A stretch of 64,000 nt of DNA from assembly GCA_030694265.1 (NCBI GenBank), contig JAUXYP010000001.1, positions 1-64,000 of the forward strand, written 5' to 3'. Source of the stretch: Sulfuricurvum sp. GTDB lineage: Bacteria > Campylobacterota > Campylobacteria > Campylobacterales > Sulfurimonadaceae. Below are positions 1 to 64,000 of the stretch, piece by piece. The notes under the pieces are model-generated. The model was given only the letters and a program-made list of their open reading frames with translations, did no database searches and was not told the origin of the DNA. The translations under genes were made by a program, and so were the position numbers. Numbering within the stretch: the stretch's first letter is position 1; each line of letters starts with the position of its first letter.

Positions 1-112
1 TGGCTATAGAGAGGGGGAAACGCCCGGTCCCATTCCGAACCCGGAAGCTAAGACCCTCTTCGCTCATAATACTGCATCTTTCAGGTGTGGAAACGTAGGT
101 CGCCGCCTGGCC
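1..112 (+). rRNA. rrf: 5S ribosomal RNA, 5' end cut by window
   Basis: The sequence has the conserved 5S core: the loop region around GGTCCCATTCCGAACCCGGAAG (split here as GGTCCCATTC then CGAACCCGG), the GAAGCTAAG segment, and the 3' part with GGTGTGGAAACGTAGG. The first few bases of the gene lie outside the window. The end near 112 is judged from pairing of the terminal GCCTGGCC with the missing 5' strand, so it may be off by a few bases. It presumably closes an rRNA operon lying to the left. Confidence 0.93.
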
Positions 113-189
113 TCAGATTACATTTACAACTCTTCTTTTACAAATCCTCTTTTTAATCAATCAAAATTATCTTTTTATTTACAAATTCA

Positions 190-218
190 TTGACTCTTTT
201 TTTCTTTCAAGCTACAAT
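190..218 (+). promoter_or_regulatory. sigma-70 type promoter of the comEA-like gene
   Basis: TTGACT at 190-195 and TACAAT at 213-218 are separated by exactly 17 bp. A ribosome binding site AAGG at 237-240 lies just before the start at 247. This is one of only two promoters in the window with a convincing -35 box; most others show only a -10 box behind T-rich DNA. Confidence 0.6.
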
Positions 219-246
219 CATCGTATCTTAATTAAAAAGGTTATTT

Positions 247-489
247 ATGATTAAATTACTGCTTATTTTTTTATTCATAACAACGGTGCTTTTTTCTGCG
301 GTTAATGTGAATCGTGCGAACTCTGCACAACTTCAAACGCTTAATGGTATTGGACCTACTAAGGCAGAAGAGATTATAAGGTACAGAAAATCTCATGGCG
401 GCTTTAAAACTGTTGATGAGTTAGTGAATGTAAAAGGGATAGGGCCAAAAACACTTCTGAAAATGAAATCACAGGTGGCAATACGCTAG
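247..489 (+). CDS. ComEA-like helix-hairpin-helix DNA-binding protein
   Basis: This 80-residue protein has an N-terminal hydrophobic signal segment (residues 1-18) followed by a single helix-hairpin-helix unit. The two hairpins are visible as LNGIGPTKAEEII and VKGIGPKTLLKM. Proteins of this type are exported and bind double-stranded DNA, and ComEA is the DNA receptor for natural transformation. It is much shorter than Bacillus ComEA because it lacks the long linker, as is usual in Gram-negative bacteria. It converges on pabB with a 4-bp overlap. A role in DNA uptake is inferred; no other competence gene is adjacent, though a pilT gene is present at 12277. Confidence 0.8.
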   Translation: MIKLLLIFLFITTVLFSAVNVNRANSAQLQTLNGIGPTKAEEIIRYRKSHGGFKTVDELVNVKGIGPKTLLKMKSQVAIR

Positions 490-1421
490 GGGATGTAAAT
501 TTTGTCGAGCAGCTCTTGATATTCACTTTGAGGAGTACTGTCTACTGTGATACCCCCTCCGCTTTTATACATCAGTCCATTCACTGTTTGTTCAACATAG
601 CGGATTGAAACCGCACTGTAAAGATTGTCTCCATCAAAATATCCGAATATTCCGCTAAAGTATCCTCTTTCATAACCTTCAATGGCTTCGATAAGTTCAA
701 CACTCTTTTTTTTCGGTGTACCGCTGATACTGCCAGCAGGGAGAAGGGCTTGAAGGATATTTCCAATATTGTGTTTCCAACTATCATCAAGTTTACCGCT
801 TATGTGTGAGCTGACTTGGTGTAGTTTTTTATTGCCTGCTTCTATAGTCGTTAGATATCTAAATTTTTCAACCATGATATCTGTACTGACGATACCTAAG
901 TCATTACGCAACAAATCAACAATCATTGTATGTTCTGCTAGCTCTTTTGGATCGTTTAATATATTGTCAACTGCATTAGGCATATCGGCATCAATTGTCC
1001 CTTTCATTGGATACGTATTAATACGATTTCCTTCTATCGTTATAAATGCTTCTGGAGAAAAGCAGACGAATTTTTCACCTACTCGCAATTTATAGGGAGC
1101 ATTTGCCATAGTGTAAATTTCACGTAATGTGTAGTCTGAGACAATGGGAGTTGGTTGTGTCAGGTTTAAGAGGTAGGTATTACCCGCGCGTATATGTTGT
1201 TGGACTCGGTTAAACTTTTCGTTGTACTCTTCAAAACTAAGAGGGTTGTATTTTGGTGTATGCGGAAGATGAGTGCTGCTTGGCTTATCATTAAAAGAAA
1301 ATTCTATATCATGCTCATTGAGTGTATCAAGCGCATATGAGTGGAGGTTTTCCCCTTTAAAATCGGTATAGAAAAAAGTTGGAATCCCCTGGGCAACGAG
1401 TTGACTCAGCCGCGCATACAT
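486..1421 (-). CDS. pabB: aminodeoxychorismate synthase component I
   Basis: This chorismate-binding enzyme makes 4-amino-4-deoxychorismate from chorismate and ammonia, the branch point to p-aminobenzoate and folate. The key motif is MKGT with Lys140, the lysine that marks PabB (TrpE has Ala there). The C-terminal core motifs PAGSISGTPK and GYERGYFSG and the final SGGGIT segment are all present. At 311 residues it is shorter than the roughly 450-residue E. coli enzyme, the missing part being N-terminal. Its ATG shares one base with the pyrB stop (TAATG), so pyrB and pabB are translationally coupled. The glutaminase partner PabA is not in the window. Confidence 0.9.
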   Translation of the reverse strand: MYARLSQLVAQGIPTFFYTDFKGENLHSYALDTLNEHDIEFSFNDKPSSTHLPHTPKYNPLSFEEYNEKFNRVQQHIRAGNTYLLNLTQPTPIVSDYTLREIYTMANAPYKLRVGEKFVCFSPEAFITIEGNRINTYPMKGTIDADMPNAVDNILNDPKELAEHTMIVDLLRNDLGIVSTDIMVEKFRYLTTIEAGNKKLHQVSSHISGKLDDSWKHNIGNILQALLPAGSISGTPKKKSVELIEAIEGYERGYFSGIFGYFDGDNLYSAVSIRYVEQTVNGLMYKSGGGITVDSTPQSEYQELLDKIYIP

Positions 1422-2290
1422 TACGCTATAAGCGCCTTGAGGACTGCCATACGGATTGATACCCCGTTCTTCACCTGCTCAAGGACTTTGCATCTTGGAT
1501 CGCCCAGCATTGCATCGTCAATGTCGATATTGCGGTGAACGGGCCCCGGATGCATAATAATGAGATCTCTGTTTTGAATCATTTTTTTGGTGATGCAAAA
1601 GTCACTTGCATAATCTTTGAGAGACCCATAGGTTTGATGCGAGTGGCGCTCTGTTTGGGTACGCAAGCTCATGATGGCATCTACTGTATCGAGTACATCG
1701 TGGATATTATGGGTTCTTTTGAGTGTTGTTGTCGGTAAAAAATGCGGTGGAGCCACGAGGGTAATGTCCATACCAAAGCGTGTTAAGAGTTCTATATTGC
1801 TATTGGCTACACGGGAGTTTTTGATGTCTCCAACGATAGCGATTTTTTTACCGTTTACATCACCAAAGTGTTGTTTTAGGGTAAAGAGATCTAGTAATGC
1901 TTGTGTCGGGTGCGCGTGTGCACCGTCACCTGCATTGATGATAGAGGCATTCGTGTGTTGTGCAAGCGTATGTGGAACCCCTGCGTGTGCATGACGAACG
2001 ATCATCGCGTGCGGGCCCATTGCATCAAGATTGGCAGCCGTGTCGATGAGGCTTTCCCCTTTTTGTGTGGAGCTTTTTTGGACATCGAGATGGATCACTT
2101 CGGCACCTAAACGTTTAGCGGCAATTTCAAATGAACTTTTGGTTCGGGTAGAGTTTTCAAAAAAGAGGGTGATGATAATTTTCTCACGCAGTATAGGATC
2201 AAAACGTCCATCACTAAAAAGAGAAGCATCCTTTAAAACAGCGTTGATTTGATCTATAGTGAAATCGTCGGTGCGGATTAGATGACGCAT
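1421..2290 (-). CDS. pyrB: aspartate carbamoyltransferase catalytic subunit
   Basis: PyrB joins carbamoyl phosphate and aspartate in the first committed step of pyrimidine synthesis. The carbamoyl phosphate loop STRT is at residues 47-50, followed by the GAEVIHLD and KGESLIDT segments. The aspartate-binding region with HPTQALLDL and the C-terminal HPGPVHRN are intact. Length (289) is slightly below the usual 310. No pyrI regulatory subunit lies nearby, as expected for this phylum. It sits in the middle of bioD-pyrB-pabB, abutting the bioD stop directly and overlapping pabB by one base. Confidence 0.96.
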
Positions 2291-2962
2291 TCATTCTCCT
2301 TGCGAGTTTTCTTGGTTTATTTTATCCAATAATGCTTGAGCCAGTGCTGTATTGTCATGTCCGATGGAGAAAAGCGGATCAAATTTATTTTTAAAATAGG
2401 GAAGGGACACTTGGGTAAAATTTTCATCTCCCAAACGGCAGTTTAATGCCCATAAATGAGGTATTTTAGCATGCTCAAGGGCAGAAAGACTGAGCAAGGT
2501 ATCATTGATGCAGCCGAGTTTGCAATGAGTTACGAGAAGTGTGAGCGCGTTAAAATGACGCGGAAGATCAAGCATCATTAGTTCATCATCGATGGGGACC
2601 ATCAGACCGCCAGCACCTTCGATGAGGACGATATCACAAAGCGATTCTATTTTTTTCAATGCACGATCAAAATGTGTTAAGTCTATTTTTTTCGCTTTAT
2701 TGGCGACATAGGGGGCTGCTGGAAGCGGCAAGGAGAGAGTGACAATGTCATTGATTCGCAAGGCTCTAAGTTCTGGATTGATGTTTTGTGCATATTTGAA
2801 AAGTAAGCTTCCATCAGCGGGAAGACCATTGACCCCTGTTTCGATGGGTTTGTATACACCCACGCGCAGTCCCATTTTACTGAAAGCTTCCATGAGCTTG
2901 ATGGTCGTGTAGGTTTTTCCGACATTGGTATTGGTTGCGGTGATGAAAATTCGTTTAGACAA
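2291..2962 (-). CDS. bioD: dethiobiotin synthetase
   Basis: BioD closes the ureido ring of dethiobiotin from diaminopelargonate, CO2 and ATP. The protein begins with the characteristic P-loop TNTNVGKT at residues 10-17, followed by YKPIETGV (substrate site), and carries the EGAGGLMVP loop typical of BioD. Length (223) is normal. It is the first gene of the minus-strand bioD-pyrB-pabB operon; pyrB starts one base after its stop codon. The other biotin genes are not in the window, so the biotin pathway is scattered in this genome. Confidence 0.94.
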   Translation of the reverse strand: MSKRIFITATNTNVGKTYTTIKLMEAFSKMGLRVGVYKPIETGVNGLPADGSLLFKYAQNINPELRALRINDIVTLSLPLPAAPYVANKAKKIDLTHFDRALKKIESLCDIVLIEGAGGLMVPIDDELMMLDLPRHFNALTLLVTHCKLGCINDTLLSLSALEHAKIPHLWALNCRLGDENFTQVSLPYFKNKFDPLFSIGHDNTALAQALLDKINQENSQGE

Positions 2963-2974
2963 GGATTTGCCCTT

Positions 2975-2985
2975 TTGGCTATAAT
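2975..2985 (+). promoter_or_regulatory. putative extended -10 promoter for the metY-like gene
   Basis: TTTTGGCTATAAT shows a T-rich stretch followed by TGNTATAAT, the form common in Campylobacterota. It lies 58 bp before the start at 3043 and inside the divergent bioD/metY interval. No good -35 box is seen. Confidence 0.4.
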
Positions 2986-3042
2986 TAGCGCAATTTTAAT
3001 ACATGTTTCGTAAAGATAAGGCAATGCCGAAAAGGACTAGTA

Positions 3043-4275
3043 ATGCGTTTTGAAGAGTTTAGCACAAAATTTGTTCAGCAAGTGGGGAAAAAAGAGGGTG
3101 CTATCAGCCCTGTGATGATTAATTCGGCATCGTTTGGTTATGGTGACAGTGAAACGGGTGAAGGTATTTTTGACGGCTCGGTCAAAAAACCGTTGTATTC
3201 ACGCATGGGAAATCCAACCTCTGGACAGTTGGAACAAATTTTAGCTCAAATGGACGGCGGTATCGGTGCGGTTGCCGCTTCGTCGGGAATGGGTGCAACG
3301 GCGATGGCAACGATTAGTTTGCTTAAAAGCGGTGATGAAATTGTCAGTGTCGGAGGATTATTTGGCGGGACCTATTCTTATTTTTCTGAAACCTTAACCC
3401 GCTTCGGAATCTCTACCCATTTTTTTGATGTGGATGAACTCGAAGCAATCGAAGCGGCTATCACCGATAAAACAAAAATACTTTTTTTAGAGAGTGTCGG
3501 TAATCCGAATATGCGTCTTCCAGATATTGGAGCGATCGCTGCTATTGCCAATAAATGCGGTGTTGTCTTAATGGTGGATAATACCTGTACCCCCCTCAGT
3601 ATTGCCCCCATAGCGTTAGGCGCTGATATCGTTGTCTATTCTACGACGAAGATTATTACGGGGAATGCATCATCGTTGGGTGGAGCAGTAGTGTTTCGTG
3701 CTATTAATGAAGGTGACGATAAATTTAAAACACAGCGTTACGCAGAAGTCCATCCTTTTATCAAAAAAATGGGGTCAATGGCACTGATCGCCAACGCAAA
3801 GAAAAGAGCACTCCGTGATTTCGGGATGTCTGCGAATGGCTTTGGGAGTTATTTGACGCTCCTTGGGCTTGAAACACTTCCTTTGCGAATGGATCGTATT
3901 GTGGACAGTGTTGAAAAAGTAGCGCAAAAACTTAGTACAGCCGGATTTACGATCAATCACCCTTGTCTGAGCGAACACCCACATCATGAACGTTATTTAA
4001 GCCAATTTTCTCAAGGATGTGGAACATTGCTCACGATTGATATGGGGAGCAAAGAAGCTGCTTTCGCATTTCTAAATGCGTCAAAACTCATTACCATTAC
4101 TGCCAATATTGGAGACAGTCGTACGCTTGGTCTTCATATGGCATCGACAATTTATCGTGATTTTGATGATGCCACGAAAGAATTTTTGGGAATTACCCCT
4201 GGACTCATCCGTATTTCGATTGGATTGGAAAACCCAGAACACATTATCCAGGATTTTATCGCTGCTCGGGGGTGA
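3043..4275 (+). CDS. O-acetyl/succinyl-homoserine sulfhydrylase-type PLP enzyme
   Basis: This 410-residue protein belongs to the Cys/Met metabolism PLP family (cystathionine gamma-synthase, MetZ, MetY, cystathionine lyases). The phosphate-binding segment YSRMGNPT is at 52-59, the aspartate pairing with the pyridine nitrogen is in MVDNT, and the PLP lysine is Lys203 in STTK followed by a GNASSLGG loop. The long insertion after the lysine and overall length favour a MetY/MetZ-type homoserine sulfhydrylase making homocysteine directly from sulfide. Distinguishing it from cystathionine gamma-synthase needs a phylogeny, so no symbol is given. Confidence 0.85.
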   Translation: MRFEEFSTKFVQQVGKKEGAISPVMINSASFGYGDSETGEGIFDGSVKKPLYSRMGNPTSGQLEQILAQMDGGIGAVAASSGMGATAMATISLLKSGDEIVSVGGLFGGTYSYFSETLTRFGISTHFFDVDELEAIEAAITDKTKILFLESVGNPNMRLPDIGAIAAIANKCGVVLMVDNTCTPLSIAPIALGADIVVYSTTKIITGNASSLGGAVVFRAINEGDDKFKTQRYAEVHPFIKKMGSMALIANAKKRALRDFGMSANGFGSYLTLLGLETLPLRMDRIVDSVEKVAQKLSTAGFTINHPCLSEHPHHERYLSQFSQGCGTLLTIDMGSKEAAFAFLNASKLITITANIGDSRTLGLHMASTIYRDFDDATKEFLGITPGLIRISIGLENPEHIIQDFIAARG

Positions 4276-4368
4276 TAAAGCCCCTCTTTTACTATAATCT
4301 TCTCCTTTAAGCCAAAAAACACGAAATCCTTGTTACATTATTTCTTTTAAATCAGACGGGAATTATTT

Positions 4369-4668
4369 TTGAGTACAAAGACCACACATCAGACCCAAGG
4401 TTCCCTTAGTATAAGTGAGCCTAAACAATATCACGTTTATTTATTAAATGACGATTACACGTCGATGGATTTTGTCATCGATATTTTAATACGAATTTTT
4501 CACAAAAGTTACGCAGATGCACAGCGCATTATGATGCAGGTGCATCAAGTGCAGCGGGGCTTGTGCGGCACGTATTCGTATGAAATTGCAGAAACAAAGG
4601 TTCATCAGGTAAGCTCACTTGCCAGAGAGAGTGGATTTCCGCTGAAAGCGGTCATGGAGGAAGCGTAA
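4369..4668 (+). CDS. clpS: Clp protease adaptor ClpS
   Basis: ClpS binds ClpA and delivers N-degron substrates to ClpAP. The hallmark segments are visible: YHVYLLNDDYTSMDFV with the DD and DF residues that contact the N-terminal residue, the VHQVQRG helix, and the GTYSYEIAETKV strand. Translation seems to start at a TTG (4369), since no ATG lies upstream in frame near a binding site and family length (99 residues) fits. It overlaps the clpA start by one base, so the adaptor and its unfoldase are coupled. Confidence 0.93.
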   Translation: MSTKTTHQTQGSLSISEPKQYHVYLLNDDYTSMDFVIDILIRIFHKSYADAQRIMMQVHQVQRGLCGTYSYEIAETKVHQVSSLARESGFPLKAVMEEA

Positions 4669-6845
4669 TGATTAGCACGGAGCTCAATGTGATTTTTCAA
4701 AAAGCTGTCGCGTTTGCACGGCATCAGCGTCATGAGTATTTAACGATTGAGCACGTCATGCTTGCATTGCTAAATACCACCGAGGGTGCAGGTATCATTG
4801 AATCGTGCGGTGGTGATGTTCAGATGATACGAGAATCGTTGGGGCAGTATTTGGTGCAAACCATTGAGCCTTTACCGGATGACGTAACTCAAGAACCTTT
4901 TGAAACGGTAGCACTAGCTCGGATGATCGATGAGATGATGCGTCATGTCAGCAGTGCTCAAAAACAGCATGCAGATATCGGTGATTTTATCGCTGCTATC
5001 TATGAAGAAAATCATACGTATGCGTGTTTGCTGCTGCAAGAGTATGGGATAAGCCGTGTAGATTTGCTCGAAGCGATTTCTCATCGAGATACAGCAATGC
5101 CGCAAGCCCCTGTACAAAATGAAGGGGCTTTGGAGCAGTATGCCATTAATCTCAATGAGCAAGCGAAGCTTGGAAAAATCGATCCGGTAATCGGACGCTC
5201 TGCAGAGATTGAGCGCACCATTCAGACCCTTTGCCGTCGCAAGAAAAACAATCCTCTTCTCATTGGTGAACCGGGTGTGGGTAAAACTGCGATTGCGGAG
5301 GGATTGGCACTGCGTATCGTTTCCGGTGATGTTCCTAACATGCTTCAAGATGCAGAGTTGTTTGCCCTTGATTTGGGCGCAATGCTCGCAGGTACAAAAT
5401 ATCGGGGTGATTTTGAAAAGCGGCTCAAATCGGTTATTGATGAGGTAGAAAGTCATCATAATGCAATTTTGTTTATTGATGAAATACATACTATTGTGGG
5501 TGCAGGTGCAGTAGGCGGCGGAAGTATGGATGCTTCCAACCAACTCAAACCTGCACTTGCTTCTGGGGCGCTCAAATGTATGGGGGCGACGACTCATGCT
5601 GAATATCGGAGTGTTTTTGAAAAAGATCGAGCGCTGAGCCGTCGCTTTGCGCGGATCGATGTCAATGAGCCTTCTTTGGAAGACAGCTTTTTAATCCTCA
5701 AAGGGTTGCGTGCACGCTATGAAAAGCATCACGGAGTTAAATATACCGATAAAACGCTCCGAAGCGCGGTAGAACTTTCCAAAAAATTCATTACAGACCG
5801 TTTTCTGCCGGATGTGGCGATTGATCTGATCGATGAAGCGGGAGCATCGTTTCATCTGCACAATCACAAGAGAACAACAGTAACTCCTCATGACATTGAG
5901 ATGGTGATTTCCAAGATCACAGGAGTTCCTACGTCTAAAATTGGGAATGATGCGCGTGAACAGCTTGCAGGACTCGAAGACGAGCTTAAAACGCTCGTAA
6001 TCGGGCAAGATCATGCCATCACCCAAGTGGTTCGCTCTATCAAGCGCTCTTATGCCGGGATGAGTGCTCCTAATAAGCCTATAGCCTCCTTTTTGTTTTC
6101 AGGTCCTACGGGTGTAGGGAAAACAGAGCTTGCCAAATCGCTGGCTGAGTCTATGGGGATCTATTTTGAGCGTTTTGATATGTCAGAATACATGGAAAAA
6201 CATGCCGTCAGCCGTTTAATCGGTGCACCTCCTGGGTATGTCGGATTTGAACAGGGTGGATTGCTTAGCGAAGCCGTGCGGAAGCACCCGTATATGGTTT
6301 TATTACTCGATGAGATTGAAAAAGCACATCCGGACTTGGTCAATATTTTATTGCAGGTGATGGACAGTGCGACATTGACGGATAATAACGGGTATAAGGC
6401 AAATTTTGCAAATGTTGTTTTGATTATGACTTCGAATGTCGGAGCAACGGAGCGTACTGTTATGGGCTTCAACGCCGATGCGTCGATTTCCCGTAATGAA
6501 GCACTGAAAGCATTTTTTACTCCTGAGTTTAGAAATCGTCTGGATGCTGTGGTTGAGTTTGCTGCATTGCCTTCGAGCGTGGTCAAGGGGATTGTTGATA
6601 AATTCATCCGTGAGCTCAATGCTCAGCTTAAACCGAAAAAAGTGGTGATTACCCTTACCGAAAAAGCAAAAGAGTATTTGGCGAAAGTTGGATACGACAA
6701 AGCGATGGGGGCACGACCTCTGGGACGTGTGATCCAAGAAAAAATCAAAGATCCTCTGGTCGATGAGATGCTCTTTGGTAAGCTAGTGCAAGGCGGCACA
6801 GTAGCCGTCGATTTTGATGAGACGCTTGTGTTTGAATACCGCTAA
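4668..6845 (+). CDS. clpA: ATP-dependent Clp protease ATP-binding subunit ClpA
   Basis: ClpA is the double-ring AAA+ unfoldase of ClpAP. The N-terminal Clp_N repeat domain spans about 1-140. The first AAA domain has Walker A GEPGVGKT at 200-207 and Walker B LFIDEIHT. The second has GPTGVGKT near 478-486 and LLLDEIEK, and carries the tyrosine pore loop GAPPGYVG. The C-terminal D2-small domain follows. The absence of a long coiled-coil M domain separates it from ClpB and ClpC. Length 725 is normal. It lies between clpS and aat, giving a functional N-degron cluster; clpP is not in the window. Confidence 0.96.
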
Positions 6846-6854
6846 TTTCACAAT

Positions 6855-7520
6855 ATGATACCAAAGCTTACCTACCACCTCGCATTTCCTGATCCCCGTA
6901 CAGCAACGGAAGGGATGGTAGCTTACGGCGGCGATCTTACTGCTTCTCGTATTATGATGGCCTATCGTATGGGTATTTTTCCTTGGTACAGTGCCAATGA
7001 CCCGATTCTTTGGTGGTCTCCTGATCCCCGTCTGATACTGGAGTTCGACGAGTTCAAACTCCATAAATCATTGCGTAAAAAAATACCCCATTTTGAGATC
7101 CGATTTGACACAGCCTTTGCCGAAGTCATTCGTGAGTGCAGTACGATGAATCGACACGGACAAAAGGGGAGCTGGATTGTCCCTGAGATGATCGAAGCGT
7201 ATGAAATATTACATGGTATGGGGTATGCTCACAGTGTCGAGGCATATCAAGAAGATGTTTTAGTAGGCGGCTTATACGGCGTGAGCGTTGGACGGGTATT
7301 TTGCGGCGAATCGATGTTCGCTAAAGTATCCGATGCCTCTAAAGTAGCGCTTGCTGTTTTGATAGAGCGTTTGCGAGAGTGGGGATACGATTTCATCGAC
7401 TGTCAGGTGCCGACCGATCATTTGAAAAGCTTGGGGGCTAAAGAGGTCTCAAGGGATTATTTTTTAGAGCGATTGGCAATGTCTCAAAATGAAGATTTGT
7501 CGTTTGATACATGGAATTGA
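6855..7520 (+). CDS. aat: leucyl/phenylalanyl-tRNA-protein transferase
   Basis: Aat adds Leu or Phe from aminoacyl-tRNA to proteins that begin with Arg or Lys, creating the N-degron read by ClpS. Family motifs are clear: AYGGDLTASR, AYRMGIFPWY, WWSPDPR, GLYGVSVGRVFCGESMF and the C-terminal DCQVPTDHLKSLGA. Length (221) is typical. It starts 9 bp after clpA, so tagging enzyme, adaptor and unfoldase are probably one transcript. Confidence 0.95.
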   Translation: MIPKLTYHLAFPDPRTATEGMVAYGGDLTASRIMMAYRMGIFPWYSANDPILWWSPDPRLILEFDEFKLHKSLRKKIPHFEIRFDTAFAEVIRECSTMNRHGQKGSWIVPEMIEAYEILHGMGYAHSVEAYQEDVLVGGLYGVSVGRVFCGESMFAKVSDASKVALAVLIERLREWGYDFIDCQVPTDHLKSLGAKEVSRDYFLERLAMSQNEDLSFDTWN

Positions 7521-7524
7521 AAAA

Positions 7525-7875
7525 TTATTTAATAATTTGCTGACACTTTTCTTTAAATACGGGTAATCCATTTCGTATTATCCATTCTATGATCGCAAGG
7601 TTTACTCCTTCGTAATCATGTGCAATATAGGTACGAACATCGTAAAGTCCTTTGAGATCATCACCGTCAAAAATATCAAGTATATGGGTTGCATTCTCTT
7701 GTTTAAGTTTATTGAATTGTTCTGCAATTGCCGTTAAATGCATTAGTATGGCTGGACGCATAGTAATTGCATCTTCTAACGCATTTGTGACACTTCCTGC
7801 ATTGGCAACAATATTCTCGATGTACTCAATTTTTTCAAGAACCAAGTAAATCTTACTAATCGATTCTTTAGACAT
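7525..7875 (-). CDS. HepT-like toxin (DUF86), RNase/HEPN fold
   Basis: This HEPN-family protein carries the R-x4-H-x-Y motif (RTYIAHDY, Arg81, His86, Tyr88 from this start), the catalytic and target motif of HepT toxins. An in-frame TTG at 7890 is also possible, but the ATG at 7875 gives the usual 8-bp ATGTCTAA overlap with the upstream antitoxin stop and a normal length of 116. In HepT-MntA systems HepT is an RNase toxin silenced by MntA, which adenylylates the motif tyrosine; Tyr88 is in the right place. It converges with aat, leaving 4 bp. Confidence 0.87.
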   Translation of the reverse strand: MSKESISKIYLVLEKIEYIENIVANAGSVTNALEDAITMRPAILMHLTAIAEQFNKLKQENATHILDIFDGDDLKGLYDVRTYIAHDYEGVNLAIIEWIIRNGLPVFKEKCQQIIK

Positions 7876-8176
7876 ATAAAGCTCGATCAATAATGAATTT
7901 TTTAGCAGTTTTCCCCATTCCGGTACGATCAGCTAAATCGACTTGAACGCCCAGTGCATTGCTGAGTTCCGTTTGTATTTGTCGAATTCGCTCAAATGAT
8001 TTAAATCCATACTTAGTAGCAAATGCAGGGGTTGCTTCTACGAGGATATCAATATCACTTTTTTCGTTCGCATCATCTCTTGAATACGATCCAAAAAGCG
8101 CTTGTATCAAAAAGCCTTCTTGCTCATATTTTGCTTTGACATTTCTAAGATAATCTAATATTTGTTCTTTATTCAT
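7868..8176 (-). CDS. MntA-like nucleotidyltransferase antitoxin
   Basis: This minimal nucleotidyltransferase (102 residues) has the signature GSYSRDD followed by SDIDILVE, giving Gly29-Ser30 and the metal-binding pair Asp41 and Asp43. It precedes and overlaps the HepT-like gene, the standard order. In characterised pairs MntA transfers AMP groups to the HepT tyrosine and so neutralises it. The ATG at 8176 has no visible ribosome binding site and lies only about 7 bp downstream of a TATAAT box, so the message may be leaderless. Confidence 0.87.
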   Translation of the reverse strand: MNKEQILDYLRNVKAKYEQEGFLIQALFGSYSRDDANEKSDIDILVEATPAFATKYGFKSFERIRQIQTELSNALGVQVDLADRTGMGKTAKKFIIDRALYV

Positions 8177-8182
8177 AAAATC

Positions 8183-8204
8183 ATTATAGCAAAATTGTTG
8201 CTAT
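8183..8204 (-). promoter_or_regulatory. mntA-hepT promoter with overlapping palindromic operator
   Basis: On the minus strand TATAAT (8188-8183) lies just before the mntA start. A perfect inverted repeat, ATAGCAA at 8186-8192 and TTGCTAT at 8198-8204 around a 5-bp centre, overlaps this box. Such a placement suits autoregulation by the toxin-antitoxin complex; this is inferred. Confidence 0.5.
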
Positions 8205-8457
8205 GTGTACTTGATTTTTGCCAACAAATTAACAATTCATCAAACAAGAACTTAGTATAAAATAATCGGCTTGTTTACAAAATTATAGAAGATTTGATTG
8301 TGGTTGCTCAATGCAGGTATCATTATTGAGGTAATTTTATCATTCAAAGCAGAATTATTCTTTTCTTTTGATCTCTTTTCACATAATTCAATAAATATCA
8401 CACAAAAATTTCATTATTTAGATAAAATCACACATATTTTATTTAAAAAGGTTAAAA
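8205..8457. other. AT-rich intergenic region upstream of the lipoprotein gene
   Basis: About 250 bp of very AT-rich DNA without a convincing gene. A short open frame at 8298-8549 is AT-rich filler overlapping the lipoprotein gene and has no family features. A GATAAAAT box near 8417-8424 and the AAAAAGG ribosome binding site before 8458 probably serve the lipoprotein gene. Confidence 0.4.
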
Positions 8458-8847
8458 ATGAAAAAAGTAATCGTTGCATCATTGATTTTAGCAGGTGCGT
8501 TGATGACGAGCGGGTGTACTCATCGGCTTGGACAATTTACGGCAGCTAGTTCAAAAACCATTGAAAACTTTCACTACAAAGCAGATACAAAAAGTTATAT
8601 TGAAGGTGAAGAGTGTAATAAAATTTACGTTATTATTCCTACTGGTAGTAGTGATGATATGATCCAGAGAGCAATGGATAATACTTTAGAAAAAGGCCGA
8701 AAGCAAGGATTGAAAGGCAATATGCTAATTGATGTGCGATTGGATAGTCATGCTTGGTATATTCCATATATTTATGGAGAAAGCTGTGTGACGGTGAAAG
8801 GGTATCTTGTAGAGATGGAAAATAATCAACCTTTGAGTTTACATTAA
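8458..8847 (+). CDS. small lipoprotein of unknown function
   Basis: This 129-residue protein begins with a lipoprotein signal peptide: MKK, a hydrophobic stretch and the lipobox LMTSGC with Cys20 as the lipidated residue. Residue +2 is Thr, which does not signal inner-membrane retention in the usual rule. The mature part has two more cysteines (EGEECNK and GESCVTV) that could form a disulfide. I do not recognise the family with certainty. It stands just upstream of the DUF3015 and DUF4105 envelope genes in the same direction, but with its own AT-rich leader. Confidence 0.75.
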   Translation: MKKVIVASLILAGALMTSGCTHRLGQFTAASSKTIENFHYKADTKSYIEGEECNKIYVIIPTGSSDDMIQRAMDNTLEKGRKQGLKGNMLIDVRLDSHAWYIPYIYGESCVTVKGYLVEMENNQPLSLH

Positions 8848-8895
8848 GTTTCATTCCTTTATACTCTGTTTATTCTTATGAAAAAGGGGTATTTA

Positions 8896-9342
8896 ATGAA
8901 AAAAATTCTTATCAGTATGGTTGCTGTTGCAGCGCTCACTACAGCGGGTTTCGCAACGGTGAATAACCAAACAGGTTGTGGGCTTGGTTCTCAAATCATC
9001 CATGATGACAGTTCAGCGGTTATGTTGGCTCTTCAAGCTACTCTTAATGGAACAACAGGTAGTCAAACATTTGGTGTTACTTCAGGGACTTCTGGTTGTA
9101 AAAAATCACGTTTTGTTATGAACGAGCGTGCAGCAGAGTTTGTAGCGGCAAACATGGATCAGCTTTCACGTGAGATCGCTATTGGTCAGGGCGAAAGTGT
9201 TGAGACATTGGCAGAGCTGTTGAATATTGAAAATAAAGCAGCATTTGCTGTAGCATTGCAAGCAAATTATAATGCTATCTATACGAATGAAAAAGCAGAT
9301 ATGGCAAACGTGCTCGATAACGTTGTCACTATCGCTGGGTAA
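8896..9342 (+). CDS. DUF3015 family periplasmic protein
   Basis: The sequence matches the DUF3015 pattern: a signal peptide, then TGCGLGSQI, a TSGTSGCK segment near the middle, and a C-terminal region with RGESLETLA-like (here QGESVETLAELL) and YNAIYTNE. Two conserved cysteines probably form a disulfide. An upstream in-frame ATG at 8878 exists, but the AGGGG at 8884-8888 fits the ATG at 8896, which also gives a normal signal peptide. The function is unknown. The next gene is a DUF4105 protein, and a structured repeat lies between the two. Confidence 0.85.
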   Translation: MKKILISMVAVAALTTAGFATVNNQTGCGLGSQIIHDDSSAVMLALQATLNGTTGSQTFGVTSGTSGCKKSRFVMNERAAEFVAANMDQLSREIAIGQGESVETLAELLNIENKAAFAVALQANYNAIYTNEKADMANVLDNVVTIAG

Positions 9343-9358
9343 GTAATTATCTGTTTGA

Positions 9359-9430
9359 ACGCCAAAGGAATTCATCCCTTTGGCTACGCTCGCCGCTAAG
9401 GCACTAAAGCTTGCCTCTTTCGAGGCAGAA
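9359..9430 (+). repeat. structured dispersed repeat, copy A
   Basis: This copy matches the reverse complement of 31258-31326 at 53 of 57 positions over its main part. It opens with a hairpin (GCCAAAGG at 9361-9368 pairing with CCTTTGGC at 9377-9384) and closes with a second stem (TGCCTC 9412-9417 with GAGGCA 9422-9427). The closing stem differs from copy B, yet pairs in both. No long U-run follows on this strand, so it is not a plain terminator. Confidence 0.75.
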
Positions 9431-11240
9431 AAAAAGGTATTTGTTGCCGATTCTTTTTTTACTGTGCGTACTGAGTTTATCGATCTGGTCTGCTACGACC
9501 GATGAGCTGATTACGCAAGCCCGCTGGCTCAAACTCTCCGAATGTCGTTACTGGCATTTATTGATGCATGCTCCTAAACATGAGAGTGAAATTGATGACG
9601 ACGCTTTTTTTCTAGCGCAAGACGGGAAATACAATGTAGCCTCTGAGCTGGAAGCCACAGTTCTTCATTTTAATGAGGATACTAACCAAAGTGACGAGAG
9701 TCTATTCTGCCGTTTTCCTGCCAGGCGTGCTTGGCTGGAGCGCGAGCTTAATGTTTCGTTTGGTGCAGGTGAATGTCATACCTATAATGCGCTTGTCGAA
9801 AAGATGGACCCTCAAAAAGTAACACTCGTTTTCCCTACGGCACATATCAACTCTCCCGCCTCGATGTTTGGCCATACGTTTTTACGAATCGATTCATCGA
9901 TGCAGAGTAAGCTCATGTCGTACGCAATCAATTATGCGGCGCAAACGGACGAAACAAACGGGGTTACCTTTGCGTATAAAGGGCTTTTTGGAGGATATTA
10001 CGGATTTTATTCGATGCTGCCGTATTACGAAAAGCTCAAAGAATACCGTGACAGTGAATCACGAGATGTATGGGAATATGATCTGAATTTGACTCATGAT
10101 GAGGTCATGGCAATGGTACGTCATATCTGGGAGTTACAGCGGATCAATTCATGGTATTTCTTTTTTGATGAAAACTGCTCGTACCATATGTTATGGTTGA
10201 CAGAAATAGCCCGTCCGAGTGCCCACTTAAGAGATCATTTTACCTATTACGTAGCGCCTTTGGAAACGGTACGCGCCATGGAAGAAGAGGGATTGGTGAG
10301 TACTAAACAGTTTCGTCCTTCAAAACGCACCAAGCTGCTGGCATATGAAAAACAGCTCACTGGTGAATCGGTGAAAATGGTGAAATTACTTGCATCAGGT
10401 GAAATGCAACCTCAGGATATGGCAGCGACAGATGGCTCAGATACCCAGCATCGTTATGTACTCGAAGCGGCGGCTGAACTGGTTGAACATGACTACATTG
10501 GGGGAAAGCTGACCAAAGAGGTGTATGCAAAGCATTATCATGAGTTGTTACGTCAACGTTCTATGTTGGGGCAGGGTGAAGCGTTGGAAATTGCCGAGAA
10601 ATCTAATCCTGATACTGCTCATCATGCAGCACGAATCTCTGTTGGAAAAGGGTGGTTTGATAAGCGTTCACCGTTATTGATTGGTTGGAGACCTGTTTTT
10701 CATGATTTATATGAGGACGATACCGGGCATTTGAGTGGGGCACAGATCGAGTTTTTAGATGTGCAGGCTGGGGTTGAAGACGACAAGTTCTCGCTTGAAA
10801 AATTGACGCTCCTCTCTCTGGCATCGATTACTCCTGTGAGCCATTTCTTTAAACCTTTTTCGTGGAGAATGAAAAGCGGATGGGATCGTGATTATGGTAA
10901 TGACAATTTGAGTTTTGTTACACGGGTTGGAGCAGGCGCATCGATCGGTGACGATAAATTGTTTGGATATTTGCTGACTGAGCCTGAGGTACGGTTGGGA
11001 TTTAATCCTGATGTCGGAGTTGGTCTGAGTATCGGGGGAAGTATGAGTTGGGGTAATCGAATGAAAAGCCTGATTGAAGCAGGAAAGATAATCTATATCG
11101 ATGCCTCCTCAAGAGAACATGCAACCATTTCACACCAGTGGCAATGGGGACCCTCTGGTAATGTGTTCGGTCGTTGGGATATTGCAGATCAAGAGATATA
11201 TGAGAGCCGAATATCTGCAGGAATCAACCTCTATTTTTAA
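9411..11240 (+). CDS. DUF4105 (Lnb-type) envelope protein with C-terminal beta-rich domain
   Basis: After a signal peptide (n-region SRQKKR, hydrophobic to about 27) comes a DUF4105 domain, about 30-320. It shows the family's His then Cys order: SPASMFGHTF with His155 and FFDENCSYHM with Cys256, which fits a circularly permuted thiol enzyme fold. The same domain forms the periplasmic part of Lnb, a lipoprotein N-acyltransferase of Bacteroides. The C-terminal half has alternating strands and ends in NLYF with a terminal Phe, like an outer-membrane barrel. The start is a TTG inside the dispersed repeat; a second TTG at 9441 would remove the basic n-region, so 9411 is preferred. Acyltransferase activity is inference only. 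Confidence 0.8.
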   Translation: MPLSRQKKRYLLPILFLLCVLSLSIWSATTDELITQARWLKLSECRYWHLLMHAPKHESEIDDDAFFLAQDGKYNVASELEATVLHFNEDTNQSDESLFCRFPARRAWLERELNVSFGAGECHTYNALVEKMDPQKVTLVFPTAHINSPASMFGHTFLRIDSSMQSKLMSYAINYAAQTDETNGVTFAYKGLFGGYYGFYSMLPYYEKLKEYRDSESRDVWEYDLNLTHDEVMAMVRHIWELQRINSWYFFFDENCSYHMLWLTEIARPSAHLRDHFTYYVAPLETVRAMEEEGLVSTKQFRPSKRTKLLAYEKQLTGESVKMVKLLASGEMQPQDMAATDGSDTQHRYVLEAAAELVEHDYIGGKLTKEVYAKHYHELLRQRSMLGQGEALEIAEKSNPDTAHHAARISVGKGWFDKRSPLLIGWRPVFHDLYEDDTGHLSGAQIEFLDVQAGVEDDKFSLEKLTLLSLASITPVSHFFKPFSWRMKSGWDRDYGNDNLSFVTRVGAGASIGDDKLFGYLLTEPEVRLGFNPDVGVGLSIGGSMSWGNRMKSLIEAGKIIYIDASSREHATISHQWQWGPSGNVFGRWDIADQEIYESRISAGINLYF

Positions 11241-11257
11241 TATTTTTTTGGCATAAT
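11241..11257 (+). promoter_or_regulatory. putative T-rich extended -10 promoter for transaldolase
   Basis: TATTTTTTTGGCATAAT has the T-run, TG dinucleotide and CATAAT box typical of Campylobacterota vegetative promoters. It begins right after the preceding stop codon and lies 33 bp before the tal start. Confidence 0.45.
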
Positions 11258-11289
11258 CGTTGTAACTAATTGTTTTGGAGTTAAAATTT

Positions 11290-12273
11290 ATGATTATTCC
11301 TGAGTCACGTTTTTCGTTATGGGCAGATTTTATTGAACGGTCATTTTTAGATGAGGAGTTTAAAGAGCTCATTGCAAAAGGGATTATCAACGGGGCAACT
11401 TCCAATCCTGCTATTTTTAAAAATGCTATTTTGACCTCCAGTGCGTATAAAGAACAGCTTGCAACTCTGGGTGATTTAACTCCGAAAGAAAAATATGAAG
11501 CGTTGGCTATATTTGATATACAAAAAGCGGCGGATATTTTACGCCCTTTGTTTGATGCTGGCGATGATGGATATGTAAGTATTGAAGTGGATCCATTTTT
11601 ATGCGATGATACTCAAGCTACGATTGCAGAAGGTGTTCGTTTGCATCAAACGATCGGACGCCCGAATGTAATGATAAAAGTTCCCGCGACAGAAGCCGGA
11701 TACGCTGCAATGGAGGCCTTGGCAGCACAGGGAATTGCTGTGAATGCCACGTTGATTTTTTCTGTGTATCAAGCGCTTAAATGTGCGAAAGCATTTGAAA
11801 AAGCGGCTGCTAAAAGTACAAAAATCGTTGATACGGTCATTAGTGTTTTCGTGAGTCGTATTGATCGCGCTATTGATGAGACATTGCGAGCTCAGGGTGT
11901 GAAAACAGGACAGATGGGGATACTTAACGCGGCAGAAATTTACAATGAAGTTCAAGCCCTTAAAGTACCACAATGCCGTATTCTTTTTGCCAGTACGGGG
12001 ATGAAGGGGGATGAGCTCAGAGCTTCTTACTATATTGATGAGTTGCTGGCCTTCAACAGCGTTAATACTGCACCAATTGATACAATTAAAGCGTATGTAA
12101 CAAGAGGAGACCAACGGCTAAGACTTCCAATCCCATCTCAAGTTATTGATGCGCATCGTATCCATGTGGCAGAGGCGGGTGTAAATATGAGTCGGGTGAT
12201 TGAGGATCAGATAACCCAAGGACTAGAAGCGTTTAAAATCGCTTTTGGTGAAATTTTGAGTACATTGGAGTAA
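11290..12273 (+). CDS. tal: transaldolase
   Basis: Transaldolase moves a dihydroxyacetone unit between sugar phosphates in the non-oxidative pentose phosphate pathway. Motifs include GATSNPAIF near the N-terminus, SIEVDPFL, the Schiff-base lysine in VMIKVPAT, and GIAVNATLIFS. A TTG at 11275 is in frame, but GGAG at 11277-11280 is 9 bp upstream of the ATG at 11290, which is taken as the start (327 residues). It belongs to the longer bacterial transaldolase class. It is followed after 3 bp by the pilT-like gene, probably co-transcribed. Confidence 0.93.
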   Translation: MIIPESRFSLWADFIERSFLDEEFKELIAKGIINGATSNPAIFKNAILTSSAYKEQLATLGDLTPKEKYEALAIFDIQKAADILRPLFDAGDDGYVSIEVDPFLCDDTQATIAEGVRLHQTIGRPNVMIKVPATEAGYAAMEALAAQGIAVNATLIFSVYQALKCAKAFEKAAAKSTKIVDTVISVFVSRIDRAIDETLRAQGVKTGQMGILNAAEIYNEVQALKVPQCRILFASTGMKGDELRASYYIDELLAFNSVNTAPIDTIKAYVTRGDQRLRLPIPSQVIDAHRIHVAEAGVNMSRVIEDQITQGLEAFKIAFGEILSTLE

Positions 12274-12276
12274 AAG

Positions 12277-13473
12277 ATGGAGCAAGAAGGACAATTTCAC
12301 GTCAACGTAGACGATCTTAATTTTGATGTATTAAAAAAAATACGAGGCTATTTACGTCGTATGGTGGATGCAGGTGGGAGTGACTTGCACATCAAAGCCA
12401 ATGGCGTTGTACGTGCGCGTATCAATGGGGATATTATCCCTTTATCAGGAGAAATCCTCTCAAAAGAGGATGCACTGACCTTTGCCAAAGAGTTGTTACG
12501 TACACGGTTTCACGAGCTGGTAGAGAAAAAAGAGCTTGACCTTGTTTACCCGTTTGATGAGTTGACTCGTTTCCGCATCAATATCTTTTTTCAGATGGAA
12601 GGAATATCGGCTGTTTTTCGTCTTATTCCGGTTAAGATTCTGACGATTGATGAGCTTAATTTACCTGAGGTTGTTCACAGCTTTGCTGAGATGGAGCGTG
12701 GACTTGTTTTGGTAACGGGTGTAACGGGAAGCGGAAAATCGACGACGCTTGCGGCGATTATCAACGAAATAAATTGGAATAAGCGTAAGCATATTATTAC
12801 CATTGAAGATCCGATTGAGTTTGTCCATAAAGATCGAAAATGTATTGTTAATCAGCGCAGTGTCGGTCAAGATACGATTAGTTTTGGTAATGCGTTACGT
12901 GCGGCACTGCGTGAAGACCCAGATATTATTCTTGTTGGGGAAATGCGGGATATGGAGACGATAGAGATTGCTTTACATGCGGCAGATACGGGGCATCTTG
13001 TTTTTTCAACGCTGCATACGCTGGATGCTAAAGAAACGATTAACCGTATTGTTTCGGTATTTCCATCGGTAGAGCAAAATCGTGTTCGTATGACGCTTGC
13101 CGCGGTTATCAAAGGGGTTGTTTCTCAACGTCTGATCCAAACCGTTGATGGTAAACGGGCAGCAGCATTGGAAATTTTGGTTCGAACGGCACGTATTGAA
13201 CAGCTGATTGCGGAGAATCGTGATTTTGAAATTCCGGATACCATTGCTGAGGGTAAAGAACTGTATAAGTCTCAAACGTTTGATCAGGGAATTTTAGACC
13301 TTTATCTTGCAGGGCGAATCAGTCGTGAGGATGCGCTGAACAATGCTACCTCGGCATCGGATTTGAAACTAAAAATGGAAGGTCTTGGCGGAACAGTGGA
13401 CAGAGATCAAATTGGAAAAGCCAATGAGCCCAGAGAATTTGATGAGAGTGAGCTTATTGGCTTAAAGCATTAG
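12277..13473 (+). CDS. pilT: PilT-type twitching motility ATPase
   Basis: This GspE/PilT-family ATPase powers retraction of type IV pili. The N-terminal domain has the GGSDLHIKANG motif. The ATPase core shows Walker A GVTGSGKSTT (about 147-156), the Asp box ITIEDPIEF, Walker B DIILVGEMRD and the His box HLVFSTLHT. The absence of a long N-terminal domain and of a CxxC zinc site separates it from PilB/GspE. At 398 residues it is longer than PilT (345) because of an N-terminal extension of about 25 residues and a longer C-terminus, so PilU is also possible. No pilin genes are adjacent. Confidence 0.87.
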   Translation: MEQEGQFHVNVDDLNFDVLKKIRGYLRRMVDAGGSDLHIKANGVVRARINGDIIPLSGEILSKEDALTFAKELLRTRFHELVEKKELDLVYPFDELTRFRINIFFQMEGISAVFRLIPVKILTIDELNLPEVVHSFAEMERGLVLVTGVTGSGKSTTLAAIINEINWNKRKHIITIEDPIEFVHKDRKCIVNQRSVGQDTISFGNALRAALREDPDIILVGEMRDMETIEIALHAADTGHLVFSTLHTLDAKETINRIVSVFPSVEQNRVRMTLAAVIKGVVSQRLIQTVDGKRAAALEILVRTARIEQLIAENRDFEIPDTIAEGKELYKSQTFDQGILDLYLAGRISREDALNNATSASDLKLKMEGLGGTVDRDQIGKANEPREFDESELIGLKH

Positions 13474-13508
13474 GGATAAATTTTATAATAATTTAACGTA
13501 TTCTTAAG

Positions 13509-13514
13509 TATAAT
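13509..13514 (+). promoter_or_regulatory. putative -10 box for rplY
   Basis: AAGTATAATTCG contains TATAAT 30 bp before the rplY start, behind AT-rich DNA without a clear -35 box. A ribosome binding site GAAGGA at 13532-13537 follows. Confidence 0.4.
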
Positions 13515-13543
13515 TCGTCCCATTTTATTTTGAAGGACACACT

Positions 13544-14080
13544 ATGCTAGAAGGCATCGTTAGAGAGAGTATTGGCAAACCCGCTACAAAAGCGCTACGC
13601 CGTGATGGTTATCTTATTGCCAACATCTACGGAAAAGGAATCGAGAATGTACACGCTGCATTCAAAATGAATGACTTTATCCGTACGGTACGTAACAAAG
13701 AGACAATCGCATTTCCAGTTTCTGTAGCTGGAACAGAGTATAACCTTGTTGTTCAAGGGTATGAGTCTCATCCAGTTTCTGGAAATTTGTTGCATGTCGA
13801 TTTGATGATAGCACAGCCTGGCCTTGTGGCTCATTACCACATTCCTGTAAAACCAGTAGGAATTCCTGTCGGTTTGAAAAACAAAGGGATGTTGTTTGTT
13901 GCTAAAAAACGTCTTCGTGTTAAAGCAGCAATCGAGAGCTTACCAAACGCAATCGAAATTAATGTTGCACCACTTGATTTAGGTGATTCAGTCTTGTTAC
14001 GTGACGTAGCACGCATTGATAATGTTACTTTCACTGATGCAGATCGTGTGTCTGTTCTAAGTATCATTAAAGCTAAATAA
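13544..14080 (+). CDS. rplY: 50S ribosomal protein L25 (Ctc form)
   Basis: L25 binds 5S rRNA in the large subunit. The N-terminal domain opens with the pattern LEGIVRESIGKPATKALRRDG and contains NIYGKG, and the C-terminal TL5/Ctc domain has PVKPVGIPVGLKNKG and the IEINVAPLDLGDSV segment. The two-domain, 178-residue form is the Ctc type seen in many bacteria rather than the short E. coli L25. It is followed after 2 bp by pth, a conserved rplY-pth coupling. Confidence 0.95.
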   Translation: MLEGIVRESIGKPATKALRRDGYLIANIYGKGIENVHAAFKMNDFIRTVRNKETIAFPVSVAGTEYNLVVQGYESHPVSGNLLHVDLMIAQPGLVAHYHIPVKPVGIPVGLKNKGMLFVAKKRLRVKAAIESLPNAIEINVAPLDLGDSVLLRDVARIDNVTFTDADRVSVLSIIKAK

Positions 14081-14082
14081 TC

Positions 14083-14637
14083 ATGCTGATCGTCGGACTG
14101 GGAAATCCTGGACCGGCGTATGCGCCAACCCGGCATAATATCGGGTTTATGGTCATTGACGAGTTGAAGCGTCGTCATAACGGTGTGAATGTTTCAAAGA
14201 GTTCCTTTGATGGGGAATTGTTTAAAATAGGCAACCATTTTCTTCTTAAGCCGCAAACCTATATGAACCTCTCCGGAAAATCAATATTAGCCGTTAAAAA
14301 CTTTTACAAAATCGAAGATGTGATTATCATTCATGATGACCTTGATCTCCCTTTCGGCGCATTACGTTTCAAAGTGGGCGGTGGTCACGGTGGTCATAAT
14401 GGACTCAAATCGGCAGATGCTGCTATCTCTCCTGACTATGTCAGGGTGCGTATGGGGATTGGCAAACCTGAACATAAATCTCAAGTGGCTGATTATGTCT
14501 TGCACCCGTTCACTTCGGATGAGCAGATGCACTTGAATGAATGGATTGCAAAGGCTGCCGATGCGGTAGAACTATTACTGCGGTTACCTTGTGCTGAAGT
14601 CGCATCAAAGTGTTCTATCAAAAGTTTAAAGGTATAA
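14083..14637 (+). CDS. pth: peptidyl-tRNA hydrolase
   Basis: Pth releases tRNA from peptides dropped by the ribosome. The protein shows the opening VGLGNPGPAYAPTRHNIGF with catalytic His20, the LLKPQTYMNLSG segment, IHDDLDLPFG with the catalytic Asp, and the GGGHGGHNGLKS loop. Length (184) is normal. It starts 2 bp after rplY. A TATAAT overlapping its 3' end (14633-14638) may be a promoter for the following lptG. Confidence 0.96.
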   Translation: MLIVGLGNPGPAYAPTRHNIGFMVIDELKRRHNGVNVSKSSFDGELFKIGNHFLLKPQTYMNLSGKSILAVKNFYKIEDVIIIHDDLDLPFGALRFKVGGGHGGHNGLKSADAAISPDYVRVRMGIGKPEHKSQVADYVLHPFTSDEQMHLNEWIAKAADAVELLLRLPCAEVASKCSIKSLKV

Positions 14638-14661
14638 TGATAACCATTTAATTTCAGCTGG

Positions 14662-15759
14662 ATGTCTATGCTTTTTTTTAAAACGGTATCGTTTTTGTAT
14701 CTTCGTTATTGTCTCATTATTTTAGCATCACTGACGGCTTTCATGGTTGGCTTTGATCTTATGGGAAGTACATCCCAGCTTCCTGCCTCCGCGAACTTGC
14801 TTATTATCTATGTGGTTTATAAATGGCTGTATGCCATTGACATGATGTTGCCTATTTCCTTGGTTTTTGCTTTTATAGCATCACTGGTGGAACTGATTCG
14901 TTCTAATGCGCTAACTGCTTTTTATGCACTTGGGTATTCACGACTAAAAGTTTTAGCCCCTTTTATCAGCGTAGCGACTATTCTAATACTGGCACATATT
15001 TTTGCGCATTCCACTTCTTTTGCACGAGCCAATGAATATGCAGATAATTTAAGAGAAACTTCACAGGTATTAACCCCTACTAATAATCTATTTTTTACGC
15101 ATGAGGGAAATTACATCTATTTTGGCAGTTTGGATCCATTGTTGCAAAAGGCACAGGTTATACGTGTTTTTACATTTGAAAATGGGGTATTCAAGGAGGC
15201 GTTAAGTGCTGAGGAGGCGCACTATCAAGACAACTATTGGGTCATTAACAAGGCGCACTTGATACGTCCACCGGCTACATTAGAGTTAAAGGGTAAAGGG
15301 ATCGTTAGTAAAGATGCCCAAACGATACAAGTCCTTTACGGGTTTCGCCCTAAAATTTTAGATCAAATTTACGAGGGCAAGGTAAACTACACGATTACGG
15401 ATGCACTGGATGCGAAAACATTACTGAAAACTCAAAATATTGATCTCACAAAAGTGACCAGCTCTTTATATCGAATTTTTGTGACACCATGGTTTGCCTT
15501 AATGATTATCCTCATTGTGTACAGTTATGCCCCGATTGGAGCACGTTTTGTTAATCTTTCATTTTACAGTTTTGGCGCAATATTGGGAACACTGATGGTA
15601 TGGGGGCTGTTATTTATGAGTGGAGAGCTTTCTAATAATAAGACCCTCTCTCCAGAAGTAGGAATATTAGCGCCAATTGGATTGCTTTGGGTCTACATGG
15701 CGCTGCGTCTAAGTCGATTTAAGATAAAATCGCACAAAAATTTATCACAAAAAGGTTAG
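14662..15759 (+). CDS. lptG: LptF/LptG-family lipopolysaccharide export permease
   Basis: This YjgP/YjgQ-family permease forms, with a partner permease and LptB ATPase, the inner-membrane part of the LPS transport bridge. Membrane segments are seen near 13-33, 50-75 and 92-112, then a periplasmic beta-jellyroll region (about 115-265), then three more segments from about 275 to 355. It is not possible to tell LptG from LptF with certainty; the length (365) and the ending favour LptG. It is directly followed by lysA after 3 bp. Confidence 0.83.
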   Translation: MSMLFFKTVSFLYLRYCLIILASLTAFMVGFDLMGSTSQLPASANLLIIYVVYKWLYAIDMMLPISLVFAFIASLVELIRSNALTAFYALGYSRLKVLAPFISVATILILAHIFAHSTSFARANEYADNLRETSQVLTPTNNLFFTHEGNYIYFGSLDPLLQKAQVIRVFTFENGVFKEALSAEEAHYQDNYWVINKAHLIRPPATLELKGKGIVSKDAQTIQVLYGFRPKILDQIYEGKVNYTITDALDAKTLLKTQNIDLTKVTSSLYRIFVTPWFALMIILIVYSYAPIGARFVNLSFYSFGAILGTLMVWGLLFMSGELSNNKTLSPEVGILAPIGLLWVYMALRLSRFKIKSHKNLSQKG

Positions 15760-15762
15760 CAC

Positions 15763-16965
15763 GTGATCCAATTTCAAGCCTTGGCACAAACCTATGGAAC
15801 TCCTTTATATGTTTATGATTTTGATGCAATGAAAGAGCAGTTTGAAGCTCTTAAAGAAGCATTTAGAGGACGGAAATCGATTCTTGCCTATGCGGTAAAG
15901 GCAAATTCCAATTTGAGTGTTATAAAACATTTTGCGGCACAAGGTTCAGGTGCCGATTGTGTTTCCATCGGAGAGGTGCGCCGCGCTTTGATGGCAGGTG
16001 TTCCTAAATACCGTGTCATTTTTAGCGGTGTCGGGAAGCGTGATGATGAAATCCGTGAAGCGATCCAGAGTGATATCCTCTATATCAACGTAGAGAGCGA
16101 GGGTGAACTCTCTCGTGTTGAAACGATTGCGAAAGAATTGGATGTAAAGGCGCGTATCAGTATCCGTGTTAATCCTAATATCGATCCTAAAACACATCCC
16201 TATATCTCTACGGGACTGCACGATAATAAATTTGGTGTTGAGATCGATGCGGCAAAACGGATGTATATCCATGCAAAGAATTCTGAAAATCTTGATGCAG
16301 TAGGAATCCATTTTCATATCGGCAGTCAACTCACGCAGCTGGAACCGATTTATGAAGCGGCAGTGATTGTGGCTGATTTATTACGTTCATTGCAAGCTAT
16401 TGATATCGAATTGAAATTTTTTGATATTGGTGGTGGTCTTGGGGTTCGCTACGATCAGGAAACGACCATTAGCCCTTATGATTATGCTCAAGCCATACTT
16501 GCTGCACTCAAAGGGATTGATGTGACGATCATTTGTGAACCGGGTCGATTTTTGACAGCCAATGCCGGATATTTCTTGACAAAAGTACTGTACGAAAAGC
16601 AAAATGGATCAAAACGGTTCGTTGTGGTAGATGGAGCAATGAATGATTTGATTCGTCCGAGTTTGTATAACGCCTATCATCGTATTGAAGCGATTGGTAA
16701 ATCAACGGAAGTTTCACCTGTCGATGTAGTGGGGCCTGTATGTGAAAGTGGTGACTTTTTGGCTAAAAATTATCCGCTTCCTGCCATGGAACATAATGAT
16801 TTATTGGTGGTACACAGTGCGGGTGCCTACGGTTTTGGAATGGGAAGTAACTACAACACACGTGGGCGTTCTGCCGAAGTAGCTGTAGAAAATGGTGAAA
16901 GCCGTTTGATCCGTGCCCGTGAGACTTTTGAAGATTTGATTGCATTAGAGCGTGAGTACCTTTAA
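15763..16965 (+). CDS. lysA: diaminopimelate decarboxylase
   Basis: LysA decarboxylates meso-diaminopimelate to lysine. The PLP lysine is Lys46 in YAVKANSN; HFHIGSQ, the phosphate-binding DIGGGLGV, CEPGRFL and the partner-subunit motif CESGDFLAK are present, and the C-terminal AYGFGMGSNYN is typical. Length (400) is normal. Translation starts at GTG (15763) with AAAGG upstream. The last base overlaps the first base of the next gene, beginning the coupled lysA-HAD-pheA-hisC run that is kept in related genomes. Confidence 0.96.
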   Translation: MIQFQALAQTYGTPLYVYDFDAMKEQFEALKEAFRGRKSILAYAVKANSNLSVIKHFAAQGSGADCVSIGEVRRALMAGVPKYRVIFSGVGKRDDEIREAIQSDILYINVESEGELSRVETIAKELDVKARISIRVNPNIDPKTHPYISTGLHDNKFGVEIDAAKRMYIHAKNSENLDAVGIHFHIGSQLTQLEPIYEAAVIVADLLRSLQAIDIELKFFDIGGGLGVRYDQETTISPYDYAQAILAALKGIDVTIICEPGRFLTANAGYFLTKVLYEKQNGSKRFVVVDGAMNDLIRPSLYNAYHRIEAIGKSTEVSPVDVVGPVCESGDFLAKNYPLPAMEHNDLLVVHSAGAYGFGMGSNYNTRGRSAEVAVENGESRLIRARETFEDLIALEREYL

Positions 16966-17744
16966 TGTTTTTTATCGACGTACAAGGAACATTGATTGAT
17001 GATAATGACAAGCAGCCTATTTGTGGTGCTGTTGGGTTCATCGAGCATTTAAATGCGTCGAATATTCCTTATATGGTGATTACAAACAGTACTAAATATG
17101 CGAGTAGCGATTTTTTGGCGTATCTCAATTCGATTGGATTGAATATACCTAAAGAACATTATCTCGATCCGTTGATGGTGTTAGAAGGTCATATCAATCC
17201 CAAAGACAAGATAGCGGCATACGGTTCGCAACCGTTTTTAGACGTATTGACTTCCATGGGATACACGCTGGATTATGTTCGACCAACGGTGGTATTGATC
17301 GCCATCAAAGAAGATTTTAATGCGGATGAGTATGCGCAGATGATTGAGTTTATTCTCACAGGGGCACGTTTAATCGGGATGCATGAAACATCGCTGTATG
17401 TCAAAAATCACAAACGCTATCCCGGTGTAGGGGCTATTTTGAAAATGTTAGAATTTGCAACATCGGCCAATTATACCGTTGTAGGCAAACCAAGTAAGGC
17501 TTTTTTTGACGAGGCATTGACTCAAATCGGGAAGCAGCATGAGGGTGCGCGTTTTGAAGACATTACCATTATCAGCGATGATATGAGCGGTGATCTCATT
17601 GGTGCACAGGCGCTAGGGATGAAGGGGGTGTTTGTCTTGAGTGGAAAATATCGCAATGCGGAAGAAATTTTGCCTCAATTGGACGCGAAAGAGCAGCCTT
17701 CTGCTGTTTATTCGGATATGCAAGAGGTATTGGAGAGTTTATGA
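16965..17744 (+). CDS. HAD-IIA (NagD-like) protein with altered motif I
   Basis: The fold is that of HAD subclass IIA. Motif II (VITNST, Thr40), motif III (GKPSK, Lys175) and motif IV (ISDDMSGDLIGA, Asp205/206/210) are intact. Motif I reads FFIDVQGTL: the nucleophile Asp5 is present but the second aspartate, the general acid/base of HAD phosphatases, is Gln7. The enzyme may thus be a phosphotransferase, a slow phosphatase or a binding protein. It overlaps lysA by one base and pheA by four, so it is coupled to amino acid synthesis genes. Substrate unknown. Confidence 0.82.
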   Translation: MFFIDVQGTLIDDNDKQPICGAVGFIEHLNASNIPYMVITNSTKYASSDFLAYLNSIGLNIPKEHYLDPLMVLEGHINPKDKIAAYGSQPFLDVLTSMGYTLDYVRPTVVLIAIKEDFNADEYAQMIEFILTGARLIGMHETSLYVKNHKRYPGVGAILKMLEFATSANYTVVGKPSKAFFDEALTQIGKQHEGARFEDITIISDDMSGDLIGAQALGMKGVFVLSGKYRNAEEILPQLDAKEQPSAVYSDMQEVLESL

Positions 17745-18823
17745 ATACGTTAGAAGAATGCCGTAGCCTTATTGATACACTGGATAATGAAGTCATTATG
17801 CTGCTGAATCGTCGTATGGAAGTGGTACGACGTGTCGGTGAAATCAAGCATGAGAGTCAAGGTGCTATTTATCGCCCTGAGCGGGAAAAATCAATTATTG
17901 ATCGTTTGAGTCAGTTGAGTCTGGAAAACGGTGGTTTGTTGAACCGTCCTGCCATCGAAGCCATATTTCTTGAAATTTTTGCGGTTGCTCGTAATTTAGA
18001 GCTACCTGAACGAATCGCCTATTTAGGACCGGAGGGAAGCTTTACCCATCAAGCGGCAGAATCGCGTTTTGGTGCTATGAGTGATTATCTTTCGTTGGGT
18101 TCTATTGAAGCCGTTTTTAAAACGCTGGAAGCAGGGCGGGCAAAATTTGGTGTTGTTCCGATTGAAAACAGCCGCGATGGTGTTGTGGGTGAAACACTTG
18201 ACTTACTGGGAAAAGGGAGTGTTAAAATCGTTGCAGAGTTGTATATGCCAATACACATGGCATTTGCTACGAAAGCCGAAAAACTTCATCAGATTAAACG
18301 AATTTATTCCAAAGACAAAGGATTCGGGCAATGCCGAGACTTTTTGATGGAACATGGGATGGAACGTATTGAGCATATTCCCGTTGAATCAACAGCAAAA
18401 GCTGCCGTATTAGCGTCAAAAGATCCTGAAGCAGCGGCTATTTGTTCCCACATTGCGGCAAAGCTGTATGGGGTACCGACACTGTTTGAAAATATTGAAG
18501 ATACGCATAATAATGCAACCCGATTTTTTATTCTTAGTGATTTCAAGAATGCGCCCAGCGGTGAGGATAAGACATCGATCTTGGTACGTTTGAAAGATGC
18601 ACAAAAAGCCGGAGCATTGGTCCACTTTTTGGAAGATTTTAATGAAGCTGCTATCAATCTCAGTAAAATTGAGAGCCGTCCTTCAAGAGAGAACGATGGT
18701 TTTGAATACTGGTTCTTTATTGACTTTTTTGGTCATATTGATGAGCCAAGAATTAAAGGTTTACTTGAGAAGCATGTGGATGAAGTGACTTGGCTAGGAA
18801 GCTATGTAAAGGGAGAATTATGA
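17741..18823 (+). CDS. pheA: bifunctional chorismate mutase/prephenate dehydratase
   Basis: PheA turns chorismate into phenylpyruvate. Residues 1-85 form an AroQ-type chorismate mutase ([16 protein letters not shown], then RPEREKSII). The prephenate dehydratase domain starts at [15 protein letters not shown] (about 92) and contains [18 protein letters not shown] and the NNATRFFIL motif with the catalytic Thr. A C-terminal ACT domain (about 275-360, with the ESRPSR phenylalanine-binding motif) implies feedback inhibition by phenylalanine. Its start overlaps the HAD gene and its stop overlaps hisC (ATGA). Confidence 0.96.
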
Positions 18824-19914
18824 ATTTTAACAGTGCATTAGAGAATATTAAAAGCTATGAAGCGGGCAAACCTATCGAACTGGTGGTGCGTGAATACGGC
18901 ATCGATAAAGATCATATCGTCAAATTGGCAAGTAATGAAAATCCTTTTGGGTGTTCTCCTAAAGTCAAAGATGCTGTTCGTAATATCATTGACAATATGT
19001 CGTTGTATCCAGATGACTCTATGGTGAAATTGAAGAGTGCTCTTGGAAAAAAATACGGCATCCGTTCAGATGAATTGGTAATCGGGGCAGGGAGTGATCA
19101 GGTTATCGAATTTGCCATTCATGCCAAAGCACACAACGGTTCAAAGGTTTTGATGAACAGCGTGACCTTCGCGATGTATGAAATCTATGCGAAGCAAGTG
19201 GGTGCAGTGGTTGTCCGTACCACTTCACGTGAGCATAATATGGAAGAGTTTTACTCACTGTATCAAGAACACAAACCCTCCATCATCTTTTTATGTACCC
19301 CTAATAATCCGACTGGAGATGCGCTTGATGCACAGGATATGATCTCTTTTATAGAGAAAGTTGACAGTGACACGTTAGTTATTGTGGATGGTGCCTATAT
19401 GGAGTATGCTCGATTTAAAGATGCATCAAAGGCGGTAGAGCCTAAGGATTTGATACAAAAATTTGATAATGTACTGTTTCTTGGGACATTTTCAAAGGCA
19501 TACGGCCTTGGTGGAATGCGTGTTGGATATGGTATTGCGTCGGAACCTATCATTAAAGCTCTTTATAAAGTACGCCCACCGTTTAATATTACTACACTTT
19601 CATTAGAAGCGGCTTCCGTTGCATTGGAAGATGAAGCATTTGTAGCAGAGTGTATTGCCGATAATTTTAAAGAAATGAAGCGGTATGAAGCGTTTGCAGA
19701 TGGAAAAAAGATTCAAATAATCGAAAGTTATACCAATTTTGTCACATTATCGCTTCCGCAAGCAAAAAATTCATCCGAAATAGCACAAGCATTGTTAAAA
19801 AAGGGTATGATTATACGTGATTTAAGCAGTTATGGATTGAATGCAATTCGTGTGACTATTGGTACGCAAGTACAAAACAGTCGATTCTTCGAGCTCTGTG
19901 AGCCGTTATTATAA
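18820..19914 (+). CDS. hisC: histidinol-phosphate aminotransferase
   Basis: HisC is a fold type I PLP aminotransferase of histidine synthesis and often also serves phenylalanine and tyrosine. It has [19 protein letters not shown], the VDGAYMEYA segment, and the PLP lysine in [16 protein letters not shown]. The start is the ATG at 18820, which overlaps the pheA stop as ATGA and has GGGAG upstream. Placement after pheA suggests it may transaminate phenylpyruvate as well; that part is inference. Length 364. Confidence 0.94.
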
Positions 19915-19931
19915 TTATTATTTAGGTACCA

Positions 19932-21638
19932 ATGGATTTTAAAGCTCTTTTTTCGCAACTTGTCGTTTTATTTGGAAAATTAACGCAAGCACAAAAAATA
20001 ATTATTGGTGCAGCCGTTGCCAGTATTATCGGATTTCTTTTGTTTTTGGTGCTCTTTACTTCTGATCCTAAAGGAAGCAGTGAAGAAGGGTATCAAGTTC
20101 TTTTTGAGCAATTGACACCACAGGATGCTGCACAAGTCGTGGCTCAGCTTGAAAAAGACAAAATTCCCTATAAAATACCGCGTGACAATGTCATTGAAGT
20201 TCCCAAAGAAGTGGTTTACAAAGAGCGCATCACGATTGCCTCAATGGGGATTCCAAAAGAAGGGCATGTCGGTTTTGAATTATTCGATAAGCAGGAATTT
20301 GGAGCAACGAATTTTGACCAAGAGGTGAAGTTTAGACGTGCACTTGAAGGGGAATTGGCCCGCTCCATTGATTCACTTGCACCTGTTGAAAAATCAAGCG
20401 TTTCTCTTGCTCTTCCTAAAGAGACTCTTTTCGTTTCAGAAGCTGTGGCTCCCTCTGCATCGGTAATGGTGCAATTGTATGCGGATCGAAAATTGACGGC
20501 AAAACAAATTCGCGGTATCAAAAAGCTTGTGGCTTCTGCTGTTCCGAAATTGACGGTAGAAAATGTAACATTGATTAATTCTGAGGGCGAAAGCTTAGGA
20601 GATAACGATGCGGATGCAATGATGGGTGAACTCTCGCAAATGCAGCAGCAGTACAAAACGAGAGAAGAAAAAAAGCAAGAAGAAAAGGTAGTTAATGTAC
20701 TCTCTCCCTTTATTGGGGGAAAAGATCGAGTCGTTGCGAAGGTGACGATTGAGTACGATTTTTCGGAACAAAGTTCGACGTCTGAAAAATATGATCCAGA
20801 GAATGTAGTGCGCAGTGAGCAAACATTGGAAGAAAAACGTGATGGCCAAACACCTCCGCAAGTGGGTGGCGTTCCGGGTGCTGTAAGTAATATTGGCCCT
20901 GTTGAGGGATTAAACGCGCAAGGTGCAGGAGAAAAATACGAAAAAACTCAAGGCACTACGAATTATGAGATTTCCAAAACAGTTTCTACCACTAAAATGG
21001 AGTTTGCACGAATTAAGAGAATGACGGCAGCAGTAGTGGTAGATGGTAAGTATGAGCTTAAAAAAGAGACAAACGGTTTAGTAGGAGATGAAGTTTCTTA
21101 TGTCCCTCTGGATCAAACACAGATTGATGCAATTACGTCTCTTGTGAAGCAATCCATTGGAGTTGACGATGCACGTGGGGATTTAGTAACCGTTCGAAAC
21201 TTTGAATTCCAAAACTCTAAAGATGCCTTGTCCCCTAAAAATGCAGCTTCAAAAACAACAGAATTTTTTACCACTTATATCAAACCGATTATGCCTGCTT
21301 TAAAATATTTGCTTGTAGCTATAATATTGTTTGTAGCGTATAAAAAAGTGATTCTGCCGTTTGCTGATCGAATGCTTGAATTCAGCAGAGAGGAAGAGGA
21401 GTTCCAGCGCCCTGTATTGGACATATCAGAGGATGAAGGCGAAGACCTGATTGAAAAAGTACAGCAGATGCGTAAAAAAGTGGAAGGTCAGTTGGGTATA
21501 GGCGATAACTTTAGCGAAGATGATCTCAAGTACGATGTTGTACTTGAGAAAATACGTGAGATAACCGAGGAACGCCCTGAAGAGGTTGCCTCTTTAATTC
21601 AAACATTAATTAATGAAGAGACGCCAAATCGAGGCTAG
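19932..21638 (+). CDS. fliF: flagellar MS-ring protein FliF
   Basis: FliF forms the MS ring, the base of the flagellar motor. There is a first membrane segment near 22-45, then the YscJ-like ring-building region (GYQVLFEQLTPQDA, and the VEKSSVSLALPK motif), the beta-collar region rich in Glu/Lys, a second membrane segment around 455-475, and a cytoplasmic FliG-binding tail. Length (568) is typical. It begins 17 bp after hisC and is followed by fliG and fliH, so this flagellar set is probably read through from the amino acid genes. Confidence 0.96.
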   Translation: MDFKALFSQLVVLFGKLTQAQKIIIGAAVASIIGFLLFLVLFTSDPKGSSEEGYQVLFEQLTPQDAAQVVAQLEKDKIPYKIPRDNVIEVPKEVVYKERITIASMGIPKEGHVGFELFDKQEFGATNFDQEVKFRRALEGELARSIDSLAPVEKSSVSLALPKETLFVSEAVAPSASVMVQLYADRKLTAKQIRGIKKLVASAVPKLTVENVTLINSEGESLGDNDADAMMGELSQMQQQYKTREEKKQEEKVVNVLSPFIGGKDRVVAKVTIEYDFSEQSSTSEKYDPENVVRSEQTLEEKRDGQTPPQVGGVPGAVSNIGPVEGLNAQGAGEKYEKTQGTTNYEISKTVSTTKMEFARIKRMTAAVVVDGKYELKKETNGLVGDEVSYVPLDQTQIDAITSLVKQSIGVDDARGDLVTVRNFEFQNSKDALSPKNAASKTTEFFTTYIKPIMPALKYLLVAIILFVAYKKVILPFADRMLEFSREEEEFQRPVLDISEDEGEDLIEKVQQMRKKVEGQLGIGDNFSEDDLKYDVVLEKIREITEERPEEVASLIQTLINEETPNRG

Positions 21639-21653
21639 TAAAGGGATAAAAAA

Positions 21654-22679
21654 ATGACATTAAATCCAACCCAGCAATCTCAGTTTGATGAAATGAGTAT
21701 GGCAGAAAAAGTAGCCATTTTGTTGATTCAGCTTGGGGAAGAGAGTACGGCTCAAATTTTTGGACGATTAAGTGTTGATTCTATCACTGAAATTTCAAAA
21801 TACATTGCCCAAAATCGTTCCATTGAAAAGAGTATTGGATCGGCAGTATTGGAAGAGTTTTATGCCATTATTCAATCAAACCAGTATTTAAATAGCGGCG
21901 GATTAGAGTTTGCTCGTGAAATCTTGTATAAAGCGCTTGGGCCTGAAGAAGCTAAAAAAGTATTGGATCGTCTCTCAAAAATGAGTCAGGGAGCTCAAAA
22001 TTTTGCCTATCTTTCAAAAATTAAACCACAGCAGCTTGCTGACTTTATTGCGACAGAGCACCCTCAAACGGTAGCGCTGATCTTAGCTCATATGGAGCCC
22101 TCAGCCGCAGCAGAAACACTTTATCTGTTTACGGATGATTTGCGTGCGGAAGTAGCAATGCGTATGGCAAAATTAGGTGATATCTCACCGTCTATTATTA
22201 AGCGGGTGAGTGCTGTTTTAGAATCCAAGCTTGAAGCATTGGCAAGCTATAAAGTCGAAGTGGGCGGACCACGTGCAGTGGCGGATGTATTCAACCGCCT
22301 TGGGGCAACTGCGTCAAAAGCAACGTTGTCACAAATTGAACAGCTTGATCAAGAGCTTGCAGCATCGATTAAAGAGATGATGTTTACGTTTGAAGACATT
22401 GCTTCCTTGGATGTAAACAGTGTACGAGAAATTCTCAAAGCAGTCGATAAGAATGACCTTATGTTAGCACTCAAAAGTGCACCTGAAGAGCTTAAAGAGA
22501 AGTTCTATGCTAATATGTCTCAGCGGGCAAAAGATACGTTTGTCGAAGAATTGCAGTTCTTGGGTGCTGTTAAGATGAAAGAGGTTGAGAGCGCTCAGCG
22601 CAAGATTGTGGATGCGGTCCAAGGACTTGCAGAGCAAGGTGTGGTTCAGCTAGGTGGAACTGAAGAGATGATTGACTAA
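21654..22679 (+). CDS. fliG: flagellar motor switch protein FliG
   Basis: FliG links the MS ring to the C ring and contacts the stator for torque. The N-terminal domain (SMAEKVAILLIQLGEES) binds FliF. The middle domain carries EHPQTVALILAH with the EHPQ motif that binds FliM. The C-terminal torque helix is in FTFEDIASLDVNSVREIL followed by charged residues. Length (341) is normal. It lies between fliF and fliH. Confidence 0.97.
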   Translation: MTLNPTQQSQFDEMSMAEKVAILLIQLGEESTAQIFGRLSVDSITEISKYIAQNRSIEKSIGSAVLEEFYAIIQSNQYLNSGGLEFAREILYKALGPEEAKKVLDRLSKMSQGAQNFAYLSKIKPQQLADFIATEHPQTVALILAHMEPSAAAETLYLFTDDLRAEVAMRMAKLGDISPSIIKRVSAVLESKLEALASYKVEVGGPRAVADVFNRLGATASKATLSQIEQLDQELAASIKEMMFTFEDIASLDVNSVREILKAVDKNDLMLALKSAPEELKEKFYANMSQRAKDTFVEELQFLGAVKMKEVESAQRKIVDAVQGLAEQGVVQLGGTEEMID

Positions 22680-22682
22680 GCC

Positions 22683-23480
22683 ATGACAGAAGATGTTATT
22701 ATCACGAAAGAAAATTTGAATGACCACTCGGTAGGGAAATATCAATTTAAAATTCTTTCGGGTTTAAATGGAGCAAGTGTTCACGAAGCAGCTGAAGAGC
22801 TAGGGCTTGAGCATACCACGGGGGATATGCAAGAAATCCAAATTTACCATGATGCACCGCAAACTGCCAGTTCACACAAAGATGAGCTCATTGAATCATT
22901 ATTAAAAAAAGCCGATGAGATGAGTTCGAATTTTATTAAGTTGCAAATGAAATTGGAAAATCTTCAAGAAGACCATGCAAGCGTATTGGAAACGGCTAAA
23001 AAAACGAGTTATGATGAGGGATTTGCGGCAGGAATACTTAATGAGCAATCTCAAGATTCAAAACGAAAAGAACAAGCGCAAGAACAGCTTTCAAGTTCGG
23101 TTAAAACACTTGAAGGTGCGGCAACTCAGTTTAAGAGTGCTTTGGAATCCATTCAAAAAGAGTTAACGCATACCGCCCTTGAAATTGCCAGTGAAGTGAT
23201 AGGCGTCGAAACGCAGGAAAATGGAGCTAAAATCGCCGCAAAACTCTCAGCAGATTTGATTGAAGAATTGGGAGAAGCCTCAAAAATTACGTTGCGTGTC
23301 AATCCTGCGGATCATGGATTTATCTCTGAAAAAGTAGGGTCACTTTCTCATGTTGAAGTGTTGTCTGACCGTGCAATAAGCCAAGGTGGCGTAGTTGCCA
23401 TCAGTGATTTGGGTAACATAGATTCGCAGATTAAAAAACGGTTTGAGCGATTAAAGCGATCATTATTATTAGAGTCTTAA
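22683..23480 (+). CDS. fliH: flagellar assembly protein FliH
   Basis: FliH regulates the flagellar export ATPase FliI as its peripheral stalk. The protein is rich in coiled-coil forming sequence (about 60-170), includes SYDEGFAAGI as the start of a glycine-repeat helix, and ends in the HrpE/YscL-like domain with THTALEIASEVIGVE and LRVNPADHGFI. Length 265. It begins 3 bp after the fliG stop, supporting the call. FliI is not in the window. Confidence 0.9.
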   Translation: MTEDVIITKENLNDHSVGKYQFKILSGLNGASVHEAAEELGLEHTTGDMQEIQIYHDAPQTASSHKDELIESLLKKADEMSSNFIKLQMKLENLQEDHASVLETAKKTSYDEGFAAGILNEQSQDSKRKEQAQEQLSSSVKTLEGAATQFKSALESIQKELTHTALEIASEVIGVETQENGAKIAAKLSADLIEELGEASKITLRVNPADHGFISEKVGSLSHVEVLSDRAISQGGVVAISDLGNIDSQIKKRFERLKRSLLLES

Positions 23481-23492
23481 GTTAGGTTTGGT

Positions 23493-25316
23493 ATGAATAT
23501 AAAAGAGTATACACATGAACAGCTCAAAGAGCTTTCTCAAAAAATACGGGATCGAATATTGGAAGTCGTTAGTCGTAATGGCGGACATCTGAGTTCTACC
23601 CTTGGGGCAACTGAAATTATTATTGCGATGCACAAAGTATTTGATGCCCAAAAAGACCCTTTCATCTTTGATGTTTCACATCAGGCATATGCGCATAAAT
23701 TGTTGACCGATCGATGGGATGAATTTGACACCTTACGTCAGTTTGGCGGGATGAGCGGATACACAAAACCCAGTGAATCACCATGTGACTATTTCATTGC
23801 GGGACACAGTTCTACTTCTATTTCATTGGGTGTTGGCGCCGCAAAAGCTATAGCGCTTAAAGGGGAGGAATCAACACGTATTCCTGTGGTACTGATCGGA
23901 GATGGCGCGATGAGTGCTGGTATGGTCTATGAAGCGCTTAATGAGCTTGGTGACCTTAAATACCCGATGGTGATTATCCTCAATGATAATGAGATGAGTA
24001 TTGCCAAACCAATAGGAGCGATTAGTAGGATGCTCAGTTCCGCAATGGCAAGCCCTTTTTATCAGCGGTTCAAAAAGAAAACAGAACAATTTGTGGATAA
24101 TTTTGGTGAAGGGGCCCATTATCTTGCCAAACGATTTGAAGAGTCATTTAAACTCATTACTCCCGGGATTTTGTTTGAAGAGATGGGTATTGAGTACATT
24201 GGTCCCATTGATGGTCATGATGTAAAATCTTTGATTGATATATTCACAGTAGCCAAAGGGATGGGCAAACCTGTTTTGGTACATGTGCAAACCATCAAAG
24301 GCAAGGGCTATGAAATAGCTGAGGGAAAACATGAAAAATGGCATGGCGTTTCCCCTTTTGATTTAAAAAGCGGTACTGCAAATGCTAAAAGCGGTACCAA
24401 AAGTGCAACACAAATCTATGCTGAAGCGTTAATGCATCAAGCAGACATGAATTCGAAGATTGTCGGGGTCACTGCGGCAATGCCAAGCGGGACAGGATTA
24501 AGTGCCGTCATGGAAAAATATCCTGATCGCTTTTGGGATGTTGCGATTGCGGAACAGCATGCAGTAACGTCCATGGCTGCTATGGCCAAAGAGGGGTTCA
24601 AACCGTTTTGTACGATTTACTCTACTTTTTTACAGCGGGGGTACGATCAAGTCATTCATGATGTGTGCCTAATGGATCTCCCTGTCGTATTTGCACTTGA
24701 TAGAGCGGGTATTGTTGGGGAAGACGGTGAAACACATCAGGGTGTTTTTGATATCAGTTTTTTACGCGTTTTGCCAAATATGACATTGTGCGCCCCACGC
24801 GATGAAAAATCCTTTCATCAAATAGTCTCTTTCGCGGCACAGTATGACCATCCATGCGCGATTCGTTATCCTCGGGGAGCATTTTTGGCGGCAGATCTTC
24901 CGGAATCACCCTCTTTTGTATTGGGCAAGTCGCAGCTTTTAGCTGCGAGTGATGGCGATGTATTGTTCATAGGGTATGGTAATGGTGTCGGACGTGCCGC
25001 ACAAAGTATGGAATTTATGAATGAAAAGCCTGCGTTATTAGATCTTCGTTTTGTAAAGCCGTTGGATGGGGATATGTTACGTAAAATGGCTTCTTTGCAT
25101 AAGCGCTGGTATGTCTTTAGTGATTCAGCGCGATTGGGCGGAGTTGGCAGTGCGTTGCTTGAATGGTTAAGTGAGGCAAATATTTTAGATGTAGCAGTTT
25201 TCAGCTTTGAATACGATGATGCCTTTATCAAACATGGGAATACAACTCTTGTTGAGGAATCTTTAGGGATACTTCCTGCGCAATTGGCTAAGAAGGTAAT
25301 GGACGTAATACGATAA
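23493..25316 (+). CDS. dxs: 1-deoxy-D-xylulose-5-phosphate synthase
   Basis: DXS condenses pyruvate and glyceraldehyde 3-phosphate using thiamine diphosphate, the first step of the MEP isoprenoid route. The N-terminal GGHLSSTLGATE, FDVSHQAYAHK and the ThDP motif GDGAMSAGMVYEALN are visible, and the pyrimidine domain has DVAIAEQHAVT and CTIYSTFLQRGYDQVIHDV. Length (607) is typical. It follows fliH by 12 bp, a flagellar-isoprenoid adjacency kept in related genomes. Its 3' end overlaps pgeF on the other strand by 29 bp. Confidence 0.97.
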   Translation: MNIKEYTHEQLKELSQKIRDRILEVVSRNGGHLSSTLGATEIIIAMHKVFDAQKDPFIFDVSHQAYAHKLLTDRWDEFDTLRQFGGMSGYTKPSESPCDYFIAGHSSTSISLGVGAAKAIALKGEESTRIPVVLIGDGAMSAGMVYEALNELGDLKYPMVIILNDNEMSIAKPIGAISRMLSSAMASPFYQRFKKKTEQFVDNFGEGAHYLAKRFEESFKLITPGILFEEMGIEYIGPIDGHDVKSLIDIFTVAKGMGKPVLVHVQTIKGKGYEIAEGKHEKWHGVSPFDLKSGTANAKSGTKSATQIYAEALMHQADMNSKIVGVTAAMPSGTGLSAVMEKYPDRFWDVAIAEQHAVTSMAAMAKEGFKPFCTIYSTFLQRGYDQVIHDVCLMDLPVVFALDRAGIVGEDGETHQGVFDISFLRVLPNMTLCAPRDEKSFHQIVSFAAQYDHPCAIRYPRGAFLAADLPESPSFVLGKSQLLAASDGDVLFIGYGNGVGRAAQSMEFMNEKPALLDLRFVKPLDGDMLRKMASLHKRWYVFSDSARLGGVGSALLEWLSEANILDVAVFSFEYDDAFIKHGNTTLVEESLGILPAQLAKKVMDVIR

Positions 25317-26055
25317 CTCCGGCGATACGCCCTGTATGCTGTGCATCAGCTCTGTAGGAGAAATAGTCATGGCAGTGGCATGAAGTGCATTCATCCATTG
25401 TTTCGATCTGTTCTAGAGAGATACCTAATGCTTTTAGCTGTATATGTAAAATTGTATTAACATCCAAAGAAACTTTTTCCTTTACACGTATCAACGCCTC
25501 TTCGTACCCTTTTTCTTTTACTTCATGTGCAATATTTTCATTGATCTCATAACAACACCCATGTATTGCGGGACCTAAGATGATTTGTATATCAGATACA
25601 GCGGTTCCATAGTTTTGTTTCATGGCCTCTATCGTCTTTGGCAAGATACCCTTGAGTGCTCCCTCTCGTCCTGCATGAACGGCACCAATGGCATGCTTGG
25701 TAGGATCATAAAGCAGTATGGGAGTGCAATCAGCACTCATGACCATGAGGGGTGTATCAATAAAATTGGTAATCAAGGCATCGCACTGCGGCGGTGTATT
25801 AAAGTTCATGGTTGAATTTACGATGGTAATTTTATTTGAATGAATCTGACGCATATGGACGAGATTTACGGGATTATACCCAAGCCTATCTGCCAAAATC
25901 CGATGATTTTCGAGTACATTTTGTGGATTATCTCCAACATGAAAAGCGAGATTGAGGGTACCATACGGAGAAGAAGAGACACCGCCATGTCGTGTTGTAA
26001 AATGAGCGCTTACCTGTAAGTATTGTGAGAGAAGATTTGAAGAGAGTAATGTCAT
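25288..26055 (-). CDS. pgeF: PgeF/YfiH-family multicopper-like purine nucleoside phosphorylase
   Basis: This family (formerly laccase domain DUF152) includes zinc-dependent enzymes acting on purine nucleosides, and E. coli YfiH edits peptidoglycan precursors. Seen are TTRHGGVSSSPYGTLNL, MRQIHSN, SADCTPILLYDP, AVHAGREG and GPAIHGCCYEI, which include the His/Cys zinc ligands. The usual Trp of the HAG(W)RG motif is replaced in HAGREG. Length 255. It overlaps the dxs end on the opposite strand and follows the chemoreceptor gene by 20 bp. Confidence 0.88.
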   Translation of the reverse strand: MTLLSSNLLSQYLQVSAHFTTRHGGVSSSPYGTLNLAFHVGDNPQNVLENHRILADRLGYNPVNLVHMRQIHSNKITIVNSTMNFNTPPQCDALITNFIDTPLMVMSADCTPILLYDPTKHAIGAVHAGREGALKGILPKTIEAMKQNYGTAVSDIQIILGPAIHGCCYEINENIAHEVKEKGYEEALIRVKEKVSLDVNTILHIQLKALGISLEQIETMDECTSCHCHDYFSYRADAQHTGRIAGVIVLRPLPS

Positions 26056-26075
26056 TTAAATAGTGGAAAAACCCG

Positions 26076-27995
26076 TTACGGGTTCTCTGTTAATATATTA
26101 TCCAGAAGGAAGAAGAGACGGTCACTTGCAGCTTCCATCTCTTTGAAATTATTGACAATCTCATCTCCATGCTCAAGTAAGGACTCTTGCCCCTGCTTAA
26201 TCATAGCAAGATTTTTATTGGCATTTTGGTGGACGATAGCATGTGGGTCTTTCATGAGGCTAAAACTATTGGTTCGGCCAAAACGCTCTTTCCCCTCGCC
26301 ATCATACCATTTCCCCATGCGGCATTGGTGTGCCTCGACGAGGACAGATTGTGGGTCAGCTCGCATAACACTATTATAAGCACGTGCTTTGTAGAGAATA
26401 TGATCGATCTTGGCCAAAATGATAAAGGTACCGTTTTCCATATGATGTGATGACTTAACGATTTGTGAAGAGCCTTCATTGAGCTGTATCAGAGTACTTT
26501 CAAAATTATTGATACTTGAACTGGATCGCTCAACAACTTCGTTCATCTCTTCAGCACTGGATTGTATCTCGCTCATGTCTTGCTGTAAAGAGTTAATGGA
26601 TACAGAAATCTCTCCTGTTGCCTTGTGAGTGCGCTCGGCGAGTTTACGGACTTCGTCCGCAACAACGGCGAATCCACGGCCATGCTCACCCGCACGGGCA
26701 GCTTCGATAGCCGCGTTGAGTGCGAGAAGATTCGTTTGATCGGCGATATCGGTGATGAGTTGAATAACTGAGTTAATCTCTTTTGCGCGGGACGTGATGT
26801 GTCCGATAGCGTCGTTGTTATTAGTGACTTTTTCATTGAGCATATTAAGTTCATTGATGATGATCGCGATCGTGTCACGGCTGTCGTTGGCAAGACTGGC
26901 TGCATTGCTTGTCGCGCTGGTAACATCTTTGAGATCTTGAATATTGTTCTTCAAATCATCTTGAATGACACTAAGACTTTCGGTGACATTGACACTGAGC
27001 TGGCTGAGCTGTGAGTTAAGTGCATCAGAGCGTTTTTTTGCATCTTGTTCTTTCATAATACGAATACTTATATCAACGTTCTTGATAGCATCGACAAATT
27101 CGCCGTGCATTCCATCGCTGGACAGAAGATGTGAAAAGTCCCCTTTGGTAGCACCTGAAATGGAAGTATTGATTTGATGGATAAAGTTTTGGATTTGGGT
27201 AATAAGCTGTAGCAGCGCTGAACCCATCATTCCAAGCTCAGTTTTTTGGCACTCATTTGTTTGACAGTCATTGGATTTTTCGTTGAAGCTTCCTTCCGCA
27301 ACACGAGCAATGAGTTGAGTGAATGCATCTAATGCCACGGTGATAGAACGTCGAACCATACTAGCAAAGACGAAGATGCTCAGCGCAACCAGTATCCCTG
27401 TGATCAAAACAAAATATTTGTAAAATTCAATTTCACTGTGCATCTGCTTAGAAGCACTTTCAAGATCTTCACGTTTGTCCTTGAGGACTTTTTCAAAACT
27501 TTCGCGCGAAGCATCGGCAAGTGGAGTCATCTGAAATTTATAAGCGGCATAGATCGACGAAGTATTGGCCGAAATCGTAGCAGGGTCTAAAGCTTTCATC
27601 ATTTTTAACGTATTGATCAAGAATTGATCGGTATTCTCTTTTGCTTTTGCAACCATTTCTTTTTCTACATCGTGCAAGAGGGTCTTCTCGAGTATTACAA
27701 AGTCATTATCAATTGTTTTCGCGTGTTCTTCGAGTTTGGTTATATTTTTGGTGTAATCACCGCCGAGCATAATGTCACGGCTTGTACGGCTCACGTAATT
27801 GAGTTCTTTTTCAATGTCTTGTGCAGTGATGGCACCTGTAATCGTGCTGTTCTGGAGCTCATCGTATTGATTCTCTAGGCTGTTCATTGCAAAAAATACA
27901 AAGATGGATGCACCAATTACAGAGATCGTCGCCGCACCTACTAAATAATTCATTCTTTGCTTGATGCTCATTTTATTGAGTGCTTGATCGAACAT
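26076..27995 (-). CDS. methyl-accepting chemotaxis protein with C-terminal CZB domain
   Basis: The chemoreceptor has a first membrane segment (about 17-36), a periplasmic four-helix-bundle type sensor to about 190, a second membrane segment (193-213) and a HAMP region. The highly conserved signalling tip runs near 415-455 ([20 protein letters not shown]). The C-terminal CZB domain has its zinc ligands: His in KIDHILYK (about 528), Cys in QCRMGKWY (about 557) and His residues in DPHAIVH (about 585). CZB domains sense zinc or oxidants such as hypochlorous acid through the zinc-bound cysteine. The ligand of the periplasmic domain is unknown. Confidence 0.95.
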
Positions 27996-28042
27996 ATAAT
28001 ACCTTCTTGTATTTGAGTGAATGTCTAAATGAGATAATCGTC

Positions 28043-28048
28043 ATTATA
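28043..28048 (-). promoter_or_regulatory. putative -10 box for the chemoreceptor gene
   Basis: TATAAT on the minus strand lies 48 bp upstream of the chemoreceptor start, in the divergent region shared with ovoA. No clear -35 or sigma-28 box was seen. Confidence 0.35.
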
Positions 28049-28080
28049 GTCATAATTTTGTAATAAAGCAGTAAAATTTT

Positions 28081-28121
28081 CTCAATATTGAGTAAGGGTA
28101 GTTGGATACAATTATCCCTTA
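28081..28121 (+). promoter_or_regulatory. putative ovoA promoter flanked by inverted repeats
   Basis: A perfect 12-bp palindrome CTCAATATTGAG occupies 28081-28092. Directly after it an inverted repeat, TAAGGG at 28093-28098 and CCCTTA at 28116-28121, flanks a TACAAT box (28107-28112). The arrangement resembles a regulated promoter; the regulator is unknown. Confidence 0.4.
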
Positions 28122-28144
28122 ATACGGTTTTGAGGAATTTTTCA

Positions 28145-29491
28145 GTGAATAAGAGACAGATGCAATCCATCCAATTAGAGGGGTTGAGTGTAGAAGAAAA
28201 GCGTAGCGAAATACGTCGTTATTTTAACCAAAGCTTTGATCTTTTTGAATCGTTGTTTGAGCTTTTTAGGGCAGATGCGGTTTTTTATGAGCAGCCGGAA
28301 CCGACACGTCATCCTATGATTTTTTATTTTGGCCATACTGCTGTTTTCTATATCAATAAGCTTGTTTTATCCGGAGTTTTAAGCGAGGGGATCAATCCAC
28401 GCTTCGAAGCGCTTTTTGCAGTGGGCGTTGATGAGATGGTTTGGGACAATATGAACGAGCATTTTGAGGGCTTTGGGGTGCAGACAGTGCGAGAATATCG
28501 CAAAGCAGTTCGCACCTGTGTGGATGAACTCATACTGCAATTACCTCTTACGCTTCCGATCACGCAATCAGACTCTTTTTGGGCAATACTTATGGGATGT
28601 GAGCATGAGCGTATACATATAGAAACTTCTAGTGTTTTACACCGTCAGATGCCTCTTGAATTGATTCAAAGCCATGAGGATTTTGCCTTGTGCCCATTGA
28701 GGGGTGAGGGCCTTGAAAATACGATGGTGGCGATTGAAGGTAAAACGATTACTTTGGGTAAAGGCGCTGAAGATCATGGGCTGTATGGATGGGATAACGA
28801 ATACGGGACTGCTACGTATGAAGTAGATGATTTTGAGGCGTCGCTTTATTTGGTAAGTAACGGAGAATATTTGGATTTTGTCAATGCAAACGGGTATAAA
28901 ATACAACGTTGGTGGGATGATGAGGGGCTGAAATACTTATCCATTCGGGAGGCTACGTGCCCTCCGTTTTGGATACCTAAAGAGGATGGCAGTTACACGT
29001 ATCGTTCGCTAACGCAGGAGATAGAAATGCCTTATAATTGGCCAGTAGAGGTTAATGCTCTCGAAGCACAGGCATTTTGTCGATGGAAAAGTGCTCAAGA
29101 GGGGATAAACTATCGTCTTCCAACGGAAGCGGAGTATGGGGTACTGCTTGATGAATGCGGCATCGTGAGTGATATTTTTGATGATAGTACAGCAAACCTC
29201 AATCTTGCTCATTTCGCTTCATCGGTGAGCGTAGATACTTTTTTTCACGGCAAAGTGTACGATGCTATAGGTAATGTATGGCAATGGACGAGTAGTACCA
29301 TGGATGGATTTGAAGGGTTCGCACCCCATGTGTTATATGACGATTTTTCAGTACCGACATTCGACACGAAACACAATATCCTTAAAGGGGGATCTTGGAT
29401 CTCAACGGGTAATGAGATTGTGAGAGCTTCACGCTACGCATTTAGACGCCATTTCATACAGCATGCCGGATTTCGCTACGTGGCTGATTGA
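28145..29491 (+). CDS. ovoA: 5-histidylcysteine sulfoxide synthase (OvoA), without methyltransferase domain
   Basis: OvoA is a non-haem iron enzyme that couples cysteine to C5 of histidine with oxygen, the first step to ovothiol. An N-terminal DinB-like domain (about 15-165) carries the iron ligands His64 (YFGH) and the HxxxHxE pair His154 and His158 (CEHERIHIE). The FGE-sulfatase-like domain (about 185-445) ends with the OvoA pattern GGSWISTGNE and RRHFIQHAGFR. Known OvoA proteins of about 700 residues have an added C-terminal N1-methyltransferase; here the protein stops after 448. The start is GTG with GAGGA 8 bp upstream. Its stop overlaps the next gene as TGATG. Confidence 0.88.
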   Translation: MNKRQMQSIQLEGLSVEEKRSEIRRYFNQSFDLFESLFELFRADAVFYEQPEPTRHPMIFYFGHTAVFYINKLVLSGVLSEGINPRFEALFAVGVDEMVWDNMNEHFEGFGVQTVREYRKAVRTCVDELILQLPLTLPITQSDSFWAILMGCEHERIHIETSSVLHRQMPLELIQSHEDFALCPLRGEGLENTMVAIEGKTITLGKGAEDHGLYGWDNEYGTATYEVDDFEASLYLVSNGEYLDFVNANGYKIQRWWDDEGLKYLSIREATCPPFWIPKEDGSYTYRSLTQEIEMPYNWPVEVNALEAQAFCRWKSAQEGINYRLPTEAEYGVLLDECGIVSDIFDDSTANLNLAHFASSVSVDTFFHGKVYDAIGNVWQWTSSTMDGFEGFAPHVLYDDFSVPTFDTKHNILKGGSWISTGNEIVRASRYAFRRHFIQHAGFRYVAD

Positions 29492-30666
29492 TGGGTGAAT
29501 TCGATTTTATTGACCGGTCACAAAGCAATGCCGAAAAGTATACATTAAAACAGAAGCTATTTGGTACACAAGAGGTGCTGCCGATGTGGGTTGCTGACAT
29601 GGATATTGCGACACCGGCATGTGTTTTAGATGCCGTACGCCATCGTTTAGAGCATCCGATTATCGGGTATGAAATTATGAGTGAACACGCGTATGAAGCG
29701 CAGTGTGATTGGGTAGCGCGCCATCATAGATGGTCTATAAGCGCAGAGTGGTTGAGTTACTCTCCTTCGGTTGTGGCATCGATCGGATGTGCTATTCGAG
29801 CGTTTAGCAATGAGGGGGATGAAGTAATTGTTCAAAGCCCAGTATACCCGCCGTTTTACGAAATGGTTCGCAGTAACAATCGAAAATTGGTACTTAATCC
29901 GCTTGTTCAAGATAATCAGGGAGAGTATCGCTTTGATTTGGAAGATTTAAAGGCGAAGATTACCCCTAAAACAAAACTCCTATTACTCTGTTCTCCACAT
30001 AATCCAGTGGGACGCGTTTGGTCACGTGAAGAGTTGACGGCTCTTGGAGAACTGTGCGTGCAAAATGGTATTATCATCATCAGTGATGAGGTCCACTGTG
30101 ACATCGTTTTTAGCGAAAACACCCATATTCCATTGGCATCGATATCGCCAATTTTAGGTGAAAATACGGTGACTTTGATGGGCCCTGGAAAAACATTTAA
30201 CATGGCCGGATTTTCGATCTCTACGGTGGTTATTGCGTCGTCAGTATTGCGTGAGCGTTACCGTATACAACAGCATAAAATTCATTATGGGGACGGTGCT
30301 GTATTATCGCATGTAGCTTTTGAAGCGGCATATAGGCAGGGGGAACTATGGCATGAGAATTTGTTGAATCATTTGACGCTCAATCGAACAATGATTGAGC
30401 AATGGTGTGTGGCACATCCTATCATCGGATTTCGTAAGCCGCAAGGAACCTATCTTGTGTGGTTAGATTGCCGTGCGTTGAAGATGGGTGACCGAGAGTT
30501 ACGGGATTTTTTTGTACAAGAAGCGGGATTGGGTCTTAGTGCCGGTCTTGGTTTTGGAAAAGAGGGATCGGGATACATGCGTTTGAACTTTGCGGTTGCA
30601 ACCGAAATATTGGAGCGAGCCTTGAATCAATTATCGAATGCTCTGAAAAGAAACGGTTATGGATGA
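29491..30666 (+). CDS. MalY/PatB-type PLP C-S lyase, probable OvoB
   Basis: This fold type I PLP enzyme matches the MalY/PatB cystathionine beta-lyase group: LPMWVADMDIATP near the N-terminus, CSPHNPVGRVW, ISDEVHCDI, and the PLP lysine Lys234 in MGPGKTFNMAG. The ATG at 29491 shares its A with the ovoA stop. In ovothiol synthesis a PLP lyase, OvoB, cleaves the histidylcysteine sulfoxide to 5-thiohistidine; a MalY-type lyase coupled to ovoA fits this job. The alternative is general cystathionine or cysteine desulfurisation. The OvoB role rests on position and family, not on a diagnostic residue. Confidence 0.85.
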   Translation: MGEFDFIDRSQSNAEKYTLKQKLFGTQEVLPMWVADMDIATPACVLDAVRHRLEHPIIGYEIMSEHAYEAQCDWVARHHRWSISAEWLSYSPSVVASIGCAIRAFSNEGDEVIVQSPVYPPFYEMVRSNNRKLVLNPLVQDNQGEYRFDLEDLKAKITPKTKLLLLCSPHNPVGRVWSREELTALGELCVQNGIIIISDEVHCDIVFSENTHIPLASISPILGENTVTLMGPGKTFNMAGFSISTVVIASSVLRERYRIQQHKIHYGDGAVLSHVAFEAAYRQGELWHENLLNHLTLNRTMIEQWCVAHPIIGFRKPQGTYLVWLDCRALKMGDRELRDFFVQEAGLGLSAGLGFGKEGSGYMRLNFAVATEILERALNQLSNALKRNGYG

Positions 30667-31069
30667 GAAGATAGGGAAATTTATTTCCAAACATCATTTG
30701 CTCTCTTTGGCTACTTTTGGAGAGTCATTATGGTGCTGTTCGGCTTTTTACGCCTATGATTGTGATGCAAGGGCATTCATTATTGCATCGGATGAACAAA
30801 CAGTCCACATCCAAAACAGTAAGATCAATATCCGTGTGGCCGGTACCATAGCGCAAGAAACAAACATTGTCGGCAAAATACAGGGGATACAGTTTACGGG
30901 AGAGATAAGGCGTGTTATGGATGAGCAAGAAAAGGAGCTTTATCTGGATAGATTTCCGTATGCAAGAGTGATGAATCCGATACTGTGGAAGATAAAACTT
31001 GATACGATTAAAATGACGGACAATACGCTGGGATTTGGAAAAAAACTTATTTGGAATCGGGAAATTTAG
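30659..31069 (+). CDS. UPF0306 (YhbP-like) flavin-type split-barrel protein
   Basis: This 136-residue protein resembles the YhbP/UPF0306 branch of the pyridoxamine-phosphate-oxidase split-barrel fold: FISKHHLLSLAT, WCCSAFYAYD, FIIASDEQTVHI and GKIQGIQFTGEI. It overlaps the lyase gene by 8 bp and is thus the third member of the ovoA operon. Family members are thought to bind flavin or related cofactors, but function is unknown. Within this operon a redox or accessory role in thiol-histidine metabolism is a guess. Confidence 0.72.
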   Translation: MDEKIGKFISKHHLLSLATFGESLWCCSAFYAYDCDARAFIIASDEQTVHIQNSKINIRVAGTIAQETNIVGKIQGIQFTGEIRRVMDEQEKELYLDRFPYARVMNPILWKIKLDTIKMTDNTLGFGKKLIWNREI

Positions 31070-31257
31070 AGGTAAAAAAACTGCACAGTTTTCCGCTGGA
31101 GCTCAAAACAACTTGAGAGGGGAGAAATTTACTTTTAAACCCATACGCCTTACATCCATGGGGTTGATGGGCCTCCCAAGTGACAAAATAATAGGTACAT
31201 CGGTGACAATTGATTTTTTGCATAGGGAATTTTACCTATAATTTCTTTAATGAAAAA
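31070..31257. other. intergenic region between the ovoA operon and the repeat
   Basis: No credible gene is seen. The stretch contains a small hairpin (CTCAA near 31107 with TTGAG near 31116) and, close to its right end, a TATAAT box at 31237-31242 that could serve the dUTPase gene. Several frames are open across it in both directions, which signals low stop density rather than coding. The structured repeat copy B follows. Confidence 0.4.
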
Positions 31258-31326
31258 TCTGCCCAATAGGGCAAGCTTTAGTGCCATAGCGGCAAGCGCA
31301 GCCAAAGGGATGTATTCCTTTGGCGT
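31258..31326 (-). repeat. structured dispersed repeat, copy B
   Basis: This is the inverted partner of 9359-9430. The first hairpin pairs CCTTTGGC at 31317-31324 with GCCAAAGG at 31301-31308. The terminal stem pairs TGCCC at 31260-31264 with GGGCA at 31269-31273. On the minus strand the terminal stem is followed by GATTTTT, so a transcript in that direction could end here. It lies in the leader of the dUTPase gene, which reads the other way. Confidence 0.75.
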
Positions 31327-31351
31327 TTTCAATAATGATAAAAGGATATTT

Positions 31352-32038
31352 ATGAATAAATTGCTCTGTATGTTTGAACTTCAGCAAGAACTTAATGATT
31401 CGACCAATGGAAATGGGTGGGAAAACGGGATAACCAAGAATGGTAAAAAGATCAATTGGCGCCGTTGTATTACGATGGAATCTGCAGAGATGATCGACTC
31501 CTTCGGATGGAAACATTGGAAAAGCATTGCCCAAGAGACAGATTATGCAAATCTGCAAATTGAAATCGTCGATGTGTGGCATTTTGTGATGAGCTTAGTA
31601 CTAGAATTCGCCCATAAGACGGGTACGGAGAGCATCAAAGAGTTGGTTGAGAGAATATCTCAAACACCTGAGTATCAAAAAATAAATAATGATACTGAGT
31701 TGAGTTTTGGAAGTGATGACCTTCTTTTGTACCGTATAGAAAACGTTATGCGTCTTTCCCTTATCCCTGTTTCTCCTGAGATGATTGGTGCGCTGATCGA
31801 AGAATTTTTCGAATTGACCCAGTTGGGAGCACTTAATGCGACACAATTGTATCGTTTGTATGTGGGTAAAAATATTCTCAATCAATTTCGTCAAGATCAT
31901 GGATACAAAGAGGGAAGTTACATCAAAGTATGGAATGGGGAAGAGGACAATGTCGTTATGAAGCGTGCTTGGGATGAAAATCCTGATATGAGTCCGACCC
32001 AATTATACGATGCACTTAAATCAGCTTATCCTGCATAA
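31352..32038 (+). CDS. dut: dimeric all-alpha dUTP diphosphatase
   Basis: This protein matches the dimeric, all-alpha NTP pyrophosphatase type of dUTPase known from Campylobacter, not the trimeric type. The metal ligands are visible as ESAE (Glu43, Glu46) and EIVD (Glu71, Asp74), with the FGWKHWK and KVWNGEEDN segments typical of the family. It removes dUTP and supplies dUMP. The ATG at 31352 with AAAGG upstream is the start; an upstream in-frame ATG at 31250 would translate through the repeat and is rejected. Length 228. It overlaps lpxL convergently by 13 bp. Confidence 0.9.
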   Translation: MNKLLCMFELQQELNDSTNGNGWENGITKNGKKINWRRCITMESAEMIDSFGWKHWKSIAQETDYANLQIEIVDVWHFVMSLVLEFAHKTGTESIKELVERISQTPEYQKINNDTELSFGSDDLLLYRIENVMRLSLIPVSPEMIGALIEEFFELTQLGALNATQLYRLYVGKNILNQFRQDHGYKEGSYIKVWNGEEDNVVMKRAWDENPDMSPTQLYDALKSAYPA

Positions 32039-32907
32039 ATTTCGTTAAATTCACTTTTCCACCGTTTGTGGCACCAAAACCAGAATTTTGGGTTGTCACG
32101 GATTACTTTTTCGAGACCCTCTACTTGACGCTGCGTAGCGTCAATAATCGCTTCCTCATCATCCCCCATTACTTCAATAGGCTCAACAAAACGAATCGTA
32201 TAGTGTTCTTCATCGTCCGTATCAATATACAAAGCGATAATGGGGGCATTGTATTTGCGGGAGAGCTGTGCCGCGGCAGAGGTGTGGTAAGTGGGATGCT
32301 TGAAAAAGTTCACTTTTACACCAGACTTTGCATTACTGGATTGATCGATTAAAAGCGATACACATTGGTTATTTTTTAAAGCACGGGCCAAATGTTTGAT
32401 CGCGCCGTTTTTTTCGACGAGATTGAGACGGTGGCGGGTTCTGGCTTCCAGTAAATAAGGGTTAAAGGCGTCGTTGTCCAATCCTTTATAAATAGAGGTG
32501 ATAGGCGTTACTAAAGCCGCAAGTGAAGCTGCCCCAATTTCCCAATTTCCTAAATGCGCGGATATAAAAATAATGGGTTTATTTTGAGTTAAATACCTGT
32601 CAACCATTTCTCTATTTTCGAAGGTAACCTGTGCCGCTAAATCGCTAGCAGTATTGCGTCTATTTTCCATTACTTGGAGCAGATTTAGCGCTAAATTTCG
32701 GTAGCAATATTTTTCAATCTCTTTTTTCTCAGCGGGATTCAAAGTATCTTGAAAAGCAAAATCAAGATTCGCTTGAATGATACGATTACGTTTTTTGGCT
32801 AAAATATGGGCTACAGAGGCGAGGGAGAAAAACAGTTTTTTTCTCCAATCGCGGGGCAGTTTCATCACGAGGTAATCAAAAAGTAAAAAGAAGTAAAACC
32901 CTATCAT
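32026..32907 (-). CDS. lipid A biosynthesis acyltransferase (LpxL/HtrB family)
   Basis: This inner-membrane lysophospholipid-acyltransferase-type enzyme adds a secondary acyl chain to lipid A. The catalytic HX4E motif is HLGNWE (His118, Glu123) in FISAHLGNWE. The N-terminus has a membrane-associating hydrophobic segment (about 1-16). Length (293) fits. It overlaps waaC by 4 bp; the waaC-htrB pairing is also known in Campylobacter. Which secondary chain it adds cannot be told. Confidence 0.9.
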   Translation of the reverse strand: MIGFYFFLLFDYLVMKLPRDWRKKLFFSLASVAHILAKKRNRIIQANLDFAFQDTLNPAEKKEIEKYCYRNLALNLLQVMENRRNTASDLAAQVTFENREMVDRYLTQNKPIIFISAHLGNWEIGAASLAALVTPITSIYKGLDNDAFNPYLLEARTRHRLNLVEKNGAIKHLARALKNNQCVSLLIDQSSNAKSGVKVNFFKHPTYHTSAAAQLSRKYNAPIIALYIDTDDEEHYTIRFVEPIEVMGDDEEAIIDATQRQVEGLEKVIRDNPKFWFWCHKRWKSEFNEIYAG

Positions 32908-33887
32908 AAAAGTTCCATCGCGTTGTCGGCTATATATCGAGGCTCAATGTACTTTATCGAAAAATCATTGCGATTGATATGATAAATATCGACTTGGGAG
33001 GGAGATTTTATCCCGATGTTGATAGAAGTAGGATAGATCATTCGCGCAGTTGTCGGCCCAAAAAGGGTAATTGAGGGGCGGTTCATTGCCCATGCGATAT
33101 GGGTAGGTCCCGTGTCATTGCCTATGGTGAGATTGCAGTGGGCGATAAAGTTAACGAGTTGCGGAAGGGACATTTTATCTGCAATGATAGCATTGCTGGA
33201 ATGTTGTGCTATCCATAGGGCATCTTGGTATTCGGAGTTACTTCCCCAAATAAGATAACAAGGATAGGGAAGTAAATCACAAAGAGCGGCAAAGTGTTCT
33301 TTAGGATAGCATTTACTAGGCCACGACGCGCCAATAACGAGTGCAATTGTTTTCTCCTTTTGAGGAGGCACCTCAACCGAAAAGATAGGAGATTTTTGTT
33401 CTATCAACGCATCCGAGTAGGGGATGCTTAATGCCTGGGTTATGACCATCACATTACGCTTTATAATATTCATGTCATAGGGAATGTTGGAAGTCGTTTG
33501 ATAAAACCATGAGGCAATACCTTCGCGTGCGCTGTTACGATCAAAGCCGTGGACGGGTCCGCGTAAAAACGCGGTTACAATAGCCGATTTTAAAAGCCCT
33601 TGCGCATCAATAATGTGATCGTAGGGCTGGCGTGAACGTAGTGATCGAATGGTGCTGCGCAGTAGCGAAAGACTTTTTTGCTTTTTTATTTTTTTGAGAG
33701 GGATCGGTATGACTTCATTGAGAAGCGGATGCCCTTGTAAAATGGGGGCAAAGGCTTCTTCGACAAACCAATCAATCAGGGCATCGGGATAATGATGTCG
33801 GATGATTTGCAGTACTACTGCCGTATTGACAATGTCTCCAAGTGCGCTGAGGCGGACAATAGCAATGCGTAAAGAGGCTCTATTCAT
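32904..33887 (-). CDS. waaC: lipopolysaccharide heptosyltransferase I
   Basis: WaaC adds the first heptose to Kdo of the LPS inner core. This GT9-family protein shows IAIVRLSALGDIVNT at the N-terminus, WFVEEAFAPIL, IIDAQGLLKSA, the HGFDRNSAREG segment, and the C-terminal NLTIGNDTGPTHIAWA and TLFGPT motifs binding ADP-heptose. Length (327) is normal. It is the first gene of the waaC-lpxL pair; a minus-strand TATAAT lies at 33895-33900. Confidence 0.94.
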   Translation of the reverse strand: MNRASLRIAIVRLSALGDIVNTAVVLQIIRHHYPDALIDWFVEEAFAPILQGHPLLNEVIPIPLKKIKKQKSLSLLRSTIRSLRSRQPYDHIIDAQGLLKSAIVTAFLRGPVHGFDRNSAREGIASWFYQTTSNIPYDMNIIKRNVMVITQALSIPYSDALIEQKSPIFSVEVPPQKEKTIALVIGASWPSKCYPKEHFAALCDLLPYPCYLIWGSNSEYQDALWIAQHSSNAIIADKMSLPQLVNFIAHCNLTIGNDTGPTHIAWAMNRPSITLFGPTTARMIYPTSINIGIKSPSQVDIYHINRNDFSIKYIEPRYIADNAMELL

Positions 33888-33894
33888 AAGCGTA

Positions 33895-33918
33895 ATTATA
33901 GCGCAAACAAGCTACAAT
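33895..33918. promoter_or_regulatory. divergent -10 boxes for waaC and the PDC-sensor gene
   Basis: TATAAT on the minus strand (33900-33895) faces waaC, and TACAAT on the plus strand (33913-33918) faces the gene at 33951. The two boxes lie within 24 bp, so both start sites share one short region. Confidence 0.4.
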
Positions 33919-33950
33919 AATTTATCAAAAAATGAGAAGAGGATGAGGTC

Positions 33951-34859
33951 ATGGTTGTTCAAGACATACAGCAGTTTTCTGAAATTCGCCCAAAAGCACG
34001 AGCCTATTTCTGTTATCTTTTTCATAAAAACCTTCCCAATCATCTTCCCTCGGTTTCGGCGGAGTCTATTACTGCGCGCTTGCTTAAAATTCGTGGCGAT
34101 CTGCAGGGTGTGGAAGCGATGTATTTACTTGATCCTGCCGGAAATCAGGTAGGTCCTACTTATCTTAAAGAGGGGAAAAAGGAAGAAGATATAGGTAAAA
34201 ATCGTTCTACGAGAGCGTATTATTACCGTGCGATGCATGAGCGTCGATGCACCATTACCGATCCGTACCCCTCATTACTCAATGATGAACTTACCGTAAC
34301 GGCATCCGAGCCTATCTTTGATGAAAATGGCGATATTATCTATGTTGCTTGTTTGGATATGCCCTTGGCCGAGGTTCTTAAAATCGCGCATCCTATGGCC
34401 CTTGAATCAAATGCAGGACGGTTCTTTCGATGGGTATATGCCGGATTTACCGTTGCTTTGGCATTTGTTTCTTTGCTCCTTTTTGTAAAAGGGATTGAAG
34501 GCTTTTTGTCGTATGGAGTTGGGAATCTTGAGAGTATTGAGATTAAAGATATTTTTGAATCTACTATTTTACTTACCTTGTCTCTGGCTATATTCGATTT
34601 AGTCAAAACACTTTTTGAAGAAGAAGTATTGGGGCGACCAAAACATGATCCGAGTTCCAGTATTCACAAAACAATGGTCCGTTTTTTAGGGTCTATTATT
34701 ATCGCTCTTTCGATTGAAGCGTTGATGCTGGTCTTTAAATTTGCAATGACGGAACCTGCTATGCTGGTAAATGCTATTTACATCATAGCAGGGGTGGCGA
34801 TGTTGTTGATTGGTCTTGCCATGTATATCCGTTTTACCAATCTGGGAGAGCGCCATTGA
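33951..34859 (+). CDS. PDC-sensor domain membrane protein
   Basis: The N-terminal part (about 30-145) resembles a PDC/Cache sensor: LKIRGDLQGVEAMYLLDPAGNQV, then RAYYYRAMHERRCTITDPY and SEPIFDENGDIIYVACLDM. Four membrane segments follow, near 160-187, 203-222, 247-268 and 274-295. There is no membrane segment or signal before the sensor and no kinase, cyclase or methyl-accepting output domain. The start at 33951 is supported by GAAGAGGATGAGG just upstream. Similar proteins occur in Campylobacterota without known function. It overlaps hisH by 4 bp. Confidence 0.75.
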   Translation: MVVQDIQQFSEIRPKARAYFCYLFHKNLPNHLPSVSAESITARLLKIRGDLQGVEAMYLLDPAGNQVGPTYLKEGKKEEDIGKNRSTRAYYYRAMHERRCTITDPYPSLLNDELTVTASEPIFDENGDIIYVACLDMPLAEVLKIAHPMALESNAGRFFRWVYAGFTVALAFVSLLLFVKGIEGFLSYGVGNLESIEIKDIFESTILLTLSLAIFDLVKTLFEEEVLGRPKHDPSSSIHKTMVRFLGSIIIALSIEALMLVFKFAMTEPAMLVNAIYIIAGVAMLLIGLAMYIRFTNLGERH

Positions 34860-35467
34860 TAGCGATTGTTGATTACAATATGGGGAATCTGGCCAGCGTT
34901 CGCAATGCATTTGACGTGCTGGGTGAGAAAGTTGTGATTGAATCCGATCCTGAAAAACTAGCGCAGTACGATCGAATTATATTGCCGGGTGTGGGTGCTT
35001 TTGGTGATGCTATGGAACATTTGAAAACCAATGGAATGGATGAAGCTGTCACTCAATACGCTCAGAGTGGAAAATACGTCCTAGGGATTTGTTTAGGTAT
35101 GCAGCTTTTGTTTGATTCGAGTGAAGAATTTGGGATCACTTCAGGGTTGGGATTAATTCCGGGCCGGGTGGTCGCTTTTGATTCAAGCCGTTTTCACACG
35201 CCTCTAAAAGTACCTCATATGGGGTGGAATCGAATGCTTACTCATGGTCATACTCTTTTTGAAGGGCTTGATGATGGGCATTATCTTTATTTTGTCCATT
35301 CTTATCATGCATTGTGTACGCACGAAGAACACAGTATTGGTGAATGTATTTACGGATATAAATTTACCAGTGCTGTTGCTCGCGACAACGTAATGGGAAT
35401 TCAGCCACACCCTGAAAAAAGTCACGACAATGGGCTTCGCATACTTAAAAATTTTATAACTCTATAA
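34856..35467 (+). CDS. hisH: imidazole glycerol phosphate synthase subunit HisH
   Basis: HisH is the glutaminase that feeds ammonia to HisF. The oxyanion and nucleophile region [10 protein letters not shown] contains catalytic Cys80, and the His-Glu pair is in QPHPEKS near the C-terminus. The opening [11 protein letters not shown] is typical. Length (203) is normal. It overlaps the membrane protein gene by 4 bp and is followed by hisA after 11 bp; hisF is not in the window. Confidence 0.96.
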
Positions 35468-35478
35468 AGGACATACAT

Positions 35479-36177
35479 ATGACTATTTTCCCCGCAATCG
35501 ACCTCAAAGACGGTAAGGCGGTTCGTCTCACCAAAGGGTTGATGGAAAGTGCAAAAATCTATTCAGATACACCATGGGAACTGGTAAAAACGTTTGAAGA
35601 GATGGGGGCGCAATGGGTCCATTTGGTGGATCTAAACGGTGCATTCGCAGGTGAACCAAAGAATTTGGATCAAATTCGCGCTATTCGTGAAAATTGTAAA
35701 GTGAAACTTCAGCTAGGTGGTGGAATCCGTGATGAAGCAACGATTAAACGTTATCTTGATTTGGGTATTGATCGACTCATTTTGGGATCGATTGCCTTAC
35801 GTGATCCTGAGTTTGTCAAAGCAATGGCGGCAAAATACCCGATTGTTGTCGGTATTGATGCGATCGATGGATATGTTGCGGTTGAAGGATGGGGGGAAGT
35901 TAGCTCTATGCGAGCAACCGATTTGGCACGCATGTTCGCGGATGCGGGGGTACAAGCTATAATTTGTACGGATGTTGGACGTGACGGTACACTTTCTGGC
36001 GTAAATGTCGATTTTACCCTTGAAATTGCACGAGCATGTGGAATCCCGACCATTGCTAGCGGTGGAGTAAAGGATGACAACGACATTGAGTCTCTCTTAA
36101 AAACGGGGGAAGTTGCAGGTGTTATTGTTGGAAAAGCATTTTATGAGGGAACAATTGACTTAAAACGATTTTTTTAA
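35479..36177 (+). CDS. hisA: phosphoribosylformimino-AICAR phosphate isomerase HisA
   Basis: HisA catalyses the Amadori isomerisation before HisF/HisH. It is a (beta/alpha)8 barrel with two phosphate-binding half-barrel motifs: LQLGGGIRD and IASGGVKD. The catalytic aspartates are in [13 protein letters not shown] and [12 protein letters not shown]. Length (232) is normal. It follows hisH by 11 bp. Confidence 0.96.
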
Positions 36178-36251
36178 ACTTCGCACAAAGTTCGTTTGGC
36201 TATCATTGGGTAGTTATTCTAAAGAATTATATAAATTGTAAAGGACTCACC

Positions 36252-36626
36252 TTGAAATTACTGGTTGTAGATGATAGTTCGACGATGCGCCGTATTATTA
36301 AAAATACTCTTTCACGTCTTGGATATGAAGATGTTTTAGAAGGAGAAGATGGCGTTCAAGGATGGAATGTTTTGAACGAGAATCCAGATATGGGAATGCT
36401 CATAACGGATTGGAACATGCCGGAGATGAATGGATTGGAACTGGTTAAAAAAGTTCGTGCTGATGCACGTTTTGCCGATCTTCCTATCATTATGGTTACA
36501 ACCGAGGGTGGAAAAACAGAAGTTATTACTGCACTAAAAGCGGGAGTAAATAATTATATTGTAAAACCGTTTACCCCTCAAGTACTCAAAGAAAAACTTG
36601 CAGCAGTCCTTGGCACCGAGGGTTAA
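36252..36626 (+). CDS. cheY: chemotaxis response regulator CheY
   Basis: This is a single receiver domain of 124 residues with no output domain. The acidic pocket is in VVDDSSTMRR, the phosphoacceptor Asp53 in ITDWNMPEMNG, the switch Thr in MVTTEGGKTEV and the conserved Lys in YIVKPF. CheY-P binds the flagellar switch (FliM) to change rotation. Translation starts at TTG with AAGGA 7 bp upstream. It is followed immediately by prmA and ftsH, a linkage also known in related bacteria. Confidence 0.94.
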   Translation: MKLLVVDDSSTMRRIIKNTLSRLGYEDVLEGEDGVQGWNVLNENPDMGMLITDWNMPEMNGLELVKKVRADARFADLPIIMVTTEGGKTEVITALKAGVNNYIVKPFTPQVLKEKLAAVLGTEG

Positions 36627-37468
36627 TGCAAGACTACTATTATATGCTGGTTGTAAAGCCATCATCGCATTTAGAATTATTTAGTGATTTTTTAGTAGAT
36701 GTTATCCCCGTCGGTTTTGAAGAGATTGAGGATGGATTCGTCATTCGCAGTGAAGAAGATTTAGAAACGATTAGCTGGGGTATTGAACAGTTTAGCGAAG
36801 CGCTTCAAAAAGCAACCGGTGAAGTTATTGATCTTGAGCTTACGTTGACGAAAGAAAAAAACAAAGATTGGATTGCACAGTATCAAAATGCAATCACTCC
36901 GATCGAAATATCTCCCTTTTACATTCATCCAACGTGGGAAGCTCCTAAAGTTGGGATGCTAAATATTGTTCTTGATCCGGCACTTGCTTTTGGGACAGGA
37001 CATCATCCTACTACAGCATCCTGTTTGCGGGCACTTGCATCGTATGTCCACGAAGGTGATGTTGTTCTGGATGTTGGATGCGGAAGCGGAATACTTGCCA
37101 TAGCAGCACTTAAAAAAGGTGCAATTGTTGACGCATGCGATACAGACCCTGTATCTGTTGAAAATTCAGCATTGAACACGAGCGCCAATAACGTTTCTTG
37201 TCGACGATTATGGGAAGGGCCTGTTCAGGAGACAAGTGAAGTTTACGATGTCATTGTTGCTAATATTGTTGCCGATGTTTTGGTTTTTATAGCCAGTGAT
37301 CTCAAAAAACGCTTACGTGACAATGGCATAGTAATATTGTCAGGTATTATGGATAAATATGAAGATAAAGTGTTACGTGCCTATAAGACTTGTACGCTTC
37401 AAGAGCGTATTGTTGAAAATGAATGGGTTACTTTAGTATTAAGCAAGAAGGAAATTACCAATGGCTAG
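36626..37468 (+). CDS. prmA: ribosomal protein L11 methyltransferase
   Basis: PrmA trimethylates ribosomal protein L11 with SAM. The methyltransferase core shows DPALAFGTGHHPTT, motif I LDVGCGSGILAIAA, and post-motif segment VIVANIVADVL in place of the NPPY-type motif, as in this family. Length (280) is normal. It overlaps cheY by one base and ftsH by 8 bp. Confidence 0.94.
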   Translation: MQDYYYMLVVKPSSHLELFSDFLVDVIPVGFEEIEDGFVIRSEEDLETISWGIEQFSEALQKATGEVIDLELTLTKEKNKDWIAQYQNAITPIEISPFYIHPTWEAPKVGMLNIVLDPALAFGTGHHPTTASCLRALASYVHEGDVVLDVGCGSGILAIAALKKGAIVDACDTDPVSVENSALNTSANNVSCRRLWEGPVQETSEVYDVIVANIVADVLVFIASDLKKRLRDNGIVILSGIMDKYEDKVLRAYKTCTLQERIVENEWVTLVLSKKEITNG

Positions 37469-39422
37469 TCCAGAAAAGAACACGCCACCAGAAAAAAATG
37501 ACAATTTTTTTAATAAAAACCCCCTCATCACATTTGCCATATTTTCGGTTGTGGTTATCATGCTTTTTAAAGCATTTATTGGGGATGAAAGTGATCTTGC
37601 CGGGAAGTTAAACGGTCAATCGGTTACCCGTACTCAAGATGTGAGTTATGCGGAACTTAAAGCCCTGATTAACAATAAGCAGGTACAAAAAGTATCAATC
37701 GGTCAATCGTATATCCGGGCTATTGGTGGTGATGCTAATGGAAAAGTGGCCTACACAACACGAATCATTGGTCCTGATCAAACCCTTATCCCGCTATTAG
37801 ATGCTCAAGGGATTGATTACACCGGATTTAGTGAGAGTAACTGGTTTACAGAAATGTTTGGATGGTTATTTCCATTCTTAATCATTATTGCTATATGGAT
37901 GTTCTTTGCCGGGCGTATGCAAAAAAGTATGGGTAGCGGTATTTTAGGAATGGGGAGCTCTAAAAAGCTGGTCAATTCGGAAAAACCAAAAACAAAATTT
38001 GCGGATGTCGCCGGCGTGCAAGAAGCAAAAGAAGAGGTTTTGGAAATCGTTGATTTTTTACGTTTCCCGGATCGCTATGTGGAACTTGGGGCTAAAATTC
38101 CCAAGGGTGTATTGCTAGTGGGTAGTCCTGGTACGGGTAAAACATTGTTGGCAAAAGCCGTTGCCGGTGAAGCGGAAGTTCCTTTTTTCTCGGTATCAGG
38201 TTCGAGCTTTATAGAGATGTTTGTGGGTGTCGGTGCCGCTCGCGTACGTGATTTGTTTGAACAAGCGAAAAAAGATGCTCCTTCGATTATCTTTATTGAT
38301 GAGATCGATGCGATTGGTAAAAGTCGTGCCGCAGGTGGCATGATGGGTGGGAATGATGAGCGTGAGCAGACTCTTAATCAGCTTTTGGCAGAGATGGATG
38401 GATTTGGAACGGATACACCTATTATCATTCTAGCGGCCACCAACCGACCTGAGATTTTGGATCCGGCCCTATTACGTCCGGGTCGATTTGATCGTCAAGT
38501 ATTGGTGGATAAGCCTGATTTTCAAGGACGTATTGATATCTTGAACGTCCACATCAAAGCGATTAAAAGAGATCCTGATACGGATGTAGAAGAGATTGCT
38601 CGTCTGACTGCCGGTCTCGCTGGAGCTGATCTGGCAAATATCATTAATGAAGCTGCGTTGTTGGCCGGCCGTAAAAGCCAAAAAACAGTCCGTCAAGAAG
38701 ATTTACGAGAGGCTGTGGAGCGTGCAATCGCTGGTTTGTCGAAGAAAAGCCGTCGCATTGATGAAAAAGAGAAAAGAATTGTGGCGTACCATGAAAGCGG
38801 ACATGCCCTTCTTGCAGAAACGACCAAAGGTGCCAAAAAAGTTTCCAAGGTTTCTATTGTACCTCGCGGACTTGCGGCACTTGGATACACGCTTAACACT
38901 CCCGAAGAGAACAAATACTTAATGCAGCGCCATGAACTATGGGCTGAAGTAGATGTTCTGTTGGGCGGTCGTGCGGCTGAAGAGGTATTCATCGGTGAGA
39001 TTAGTACGGGTGCTGCCAATGATTTGGAACGCAGTACGGATATTATCAAAGCGATGGTTCAAGTATATGGAATGAGCGACGTAGCAGGACTTATGGTACT
39101 TGAGAAGCAGCGAAGCAGCTTCTTGGGCGGTGGAATGGCGCAAGCCAGAGAATACAGCGAAAAAATGGCAGAAGACATGGACACTTTTATTAAAATTTCG
39201 CTTAATGAACGTTATATTGCTGTTAAAGCACGCCTTGAAGAATACCGCGATGCGATCGAAAAAATGGTGGAACTTTTGTATGAGCATGAGAATATAACAG
39301 GTGATCAAGTACGCGAAATCATTGAGAAATTTGAAAGTGATAATGCGTTAGAAACCAAGCTGGAACCTCGTAAAGAGTCAACGGCTAACAAAGATGTAAC
39401 GAGCCATAGTACTGGCGAATAA
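37461..39422 (+). CDS. ftsH: ATP-dependent zinc metalloprotease FtsH
   Basis: FtsH is a membrane AAA+ protease that degrades misfolded membrane proteins and regulators. It has two membrane segments (about 20-38 and 132-152) around a periplasmic domain, then the AAA domain with Walker A GSPGTGKT, Walker [12 protein letters not shown] and the second region of homology [19 protein letters not shown] (19 residues). The zinc motif HESGH is near residue 443. Length (653) is normal. It lies between prmA and the Psd-like gene. Confidence 0.97.
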
Positions 39423-39431
39423 GGACTTATT

Positions 39432-40073
39432 ATGATGATCCAAAATGACACCTTTATCCTCTCAAAGCGTGGATGGCTACCCAGTATATTGGTAGCTGCC
39501 TTTTTTCTTTTTTTTACCATGACAACTTTGCATTTATTTCAGTTTGTAAGCGGGGCTCTTTTGATTGCTTTGCTTCTTATCTATCGTAATCCTGAGAGAA
39601 CAACGACTATTAATGAGGCCAACTCTATTCTTAGCAGTGTTGATGGGGTTGTATTGGGTGTAGAAGATACGTTAATAGATGAAAAGATGATGAAAAAAGT
39701 AACGGTTCTTAATGGGTTATGGGATGTTTCGATGTTACGTGCTCCATTTGATGGAATTGTTGAAGGGTATCAGATTAGACATGGGGTTTCTCTTCCTCTT
39801 TCTAACCCACTTTCAGAGACGTTGAATGAAAAAGCAGTCTTGTCATTTCGCTCAGTTTCCGGTGATGAAATATTTATCGAGCATATGAGTGACCAAAGTT
39901 GCTTTTCAATAGAAATTGAGGCTCAATCAGAACAAAAAATGAAAGAGGGATGCCGCTACGGCTTTTTAGCTAAGGGGAGAACGATACTGTATCTTCCATA
40001 TAATGCAATAATTAGTATTTATCCGGGCAGTAACGTTCGTGCTGGAGAAAGTGTTATCGGTCAATTCGCCTAA
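39432..40073 (+). CDS. phosphatidylserine decarboxylase-like protein lacking catalytic residues
   Basis: The length (213) and layout match the short bacterial Psd type: an N-terminal membrane hairpin (about 16-50), YRNPER, SSVDGVV with the conserved Asp71, LWDVSMLRAPFDGIVEG, and a C-terminal GESVIG. Active relatives have VHVNRAP with a catalytic His and FGSRVDVYLP, where the Gly-Ser bond is cut to form the pyruvoyl group. Here the His is Ser100 (DVSMLRAP) and the Gly is followed by Arg183 (AKGRTILYLP), so neither self-cleavage nor decarboxylation seems possible by the known route. It follows ftsH by 9 bp. Probably a pseudoenzyme with a lipid-related role. Confidence 0.75.
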   Translation: MMIQNDTFILSKRGWLPSILVAAFFLFFTMTTLHLFQFVSGALLIALLLIYRNPERTTTINEANSILSSVDGVVLGVEDTLIDEKMMKKVTVLNGLWDVSMLRAPFDGIVEGYQIRHGVSLPLSNPLSETLNEKAVLSFRSVSGDEIFIEHMSDQSCFSIEIEAQSEQKMKEGCRYGFLAKGRTILYLPYNAIISIYPGSNVRAGESVIGQFA

Positions 40074-40097
40074 CTGTCATTCAATCGTATATTTTTC

Positions 40098-42440
40098 TCA
40101 GAGGGGATGATATTGTTGAGGTTCAGTTACGAGCTTATCGGTGTCTATTTCAAAATCAAATGTACGTGATTTGAACCCCTTGTCCCCCATTTTGGTAAAT
40201 TGCACTACTGCCGCTGGATTATTTTGCACTTGCATATAGAGTAAACCAAGTGCATAACGGCTTTCTAAGTAATCAGGATTGGTCATTTTAGACAGTTGAA
40301 ATAGAGAAATGGCATTTTGATAATGTTCGGCGCCTATAGATGCTAATGCCCCCATATAATACGTTCTCTCATCCTTAATGGCAAATTTATCTATTGCATC
40401 GTTATACAAAGCATATGATTTTTCAAAATCTTGATTGTAAAAATACGCAAGTGCCAAAGCGGTAGTTAGACTGGCACGATTGTCAGGTGTCGTTTGCAGT
40501 TTCTCCTCTAATCTTTGAATCATTGGAGTTAAAGAACCGGTAAGTGCAGCCATTAAAACATATCTGTCGCGAGTAATTTGAGGACCGAAATCAAAATCAT
40601 AATACGTGAACTTCTGATTCTTGAGATAATTGATAGCCGATCGTGCATACTGCTTAGGCGGATTCTCATTGAAATGGGTATCGATATAAAGTAAGTGAGG
40701 AAGAATATCGTGTGGCTTCATAGCGGTTAGTTTTTCGGAAGCTTTGCGTGCTTGAGCATCCATACCTAGTTCTGAAGCAATGATGATTTTCATGCCCAGA
40801 TATAGCGGATTATCTTTATAATGATTTTCAAGCCATCGCCCTGCACCAGCATAGTTATTTTCTCTCATAGACGTAAGGGTACGATAAAGATCGAATTCTT
40901 CCGTTTTCGGTTCTTGGGAAAGATTTTCAGTAATAACCGTAATGAGCTTTGGATTGGGTTTATTGATGAGTTCAGATGTCATAATAGCAAAAATACCGGA
41001 GAGATAATTATCGGCATCCAAATGGTAAGAGCGCAGAAAATAGTCATAGGCTTTCGAAAAATCACCCAGTTGGGCATAGCTAAGTGCCAGATTGTAATTT
41101 AGTATGGAGTGTTGCGGATTCTTTTGCAGTAATCGTTTGAATTGTTCATTAGCATCCCTAAGACGATTGTGCAGTGCTTTGTCTATTCCCATTGCAATAC
41201 CATAGTCGACATCAGAAGTATTGGCCCCTTTAGTAAGGTAATCTTTTGCAGAAGATGTATCATCAATATAAAGATTAGCATTCCCTTTTTGAATCATTCC
41301 AAGAGTTTGAGAAGCATTAAAAATTTTATAGGGGGCAAAAGCAAAAAGTTTTTGGTACGTTTGCGGGTGAAATTTAGCATTTACAGTACGGTATACCTTT
41401 TGAATTGTGTCTGGCTGAAATAATCCAGGCTTGAGTAATATTTTGATGGGATAAGGAGTATAGGCATCATTAGGGTAGTCGTCGGTTAATTTATTTAATA
41501 TTCCTGCTGCTTCTTCATGCAGGCCCAATTTTAGGTCAACATAAACTAATGAGAGGCTTTCTTCAAGAGGCTTTGGATTTTGCATAACAGCGGCGTGGAG
41601 GTACTCGTGTGCTTTTTGCAAGTTTCCTGCATTAGCGTACAGTGATCCGAGTGTAAATGCGTCAACTTCTTGCAATGGATTTTCAAGCGCATTAATGGCA
41701 GCGGGATAGTTTCCATATAAGGTATTGATTTTTGCTTTAAGTTTATTTTGGATGATTTGGTATTCATCGGTTGTTGGGTGATTAAGCGCGCTTAAGGCTT
41801 CTAAATAATGCCCTTGGTAGTAATTGATAAGTGCATAGTAGTACGAGTACATCGGGGAGTTGCTCTCTGCACTTAAGTAAGCATGCGCTAAATCTATATA
41901 ATAATTAAAATTCTCTTCTTCTTTTAAGTGCAGGCAGCATACGGCAGCATTGAGAGCACTGACACAGCGGTTTTCACTGCTGGCAATAGAGCGTTTGAAG
42001 TTTTCTAACGCCCCTTCGTATTCTTGCTCTTTTAGTTGTACGACTCCCAGATTGTATTGAGAGATGGCTTCAGAGTAGAGTGCAATTTTTTCATAAAGCT
42101 TTAGGGCATCGGCTTGATTTCCATTAGCATACATAAAATTGGCGCGTTCGATCATGTGCTCAAGTTCGCTTGGCTCTATTTTTGGATCTTGAGGATTGGT
42201 AGAGGGAATAAGATTGCCATCATGAGTGGTTGCTTTTTCCCCAGAATGTGACAGAAGGGCAAAGGAGATTCCTCCCCCTAGTAGTAAAGCACTTAAAACA
42301 CTTGCGAGAATAATGACTTTCTTTTTGTTAAGAGGTGATGCTGGAGTGGATAGTGTGGATTCATCAGGTGTGATTTTAGATTCGATACCTGCGGCATCGG
42401 ATTCTTCGATGATGATTATCTCTTCTTGATCTTCAGGCAT
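40098..42440 (-). CDS. TPR-repeat flagellar motor scaffold protein, PflB-like
   Basis: This 780-residue protein has a short acidic cytoplasmic N-terminus, one membrane segment (about 41-63), and a long periplasmic part made of TPR-like helical pairs (for example ALKLYEKIA, SQYNLGVVQLKEQEYEGAL, LNYNLALSYAQLGDF and YALGLLYMQVQNNPAAV). In Campylobacter jejuni, PflB is a protein of similar size and design that anchors stator complexes, and its gene also stands next to serS. Synteny and architecture support the call; sequence identity cannot be judged here. Alternative: another large TPR protein of the envelope. It follows serS by 16 bp. Confidence 0.68.
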   Translation of the reverse strand: MPEDQEEIIIIEESDAAGIESKITPDESTLSTPASPLNKKKVIILASVLSALLLGGGISFALLSHSGEKATTHDGNLIPSTNPQDPKIEPSELEHMIERANFMYANGNQADALKLYEKIALYSEAISQYNLGVVQLKEQEYEGALENFKRSIASSENRCVSALNAAVCCLHLKEEENFNYYIDLAHAYLSAESNSPMYSYYYALINYYQGHYLEALSALNHPTTDEYQIIQNKLKAKINTLYGNYPAAINALENPLQEVDAFTLGSLYANAGNLQKAHEYLHAAVMQNPKPLEESLSLVYVDLKLGLHEEAAGILNKLTDDYPNDAYTPYPIKILLKPGLFQPDTIQKVYRTVNAKFHPQTYQKLFAFAPYKIFNASQTLGMIQKGNANLYIDDTSSAKDYLTKGANTSDVDYGIAMGIDKALHNRLRDANEQFKRLLQKNPQHSILNYNLALSYAQLGDFSKAYDYFLRSYHLDADNYLSGIFAIMTSELINKPNPKLITVITENLSQEPKTEEFDLYRTLTSMRENNYAGAGRWLENHYKDNPLYLGMKIIIASELGMDAQARKASEKLTAMKPHDILPHLLYIDTHFNENPPKQYARSAINYLKNQKFTYYDFDFGPQITRDRYVLMAALTGSLTPMIQRLEEKLQTTPDNRASLTTALALAYFYNQDFEKSYALYNDAIDKFAIKDERTYYMGALASIGAEHYQNAISLFQLSKMTNPDYLESRYALGLLYMQVQNNPAAVVQFTKMGDKGFKSRTFDFEIDTDKLVTEPQQYHPL

Positions 42441-42456
42441 GAGTCCACTTTATGAT

Positions 42457-43701
42457 TTATAAATATTTTTGCAATACGGTTGGAATGATAATAGATCCAT
42501 CTTCTTGTTGAAAATTTTCCATAATAGCTACCATCGTCCGACCGACGGCTAAACTTGAACCGTTGAGTGTATGAGCTAGGAGATTTTTCCCTTCTTCTTT
42601 ATAGCGAATCTTGGCGCGACGTGCTTGGAAATCTCTTGTGTTGGAAACGGAACTGATCTCACGGTAGGTGTTTTGCCCCGGCAACCAGACCTCTAAATCG
42701 ACGGTTTTAGCAGCGCCAAAGCCCAAATCCCCCGTACAAAGAGTGACCAGACGATGCGGCAGACCCAGTGCGCTTAGCAAATCGGAAGCACACGCAACCA
42801 TCTCTTCAAACACCGCATCGCTTTGATCTGCGCGTGTAATGGCAACGAGTTCGACTTTGTGAAACTGATGCTGGCGAATCATACCGCGCACATCCCGTCC
42901 GCCTGAACCTGCTTCTTTACGAAAGCATGAGGTATAGCCGCACATTTTAATCGGCAATTCTGCAGCATTGAGAATCTCGTCTTGGTAGAGGTTGGTGATC
43001 GGTACTTCAGCAGTAGGAATCAAATACAGCTCTTCATCTTCTATTTTAAACAGATCATCTTCAAATTTTGGAAGCTGTCCTGTCCCTTCAAGCGCACGGC
43101 GATTGACGAGCATAGGGACGCTCACTTCCATAAAGCCACGCTCACGGTTGAAGTCAAGCATAAAATTAATAAGGGCACGTTCAAGTCGTGCTCCCATCCC
43201 TAAAACAACCGAAAAACGGCTTTTGGCAAGTTTTACACCACGTTCAAAATCGATCCAGCCGTTGGCTTCAGCAAGTTCCCAATGCTCTCTTGGTGTAAAG
43301 GCAAAAGCAGGAGGGGTGAGCACTTTTTTGATTTCGATGTTGTCCTCTTCATCTGCTCCATCCGGGACATCAGCATCGGGAATATTAGGAACACGCATGA
43401 TGATCGCATCGAGGGTTTCTTCGGCGGCACGTTGTGTTTCGAGAAGATCATTGAGGGTTGCTTTATTATTATCGACTTCGATTTTGAGTTCGTCGGTGTT
43501 TTTCCCCTCTTTTTTATACTGGCCAAAAAGTTTACTGAGTTCATTTTGCTTTGCTTGCATTGTTTCATAGGCGAGCTTGGCGGTTTTTAGGTTTTCATTA
43601 GCGGTTTTAAGTTCTGTAATTATGTCAGCAGAAACTTTTTTACGCATAAGCGCAGAGGCGGTTTCGTCAAAATTTTTCTGGAGTAGTTTTACATCGATCA
43701 T
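42457..43701 (-). CDS. serS: seryl-tRNA synthetase
   Basis: SerS is a class II synthetase. Residues 1-105 form the tRNA-binding coiled-coil arm. Motif 1 contains [12 protein letters not shown], the serine site TAEVPITN, motif 2 [17 protein letters not shown] followed by QHQFHKVE, and motif 3 [17 protein letters not shown]. Length (414) is normal. It is transcribed with the PflB-like gene; a minus-strand TATAAT lies at 43739-43734. Confidence 0.97.
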
Positions 43702-43766
43702 ATAGGTTCATTCCTGCGATTAAATAATGATCTATTATAGCCAAAAGAGGCTGAAAATTGTTTATT

Positions 43767-43825
43767 CCGTTCGCCCTGAGCTTGTCGAAGGGTTCATTCA
43801 TGGTTCGGTCAGCCCACCACGAACG
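43767..43825. repeat. REP-doublet (REPIN-like) palindromic element
   Basis: The stretch opens with CCGTTCGCCCTGAGC and TTGTCGAAGGG and closes with GGTTCGGTCAGCCC and ACCACGAACG, so two related arms face each other (outer CGTTCG at 43768-43773, CGAACG at 43820-43825). The arm sequence, which translates as the peptide FDKLRANG, is a well-known widespread short palindromic repeat in many proteobacterial genomes. It lies in the serS/antitoxin divergent region, just upstream of a very strong promoter. Confidence 0.75.
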
Positions 43826-43846
43826 TTGAAATAAAAGACAATCTGA

Positions 43847-43875
43847 TTGACAATCCTCTTTATTAGGCGTATAAT
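43847..43875 (+). promoter_or_regulatory. consensus sigma-70 promoter of the toxin-antitoxin pair
   Basis: TTGACA at 43847-43852 and TATAAT at 43870-43875 are both perfect and 17 bp apart, the only full-consensus promoter I found. A GGAGG ribosome binding site at 43889-43893 precedes the start. A consensus promoter differs from the host style and suits a recently acquired, self-repressed toxin-antitoxin locus. Confidence 0.75.
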
Positions 43876-43899
43876 TATCCATACAATTGGAGGCATAAA

Positions 43900-44139
43900 A
43901 TGAGCAAGTATGTTAATGTTACCAAGATGAGTATTACCTTGGACAATGAAGTTGCGTTGGAACTTAGTGCCATTGCAAAAGAACTGAATGAAAAGAAAAG
44001 CCATTTGATCGAAAATGCACTCATGATCTATTTTGATATGTTGGATGAAAAACTTTCCGACAAGCGGCTGCATGAGCTTGAATCGGGAGCGGTTAAAGCC
44101 ATTGCGGCTGAGGATGTGTGGAAAGAGCTTGGGCTTTAA
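43900..44139 (+). CDS. ribbon-helix-helix antitoxin
   Basis: The N-terminal segment VTKMSITLDNEVALELSAIA followed by a helix with KSHLIENALMIYF is a ribbon-helix-helix DNA-binding domain as in CopG/RelB-type antitoxins. The C-terminal third (SGAVKAIAAEDVWKEL) would wrap the toxin. At 79 residues it is a normal antitoxin. It is followed after 3 bp by the toxin gene and has its own consensus promoter, which it probably represses. Confidence 0.88.
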   Translation: MSKYVNVTKMSITLDNEVALELSAIAKELNEKKSHLIENALMIYFDMLDEKLSDKRLHELESGAVKAIAAEDVWKELGL

Positions 44140-44142
44140 TCT

Positions 44143-44403
44143 GTGTACGTCATAGAGTTTTTACCCTCAGCAAAAAAAGAGCTTTCAGGCTTGGATTTTG
44201 TCATCCAAAAACAGCTCAAAGAAAAAATTATTTTATTAGCAACCGATCCGGTTCAACTTAAAAACAATATCAAAGCTCTCAAAGGAGAGTACAGCGGAAA
44301 ATTCCGTCTTCGTGTCCGAGATTATCGAATCATTTTTCGTATAGAAGAAGAAAAAGTTTTAATTATGATCATCCGTATCGGGCATCGTAAAGAAGTTTAC
44401 TAG
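44143..44403 (+). CDS. RelE/ParE-family toxin
   Basis: This 86-residue protein has the RelE fold pattern: YVIEFLPSAKKELSGLD, helix with IQKQLKEKI, the KALKGEYSGKFRLRVRDYRIIFRI core and a C-terminal RIGHRKEVY. The basic residues and the terminal HRKEVY region favour an mRNA-cutting RelE rather than a ParE gyrase poison. Translation starts at GTG (44143) 3 bp after the antitoxin. It converges with metF, overlapping by 4 bp in their stop codons. Confidence 0.88.
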   Translation: MYVIEFLPSAKKELSGLDFVIQKQLKEKIILLATDPVQLKNNIKALKGEYSGKFRLRVRDYRIIFRIEEEKVLIMIIRIGHRKEVY

Positions 44404-45302
44404 CTCAAAATTGCCTTTGCTAACTCAAACTGATTGGCCGTCATAATATGAATTTTTGGATGCAATGCTTTGAGTTCTTCAAAAAGTTTTTTACTCAGAT
44501 CAAACCCTACTTTGTATTCTTCTTCGACGCTGATAAGAGAAGCTCTCTCGAGGGCTTCGACCCATGCAATCGGAACATAAATCCCAGGAACATTTTCATC
44601 CAAAAATCGGGCAGTGCGGAGTTTTGTGATCGGGAAATAGCCTAAAACTAATACACAATCGGCATTATTTTCGCGGTTTGCTTCAGCCATCATTTCGAGC
44701 AGTTTTTCGGCATTTTCGAGATCATAGACGGGCTGAGAGATGATAGCGATGGCTCCGTGGGCCACTTTTTTGGTCATTTTCTTTTGTAATGTTGCGGAAC
44801 TTTTGGCATAGGCATCGATAACGGCGAAGGGATAAATCTCTTGGACGGGTGCGAGGAGTTTTTGTTCTGCGAGATCAGTTCCATTGTTAAGGGTGGAAAT
44901 AATATCAAGCAGCAGTTTGCTGTTTCCCTCAAATACCCCTTTTGCATGAGGCTGATCGGAATAGTGTGCGCTGTCACCCGTAAGCGCCAAAATGGCTCTA
45001 ACATTAGCTTCATTAGCTCCCAATAAATCGCTTTGCAATGCGATACGATTGCGATCGCGCATGCTCATGGTGGCAAGGGTGGGTTTTCCAAAGCGGTCTT
45101 GGAGTCTCATGGCGGCAAACATCGCATTGTATTTGAGTTTCGCTAAGGGATTATCGGTCGTGCTGAATCCATCGACGAGAGTATCAAGCCCAAGGGCTGC
45201 GATTTTTTCAATGGTGGGCGCAAATTGCGCCGAACGAGACGGGGTCGTTTCTAATGTGATATAGGTTCCGTGACGGAGTTTATGGATAAATGATTCGAAC
45301 AA
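44400..45302 (-). CDS. metF: 5,10-methylenetetrahydrofolate reductase family protein
   Basis: MetF makes 5-methyl-THF for methionine synthesis with FAD. The barrel shows TLETTPSR at the catalytic-Glu position (usually EFFPP), DGFSTTDNP, the ILALTGDSAH segment, and GVFEGNSKLL, which fit the MTHFR superfamily. Length (300) is normal. The variant N-terminal motif (ETTP rather than EFFPP) is seen in a divergent MTHFR branch, so the exact activity is likely but not certain. It lies between the toxin gene (convergent) and serB (divergent). Confidence 0.8.
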   Translation of the reverse strand: MFESFIHKLRHGTYITLETTPSRSAQFAPTIEKIAALGLDTLVDGFSTTDNPLAKLKYNAMFAAMRLQDRFGKPTLATMSMRDRNRIALQSDLLGANEANVRAILALTGDSAHYSDQPHAKGVFEGNSKLLLDIISTLNNGTDLAEQKLLAPVQEIYPFAVIDAYAKSSATLQKKMTKKVAHGAIAIISQPVYDLENAEKLLEMMAEANRENNADCVLVLGYFPITKLRTARFLDENVPGIYVPIAWVEALERASLISVEEEYKVGFDLSKKLFEELKALHPKIHIMTANQFELAKAILS

Positions 45303-45316
45303 AAGCTACCCTTGGA

Positions 45317-45322
45317 TATAAT
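45317..45322 (+). promoter_or_regulatory. putative -10 box for serB
   Basis: CTTGGATATAATTG contains TATAAT 35 bp before the serB start, in the short divergent interval with metF. No -35 box is clear. Confidence 0.4.
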
Positions 45323-45356
45323 TGCCTTATTATAACAAACTAGGATATGTGTTTTG

Positions 45357-45986
45357 ATGAAATTGTGCGTATTTGATTTCGATTCGACGTTAATGGATGG
45401 GGAGACCATCGATTTTTTTGCTGAGGCTATGGGAATCGGGGCTGAAGTATCTACTATTACCGAGCGAGCGATGAACGGTGAATTGGACTTTTTTGAAAGT
45501 TTGCAGCAGCGTGTTGGCTTACTCAAAGGGTTGGAATTTTCCAAAGTAGAGGAAATCTGTCATCATCTTCCTTATATGAACGGTGCGATAGAGACGATTG
45601 CTGAACTTAAAGCGCGTGGACTAAAGGTTATCTGTTTTAGCGGAGGATTTCGAACGGCCACATCATTTGCTAAAAGTATTCTGGGGTATGATGCTGACTT
45701 TTCAAATGTATTGCATTCCAAAGAAGGAAGACTCACCGGATTGGTGGGTGGAGATATGATGTTCGATTATTCCAAAGGGGATATGCTGCTTCGTCTTCAA
45801 TCTTTACTGGGGGTGACTTCCCAGCAAACCATCGTTGTTGGTGATGGTGCCAATGATCGTTCTATGTTCGCGCATGCGGATACTCGTGTAGCATTTTGTG
45901 CGAAAGAGATCCTCAAAAAAGAGGCTAATATTATCGTGGAAACCAAAGATTTAACCCAAATTATAACAAAGGTATTTAATGCTTGA
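45357..45986 (+). CDS. serB: phosphoserine phosphatase
   Basis: SerB, a HAD phosphatase, makes serine from phosphoserine. Motif I is VFDFDSTLMDGE with both aspartates, the cap region has MNGELDFFESLQQRV as in SerB, motif II is CFSGGFRT, and motif IV is VVGDGANDRSM. Length (209) fits. An in-frame TTG three bases upstream (45354) is less likely than the ATG at 45357. It overlaps the next gene by 8 bp. Confidence 0.93.
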   Translation: MKLCVFDFDSTLMDGETIDFFAEAMGIGAEVSTITERAMNGELDFFESLQQRVGLLKGLEFSKVEEICHHLPYMNGAIETIAELKARGLKVICFSGGFRTATSFAKSILGYDADFSNVLHSKEGRLTGLVGGDMMFDYSKGDMLLRLQSLLGVTSQQTIVVGDGANDRSMFAHADTRVAFCAKEILKKEANIIVETKDLTQIITKVFNA

Positions 45987-46320
45987 GAATTCACTGTGGT
46001 TGCGTTACAACCCTAACAAAACAATACGCGAAGTATTGGCACGTATTTATGCATGTGATGCGGTTGAAGTCAATGATGACGAACGTGTCCTTTATGCTTC
46101 GCTTAAACGCCATTTGACCAAAAAAGAGCTTCGCATGATTATGATGAATGAAGCGGAAGTAAGTACCGAAGAGATAGCGGCTGAAGTGGGGATGAGTGCG
46201 GCTGATTTAAAAAAAGCACAGTACAAAGCGTACCGAAAAATTCGTCAAGAAAAGATCCGTAATGATGTTAAAGCCGGGCCACAAAGTGAAGCTGTCGTTG
46301 AAGAAGATAACGAAGAATAA
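45979..46320 (+). CDS. small helix-turn-helix protein of unknown function
   Basis: This 113-residue protein is largely helical, with the segment LTKKELRMIMMNEAEVSTEE followed by IAAEVGMSAADLKKAQYKAYRKIRQEK, which looks like the tetrahelical HTH of sigma region 4. It ends in an acidic tail (VVEEDNEE). It overlaps serB by 8 bp, so the two are coupled. It may bind DNA or RNA polymerase; I do not recognise a named family. A sequence-specific regulator of serine metabolism is one guess. Confidence 0.65.
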   Translation: MLENSLWLRYNPNKTIREVLARIYACDAVEVNDDERVLYASLKRHLTKKELRMIMMNEAEVSTEEIAAEVGMSAADLKKAQYKAYRKIRQEKIRNDVKAGPQSEAVVEEDNEE

Positions 46321-46367
46321 ATGTCACCTTTTGACACAATAGCTTGAAAAAATTTTGAACTCAAATG

Positions 46368-46379
46368 GGGCTATAGCCC
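46368..46379. repeat. 12-bp palindrome after the HTH gene
   Basis: GGGCTATAGCCC is a perfect palindrome 48 bp after the stop codon and is followed by AT-rich DNA. It could form a short stem in RNA or bind a dimeric protein. Confidence 0.3.
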
Positions 46380-46429
46380 TATTAACCATTTATTTATTCT
46401 TTCTGGGCTAACATTAAACGAGAAAAGCT

Positions 46430-46468
46430 GCCTTCACTATTTTGTTAAATATAGATGAAGGTGTTTTT
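46430..46468 (+). terminator. probable Rho-independent terminator upstream of the cytochrome gene
   Basis: CCTTCA at 46431-46436 pairs with TGAAGG at 46456-46461, and the stem extends through CTAT and ATAG with one bulge. A GTGTTTTTAT run follows. It would end transcripts from the serB operon. Confidence 0.55.
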
Positions 46469-46480
46469 ATATAGAATTGT

Positions 46481-46486
46481 TATAAT
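46481..46486 (+). promoter_or_regulatory. putative -10 box for the cytochrome gene
   Basis: TATAAT within GAATTGTTATAATTAAAAT lies just after the terminator and 22 bp before the start at 46508, with AAAAGGGG as ribosome binding site. Confidence 0.45.
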
Positions 46487-46507
46487 TAAAATAAAAAGGG
46501 GAATGAT

Positions 46508-46840
46508 ATGACAAAGTCAACTTCATTATTGCTTGCAACAGTTGTCGCTTTCGGGATGATGGCTACAACTGCATCTGCAGATATCAAAAAAGGCCAAAAA
46601 GGCTATTTGAAAACATGTAAAAACTGTCATGGTAATGGTACAAAAGGTGCTGCTATGCATACACAAGCTGAGTGGGAAGCCCTATTTGCTAATGAGGGTG
46701 CTAGCATCATCGAAAAGCATAAAGGTACAAAAGCTGAGACATACTTCACTAGTCCAGGCTTCAAAGGTAGTGCACAAGATCTTCGTGATTTCTTATTTGA
46801 ATACGGCAATGATTCGGGCAACGTCCCTTCTTGCGGCTAA
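46508..46840 (+). CDS. small monohaem c-type cytochrome
   Basis: A signal peptide (about 1-24, cut after ASA) is followed by one haem-binding motif CKNCH at residues 37-41. A likely distal methionine is in AAMHTQAEW at Met50. The mature protein of about 86 residues is a class I-like periplasmic cytochrome, probably an electron carrier. It has its own promoter and terminator, so it is a single-gene unit. Its partner oxidase or dehydrogenase is not visible here. Confidence 0.85.
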   Translation: MTKSTSLLLATVVAFGMMATTASADIKKGQKGYLKTCKNCHGNGTKGAAMHTQAEWEALFANEGASIIEKHKGTKAETYFTSPGFKGSAQDLRDFLFEYGNDSGNVPSCG

Positions 46841-46849
46841 ATCGCATTT

Positions 46850-46880
46850 CATCCCTCCTTTGCGGGATGACTTCTCTTTA
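46850..46880 (+). terminator. possible terminator after the cytochrome gene
   Basis: CATCCC at 46850-46855 pairs with GGGATG at 46864-46869, followed by a pyrimidine-rich CTTCTCTTTATTCTTTC. The T-run is interrupted, so the call is moderate. Confidence 0.45.
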
Positions 46881-46976
46881 TTCTTTCTTTAATTATTTTC
46901 CACTCTCTATCTTTAACGCTTCCTGATTGACCAGTCAGCTACAATTTCTCTATTAAAGCGCATTTAAAGGGTTTAA

Positions 46977-47840
46977 ATGAAGATAGTTGTTTGCGGTATG
47001 AGTGGATTCGTGGGCAGCGCTTTACATGATTTTTTAACTGCACAGCATCATGAAGTCGTTTCTTTGAGCATACGTTCAGACACCCATGTGGAATCTATCG
47101 TCAAGATTTTAGACGGGTCGGATATTGTGATCAATCTTGCCGGTGCCAATATTTTAGGTCGTTGGAGTACAACGTATAAGAAGTTGTTGCGTTCAAGCAG
47201 ACTCGAAACAACTGCTTCTTTGACCCATGCATTAACCCATTGTATCAATCCTCCACGTACCTTGTTAAATGCTTCAGCTGTCGGGGTGTATGACTCCTAT
47301 CATCAGCATGACGAGTACTCACGCCATCTTGGGAATGATTTTTTAGCTTCCTTGGTTCAAGAGTGGGAAGAAGCGGCATTAAGCGCTAAAGCTCTGGGTA
47401 CTCGTGTGTGTATTATGCGTTTTGGTGTTGTTTACGGAAACGGTGGAGGAGCGATGGCGAAAATCCTCCCGCCGTTTACGTTGGGACTTGGCGGGAGAAT
47501 GGGGGATGGATTTCAGATGATTTCTTGGATTCATGTGGAAGATTTGGTACGTGCGTGCCTGTTTTTTATTGAGAATGAAGAACAAGAAGGGGTCTTTAAT
47601 TTGACCACGTTAGAACCGATTTGTAATCTTCAGCAGACTAAAAAAATAGGAAAACATCTTCATCGTCCGACATTTATGAGCATACCCTCATGGGTAGTAA
47701 AGTTGATTTTCGGTGAGGGGTCGTGCGTGATGCTTGATTCTAAAGAGGTGTACCCAAGACGTCTTCAGGAAGCGGGATTTACGTTTAAGTATCCTACATT
47801 TGACAGTGCGATGGAGCAAATTGTTCACGACCAAGGGTAA
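46977..47840 (+). CDS. TIGR01777-family NAD(P)-binding epimerase-like protein
   Basis: This atypical SDR has an N-terminal nucleotide-binding loop GMSGFVGSAL, the INLAGANI segment, LLNASAVGVY with the catalytic-type Tyr, and MRFGVVYGNGGGAM, ending with the SWIHVEDLVRAC motif typical of TIGR01777 (SulA/YfcH-like). The substrate is unknown. Length (287) fits. Its 3' end overlaps pfkA on the other strand by 47 bp. Confidence 0.88.
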   Translation: MKIVVCGMSGFVGSALHDFLTAQHHEVVSLSIRSDTHVESIVKILDGSDIVINLAGANILGRWSTTYKKLLRSSRLETTASLTHALTHCINPPRTLLNASAVGVYDSYHQHDEYSRHLGNDFLASLVQEWEEAALSAKALGTRVCIMRFGVVYGNGGGAMAKILPPFTLGLGGRMGDGFQMISWIHVEDLVRACLFFIENEEQEGVFNLTTLEPICNLQQTKKIGKHLHRPTFMSIPSWVVKLIFGEGSCVMLDSKEVYPRRLQEAGFTFKYPTFDSAMEQIVHDQG

Positions 47841-48774
47841 GAAGCTCTGGATCCAAACGGTAGGGATTGAGGGCGACTTCAGTAATGCTTTTTAAATTAA
47901 AATGGCTTTTTGTGTAGCAGACTACTGAGTTGTTGTTCTCTTCTAGCAGAGCATCAATGGCGTACGTTACAAACTGAAAGGCCATAAGCCGATCGTATAC
48001 ACTCGGATTTCCTCCGCGTTGAATATGCCCCAATACGCTGACACGTGATTCAAATCCTAACTCTTCTTCAAACCATCGGGCTATTTCAGGGGCATTTTTG
48101 AGACCCTCAGAAACGATGGCGATGAAATAATCACGCCCCTTACGTATTTGAGACTCAAAACACCCTTTATATTCACGGATATCAAAGGGGATTTCGGGTA
48201 TCAGACACACTTCAGCGCCAGATGTGATGGCGGATACGAGGGCCAAGTAGCCGCAGTTACGCCCCATTGTTTCGATGACAAAAGCACGTCTAAAGGAGGA
48301 TGCGGTATCTCGGATGGAATCAATGGCATTTTTTATGACATTGAGTGCGGTGTCGACACCGAGACAGTAATCGGTGCCGTTGATATCGTTGTCAATGGTC
48401 GAGGGGATACCGCAAAAGGCAATGCCGGTTTCATCATGAAAACGTTCCATTCCGCGGAAACTGCCATCACCCCCAAGGACAACAAGTTTTGTAATCCCTT
48501 TTTGACGTAAGTTTTCAGCAGCGATGGCTCGATATGAAGCTTCTTTGAAGCGTGTGGAACGCGCTGATCGAATTTTGGTTCCGCCGCGTGTCAGGATACC
48601 TGCGACATCTTCGTAGTGGGCTTCGCTAATGTGATTATCGATGAGTCCTTCATACCCGTGATAGACAAAAAAAGGCTGTATCCCTTTGGCATACGCATAT
48701 TCAACAAAACGTTTGAGGGCAGGATTCATCCCTGAGACATCGCCTCCGGAGCAGAGGATGGCTATTTTATCCAT
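47794..48774 (-). CDS. pfkA: ATP-dependent 6-phosphofructokinase
   Basis: PfkA phosphorylates fructose 6-phosphate in glycolysis. Seen are LCSGGDVSGMN, the GGDGS loop with Gly104 (ATP rather than pyrophosphate type), the catalytic STIDND with Asp128 (usual GTIDND), ETMGRNCGYLA and GHIQRGGNPS. Length (326) is normal. It is the last gene of a run starting at the MlaE-like permease: its start overlaps the lipoprotein gene by 13 bp. Many Campylobacter lack this enzyme, which supports a different, free-living member of the phylum. Confidence 0.95.
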   Translation of the reverse strand: MDKIAILCSGGDVSGMNPALKRFVEYAYAKGIQPFFVYHGYEGLIDNHISEAHYEDVAGILTRGGTKIRSARSTRFKEASYRAIAAENLRQKGITKLVVLGGDGSFRGMERFHDETGIAFCGIPSTIDNDINGTDYCLGVDTALNVIKNAIDSIRDTASSFRRAFVIETMGRNCGYLALVSAITSGAEVCLIPEIPFDIREYKGCFESQIRKGRDYFIAIVSEGLKNAPEIARWFEEELGFESRVSVLGHIQRGGNPSVYDRLMAFQFVTYAIDALLEENNNSVVCYTKSHFNLKSITEVALNPYRLDPELLTLGREQFAPSHCQM

Positions 48775-49382
48775 CTATTTTCCTTCATGGTAAGGGTAAG
48801 CCAAGAAATACATTGGTTAGAGAGTTCATGAGTTGCCTTTGTAAAAGCGGTTACTCCTCCGCGAGCATCCCTGCTTGCAGCGGGTACAGTGATGATAAAT
48901 CGTTGTGAAGCAAGCGTTTTTCTAGTTTTTGAATCCATCAGAATATAGGTAATATCTATATAGGCATCGCTTGTTTTGTCTTCGTGTATACGATGATAAA
49001 AGGAAGAGAGTGTTGATTCAAGTAATAAATCACTATTGGTCGTTGATGTTTTAGGCGCAAGTGCAGAAAAGAGTTGTTTGTCATCGAGGGTCGCTAAGAG
49101 TACCCGATCCATCATCATACTTGGGGCATCATTCCAGCGACTGTACAAATAGGCACCAACCTCTTGCTGATCGGTCAGATAGAACAGGGCTTTGCTAGAC
49201 AGCGAAGGAGCTGCCTGTGTTCCGGCCAATTTTAGGATTAATGATGATTGAGGGGTAAGTGAACGGCTAGTTGCACTGGAAGGTAGTGTCAGAGTGTACG
49301 TTGTTACCGGAGGGGTGATGGTAGCACATCCGGTTAGGAAGATTCCCAAAAATGACAATAACAATAAGCGTATACGGATCAT
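48762..49382 (-). CDS. ABC-type transport auxiliary lipoprotein (PqiC/YmbA-like)
   Basis: The signal peptide ends in the lipobox FLTGC (Cys19), so the protein is lipidated. The rest matches the auxiliary component of Mla/Pqi-type systems, with TYTLTLPS near the mature start, and the segments LILKLAGTQ, YSRWNDAPSMMMDRVL and SFYHRI. It would sit on the periplasmic face of the outer membrane and work with the MlaD-like protein. It lies 2 bp after mlaD and overlaps pfkA. Confidence 0.83.
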   Translation of the reverse strand: MIRIRLLLLSFLGIFLTGCATITPPVTTYTLTLPSSATSRSLTPQSSLILKLAGTQAAPSLSSKALFYLTDQQEVGAYLYSRWNDAPSMMMDRVLLATLDDKQLFSALAPKTSTTNSDLLLESTLSSFYHRIHEDKTSDAYIDITYILMDSKTRKTLASQRFIITVPAASRDARGGVTAFTKATHELSNQCISWLTLTMKENRWIK

Positions 49383-49384
49383 GA

Positions 49385-50341
49385 TTATTCTCCCGGGCCT
49401 GGTTTAGGTTTTGACTTTTTCAACAAAATATCTGAAGGGCTTTGCTGAAGAGTTTGGAGGGTCGACTCCATCTCTTGGGTTAGGATTTTACTCTGCTCTA
49501 TAAGCGTATTGAGCTCGTTGAGAGTAGGCGCTGTGATTGTTTGAAGATTATAATCTCCTCTATCCAGAGTGGACTCAATTTTTTGGATGAGTGCATGGCT
49601 GTCTTTGGACGTGCTTTCTAAAGATTGCAGAGTGTTATTTAGCTTATTTTGTACCTGAATGGAAGTGTGCTTGGCACTGAGTGCCGTATCGTTGATAGTC
49701 TCAAGCGTGTGACTGGCATTTGTTTCCAATGCAATACCCTGAGAAAGCAGCAGTTTAATATGGGTGTGATACCCATCAATTTGCTCAGTTAAAGAGCGTA
49801 GTTTTTCTAGAGATTGGGCTACGTTATGAATATTTTGATCGCTTAAGAAAAGGTTCGCACGATCCAAGGTCGTAGAGAGTTTTGTAGCAACACTGCTCAG
49901 CGATTCATCAAGCCTTTTGATCAACGAGGGTGAGGTTGGAATGGTTGCTATATCTTTATCCGTACTGAGAAGAAGAGATGCATTTTTTGAGCCTCCATCA
50001 ATTTCCAGATAGGCAAGACCGGTAATGCCGTAAAATTTTAAAATGGCGAAAGAATCGGTTTTAATAGGTGTTTCTTTTTTGACTTTTAGCGTTAGCTCTA
50101 CTTCTTCACTGTTCTTTGGGTTGATTTGGATGGACGCAACTTTTCCAATGTCAACACCATGATATTTAACGGCGGCTTCCGGAGCTAGACCTGCGACTGA
50201 CTCCGTGAGATAAACTTTGTAATGGGTATAAGCATTGATGTTGTCATTGTATTTTCCAAGCCAGAAAGCAAACGCGATCAAGCCACTGCTAAAAAGCAGT
50301 AAAAATAGACCGGTTAATGTATAGTCAACTTTGGATTCCAT
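49385..50341 (-). CDS. mlaD: MlaD/MCE-domain lipid transport protein
   Basis: One N-terminal membrane segment (about 8-28) anchors a single MCE domain (about 38-120) with the pattern VAGLAPEAAVKYHGVDIGKV. A long helical region follows (about 140-310). MCE proteins form hexameric rings that pass phospholipids across the periplasm. The long helical tail is like those of tube-forming MCE proteins rather than short E. coli MlaD. It overlaps the ATPase gene by 17 bp. Confidence 0.88.
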   Translation of the reverse strand: MESKVDYTLTGLFLLLFSSGLIAFAFWLGKYNDNINAYTHYKVYLTESVAGLAPEAAVKYHGVDIGKVASIQINPKNSEEVELTLKVKKETPIKTDSFAILKFYGITGLAYLEIDGGSKNASLLLSTDKDIATIPTSPSLIKRLDESLSSVATKLSTTLDRANLFLSDQNIHNVAQSLEKLRSLTEQIDGYHTHIKLLLSQGIALETNASHTLETINDTALSAKHTSIQVQNKLNNTLQSLESTSKDSHALIQKIESTLDRGDYNLQTITAPTLNELNTLIEQSKILTQEMESTLQTLQQSPSDILLKKSKPKPGPGE

Positions 50342-51107
50342 GGATCTCCTTTTGATGAGATGTTTGTACAGTAGTTTGAAAAAAGTATTCGATTAACGGG
50401 TGATTGATGGCTAGAACCTCTTCCAACGACCCTTCGGCAACCACTTTGGCTTCACCCAGCAGGGCAAATCGATCAACAATATGGTGTATGGTATCCAAAT
50501 CATGCGTTACCATGACTACAGTCAGCCCTAACAAATCGCGTAATTGATAGATAAGGGTATCAAATTGGCGGGCGCTAAATGGATCCAAACCGGAGGTGGG
50601 TTCATCCAAGAATAAAAGTTTCGGATCAAGAGCAAGCGCACGGGCAAGTGCGGCACGTTTGACCATCCCTCCGCTAAGTTGGCTTGGATAGAGATAGCGC
50701 GCATGAGCAGGAAGGCCGACAATATCAATTTTGAGTTTGACAAGTTCATTAATAAGATTAGCCGGTAAATCGGTATATTCTCGGTAGAGAAGCTCAATGT
50801 TTTGACCCACTGTCAAAGAGGAAAAGAGGGCTCCGGATTGGAATAAGACCCCCCACTTCTGACGTAGATTCTGAGCCTCTTCGGGACTTAGCGTAGCAAT
50901 ATTTTGTCCAAGGACAGTAATGGTACCACTTTGTGGCCGCTGAAGCAGGATCATCTCTCGAAGCAGGGTCGATTTTCCTGATCCGCTCCCTCCTAGCAGA
51001 GCATAGATTTCATGTTCATGAATCGTACAGTTGATATGGTCATGCACAATAGTATCTCCAAATGCTGTGACCACATCTTGAACTTGAATAATTGGTTGAC
51101 TACTCAT
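50325..51107 (-). CDS. mlaF: MlaF-type ABC transporter ATP-binding protein
   Basis: The ATPase shows Walker A GGSGSGKST, the Q-loop in GVLFQSGALFSSLTVGQN, the signature LSGGMVKRAALARALAL, and Walker B LLFLDEPTSGLD. The GMVKRA form of the signature is typical of MlaF-like proteins of MCE systems. Length 260. It overlaps mlaE by 4 bp and mlaD by 17 bp. Confidence 0.93.
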   Translation of the reverse strand: MSSQPIIQVQDVVTAFGDTIVHDHINCTIHEHEIYALLGGSGSGKSTLLREMILLQRPQSGTITVLGQNIATLSPEEAQNLRQKWGVLFQSGALFSSLTVGQNIELLYREYTDLPANLINELVKLKIDIVGLPAHARYLYPSQLSGGMVKRAALARALALDPKLLFLDEPTSGLDPFSARQFDTLIYQLRDLLGLTVVMVTHDLDTIHHIVDRFALLGEAKVVAEGSLEEVLAINHPLIEYFFQTTVQTSHQKEIHGIQS

Positions 51108-52222
51108 AATTTGAGTTCCGTGAGTAAAACTGAGAAAAGAGCATCGCAGGCAATGACCAAAAAGATAGAATTAACGACACTTACTGTTGTATAGTGGCCG
51201 ATACTTTCGGTATTTAAAGATATTTGAAAGCCTCTGTAGGTACTTGCCATGGCAATGAGGAAAGCGAAGAAAGGTCCTTTCACAATGCCGATAACATAAT
51301 GCTTGATTGCAAGTGCTCCTTTTAAACGATATAAAAACTCGTTAAACGAGAGATTCGCTTGTGCTTTGGCAACGACCATGCCGCCAAAGATACCGATGAG
51401 GTCTGCAAAAAAGATAAGCAGAGGCATTACAAGTATAAGTGCAAAAACTCTAGGCCATACTAAAAAAATAAAAGGGTCAAAACCCATAGTTCTCATAGCA
51501 TCAATTTCTTGGGTCATTTTCATTGCCCCGATTTGTGCTGTAAATGCAGATCCGCTACGCCCCGCAACAACAATGGCAGTAATCAAAGGAGCTAATTCAC
51601 GCGTAAGGGAAATACCTATCGTATCTACAATGAAAATATCGGCTCCAAATTTTTGCAGTTGAACTAGACTTTGAAACGCGATAACGACACCGATTAAAAA
51701 TGCGCTTATACCAATGATAGGCAGCGCAGTGATCCCTGTTGTATAAATATGGACCATAATAGAGTGATAGCGTATTTTGCCCGGATAACGCAATGTATAC
51801 AGAAGCAGAACAAAGGCTTCTCCTAAAAATGCCAGAAATTTTCCAACACCCTGAATATTTTCATATCCTTCTCTACCTAAATTATGGAGCCATGAGTGAA
51901 TTTTTACAGGCGGGGCATCTTGATGTGGATGTTTGTAGAGGAGGCTGTAAAGTTTTGTATGGGTGCCATTGGTTCCAACAAGCTCGGATACCACCCCCTG
52001 ATTCTCAAAGTTTCGGTAATAAAGTTGCAATAAAGCAATCCCAGCCGAGTCAAGTTCGGTAATCTGTGATATATCCCATCGTAAAGGCTTCAGGGGTTTG
52101 AACAATTCTAAATTTTGAGCTACAGCGGCAAGATTTGGCAATGTCCACACACCATGGCACTGCAGGGTAATATGAGCAGGATCATCGATAATGGTAAGCA
52201 TAGCAAGAGATAAGCTTTTCAT
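51104..52222 (-). CDS. mlaE: MlaE-type permease with N-terminal STAS domain
   Basis: Residues 1-115 form a STAS domain (LRWDISQITELDSAGIALLQL), the part that in E. coli is the separate MlaB. The MlaE permease follows from about 125 to 372 with some five membrane segments and the conserved VVAGRSGSAFTAQIGAMKMT and EIDAMRTMGFDP loops. A fused STAS-MlaE explains the absence of a mlaB gene. The first ATG lacks a clear ribosome binding site, so the ATG 21 bp later could be used. It heads the operon mlaE-mlaF-mlaD-lipoprotein-pfkA. Confidence 0.92.
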   Translation of the reverse strand: MKSLSLAMLTIIDDPAHITLQCHGVWTLPNLAAVAQNLELFKPLKPLRWDISQITELDSAGIALLQLYYRNFENQGVVSELVGTNGTHTKLYSLLYKHPHQDAPPVKIHSWLHNLGREGYENIQGVGKFLAFLGEAFVLLLYTLRYPGKIRYHSIMVHIYTTGITALPIIGISAFLIGVVIAFQSLVQLQKFGADIFIVDTIGISLTRELAPLITAIVVAGRSGSAFTAQIGAMKMTQEIDAMRTMGFDPFIFLVWPRVFALILVMPLLIFFADLIGIFGGMVVAKAQANLSFNEFLYRLKGALAIKHYVIGIVKGPFFAFLIAMASTYRGFQISLNTESIGHYTTVSVVNSIFLVIACDALFSVLLTELKL

Positions 52223-52279
52223 AAGTTATTGTAACATAAGGAGATCAAATTTTAGATACATGTAGGTGTTATGAAATAC

Positions 52280-52300
52280 GCAATGTGGACCATGCATTGC
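52280..52300. repeat. inverted repeat upstream of the carboxypeptidase gene
   Basis: GCAATG at 52280-52285 and CATTGC at 52295-52300 form a perfect inverted repeat with a 9-bp centre, 37 bp before the dacA-like start. It could be an operator; no regulator is known. Confidence 0.3.
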
Positions 52301-52336
52301 TTAATAGAGGGAATAAAATGCATTTAGGAAACAATT

Positions 52337-53146
52337 ATGACACTCATAAAAACTATAGGAATATGTCTAGCCCTCTCTATTACGACTTATGCGAGTATCG
52401 ACAAATCAGAACTTGACGGGCTAAAAATAGGGGCATTGCTCATCAAAGATTTAAATACCAAACATATTTTGTATGCCAAAGATGCTCAAAAACGGGTTAG
52501 CCCTGCGAGTTTAACCAAAGTAATGACGGTGGTTTTAGCGATACAAAGCGGTAAAATGAATCAAGCTGTGACCATTACACGGGAAATGACCCAAGTTAAG
52601 CCAACGATTGCCGGATACAAACGGGGTGACGTTGTATTGATGTCCGATTTGGTTAAAGCGGCGATGATCAAATCAGACAACGATGCGGCAAAAGCAATTG
52701 CGATTACGGTTGGTGGGGACGAAGAACATTTTGTTGCATTGATGAATAGCAAAGCTCGACAAATAGGGATGAGGAATACCCATTTTAGCAATCCGTGCGG
52801 ATATGATGGAAAAGATCACTACTCATCCCCCACTGATTTGTTAAAAATGACAGAATATGCAATCACCAGCACAACGTTTAATACGATCAGCAAACTAAAC
52901 AGCCACACCTATTATGCACTTAATAAAGGCAAACTCAAGCAGTTTACGGCGTATACGCATAATCGCCTACTTAACCGTTATCAGTATGCGGTAGGGGTCA
53001 AAACAGGATTTACCAATAAAGCGGGTGCCTGTTTGATAGCACGTGCTAAAAAAGATGGGAAAGATTGTTTGATTGTGATGATGAATTCCAAAGTAGATCG
53101 TTGGAAAACCGCGAAACAGATTTTTGAGCAGGTATTAAACGGTTAA
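52337..53146 (+). CDS. D-alanyl-D-alanine carboxypeptidase (PBP5-like, short)
   Basis: The protein trims the terminal D-Ala from peptidoglycan stems or acts as an endopeptidase. A signal peptide (about 1-19) precedes the penicillin-binding core with SLTK (Ser58, Lys61), SDN in MIKSDNDAA (about 113) and KTG in GVKTGFT (about 221). At 269 residues it lacks the C-terminal beta domain and amphipathic helix of PBP5, so it would be soluble in the periplasm, nearer to PBP7 in form. It converges with the UDG gene, overlapping by 12 bp. Confidence 0.92.
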   Translation: MTLIKTIGICLALSITTYASIDKSELDGLKIGALLIKDLNTKHILYAKDAQKRVSPASLTKVMTVVLAIQSGKMNQAVTITREMTQVKPTIAGYKRGDVVLMSDLVKAAMIKSDNDAAKAIAITVGGDEEHFVALMNSKARQIGMRNTHFSNPCGYDGKDHYSSPTDLLKMTEYAITSTTFNTISKLNSHTYYALNKGKLKQFTAYTHNRLLNRYQYAVGVKTGFTNKAGACLIARAKKDGKDCLIVMMNSKVDRWKTAKQIFEQVLNG

Positions 53147-53629
53147 AAATTTCTGTATAAATGCTTTATACAGTACTTCTTTATCTTCTTGTGACATCGA
53201 GGCATGTGCCGGTGAGGTAGAAGGAAGAAGTACTTTCTCTATCGGGGTGTCTTTGAAATATTTATCAAACAAATCATATGCTTTCTTGCCCGTAAATCCA
53301 ATTGCAGTGATATTGGGATAGGTTTGCAAAAAAGTATGAAAATTGTTGGGCATAATCCCTTTTAAATTACTATCGCTCGAGTTTTCTCTCTCACAAGAAC
53401 CAATGACATCCCACAAGCCGATTTTATGTGTCAAACAAAATGCTATTTTGGCTTCATTGTCTGGAAGGACTACGTTGAAAATCATCTCCATGATTGGCCA
53501 AAAGGCATTACGCTTATGAGCATAATAAAAGGACTGATCAAAGGATGCAATACTGGGAAAGCTTCCTAAAAAAAGGATACGCGTATTATCATCGATGATG
53601 GGTGAAAAGGGGTGTAAATACGATTTCAT
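53135..53629 (-). CDS. DNA-deoxyinosine glycosylase (UDG family 6)
   Basis: This 164-residue protein matches the hypoxanthine-DNA glycosylase family: ILFLGSFPSIASFDQSFYYA (20 residues, spanning motif 1), then HKRNAFWPIM, the IGLWDVIGSCER segment with a conserved Asp, and the C-terminal motif LPSTSPAHA. Members remove deaminated bases, chiefly hypoxanthine from deoxyinosine. It is divergent from purH. A canonical Ung is also present at 56670. Confidence 0.88.
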   Translation of the reverse strand: MKSYLHPFSPIIDDNTRILFLGSFPSIASFDQSFYYAHKRNAFWPIMEMIFNVVLPDNEAKIAFCLTHKIGLWDVIGSCERENSSDSNLKGIMPNNFHTFLQTYPNITAIGFTGKKAYDLFDKYFKDTPIEKVLLPSTSPAHASMSQEDKEVLYKAFIQKFLTV

Positions 53630-53675
53630 AATAGAAATTTTAGCTAAATTTACCTTCCCCTAAACCACGCTGGGC

Positions 53676-53681
53676 TATAAT
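53676..53681 (+). promoter_or_regulatory. putative -10 box for purH
   Basis: TGGGCTATAATTCGG contains TATAAT with TGGGC before it, 45 bp upstream of the purH start; AAAGGA at 53715-53720 is the ribosome binding site. Confidence 0.45.
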
Positions 53682-53725
53682 TCGGCCACTAATTTATGGG
53701 TAAAACCCCCACTCAAAGGAAAGTC

Positions 53726-55261
53726 ATGAAGCGTGCATTGCTCAGTGTCAGCGACAAAAGTAATATTGTAGAATTTGCCAAATCCTTAATCGGGTTGGAT
53801 TACGAAATTGTTTCTACGGGCGGAACGTTTAAAATGTTGCGCGAAGCGGGTGTTGATGCGATTGAGATCGACGATGTGACCGGTTTTCCAGAGATGTTTG
53901 ATGGTCGCGTTAAAACACTAAATCCGTATATCCATGGCGGTATCTTATTTCGTCGTGATTTGGATGCTCATGTCAATACAGCAATGGAATACGGTATTGT
54001 TGAAATTGATCTCGTGTGTGTGAATCTGTATCCGTTTAAAGCGACGATTGAGCGTACGGATGATTTTGAAGAGATTATTGAAAATATTGATATCGGCGGA
54101 CCTGCGATGGTCCGTTCTGCAGCGAAAAACTTCACAGATGTTCATATCATCACCGATCCAAGCGACTACTCGGTATTGCTTAATGCAATACAAAACGGTA
54201 CGGACAGCATCGAATTTCGTCGCTCTTTGATGATTAAAGCGTATGAGCATACCGCGGCGTATGACAGTATGATCGCCAACTATATGAACAAGCGTTTTAA
54301 CAACGGCATGGGCGAGAAGCAATTCATTGTCGGAAATAAAGTGATGGATACCCGTTACGGCGAAAACCCGCATCAAAAAGGCGGCTTGTACGAATTTGAT
54401 ACGTTCTTTAGCAAGAACTTCAAAACCCTCAAAGGGGAAGCGAGCTTTAACAATCTCACGGACATCAGCGGTGCGGTAAAGATCGCGGCTGCATTCGGAG
54501 ATGAAAATGCGATTTGTATTGCGAAGCACGGGAATCCATGTGGTTTTGCGATTCGTGACAACTTGATGGACGCCTATACCGAAGCACTCAAATGTGATCC
54601 GATTTCAGCATTTGGCGGAGTGGTTGCAGTCAATGGTGTTGTGACCAAAGAGCTGGCGATGAAAATGAATGAGATGTTTTTGGAAGTGATCATTGCCGGG
54701 CGTATTGATGACGAAGCACGGGCCGTTTTTGAACCAAAAAAACGTCTAAAGTTGTTTGAATACGGCAGTGATCGTATTGTCTTGAGCAATGATGCCACAG
54801 ACTTCAAACACATTGATGGCGGATTTGTATTTCAAGACGCGGACCGTGTCGGTGCCGATGAGGTCAAAAATGCTAAATTGGTGACTACCCATATAGCGAG
54901 CGCGCACGAGCTTAAAGACGCAGAAATTGCGTATAAGGTAGCCTCATTGACCAAGTCAAACTGTGTTGTGTATGTCAAAAATGCCGCGATGGTAGCCGTT
55001 GGTATGGGGATGACATCACGTGTTGATGCTGCACGTTGTGCGCTTAAAAAAGCAGAAGAGATGGGTCTGGATGTCAGTGGTGCGGCATTGGCATCAGAAG
55101 CATTCTTTCCGTTTCGTGATTCGATTGATGCGGCTGCAGGTGCGGGTGTTAAAACCGTTATTCAGCCGGGAGGATCTGTGCGTGATGAAGAAGTTATTGC
55201 AGCGGCCAATGAGTACGGTATTGCATTGTATTTAACGGGTGTTCGTCACTTTTTACACTAA
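53726..55261 (+). CDS. purH: bifunctional AICAR formyltransferase/IMP cyclohydrolase
   Basis: PurH performs the last two steps to IMP. The N-terminal MGS-like IMP cyclohydrolase domain opens with [18 protein letters not shown] and contains [16 protein letters not shown]. The AICAR formyltransferase part has [13 protein letters not shown], the KHGNPCG motif with the catalytic Lys-His, and ends in [12 protein letters not shown]. The ATG at 53726 has a ribosome binding site 6 bp upstream, so an in-frame ATG at 53696 is rejected. Length 511. It is a single-gene unit closed by a terminator. Confidence 0.97.
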
Positions 55262-55267
55262 CAGTCC

Positions 55268-55290
55268 TTGCGCCTCTCTGGCGCAACTTT
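55268..55290 (+). terminator. hairpin after purH
   Basis: TTGCGCC at 55268-55274 pairs perfectly with GGCGCAA at 55280-55286 around a 5-base loop, 7 bp after the stop codon, followed by CTTT and pyrimidine-rich DNA. The T-run is short, so it may be a weak terminator or an RNA-stabilising stem. Confidence 0.6.
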
Positions 55291-55331
55291 AAATCTTCTT
55301 CTTCCCCAATTTTACGAGCTTCTTTTTTAAC

Positions 55332-55352
55332 CTTGATTGATTTTGACTCAAC
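55332..55352 (+). promoter_or_regulatory. HAIR-like HspR operator upstream of cbpA-hspR
   Basis: CTTGATT, seven bases, then ACTCAAC matches the HspR consensus CTTGAGT-N7-ACTCAAG at 12 of 14 positions (55332-55338 and 55346-55352). A TATACT box at 55361-55366 follows 9 bp downstream, so bound HspR would cover the promoter. HspR is encoded two genes downstream, suggesting autorepression relieved by heat. Confidence 0.7.
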
Positions 55353-55407
55353 TATTGTGTTATACTTTTAACAAATAAAATAATAGTACTTTTAATAGGA
55401 TTTAAGA

Positions 55408-56280
55408 ATGTCAAAAAGTTTGTATACCACACTTGAAATTGCACCGGGTGCAAGTGAAGCAGAAATCAAAAAAGCGTACCGAAAGCTAGCGCGTCAATAT
55501 CACCCCGATGTGAATAAAGACCCAAAAGCCGAAGAGAAATTTAAAGAGATCAATGCCGCCTACGAAGTGCTTAGCGATAAAGAAAAGCGTGCGAAGTATG
55601 ATCAGTATGGGGATTCTATGTTCGGTGGGCAAAATTTCCATGATTTCTCACGCGCACAAGGCGGCAATGTTGATTTAGATGAGATTTTACGCAGCATGTT
55701 CTCTCAAGGCGGCGGAGGCGGTTTTGGCGGCTTCGGTGGAGGCGGTGGATTTGGAGGCGGTTTCGGTGGAGGGGTAAATCTTGATATTGATGCCAATGTC
55801 ACCGTTCCCTTTAGTGTAGCTGTTCTGGGCGGAAAGCACACGATCAATCTTAGCGGTGATAGTTTTGATATTAAAATTCCTGCGGGAATTAAAAGCGGTG
55901 AAAAACTTCGTGTACGTGCTAAGGGTAAACGTCATGGTTCGCAAGTAGGGGATTTGTATCTGCGTATCGAGATTTCTCCTAATCCGGAATATGAGAGAGA
56001 AGGGGATACGTTGGTCAAAACGTTTAATGTTCCTCTCTATGCAGCGTTGTTTGGTGGCAAAGTGAGTGTTCAAACACTTGAAAAAGAGGTGACACTCAAG
56101 GTCCCTGAAAATACCAAAAACGGTCAACGGTTCCGACTCAAAGAGATGGGCGTAGTTAATCGTCAATCAGGTGCAAGAGGTGATTTGTATCTTAAGGCCA
56201 ATATTGTTTTGCCAAGCGTATCCAGTATTGATGCCGATTTGGTTGAACAAATGAAAAAAAACTTTCCGCAAGGAGACTAG
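55408..56280 (+). CDS. cbpA: CbpA-type DnaJ co-chaperone
   Basis: The N-terminal J domain (about 1-70) has the HPD tripeptide at 32-34, which stimulates DnaK. A Gly/Phe-rich linker (about 95-125) follows, then the two C-terminal substrate-binding beta domains (for example [19 protein letters not shown]). There is no CxxCxGxG zinc finger, so it is a type II (CbpA) rather than canonical DnaJ. Length 290. It forms an operon with hspR, 3 bp downstream, as in Helicobacter and Campylobacter. Confidence 0.94.
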
Positions 56281-56283
56281 CAG

Positions 56284-56673
56284 ATGCACCATTTTGATGA
56301 ACCGGTCTATATGATCAGTATCGTGGCAAAGATCCTCGAAATCCACCCTCAGACGCTCCGTCAGTATGAGCGTGAAAATCTAATTGCACCTTCTCGTTCG
56401 GATGGGCGTATTCGTCTTTATTCTCAGCGAGACATTGAAAAGATCAAAACGATTTTGCGTCTTACACGAGAATTAGGCGTTAATCTCGCAGGAGTGGATG
56501 TCGTTATGCGTCTTAAAACTAAGATGGAGTCGATGGAACAAGAACTAATGGATCTTCGCACAGAGCTTGAGCGAGTGCGTAACAGCTCTGGTGTCCCTCT
56601 TGCAAAATCCTTGGTGGCGACGCGCAGTGTCTATGAAATGGTTATCTTCGAAGACGATTTTTTAAAGAAGTGA
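56284..56673 (+). CDS. hspR: MerR-family heat-shock repressor HspR
   Basis: HspR represses chaperone operons and binds HAIR boxes. The N-terminal winged helix-turn-helix has VYMISIVAKILEIHPQTLRQ with YERENLIAPSRSDGRIRLYS, the near-invariant HspR form, followed by a dimer helix (about 70-105). The short C-terminus lacks a metal-binding module. Length 129. Its stop overlaps the GTG of ung. The operator at 55332 supports autoregulation. Confidence 0.94.
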   Translation: MHHFDEPVYMISIVAKILEIHPQTLRQYERENLIAPSRSDGRIRLYSQRDIEKIKTILRLTRELGVNLAGVDVVMRLKTKMESMEQELMDLRTELERVRNSSGVPLAKSLVATRSVYEMVIFEDDFLKK

Positions 56674-57359
56674 GTACATTTACTCTTCCTGAGCTTCCCG
56701 AGTGCTGGAGCAGTGTTCTTGGAGAGACATTTGTTCAATCTACCCTTAGTCAATTAACACGTTTTTTAGCAGTTGAAATAAAATCCCATCCCCTTTTCCC
56801 CCCTACGTCTGATATCTTTAAGGCATTTGATTTGACCTCTTTTGATACACTTAAAGTCGTTATCTTAGGCCAAGATCCCTATCATGGAGTAGGTCAGGCG
56901 CATGGATTGGCCTTTTCTGTTAGGGCAGGGGTCACTCCTCCACCCTCCCTAAAAAATATATTCAAAGAACTATGTGATGATGTTGAATGTTTGTATCCTA
57001 ATAGCGGAGATTTGAGCGGTTGGGCGAAGCAAGGTGTTTTATTGCTTAACACTTTATTGAGTGTGCGAGCAGGCGAACCGTTTTCACATAAGAATAAAGG
57101 GTGGGAGCAGTTTACAGATGAAGTGATTCGAACTATCAATGTACAAAAAGAACATACGGTTTTCATTCTCTGGGGAGCTCCTGCGCAAACAAAAGCGGTA
57201 TTGATTGATGAGAGCCGGCATCTGGTCTTACGTGCCCCTCATCCCTCTCCGTTGTCATCTTATAGAGGTTTTTTTGGCTCTAAGCCGTTTAGTAAAACGA
57301 ACGCTTACTTACTAGAACAGGGGCTTTCTTCTATTGATTGGTGCATCTCTACCGAATGA
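56670..57359 (+). CDS. ung: uracil-DNA glycosylase
   Basis: Ung removes uracil from DNA. The catalytic loop is GQDPYHGVGQAHGLAFSV with Asp69, the GVLLLNTLLSV segment and the DNA-intercalation loop HPSPLSSYRGF carrying the catalytic His are intact. Length (229) is normal. Translation starts at GTG in the hspR stop overlap (GTGA), so it is probably part of the heat-shock operon. It converges with the nuclease gene, overlapping by 11 bp. Confidence 0.96.
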   Translation: MSTFTLPELPECWSSVLGETFVQSTLSQLTRFLAVEIKSHPLFPPTSDIFKAFDLTSFDTLKVVILGQDPYHGVGQAHGLAFSVRAGVTPPPSLKNIFKELCDDVECLYPNSGDLSGWAKQGVLLLNTLLSVRAGEPFSHKNKGWEQFTDEVIRTINVQKEHTVFILWGAPAQTKAVLIDESRHLVLRAPHPSPLSSYRGFFGSKPFSKTNAYLLEQGLSSIDWCISTE

Positions 57360-58359
57360 TAAATTTCGCAAAAATGGCTAAGTGATCGGAATACCCCTCA
57401 CCCAAATGATGTTTGGGAAATTTGCGTGATTGCTGCCAGCGATAGGGCTTTCCTTTGTAAAAAAGGTACGGGGCATCAAAACGTCCAAAACTTCCACGAA
57501 CGTACTCAAAGCCTTTTTTATCTGCGAGGGAAGGGGAGATGATCATGTTGTCCAGACCTTCATGATGACCACGGTACTCATGACTCCATCGCTGATCCTC
57601 GGGAAGCTCGTACCATAGATTGTAAAGGGAGTCATCGTTGGATTGCAGCGATGTATAGGTGATAGGATTTTCATCCTCGTCGATCGTTTTGAGGATGTGA
57701 TTAATCCCCGTAATTCCTTCGGTGTTGTTATGTTTTCTGCTTTTTACAAACGTCCGATACTCTTCATAATGGGAGTTAAAATCTCCCATCAGAACATAAG
57801 GTTCATCCACGCTTAATTCTTCGAGCCGTTTTTTGAGTACTTTGGCACTTTGGATGCGCATACTTTCAGGACCGCTTTTGGATTTCCAATGGTTGACGAA
57901 GATCCGTAAATTTTTCCCATTAATGTTGAGCTTGACCTCCAAAATATCCCGATACGACCTATGGGCACCGACGGAGCGGCTTAGGGCACTTGTGATCGGG
58001 TAACGGCTCAAAAGCGCTACGGCAACAGCTGTATTTTTAGTACGCGCAAAGGCGTAATGAGGATAATAAAGTCCCTGTCTATTCAGCTGCGCTCTGAGTT
58101 CTTTGAGGGCGGTTTCAGATTCGATCTCTTGGAGTCCTATGACATCGGCGCCAATATCTTTGATCACTTGCGCGGTATTGCGCAGTTTGATCCTATGCAT
58201 CTCTTCATTCCATCCCCATGACGTGTTGGGTATGTATTGCTCATACTCTGTGCCATCATTATTCATGTCAAATAAATTTTCAACGTTATACGAGGCGATT
58301 TTCACTTCGGTACCTCCTAGGAGTGTGAGTGTGGCAAACAGTATGAAAAAGAGTTTCAT
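57349..58359 (-). CDS. secreted endonuclease/exonuclease/phosphatase-family protein
   Basis: A signal peptide (about 1-16) precedes an EEP domain with the metal and catalytic residues: VKIASYNVENLFD (Asn), IGLQEIE (Glu), FVNHWKSK, MGDFNSHYEE (Asp and Asn), and the final GYSDHLAIFA (Asp-His). The family contains nucleases, phosphatases and sphingomyelinases; the QEIE and DFNSH forms fit an extracellular nuclease. Substrate not determined. It overlaps the M3 peptidase gene by 4 bp. Confidence 0.87.
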   Translation of the reverse strand: MKLFFILFATLTLLGGTEVKIASYNVENLFDMNNDGTEYEQYIPNTSWGWNEEMHRIKLRNTAQVIKDIGADVIGLQEIESETALKELRAQLNRQGLYYPHYAFARTKNTAVAVALLSRYPITSALSRSVGAHRSYRDILEVKLNINGKNLRIFVNHWKSKSGPESMRIQSAKVLKKRLEELSVDEPYVLMGDFNSHYEEYRTFVKSRKHNNTEGITGINHILKTIDEDENPITYTSLQSNDDSLYNLWYELPEDQRWSHEYRGHHEGLDNMIISPSLADKKGFEYVRGSFGRFDAPYLFYKGKPYRWQQSRKFPKHHLGEGYSDHLAIFAKFIIR

Positions 58360-60311
58360 CCATTGATGCCGTTGAGGCGCAGAAGATGTTTGGTTTCACA
58401 TTCGCGACCCATCATCTCCACAAAAAGTTCTTGCATGCTTTGGCTTCCACCTTTTGCTAAAACGACTTCTTTGTATTTACGGGCAAGATCAGAATCAAAT
58501 ATCCCCTCATCCACAATGGCATAATAAGCATCGGCACTGAGGACTTCTGCCCATTTGTAACTGTAATACCCCGCACTGTATCCACCGCTAAAGATGTGGG
58601 AAAAACCGTTTTGAAATTTATTATATGCGGGTGGTTTAATAAGCGCCGTTTTTTCTCGGATGGAGTCCAGCAGAGTTTGTATTTCATTGCCTTGGTAGAG
58701 CTTGGAGTGAAGCGTCAGATCAAAGAGTGAAAATTCGAGTTGGCGCAGCATAAACAAAGCGCTTTGGAAATTTTTGGCACGAATGAGTTTGGCGATCATC
58801 TCATCACTAAGAACTTCGAGTGTCTTGGTGTGCTGTGCAAACAGTTTGAGCACCTTTGGTTCGTAGGCAAAGTTTTCAAGAAATTGAGAAGGGAACTCCA
58901 CAGCGTCCCATTCAACACCATTGACACCGCTGACACCATGTTCTCGAACACGACTTAGCACGTGATGCAATGTGTGCCCCATTTCATGAAAAAGGGTAAC
59001 CACATCGTCATGACGAAGCAGGGAAGGAGAAGTTGCTGATGAGGGAGGAAAATTACACACGACAAAAGCACTGGAGAGATGCATACACCCTTGAGTATCT
59101 TCACAGTGGGATTGAAAATTGTGCATCCACGCACCGCCGCGTTTGCCTTTGCGTGCTTCAAGATCAAAATAAATGCGGGCACGTAACACGTCATCATCGT
59201 AGACATCATAAGCACTGGCTTTATCATCCCACAATTGTGCTTCAATTTTTTTAAACGAAATACCGAACATCTGATTTAAAAAGTCAAACATCCCTTGTAA
59301 AACGCCATTTTGCTCAAAATAGGGGCGATATTCTTCCTCGTCTATGTCGTACTGCGCTTTTTTCAGAATTTCTCCATAATACGCCGTATCGTAGCTTTGG
59401 AGATCAATTCCTTGTGCAATAGCGCGCAGTTCAGAAATCTCTTGTTTTGCTTGGGATTGAGACGTTTCTACTAGTTCATTCAGGAAGGTTAAAACACTAT
59501 GGGTTGAGGGTGCCATTTTGGAAGCAAGAGAGTACTCTGTATAGCTTTCGTAGCCTAAAAGCTGGGACATCTCTTGACGTAATTTTAAGAGTTCATCAAT
59601 AATAGCAGCATTCTGCGGGGCACGGGTAGTGTAGGCTTTGTAAAGTTCTTCACGGATGGTACGATTGGGACCATAGGTCATGTAGGCGATGTAGGAAGGC
59701 ATTTGAAGAGTGAATTTGTATTTTGTTATCCCTTCTTCTTCAAAACGGGCATCCTCTAAATCACCTTGCGGAATTCCTACAATGTCCGCTTCATCGGTAA
59801 TTATTTTTTCGTAGGCATTCGTGGCATCGAGTACATTTTGAGAAAAATCATTGGTGAGGGTACTTTTACGTAAATTGATCTCTGAGAGCCTTTTTTTACT
59901 TGTTTCATCCAAATGAGCACCTGAAAGCTCAAAACTTAGGATATTGAGGTCAAGTATGCGTTGCTGCTCGATGTTCAGTGTATTATATTCGTTGGCTTTT
60001 ATCTCCTTAAATGCATCATAAATAGCGAGATTTTGCCCGACAAAATTCGAGTAGTCTGTTAGTATCGGTAAGGCATCCGCATACACTTTTTGAGTTTCCT
60101 CGGTATTTTTGACCGCATTGATATGGGATAAGGGTGTGAACAAAAGTTCCATCTCTTCTTCCATAAAATCAAATGGTCTTATAAAATTGGCATACGTTTT
60201 GTGAGGAATTGCTAACAAAACCTTAATTGTTTTATGATTGTTTTCGATCAAAGCTTCGAGATCGGTGATAAAAGTCTCTAAATTGAGGGTAAAATCGGCA
60301 AATGGGTTCAT
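58356..60311 (-). CDS. M3-family oligopeptidase (PrlC/OpdA type)
   Basis: This zinc metallopeptidase hydrolyses short peptides in the cytoplasm. The zinc motif HEMGH in LFHEMGHTLHHVLS is near residue 441, and C-terminal residues contributing the third ligand (VEWDAVEFPSQFLENF, with the Glu) follow. The length (651) fits oligopeptidase A. The ATG at 60311 has GGAG upstream, so a longer in-frame start at 60374 is rejected. A minus-strand TACAAT lies at 60338-60333. Confidence 0.94.
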   Translation of the reverse strand: MNPFADFTLNLETFITDLEALIENNHKTIKVLLAIPHKTYANFIRPFDFMEEEMELLFTPLSHINAVKNTEETQKVYADALPILTDYSNFVGQNLAIYDAFKEIKANEYNTLNIEQQRILDLNILSFELSGAHLDETSKKRLSEINLRKSTLTNDFSQNVLDATNAYEKIITDEADIVGIPQGDLEDARFEEEGITKYKFTLQMPSYIAYMTYGPNRTIREELYKAYTTRAPQNAAIIDELLKLRQEMSQLLGYESYTEYSLASKMAPSTHSVLTFLNELVETSQSQAKQEISELRAIAQGIDLQSYDTAYYGEILKKAQYDIDEEEYRPYFEQNGVLQGMFDFLNQMFGISFKKIEAQLWDDKASAYDVYDDDVLRARIYFDLEARKGKRGGAWMHNFQSHCEDTQGCMHLSSAFVVCNFPPSSATSPSLLRHDDVVTLFHEMGHTLHHVLSRVREHGVSGVNGVEWDAVEFPSQFLENFAYEPKVLKLFAQHTKTLEVLSDEMIAKLIRAKNFQSALFMLRQLEFSLFDLTLHSKLYQGNEIQTLLDSIREKTALIKPPAYNKFQNGFSHIFSGGYSAGYYSYKWAEVLSADAYYAIVDEGIFDSDLARKYKEVVLAKGGSQSMQELFVEMMGRECETKHLLRLNGING

Positions 60312-60361
60312 ACTTTCTCCTGTAAAAATGTTATTGTAGTAAAGTGTAGGAAAATTTACCC

Positions 60362-60367
60362 TATAAT
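60362..60367 (+). promoter_or_regulatory. putative -10 box for the DUF502 gene
   Basis: CCCTATAATTTTG contains TATAAT 35 bp before the start at 60403 and lies back-to-back with the M3 peptidase promoter. AAAAGG precedes the start. Confidence 0.4.
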
Positions 60368-60402
60368 TTTGCAATTTGTTATCCTAAAAAGGTTTTATTA
60401 TC

Positions 60403-61005
60403 ATGAGTACGACAATTAAATTATTACTACGATATATCTTTGTCGGGGCGCTTTCATTGTTACCCCTTATTATGGTGTTGACTGTGGTCAATTATCTTGA
60501 AGGTTTAGGGGTAAGCGCGTATCTTTCATTGCACGATTACACTAACTCTTTTGAAATTACCATTGCCCTCATGGCAGCGGTTGTTGGATTGTTCGCTGTT
60601 TTGGGCTATTCCATTGAGAAATACGGTCGCTCTGTTTTTGTAGCAGTCATTGATAGTGCCTTTGAAAAAATTCCTGCGATTCGATCCGTCTATTCGGTGT
60701 CTAAAAAATTGGCCTCGATGCTCTCTGGTGGTGAAGACGGGACGAAAAAAGAGGTTGTTTTGGTGGAGTATCCAAAAGAAAACTTGTGGGTACCTGCGTA
60801 TTTACTCAACCGCCATAAAAATATCTGCGTACTTTTTATCCCAACATCGCCTAACCCTACTAGCGGTTATACGGTGCTCGTAGATGAGTCGTTGATTAAA
60901 AAAACGACGCTTACCCTACAAGAGGCATCGTCATTTATTATCAGTATGGGCGCTGATTTTCCGCGTAAAGAAGAGATTGTAGGATTGATCCCAGTTTCGG
61001 ATTAA
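60403..61005 (+). CDS. DUF502 family membrane protein
   Basis: Two membrane segments (about 11-31 and 48-68) are followed by a soluble region with the family pattern FEKIPAIRSVYSVSKKL, VVLVEYPKENLWVPAYLL, FIPTSPNPTSGYTVLV and EASSFIISMGADFP. DUF502 members are inner-membrane proteins of unknown function (in plants, LCV-like). Length 200. It stands alone, converging with the protease gene by a 4-bp overlap. Confidence 0.9.
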   Translation: MSTTIKLLLRYIFVGALSLLPLIMVLTVVNYLEGLGVSAYLSLHDYTNSFEITIALMAAVVGLFAVLGYSIEKYGRSVFVAVIDSAFEKIPAIRSVYSVSKKLASMLSGGEDGTKKEVVLVEYPKENLWVPAYLLNRHKNICVLFIPTSPNPTSGYTVLVDESLIKKTTLTLQEASSFIISMGADFPRKEEIVGLIPVSD

Positions 61006-62099
61006 TCAAACTCATCATATTTAGGCTCAAGTACTCCAAACGTATTCATGAGTTTTTGAGAGTATTGCCCAGCGTCACGGAAAAGATGTTCCAACGCTTT
61101 TAATCCCAGTTCATAGGTTAATGAAGAATCAACAATGACATATGAGAGATAAATGGTATTCTCGTTGATAGAGAATTGTAATCGCTCAAACTTGTCATTT
61201 TCACTGAGTAAAAAATCATAGAGAGATTGGATATTGTTTTGGGGAATTCGCCCCAAAGCCGAATCGGCAATGATGACTCCGTTTTCATAATAGTTAATGT
61301 CTATTTTAATGGTGTCGGAATCAAACTTCCAATTACGCTGACTCCGCCTGGAGAGAGGGACATTGAGGTTTAATGCTCCTAAAATTTTTTCAATGAGTTG
61401 AACGACTCCCGTGGGCTTGTATCCCTCTCGTCTGCGTTTGGCCACGTCAAGCTTTACTCCGCATTGCGGACAGTAATCGTTGAGGATTAACGCTTCTTCA
61501 ATCATATTTTTACAGGAATTGCATCGGATAATTGCATCGTGCTTCAAAGCAATAAACTTTTCCATGACTTCGGTGAGATAATAATAGGGAAGCGCAAAGC
61601 CAAGATTATTAGAGTTTTGAATAATAAAAGTATTGACCCCAACGACTTCTTTCTTCTCATTAAGCAGAGGTCCGCCGCTGTTGCCAGGGTTAATGGCAGC
61701 ATCAAATTGTATGTACTCGATCTCCCCTTGCAGACGCGATGCCTTGGAAACAATACCCTCTGTTGTTGAATAATTGAGTCCATAGGGATGACCAATAGCA
61801 ATGACGACATCGCCGTCTTGGACAGTTGAGGAACAAATTTTCAAGGGATGATTTACAGTGATCTTTGTAGGAGGACGGATAAAAGCCAAATCGTAGGAAA
61901 CATCATCATAAACCACACTACCGATACAGCGTGATAGGTTTTTGGCACTGATAATAACCTCTTTTAGCCCTCCCACTACATGAGAATTGGTAACGATAAG
62001 CTCTCCGATAAGGAAGCCGCTCCCCGTGCCGTATGGAGTAGAGACTTGGATGATGTTTTCCATGGCATGATCGAGAACTTTTTGAGTATTAAGGCTCAT
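61002..62099 (-). CDS. trypsin-like serine protease with zinc ribbon and YbjN-like tail, no signal peptide
   Basis: Residues 10-185 form an S1C-type protease with the full triad: His40 (VTNSHVV), Asp70 (SYDLAF) and Ser141 (NPGNSGGPL). No signal peptide or membrane segment precedes it and there is no PDZ domain, unlike DegP or DegS. A zinc ribbon follows (Cys203, Cys206, Cys220, Cys223). The last 110 residues form an alpha/beta region that resembles the YbjN/secretion-chaperone fold. A cytoplasmic protease is thus likely. It follows the unknown gene below by 1 bp. Confidence 0.82.
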   Translation of the reverse strand: MSLNTQKVLDHAMENIIQVSTPYGTGSGFLIGELIVTNSHVVGGLKEVIISAKNLSRCIGSVVYDDVSYDLAFIRPPTKITVNHPLKICSSTVQDGDVVIAIGHPYGLNYSTTEGIVSKASRLQGEIEYIQFDAAINPGNSGGPLLNEKKEVVGVNTFIIQNSNNLGFALPYYYLTEVMEKFIALKHDAIIRCNSCKNMIEEALILNDYCPQCGVKLDVAKRRREGYKPTGVVQLIEKILGALNLNVPLSRRSQRNWKFDSDTIKIDINYYENGVIIADSALGRIPQNNIQSLYDFLLSENDKFERLQFSINENTIYLSYVIVDSSLTYELGLKALEHLFRDAGQYSQKLMNTFGVLEPKYDEFD

Positions 62100-62100
62100 A

Positions 62101-63420
62101 TTAAGACTCCAAAAAATCTAAATTTTTAATTTGTAAATAAAAGCTTTGACTAAAATTGTCCAAGTCGGTGTAATTGAGAAGATTACTAAAGTTTTTTAGC
62201 CCTTTATAGCGCTTTTGGTAAGGGATAATGGCTGAGTCTATTTGGTTATGTATGCGTCCCTTGTCAAACTGATTGCTCATAGGAGTATACAGGCGCTTTT
62301 CTCCCATATCTTCAAAAAAGTCAGATGCATACACCTGAACGTGTAAGTGCATGAGAGTACGAAGGGTTGGATGGAGTCCATAATTGTACAAAATATACAA
62401 TGCGATATAACGATAAATGGCACCGATGACATAGCTGGAATGATTGCTTTTATACCATTTTACTTTCAGAAGCGATTCATCAATAAAAGAGACGATCTCT
62501 TCGTGCATTGCTTGGTCAAAAGGGGAAAAAGTATATTCTGCACGATAAATATTCGTTGCAAACTCTTCAATATTTATCGTTTCCAATTCGGACAAATAGG
62601 TTTGAAGATCGGCATTTTTATCTTCTGTCGATTTTTCATCATCCATAAAATAGCCGCCGACTTTTTCTGCTATATCTTTGGCCATTTTTTTACGTGGTAT
62701 GAGGAGATAATCAATTTGAAGCAGTAATGCAAGGTAGCTAAATGAGACCATGCCAGTATTGTCATTCGCTAAAAGTCCTTGAAGACTTTGTTTGGTTTGA
62801 TCAATCCATTTTAGCATCCAGCCATGAAGACGACCGTATTCCTCATGAGAAAGATAGTGAATATTATCAATTTCAAGCAATTCTATTTCTTTAAATTCAC
62901 CGGAAAGCATCTCTTTTTCAAAGTCAGAATTGAGAGCTATTTCCCGGAGGGGAAAGAAAATTTTATGAGGAGTAATAGTGGCATTGTCCAAATGAAGTTT
63001 TAACGTTAAAATCCCCTCTTTGTTGCAAAACCGTGCATAAGTGAGTTGAAAATTCCTTTCTAAAAAACGTCTTTTAAGTGCTACGTGCAGCTCTGCTGAT
63101 TTGGCAATAACGGCGGTCGCAATGCAAAAATCTTCCGTGACGGTACCGCGAACAATGGCACATCCTTGCATCAGTTCAAAGGTGATTTTGTCTTCGTATA
63201 CAGTGTAGGTAAGATGCTTTTTGTTCCCTATATGAGTCAGAGAAGAGAGAAAATATTCATATCCTTTGAGCCGATCTCCTTGGACAAATGCCTTGGACGC
63301 TTTTTCAAAGAGTTCATGCTCATCAGGGTTGGGAAGCGAATGGACACCTCTCCCATAATGGGGCACATTGGGAGTAACCGGCGGGTATACCCAATCGTGC
63401 AATAGCGAGAAAAATTTCAC
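62101..63420 (-). CDS. unknown protein paired with the zinc-ribbon protease
   Basis: This 439-residue protein has no signal peptide, no membrane segment and no family I recognise. Its N-terminal part (about 60-190) has the alternating pattern of a YbjN/secretion-chaperone-like domain (for example ERNFQLTYARFCNKEGILTL), similar in feel to the tail of the neighbouring protease. The C-terminal half is helical and rich in aromatic residues. It starts at GTG (63420) with AAAGGA upstream. The two genes form a probable operon, so this may be a partner, adaptor or substrate of the protease. Confidence 0.65.
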   Translation of the reverse strand: MKFFSLLHDWVYPPVTPNVPHYGRGVHSLPNPDEHELFEKASKAFVQGDRLKGYEYFLSSLTHIGNKKHLTYTVYEDKITFELMQGCAIVRGTVTEDFCIATAVIAKSAELHVALKRRFLERNFQLTYARFCNKEGILTLKLHLDNATITPHKIFFPLREIALNSDFEKEMLSGEFKEIELLEIDNIHYLSHEEYGRLHGWMLKWIDQTKQSLQGLLANDNTGMVSFSYLALLLQIDYLLIPRKKMAKDIAEKVGGYFMDDEKSTEDKNADLQTYLSELETINIEEFATNIYRAEYTFSPFDQAMHEEIVSFIDESLLKVKWYKSNHSSYVIGAIYRYIALYILYNYGLHPTLRTLMHLHVQVYASDFFEDMGEKRLYTPMSNQFDKGRIHNQIDSAIIPYQKRYKGLKNFSNLLNYTDLDNFSQSFYLQIKNLDFLES

Positions 63421-63440
63421 ACCGTTCCTTTTGCAAAAAT

Positions 63441-63446
63441 TATAAT
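63441..63446 (-). promoter_or_regulatory. putative -10 box for the unknown gene/protease operon
   Basis: On the minus strand TATAAT at 63446-63441 lies 21 bp upstream of the GTG start; a TTGACT further upstream is only 13 bp away, too close for a standard -35. Confidence 0.35.
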
Positions 63447-63487
63447 GTATTAAGTGTAGTCAAAGCAACCTTAAAGCGACAATAAAC

Positions 63488-63493
63488 TATAAT
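63488..63493 (+). promoter_or_regulatory. putative -10 box for pyrH
   Basis: AACTATAATACG contains TATAAT 25 bp before the pyrH start; GAGGGGG at 63509-63514 is a strong ribosome binding site. Confidence 0.45.
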
Positions 63494-63509
63494 ACGCGTA
63501 ATATCATGA

Positions 63510-64000
<491 letters not shown>

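Follow-up and report, generated by a model that had tools for sequence, protein, structure and literature searches.

Ovothiol is an antioxidant, and the locus described here raises the question of how far its biosynthesis proceeds in one bacterium of the genus Sulfuricurvum. The window, namely the whole stretch of 64,000 nucleotides that was analysed, is part of a 2.15-Mb, 23-contig Sulfuricurvum sp. genome, and encodes a short OvoA-type protein, a C-S lyase and a UPF0306-like protein in three coupled genes (Table 1). According to the preliminary description of this DNA, the OvoA has no methyltransferase domain, and the pathway would end at 5-thiohistidine rather than ovothiol A unless a methyltransferase is encoded elsewhere. 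The analyses performed here point, with high probability, to a split ovothiol A pathway: OvoA and OvoB are encoded in the window, OvoM is encoded on contig C11, where it is fused behind an ADP-ribosylglycohydrolase (ARH) domain by the loss of a stop codon, and the UPF0306 gene is a mere neighbour.

Table 1. Features of the ovoAB site and of the ARH-OvoM reading frame in the Sulfuricurvum sp. genome
Feature	Location	Strand	Length (aa)	Basis
PgeF/laccase-domain protein, flanking gene	window, 25288–26055	−		TIGR00726 185.9 bits; synteny
ovoA, predicted 5-histidylcysteine sulfoxide synthase without C-terminal methyltransferase domain	window, 28145–29491	+	448	TIGR04344, PF03781, 8khq
ovoB candidate, PatB/MalY-type PLP C-S lyase	window, 29491–30666	+	391	TIGR04350, position
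YhbP/UPF0306-like split-barrel protein	window, 30659–31069	+	136	best model NF002900
dUTPase, flanking gene, outside the pathway	window, 31250–32038	+		PF08761 100.7 bits; synteny
ARH-OvoM reading frame	own genome (G000), contig C11, 166376–168217	+	613	PF03747 and TIGR04345

OvoA and the C-S lyase of the window

In the profile search, the product of the first gene matches TIGR04344 with 611.4 bits (cut-off 400) and PF03781 with 93.9 bits. The end of the TIGR04344 domain coincides with the end of the protein at residue 448, so that the absence of the methyltransferase domain was correctly described. The nearest solved structure is OvoA 8khq (501 bits), and the EgtB-IV entries score clearly lower. 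Residues 2–446 are aligned with residues 9–454 of the 728-residue OvoA, and the iron-ligand histidines, His64, His154 and His158, are located at the corresponding positions, as had been read directly from the sequence. An assignment to EgtB, which was considered beforehand as a possible refutation, was rejected according to the TIGR03440 score (154 bits, cut-off 360) and the genome search, in which no EgtD match was found; the model scores and the absent EgtD also rule out an ergothioneine pathway. The scores for the SenA models also fall well short of the respective cut-offs. These results indicate that the first gene encodes a bona fide OvoA, and the sulfoxide synthase reaction is predicted accordingly from its family. 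The start codon of ovoA is GTG, and translation could alternatively begin at the in-frame ATG at 28160. Among the 41 Sulfuricurvum genomes, 40 have a match to the N-terminal part of OvoA, and an intact methyltransferase domain was found within the OvoA frame in none. In genome G360, OvoA and OvoB form one reading frame of 795 residues (L379:574–2961) with the junction partly missing, as a natural fusion or an assembly error. A second, divergent OvoA-like protein without the methyltransferase domain is encoded in G163 (L206:3241–4614), and its TIGR04344 score (355 bits) is below the cut-off.

The product of the second gene matches TIGR04350, the PatB family of C-S lyases, with 542 bits (cut-off 340), and its PLP lysine is Lys234 within GPGKTFNMAG. 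The lyase gene adjoins ovoA across Sulfuricurvum and in several other families. Judging from the subfamily and the position, the protein fits OvoB, as was proposed, and the substrate is predicted. In genus g6, where OvoA lies about 1.4 Mb away, a lyase resembling OvoB is still located near the UPF0306 and dUTPase genes (L393, L394). The coupling of the three genes is confirmed by the coordinates of the reading frames: the ATG of ovoB is located within the TGATG overlap with ovoA, and ovoB and the UPF0306 gene share an 8-bp overlap. The order ovoA-ovoB-UPF0306 is retained throughout Sulfuricurvum, and thus the cluster is not a product of chance. About 4 kb downstream of ovoAB, reading frames resembling hisH and hisA by eye are present at 34856–36177 of the window; histidine is the substrate of OvoA.

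A methyltransferase on another contig

The profile search of the genome gave one match above the cut-off of TIGR04345 (OvoA C-terminal domain/OvoM; 311.5 bits, cut-off 170), which is located on contig C11. The methyltransferase corresponds to residues 371–612 of the reading frame, and the N-terminal half matches PF03747 at residues 15–334 (124.2 bits, cut-off 26.2). The nearest solved relative of the methyltransferase is the "5-thiohistidine N-methyltransferase OvoM" 9bxl (382 bits). Over the aligned native residues, 9bxl is identical to the stand-alone OvoM of Sulfuricurvum genome G362, and thus a separately encoded OvoM is already known structurally from this genus; a literature search found no dedicated paper on OvoM or on ovothiol in Sulfuricurvum. 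The separate methyltransferase of the OvoA C-terminal type, for which a search of the genome had been suggested, is therefore present, and because it is encoded on another contig, 5-thiohistidine as the end point has no support for this genome. We infer the following reactions. OvoA would join the C5 of histidine to cysteine as a sulfoxide, OvoB would cleave off the cysteine part and give 5-thiohistidine, and the OvoM-type methyltransferase of contig C11 would methylate the N-π atom with SAM, resulting in ovothiol A. Two observations speak against the split reading: ovoM lies apart from ovoAB, and no recognizable methyltransferase is present in 17 Sulfuricurvum genomes.

ARH and OvoM are in one frame only in the window's genome, and OvoM stands alone in the relatives. 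Compared with genome G356, the stop codon of the ARH gene is lost by a change from TAA to GAA (AAAAAATAAC in the comparison with AAAAAAGAAC). The fusion junction is AAAAAAGAACAAAGGGATACTGTGAAT, the counterpart in G356 is AAAAAATAACAAAGGGATAGGATGAAT, and the OvoM start is GTG here. The comparison indicates that ARH and ovoM formed a conserved operon of two genes and became fused when the ARH stop codon was lost. The internal GTG start and the upstream AAAGGG may still permit the synthesis of a separate OvoM. As one genome and one base are concerned, a sequencing error is a possible source of the fusion. The pairwise dN/dS values of 0.03–0.11 for both halves indicate purifying selection, and they rule out a relic or pseudogene. 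The fusion is not a trait of the genus, as a stop codon lies between the two genes in every relative examined.

OvoM is encoded in 19 of the 41 Sulfuricurvum genomes, and in 15 of these 19 the ARH gene is located directly upstream of ovoM, with gaps from about −4 to +25 bp or, in the window's genome, fused. In G354 the two genes are at facing contig ends, and in G362, G372 and G390 ovoM has no adjacent ARH gene. The order at the site is conserved as endonuclease III, ARH, ovoM, dnaX, murI and rho; in G342, which has no OvoM, dnaX is beside endonuclease III. Using the fusion protein as the query, no methyltransferase match was obtained in 17 of the 41 genomes, many of which are approximately 100% complete, and these presence and absence calls hinge on the E-value thresholds and the genome completeness. 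Since no match is present, 5-thiohistidine is a possible end product in these 17 relatives, so that the end point proposed for the window may hold there. Four more genomes have only a degenerate C-terminal methyltransferase, which retains motif I but lacks the conserved C-terminal region, and G386 has a degenerate methyltransferase together with OvoM. In many of the OvoM-less genomes, a Methyltransf_16-like protein or a cupin adjoins dnaX (L411:49–702, L418:54–707, L412:338–697). The 217-residue methyltransferase near dnaX in OvoM-less genomes was set aside as a substitute, as it is Methyltransf_16-like and reading frames of similar size are located beside ARH in some OvoM-positive genomes. 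In G350, G352 and G400, OvoM shares about 70% identity with its counterpart in the window's genome, and the adjacent ARH shares 89–94% (L188, L191, L183), which would fit a replacement of OvoM alone.

The maximum-likelihood tree groups the Sulfuricurvum OvoMs in a single clade (96/92) within the methyltransferase domains of OvoA from the same family, and the nearest domains, those of genus g85, are placed with weak support. In the OvoA tree, the clade of the four genomes with only a degenerate methyltransferase branches first (96/88). The genomes with short OvoA are split into OvoM-bearing and OvoM-less lines, with five to seven label changes over the bootstraps. A simple reading, in which the direction is presumed, is that a fusion came first, the fused methyltransferase then decayed, a separate OvoM was used and later losses followed. 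In G244, which belongs to another family, OvoA with a degenerate methyltransferase and a separate methyltransferase of 246 residues are encoded (L213; L214:3983–4723), as a second, independent split.

End product, third gene and ARH partner

That the pathway stops at 5-thiohistidine in this genome, with OvoA and OvoB acting alone and the distant methyltransferase inactive or otherwise used, is very unlikely. The short OvoA of the window agrees with such an end point, and so do the 17 genomes with no match, the four with a degenerate domain, and a truncated OvoA co-encoded with an acetyltransferase that is recorded in Bacteroidota (PMC12631010). Nevertheless, the methyltransferase on contig C11 scores well above the curated cut-off, is close to a solved 5-thiohistidine N-methyltransferase and is under purifying selection, and all three features favour the split ovothiol A pathway. 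The preliminary description also included the UPF0306 protein in the cluster. Its best model is YhbP NF002900 (142.8 bits, E = 6e-42), and as the cut-off is 176, the UPF0306 name is a sub-threshold assignment; PF01243 gives 20.9 bits (cut-off 28.1), and no solved structural relative was found in the search. A function as the third member of the operon, for example as a flavin-dependent reductase or a thiohistidine carrier, would suit the overlap with ovoB, the co-directional location downstream of OvoA in 38 of the 40 OvoA-bearing Sulfuricurvum genomes, and the distance of 8 kb or less from OvoA in 70 of the 86 family genomes with full-length OvoA. However, the gene is present in 145 of the 151 genomes of the same family, and in the family members G049, G063 and G034, which have no ovoAB, it is still beside the dUTPase gene. 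In genus g6 it stays with dUTPase and did not follow OvoA over 1.4 Mb, and none was seen near OvoA among the sampled loci of the order's other families. Therefore, such a function is unlikely, and the gene was set aside as a pathway member. The position claimed for it is kept across the genus, whereas its tie to the pathway is weakened by the dUTPase neighbour in members without ovoAB. The link to ovothiol looks positional, and UPF0306 would be a neighbour that has long adjoined the ovoAB site. The PgeF gene is the opposite flank of the site in the relatives, and the simplest account is that ovoAB either occupies or has been lost from an old gene neighbourhood, with PgeF/DXS on one side and UPF0306-dUTPase on the other.

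The ARH domain belongs to a subfamily with the motifs TTDYGD and GGDNASR, of which GGDNASR is invariant in both alignments. The members share about 80% identity even between very different bacteria, and the predicted model (mean pLDDT 76) matches the ARH3 fold with a Z score of 29 over 293 residues. In genus g85, an ARH-family gene is located between ovoB and the UPF0306 gene (L227:4134–5834). A sirtuin gene (PF02146) adjoins the ARH-family gene in L227, the one locus read, which suggests NAD/ADP-ribose chemistry near ovothiol genes. A third ARH-family type immediately precedes OvoA in G070 and G226 (L215:9408–10478, L244:4502–5365). OvoA is above the cut-off in 23 of the 33 genomes retrieved with the ARH query.

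It is quite possible, if somewhat short of probable, that ARH and ovoM are unrelated genes that merely share a locus. Outside Sulfuricurvum the same subtype is mostly located away from ovo genes, all seven Verrucomicrobiota-titled genomes with the subtype have no OvoA, and ovoM without an adjoining ARH gene occurs in the three genomes mentioned above. Against a bystander, ARH is present in 16 of the 19 OvoM-positive and none of the 21 OvoM-negative Sulfuricurvum genomes. In the order sample, where the subtype was assigned by frame length and bit score, OvoA is encoded in 11 of 11 genomes with the subtype and in 114 of 288 others. Among the Planctomycetota-titled genomes with the subtype, OvoA is present in eight of nine, compared with 8/199 (about 4%) in the phylum sample, which includes two ARH-bearing genomes; the phylum titles were given by the submitters, and metagenome bins make up many of the records. 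In two further groups, other ARH-family genes are also located in or beside ovo loci. Fisher tests on the co-occurrence gave small p-values, in which shared ancestry is ignored. These counts suggest that the subfamily and OvoA occur together more often than chance would predict, both in Campylobacterales and in Planctomycetota. The probable role of the ARH partner is in thiohistidine/ovothiol chemistry or linked NAD/ADP-ribose chemistry. A more specific proposal, which we make tentatively and with considerable doubt, is that the altered-motif subfamily is a dedicated ovothiol partner, which might strip ADP-ribose or ribose off thiohistidines or connect ovothiol with NAD chemistry and which is joined to OvoM in Sulfuricurvum as an operon and here as one protein, and that nearly half of the genus uses 5-thiohistidine as the end product.

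Few 5-thiohistidine-recognizing enzymes are known, and finding them is needed to learn the role of ovothiol (PMC12631010). With its occurrence following that of OvoA across phyla, and its fusion to OvoM in one genome, the ARH family supplies a concrete candidate for such an enzyme. Sulfuricurvum also offers a natural comparison, since closely related genomes differ in whether they have the methylation step.

Comparison with known systems

In the bifunctional OvoA (5-histidylcysteine sulfoxide synthase/4-mercaptohistidine N1-methyltransferase; 8KHQ), the sulfoxide synthase half matches the window's protein end to end, including the three iron histidines, whereas the methyltransferase half is absent from this chain and is found on another contig. 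The second gene resembles OvoB, a PLP-dependent C-S lyase of the PatB/MalY type, in its family and its location directly downstream of ovoA, although the TIGR04350 model is not specific for OvoB and the substrate is predicted. In the Bacteroidota clusters with a 5-thiohistidine N-acetyltransferase (PMC12631010), OvoA of some members also has no methyltransferase domain, and 5-thiohistidine has an alternative fate; in contrast, the window locus shows no acetyltransferase, and the genome has OvoM. The ARH half resembles the ADP-ribosylglycohydrolases (ARH3, DraG; PF03747) in the whole-domain fold and the family score, but GGDNASR replaces the canonical GGDTDT metal-site motif of ARH3, and TTDYGD is also altered. 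The closest known proteins to the methyltransferase half are the discrete OvoM entries 9BXL, 9BXM and 9BXN, from which it differs by its fusion behind the ARH domain, the two genes being adjacent in the relatives. The ovothiol pathway and the discrete Sulfuricurvum OvoM (in the PDB) were thus known already, and the variant found here is OvoM fused to ARH.
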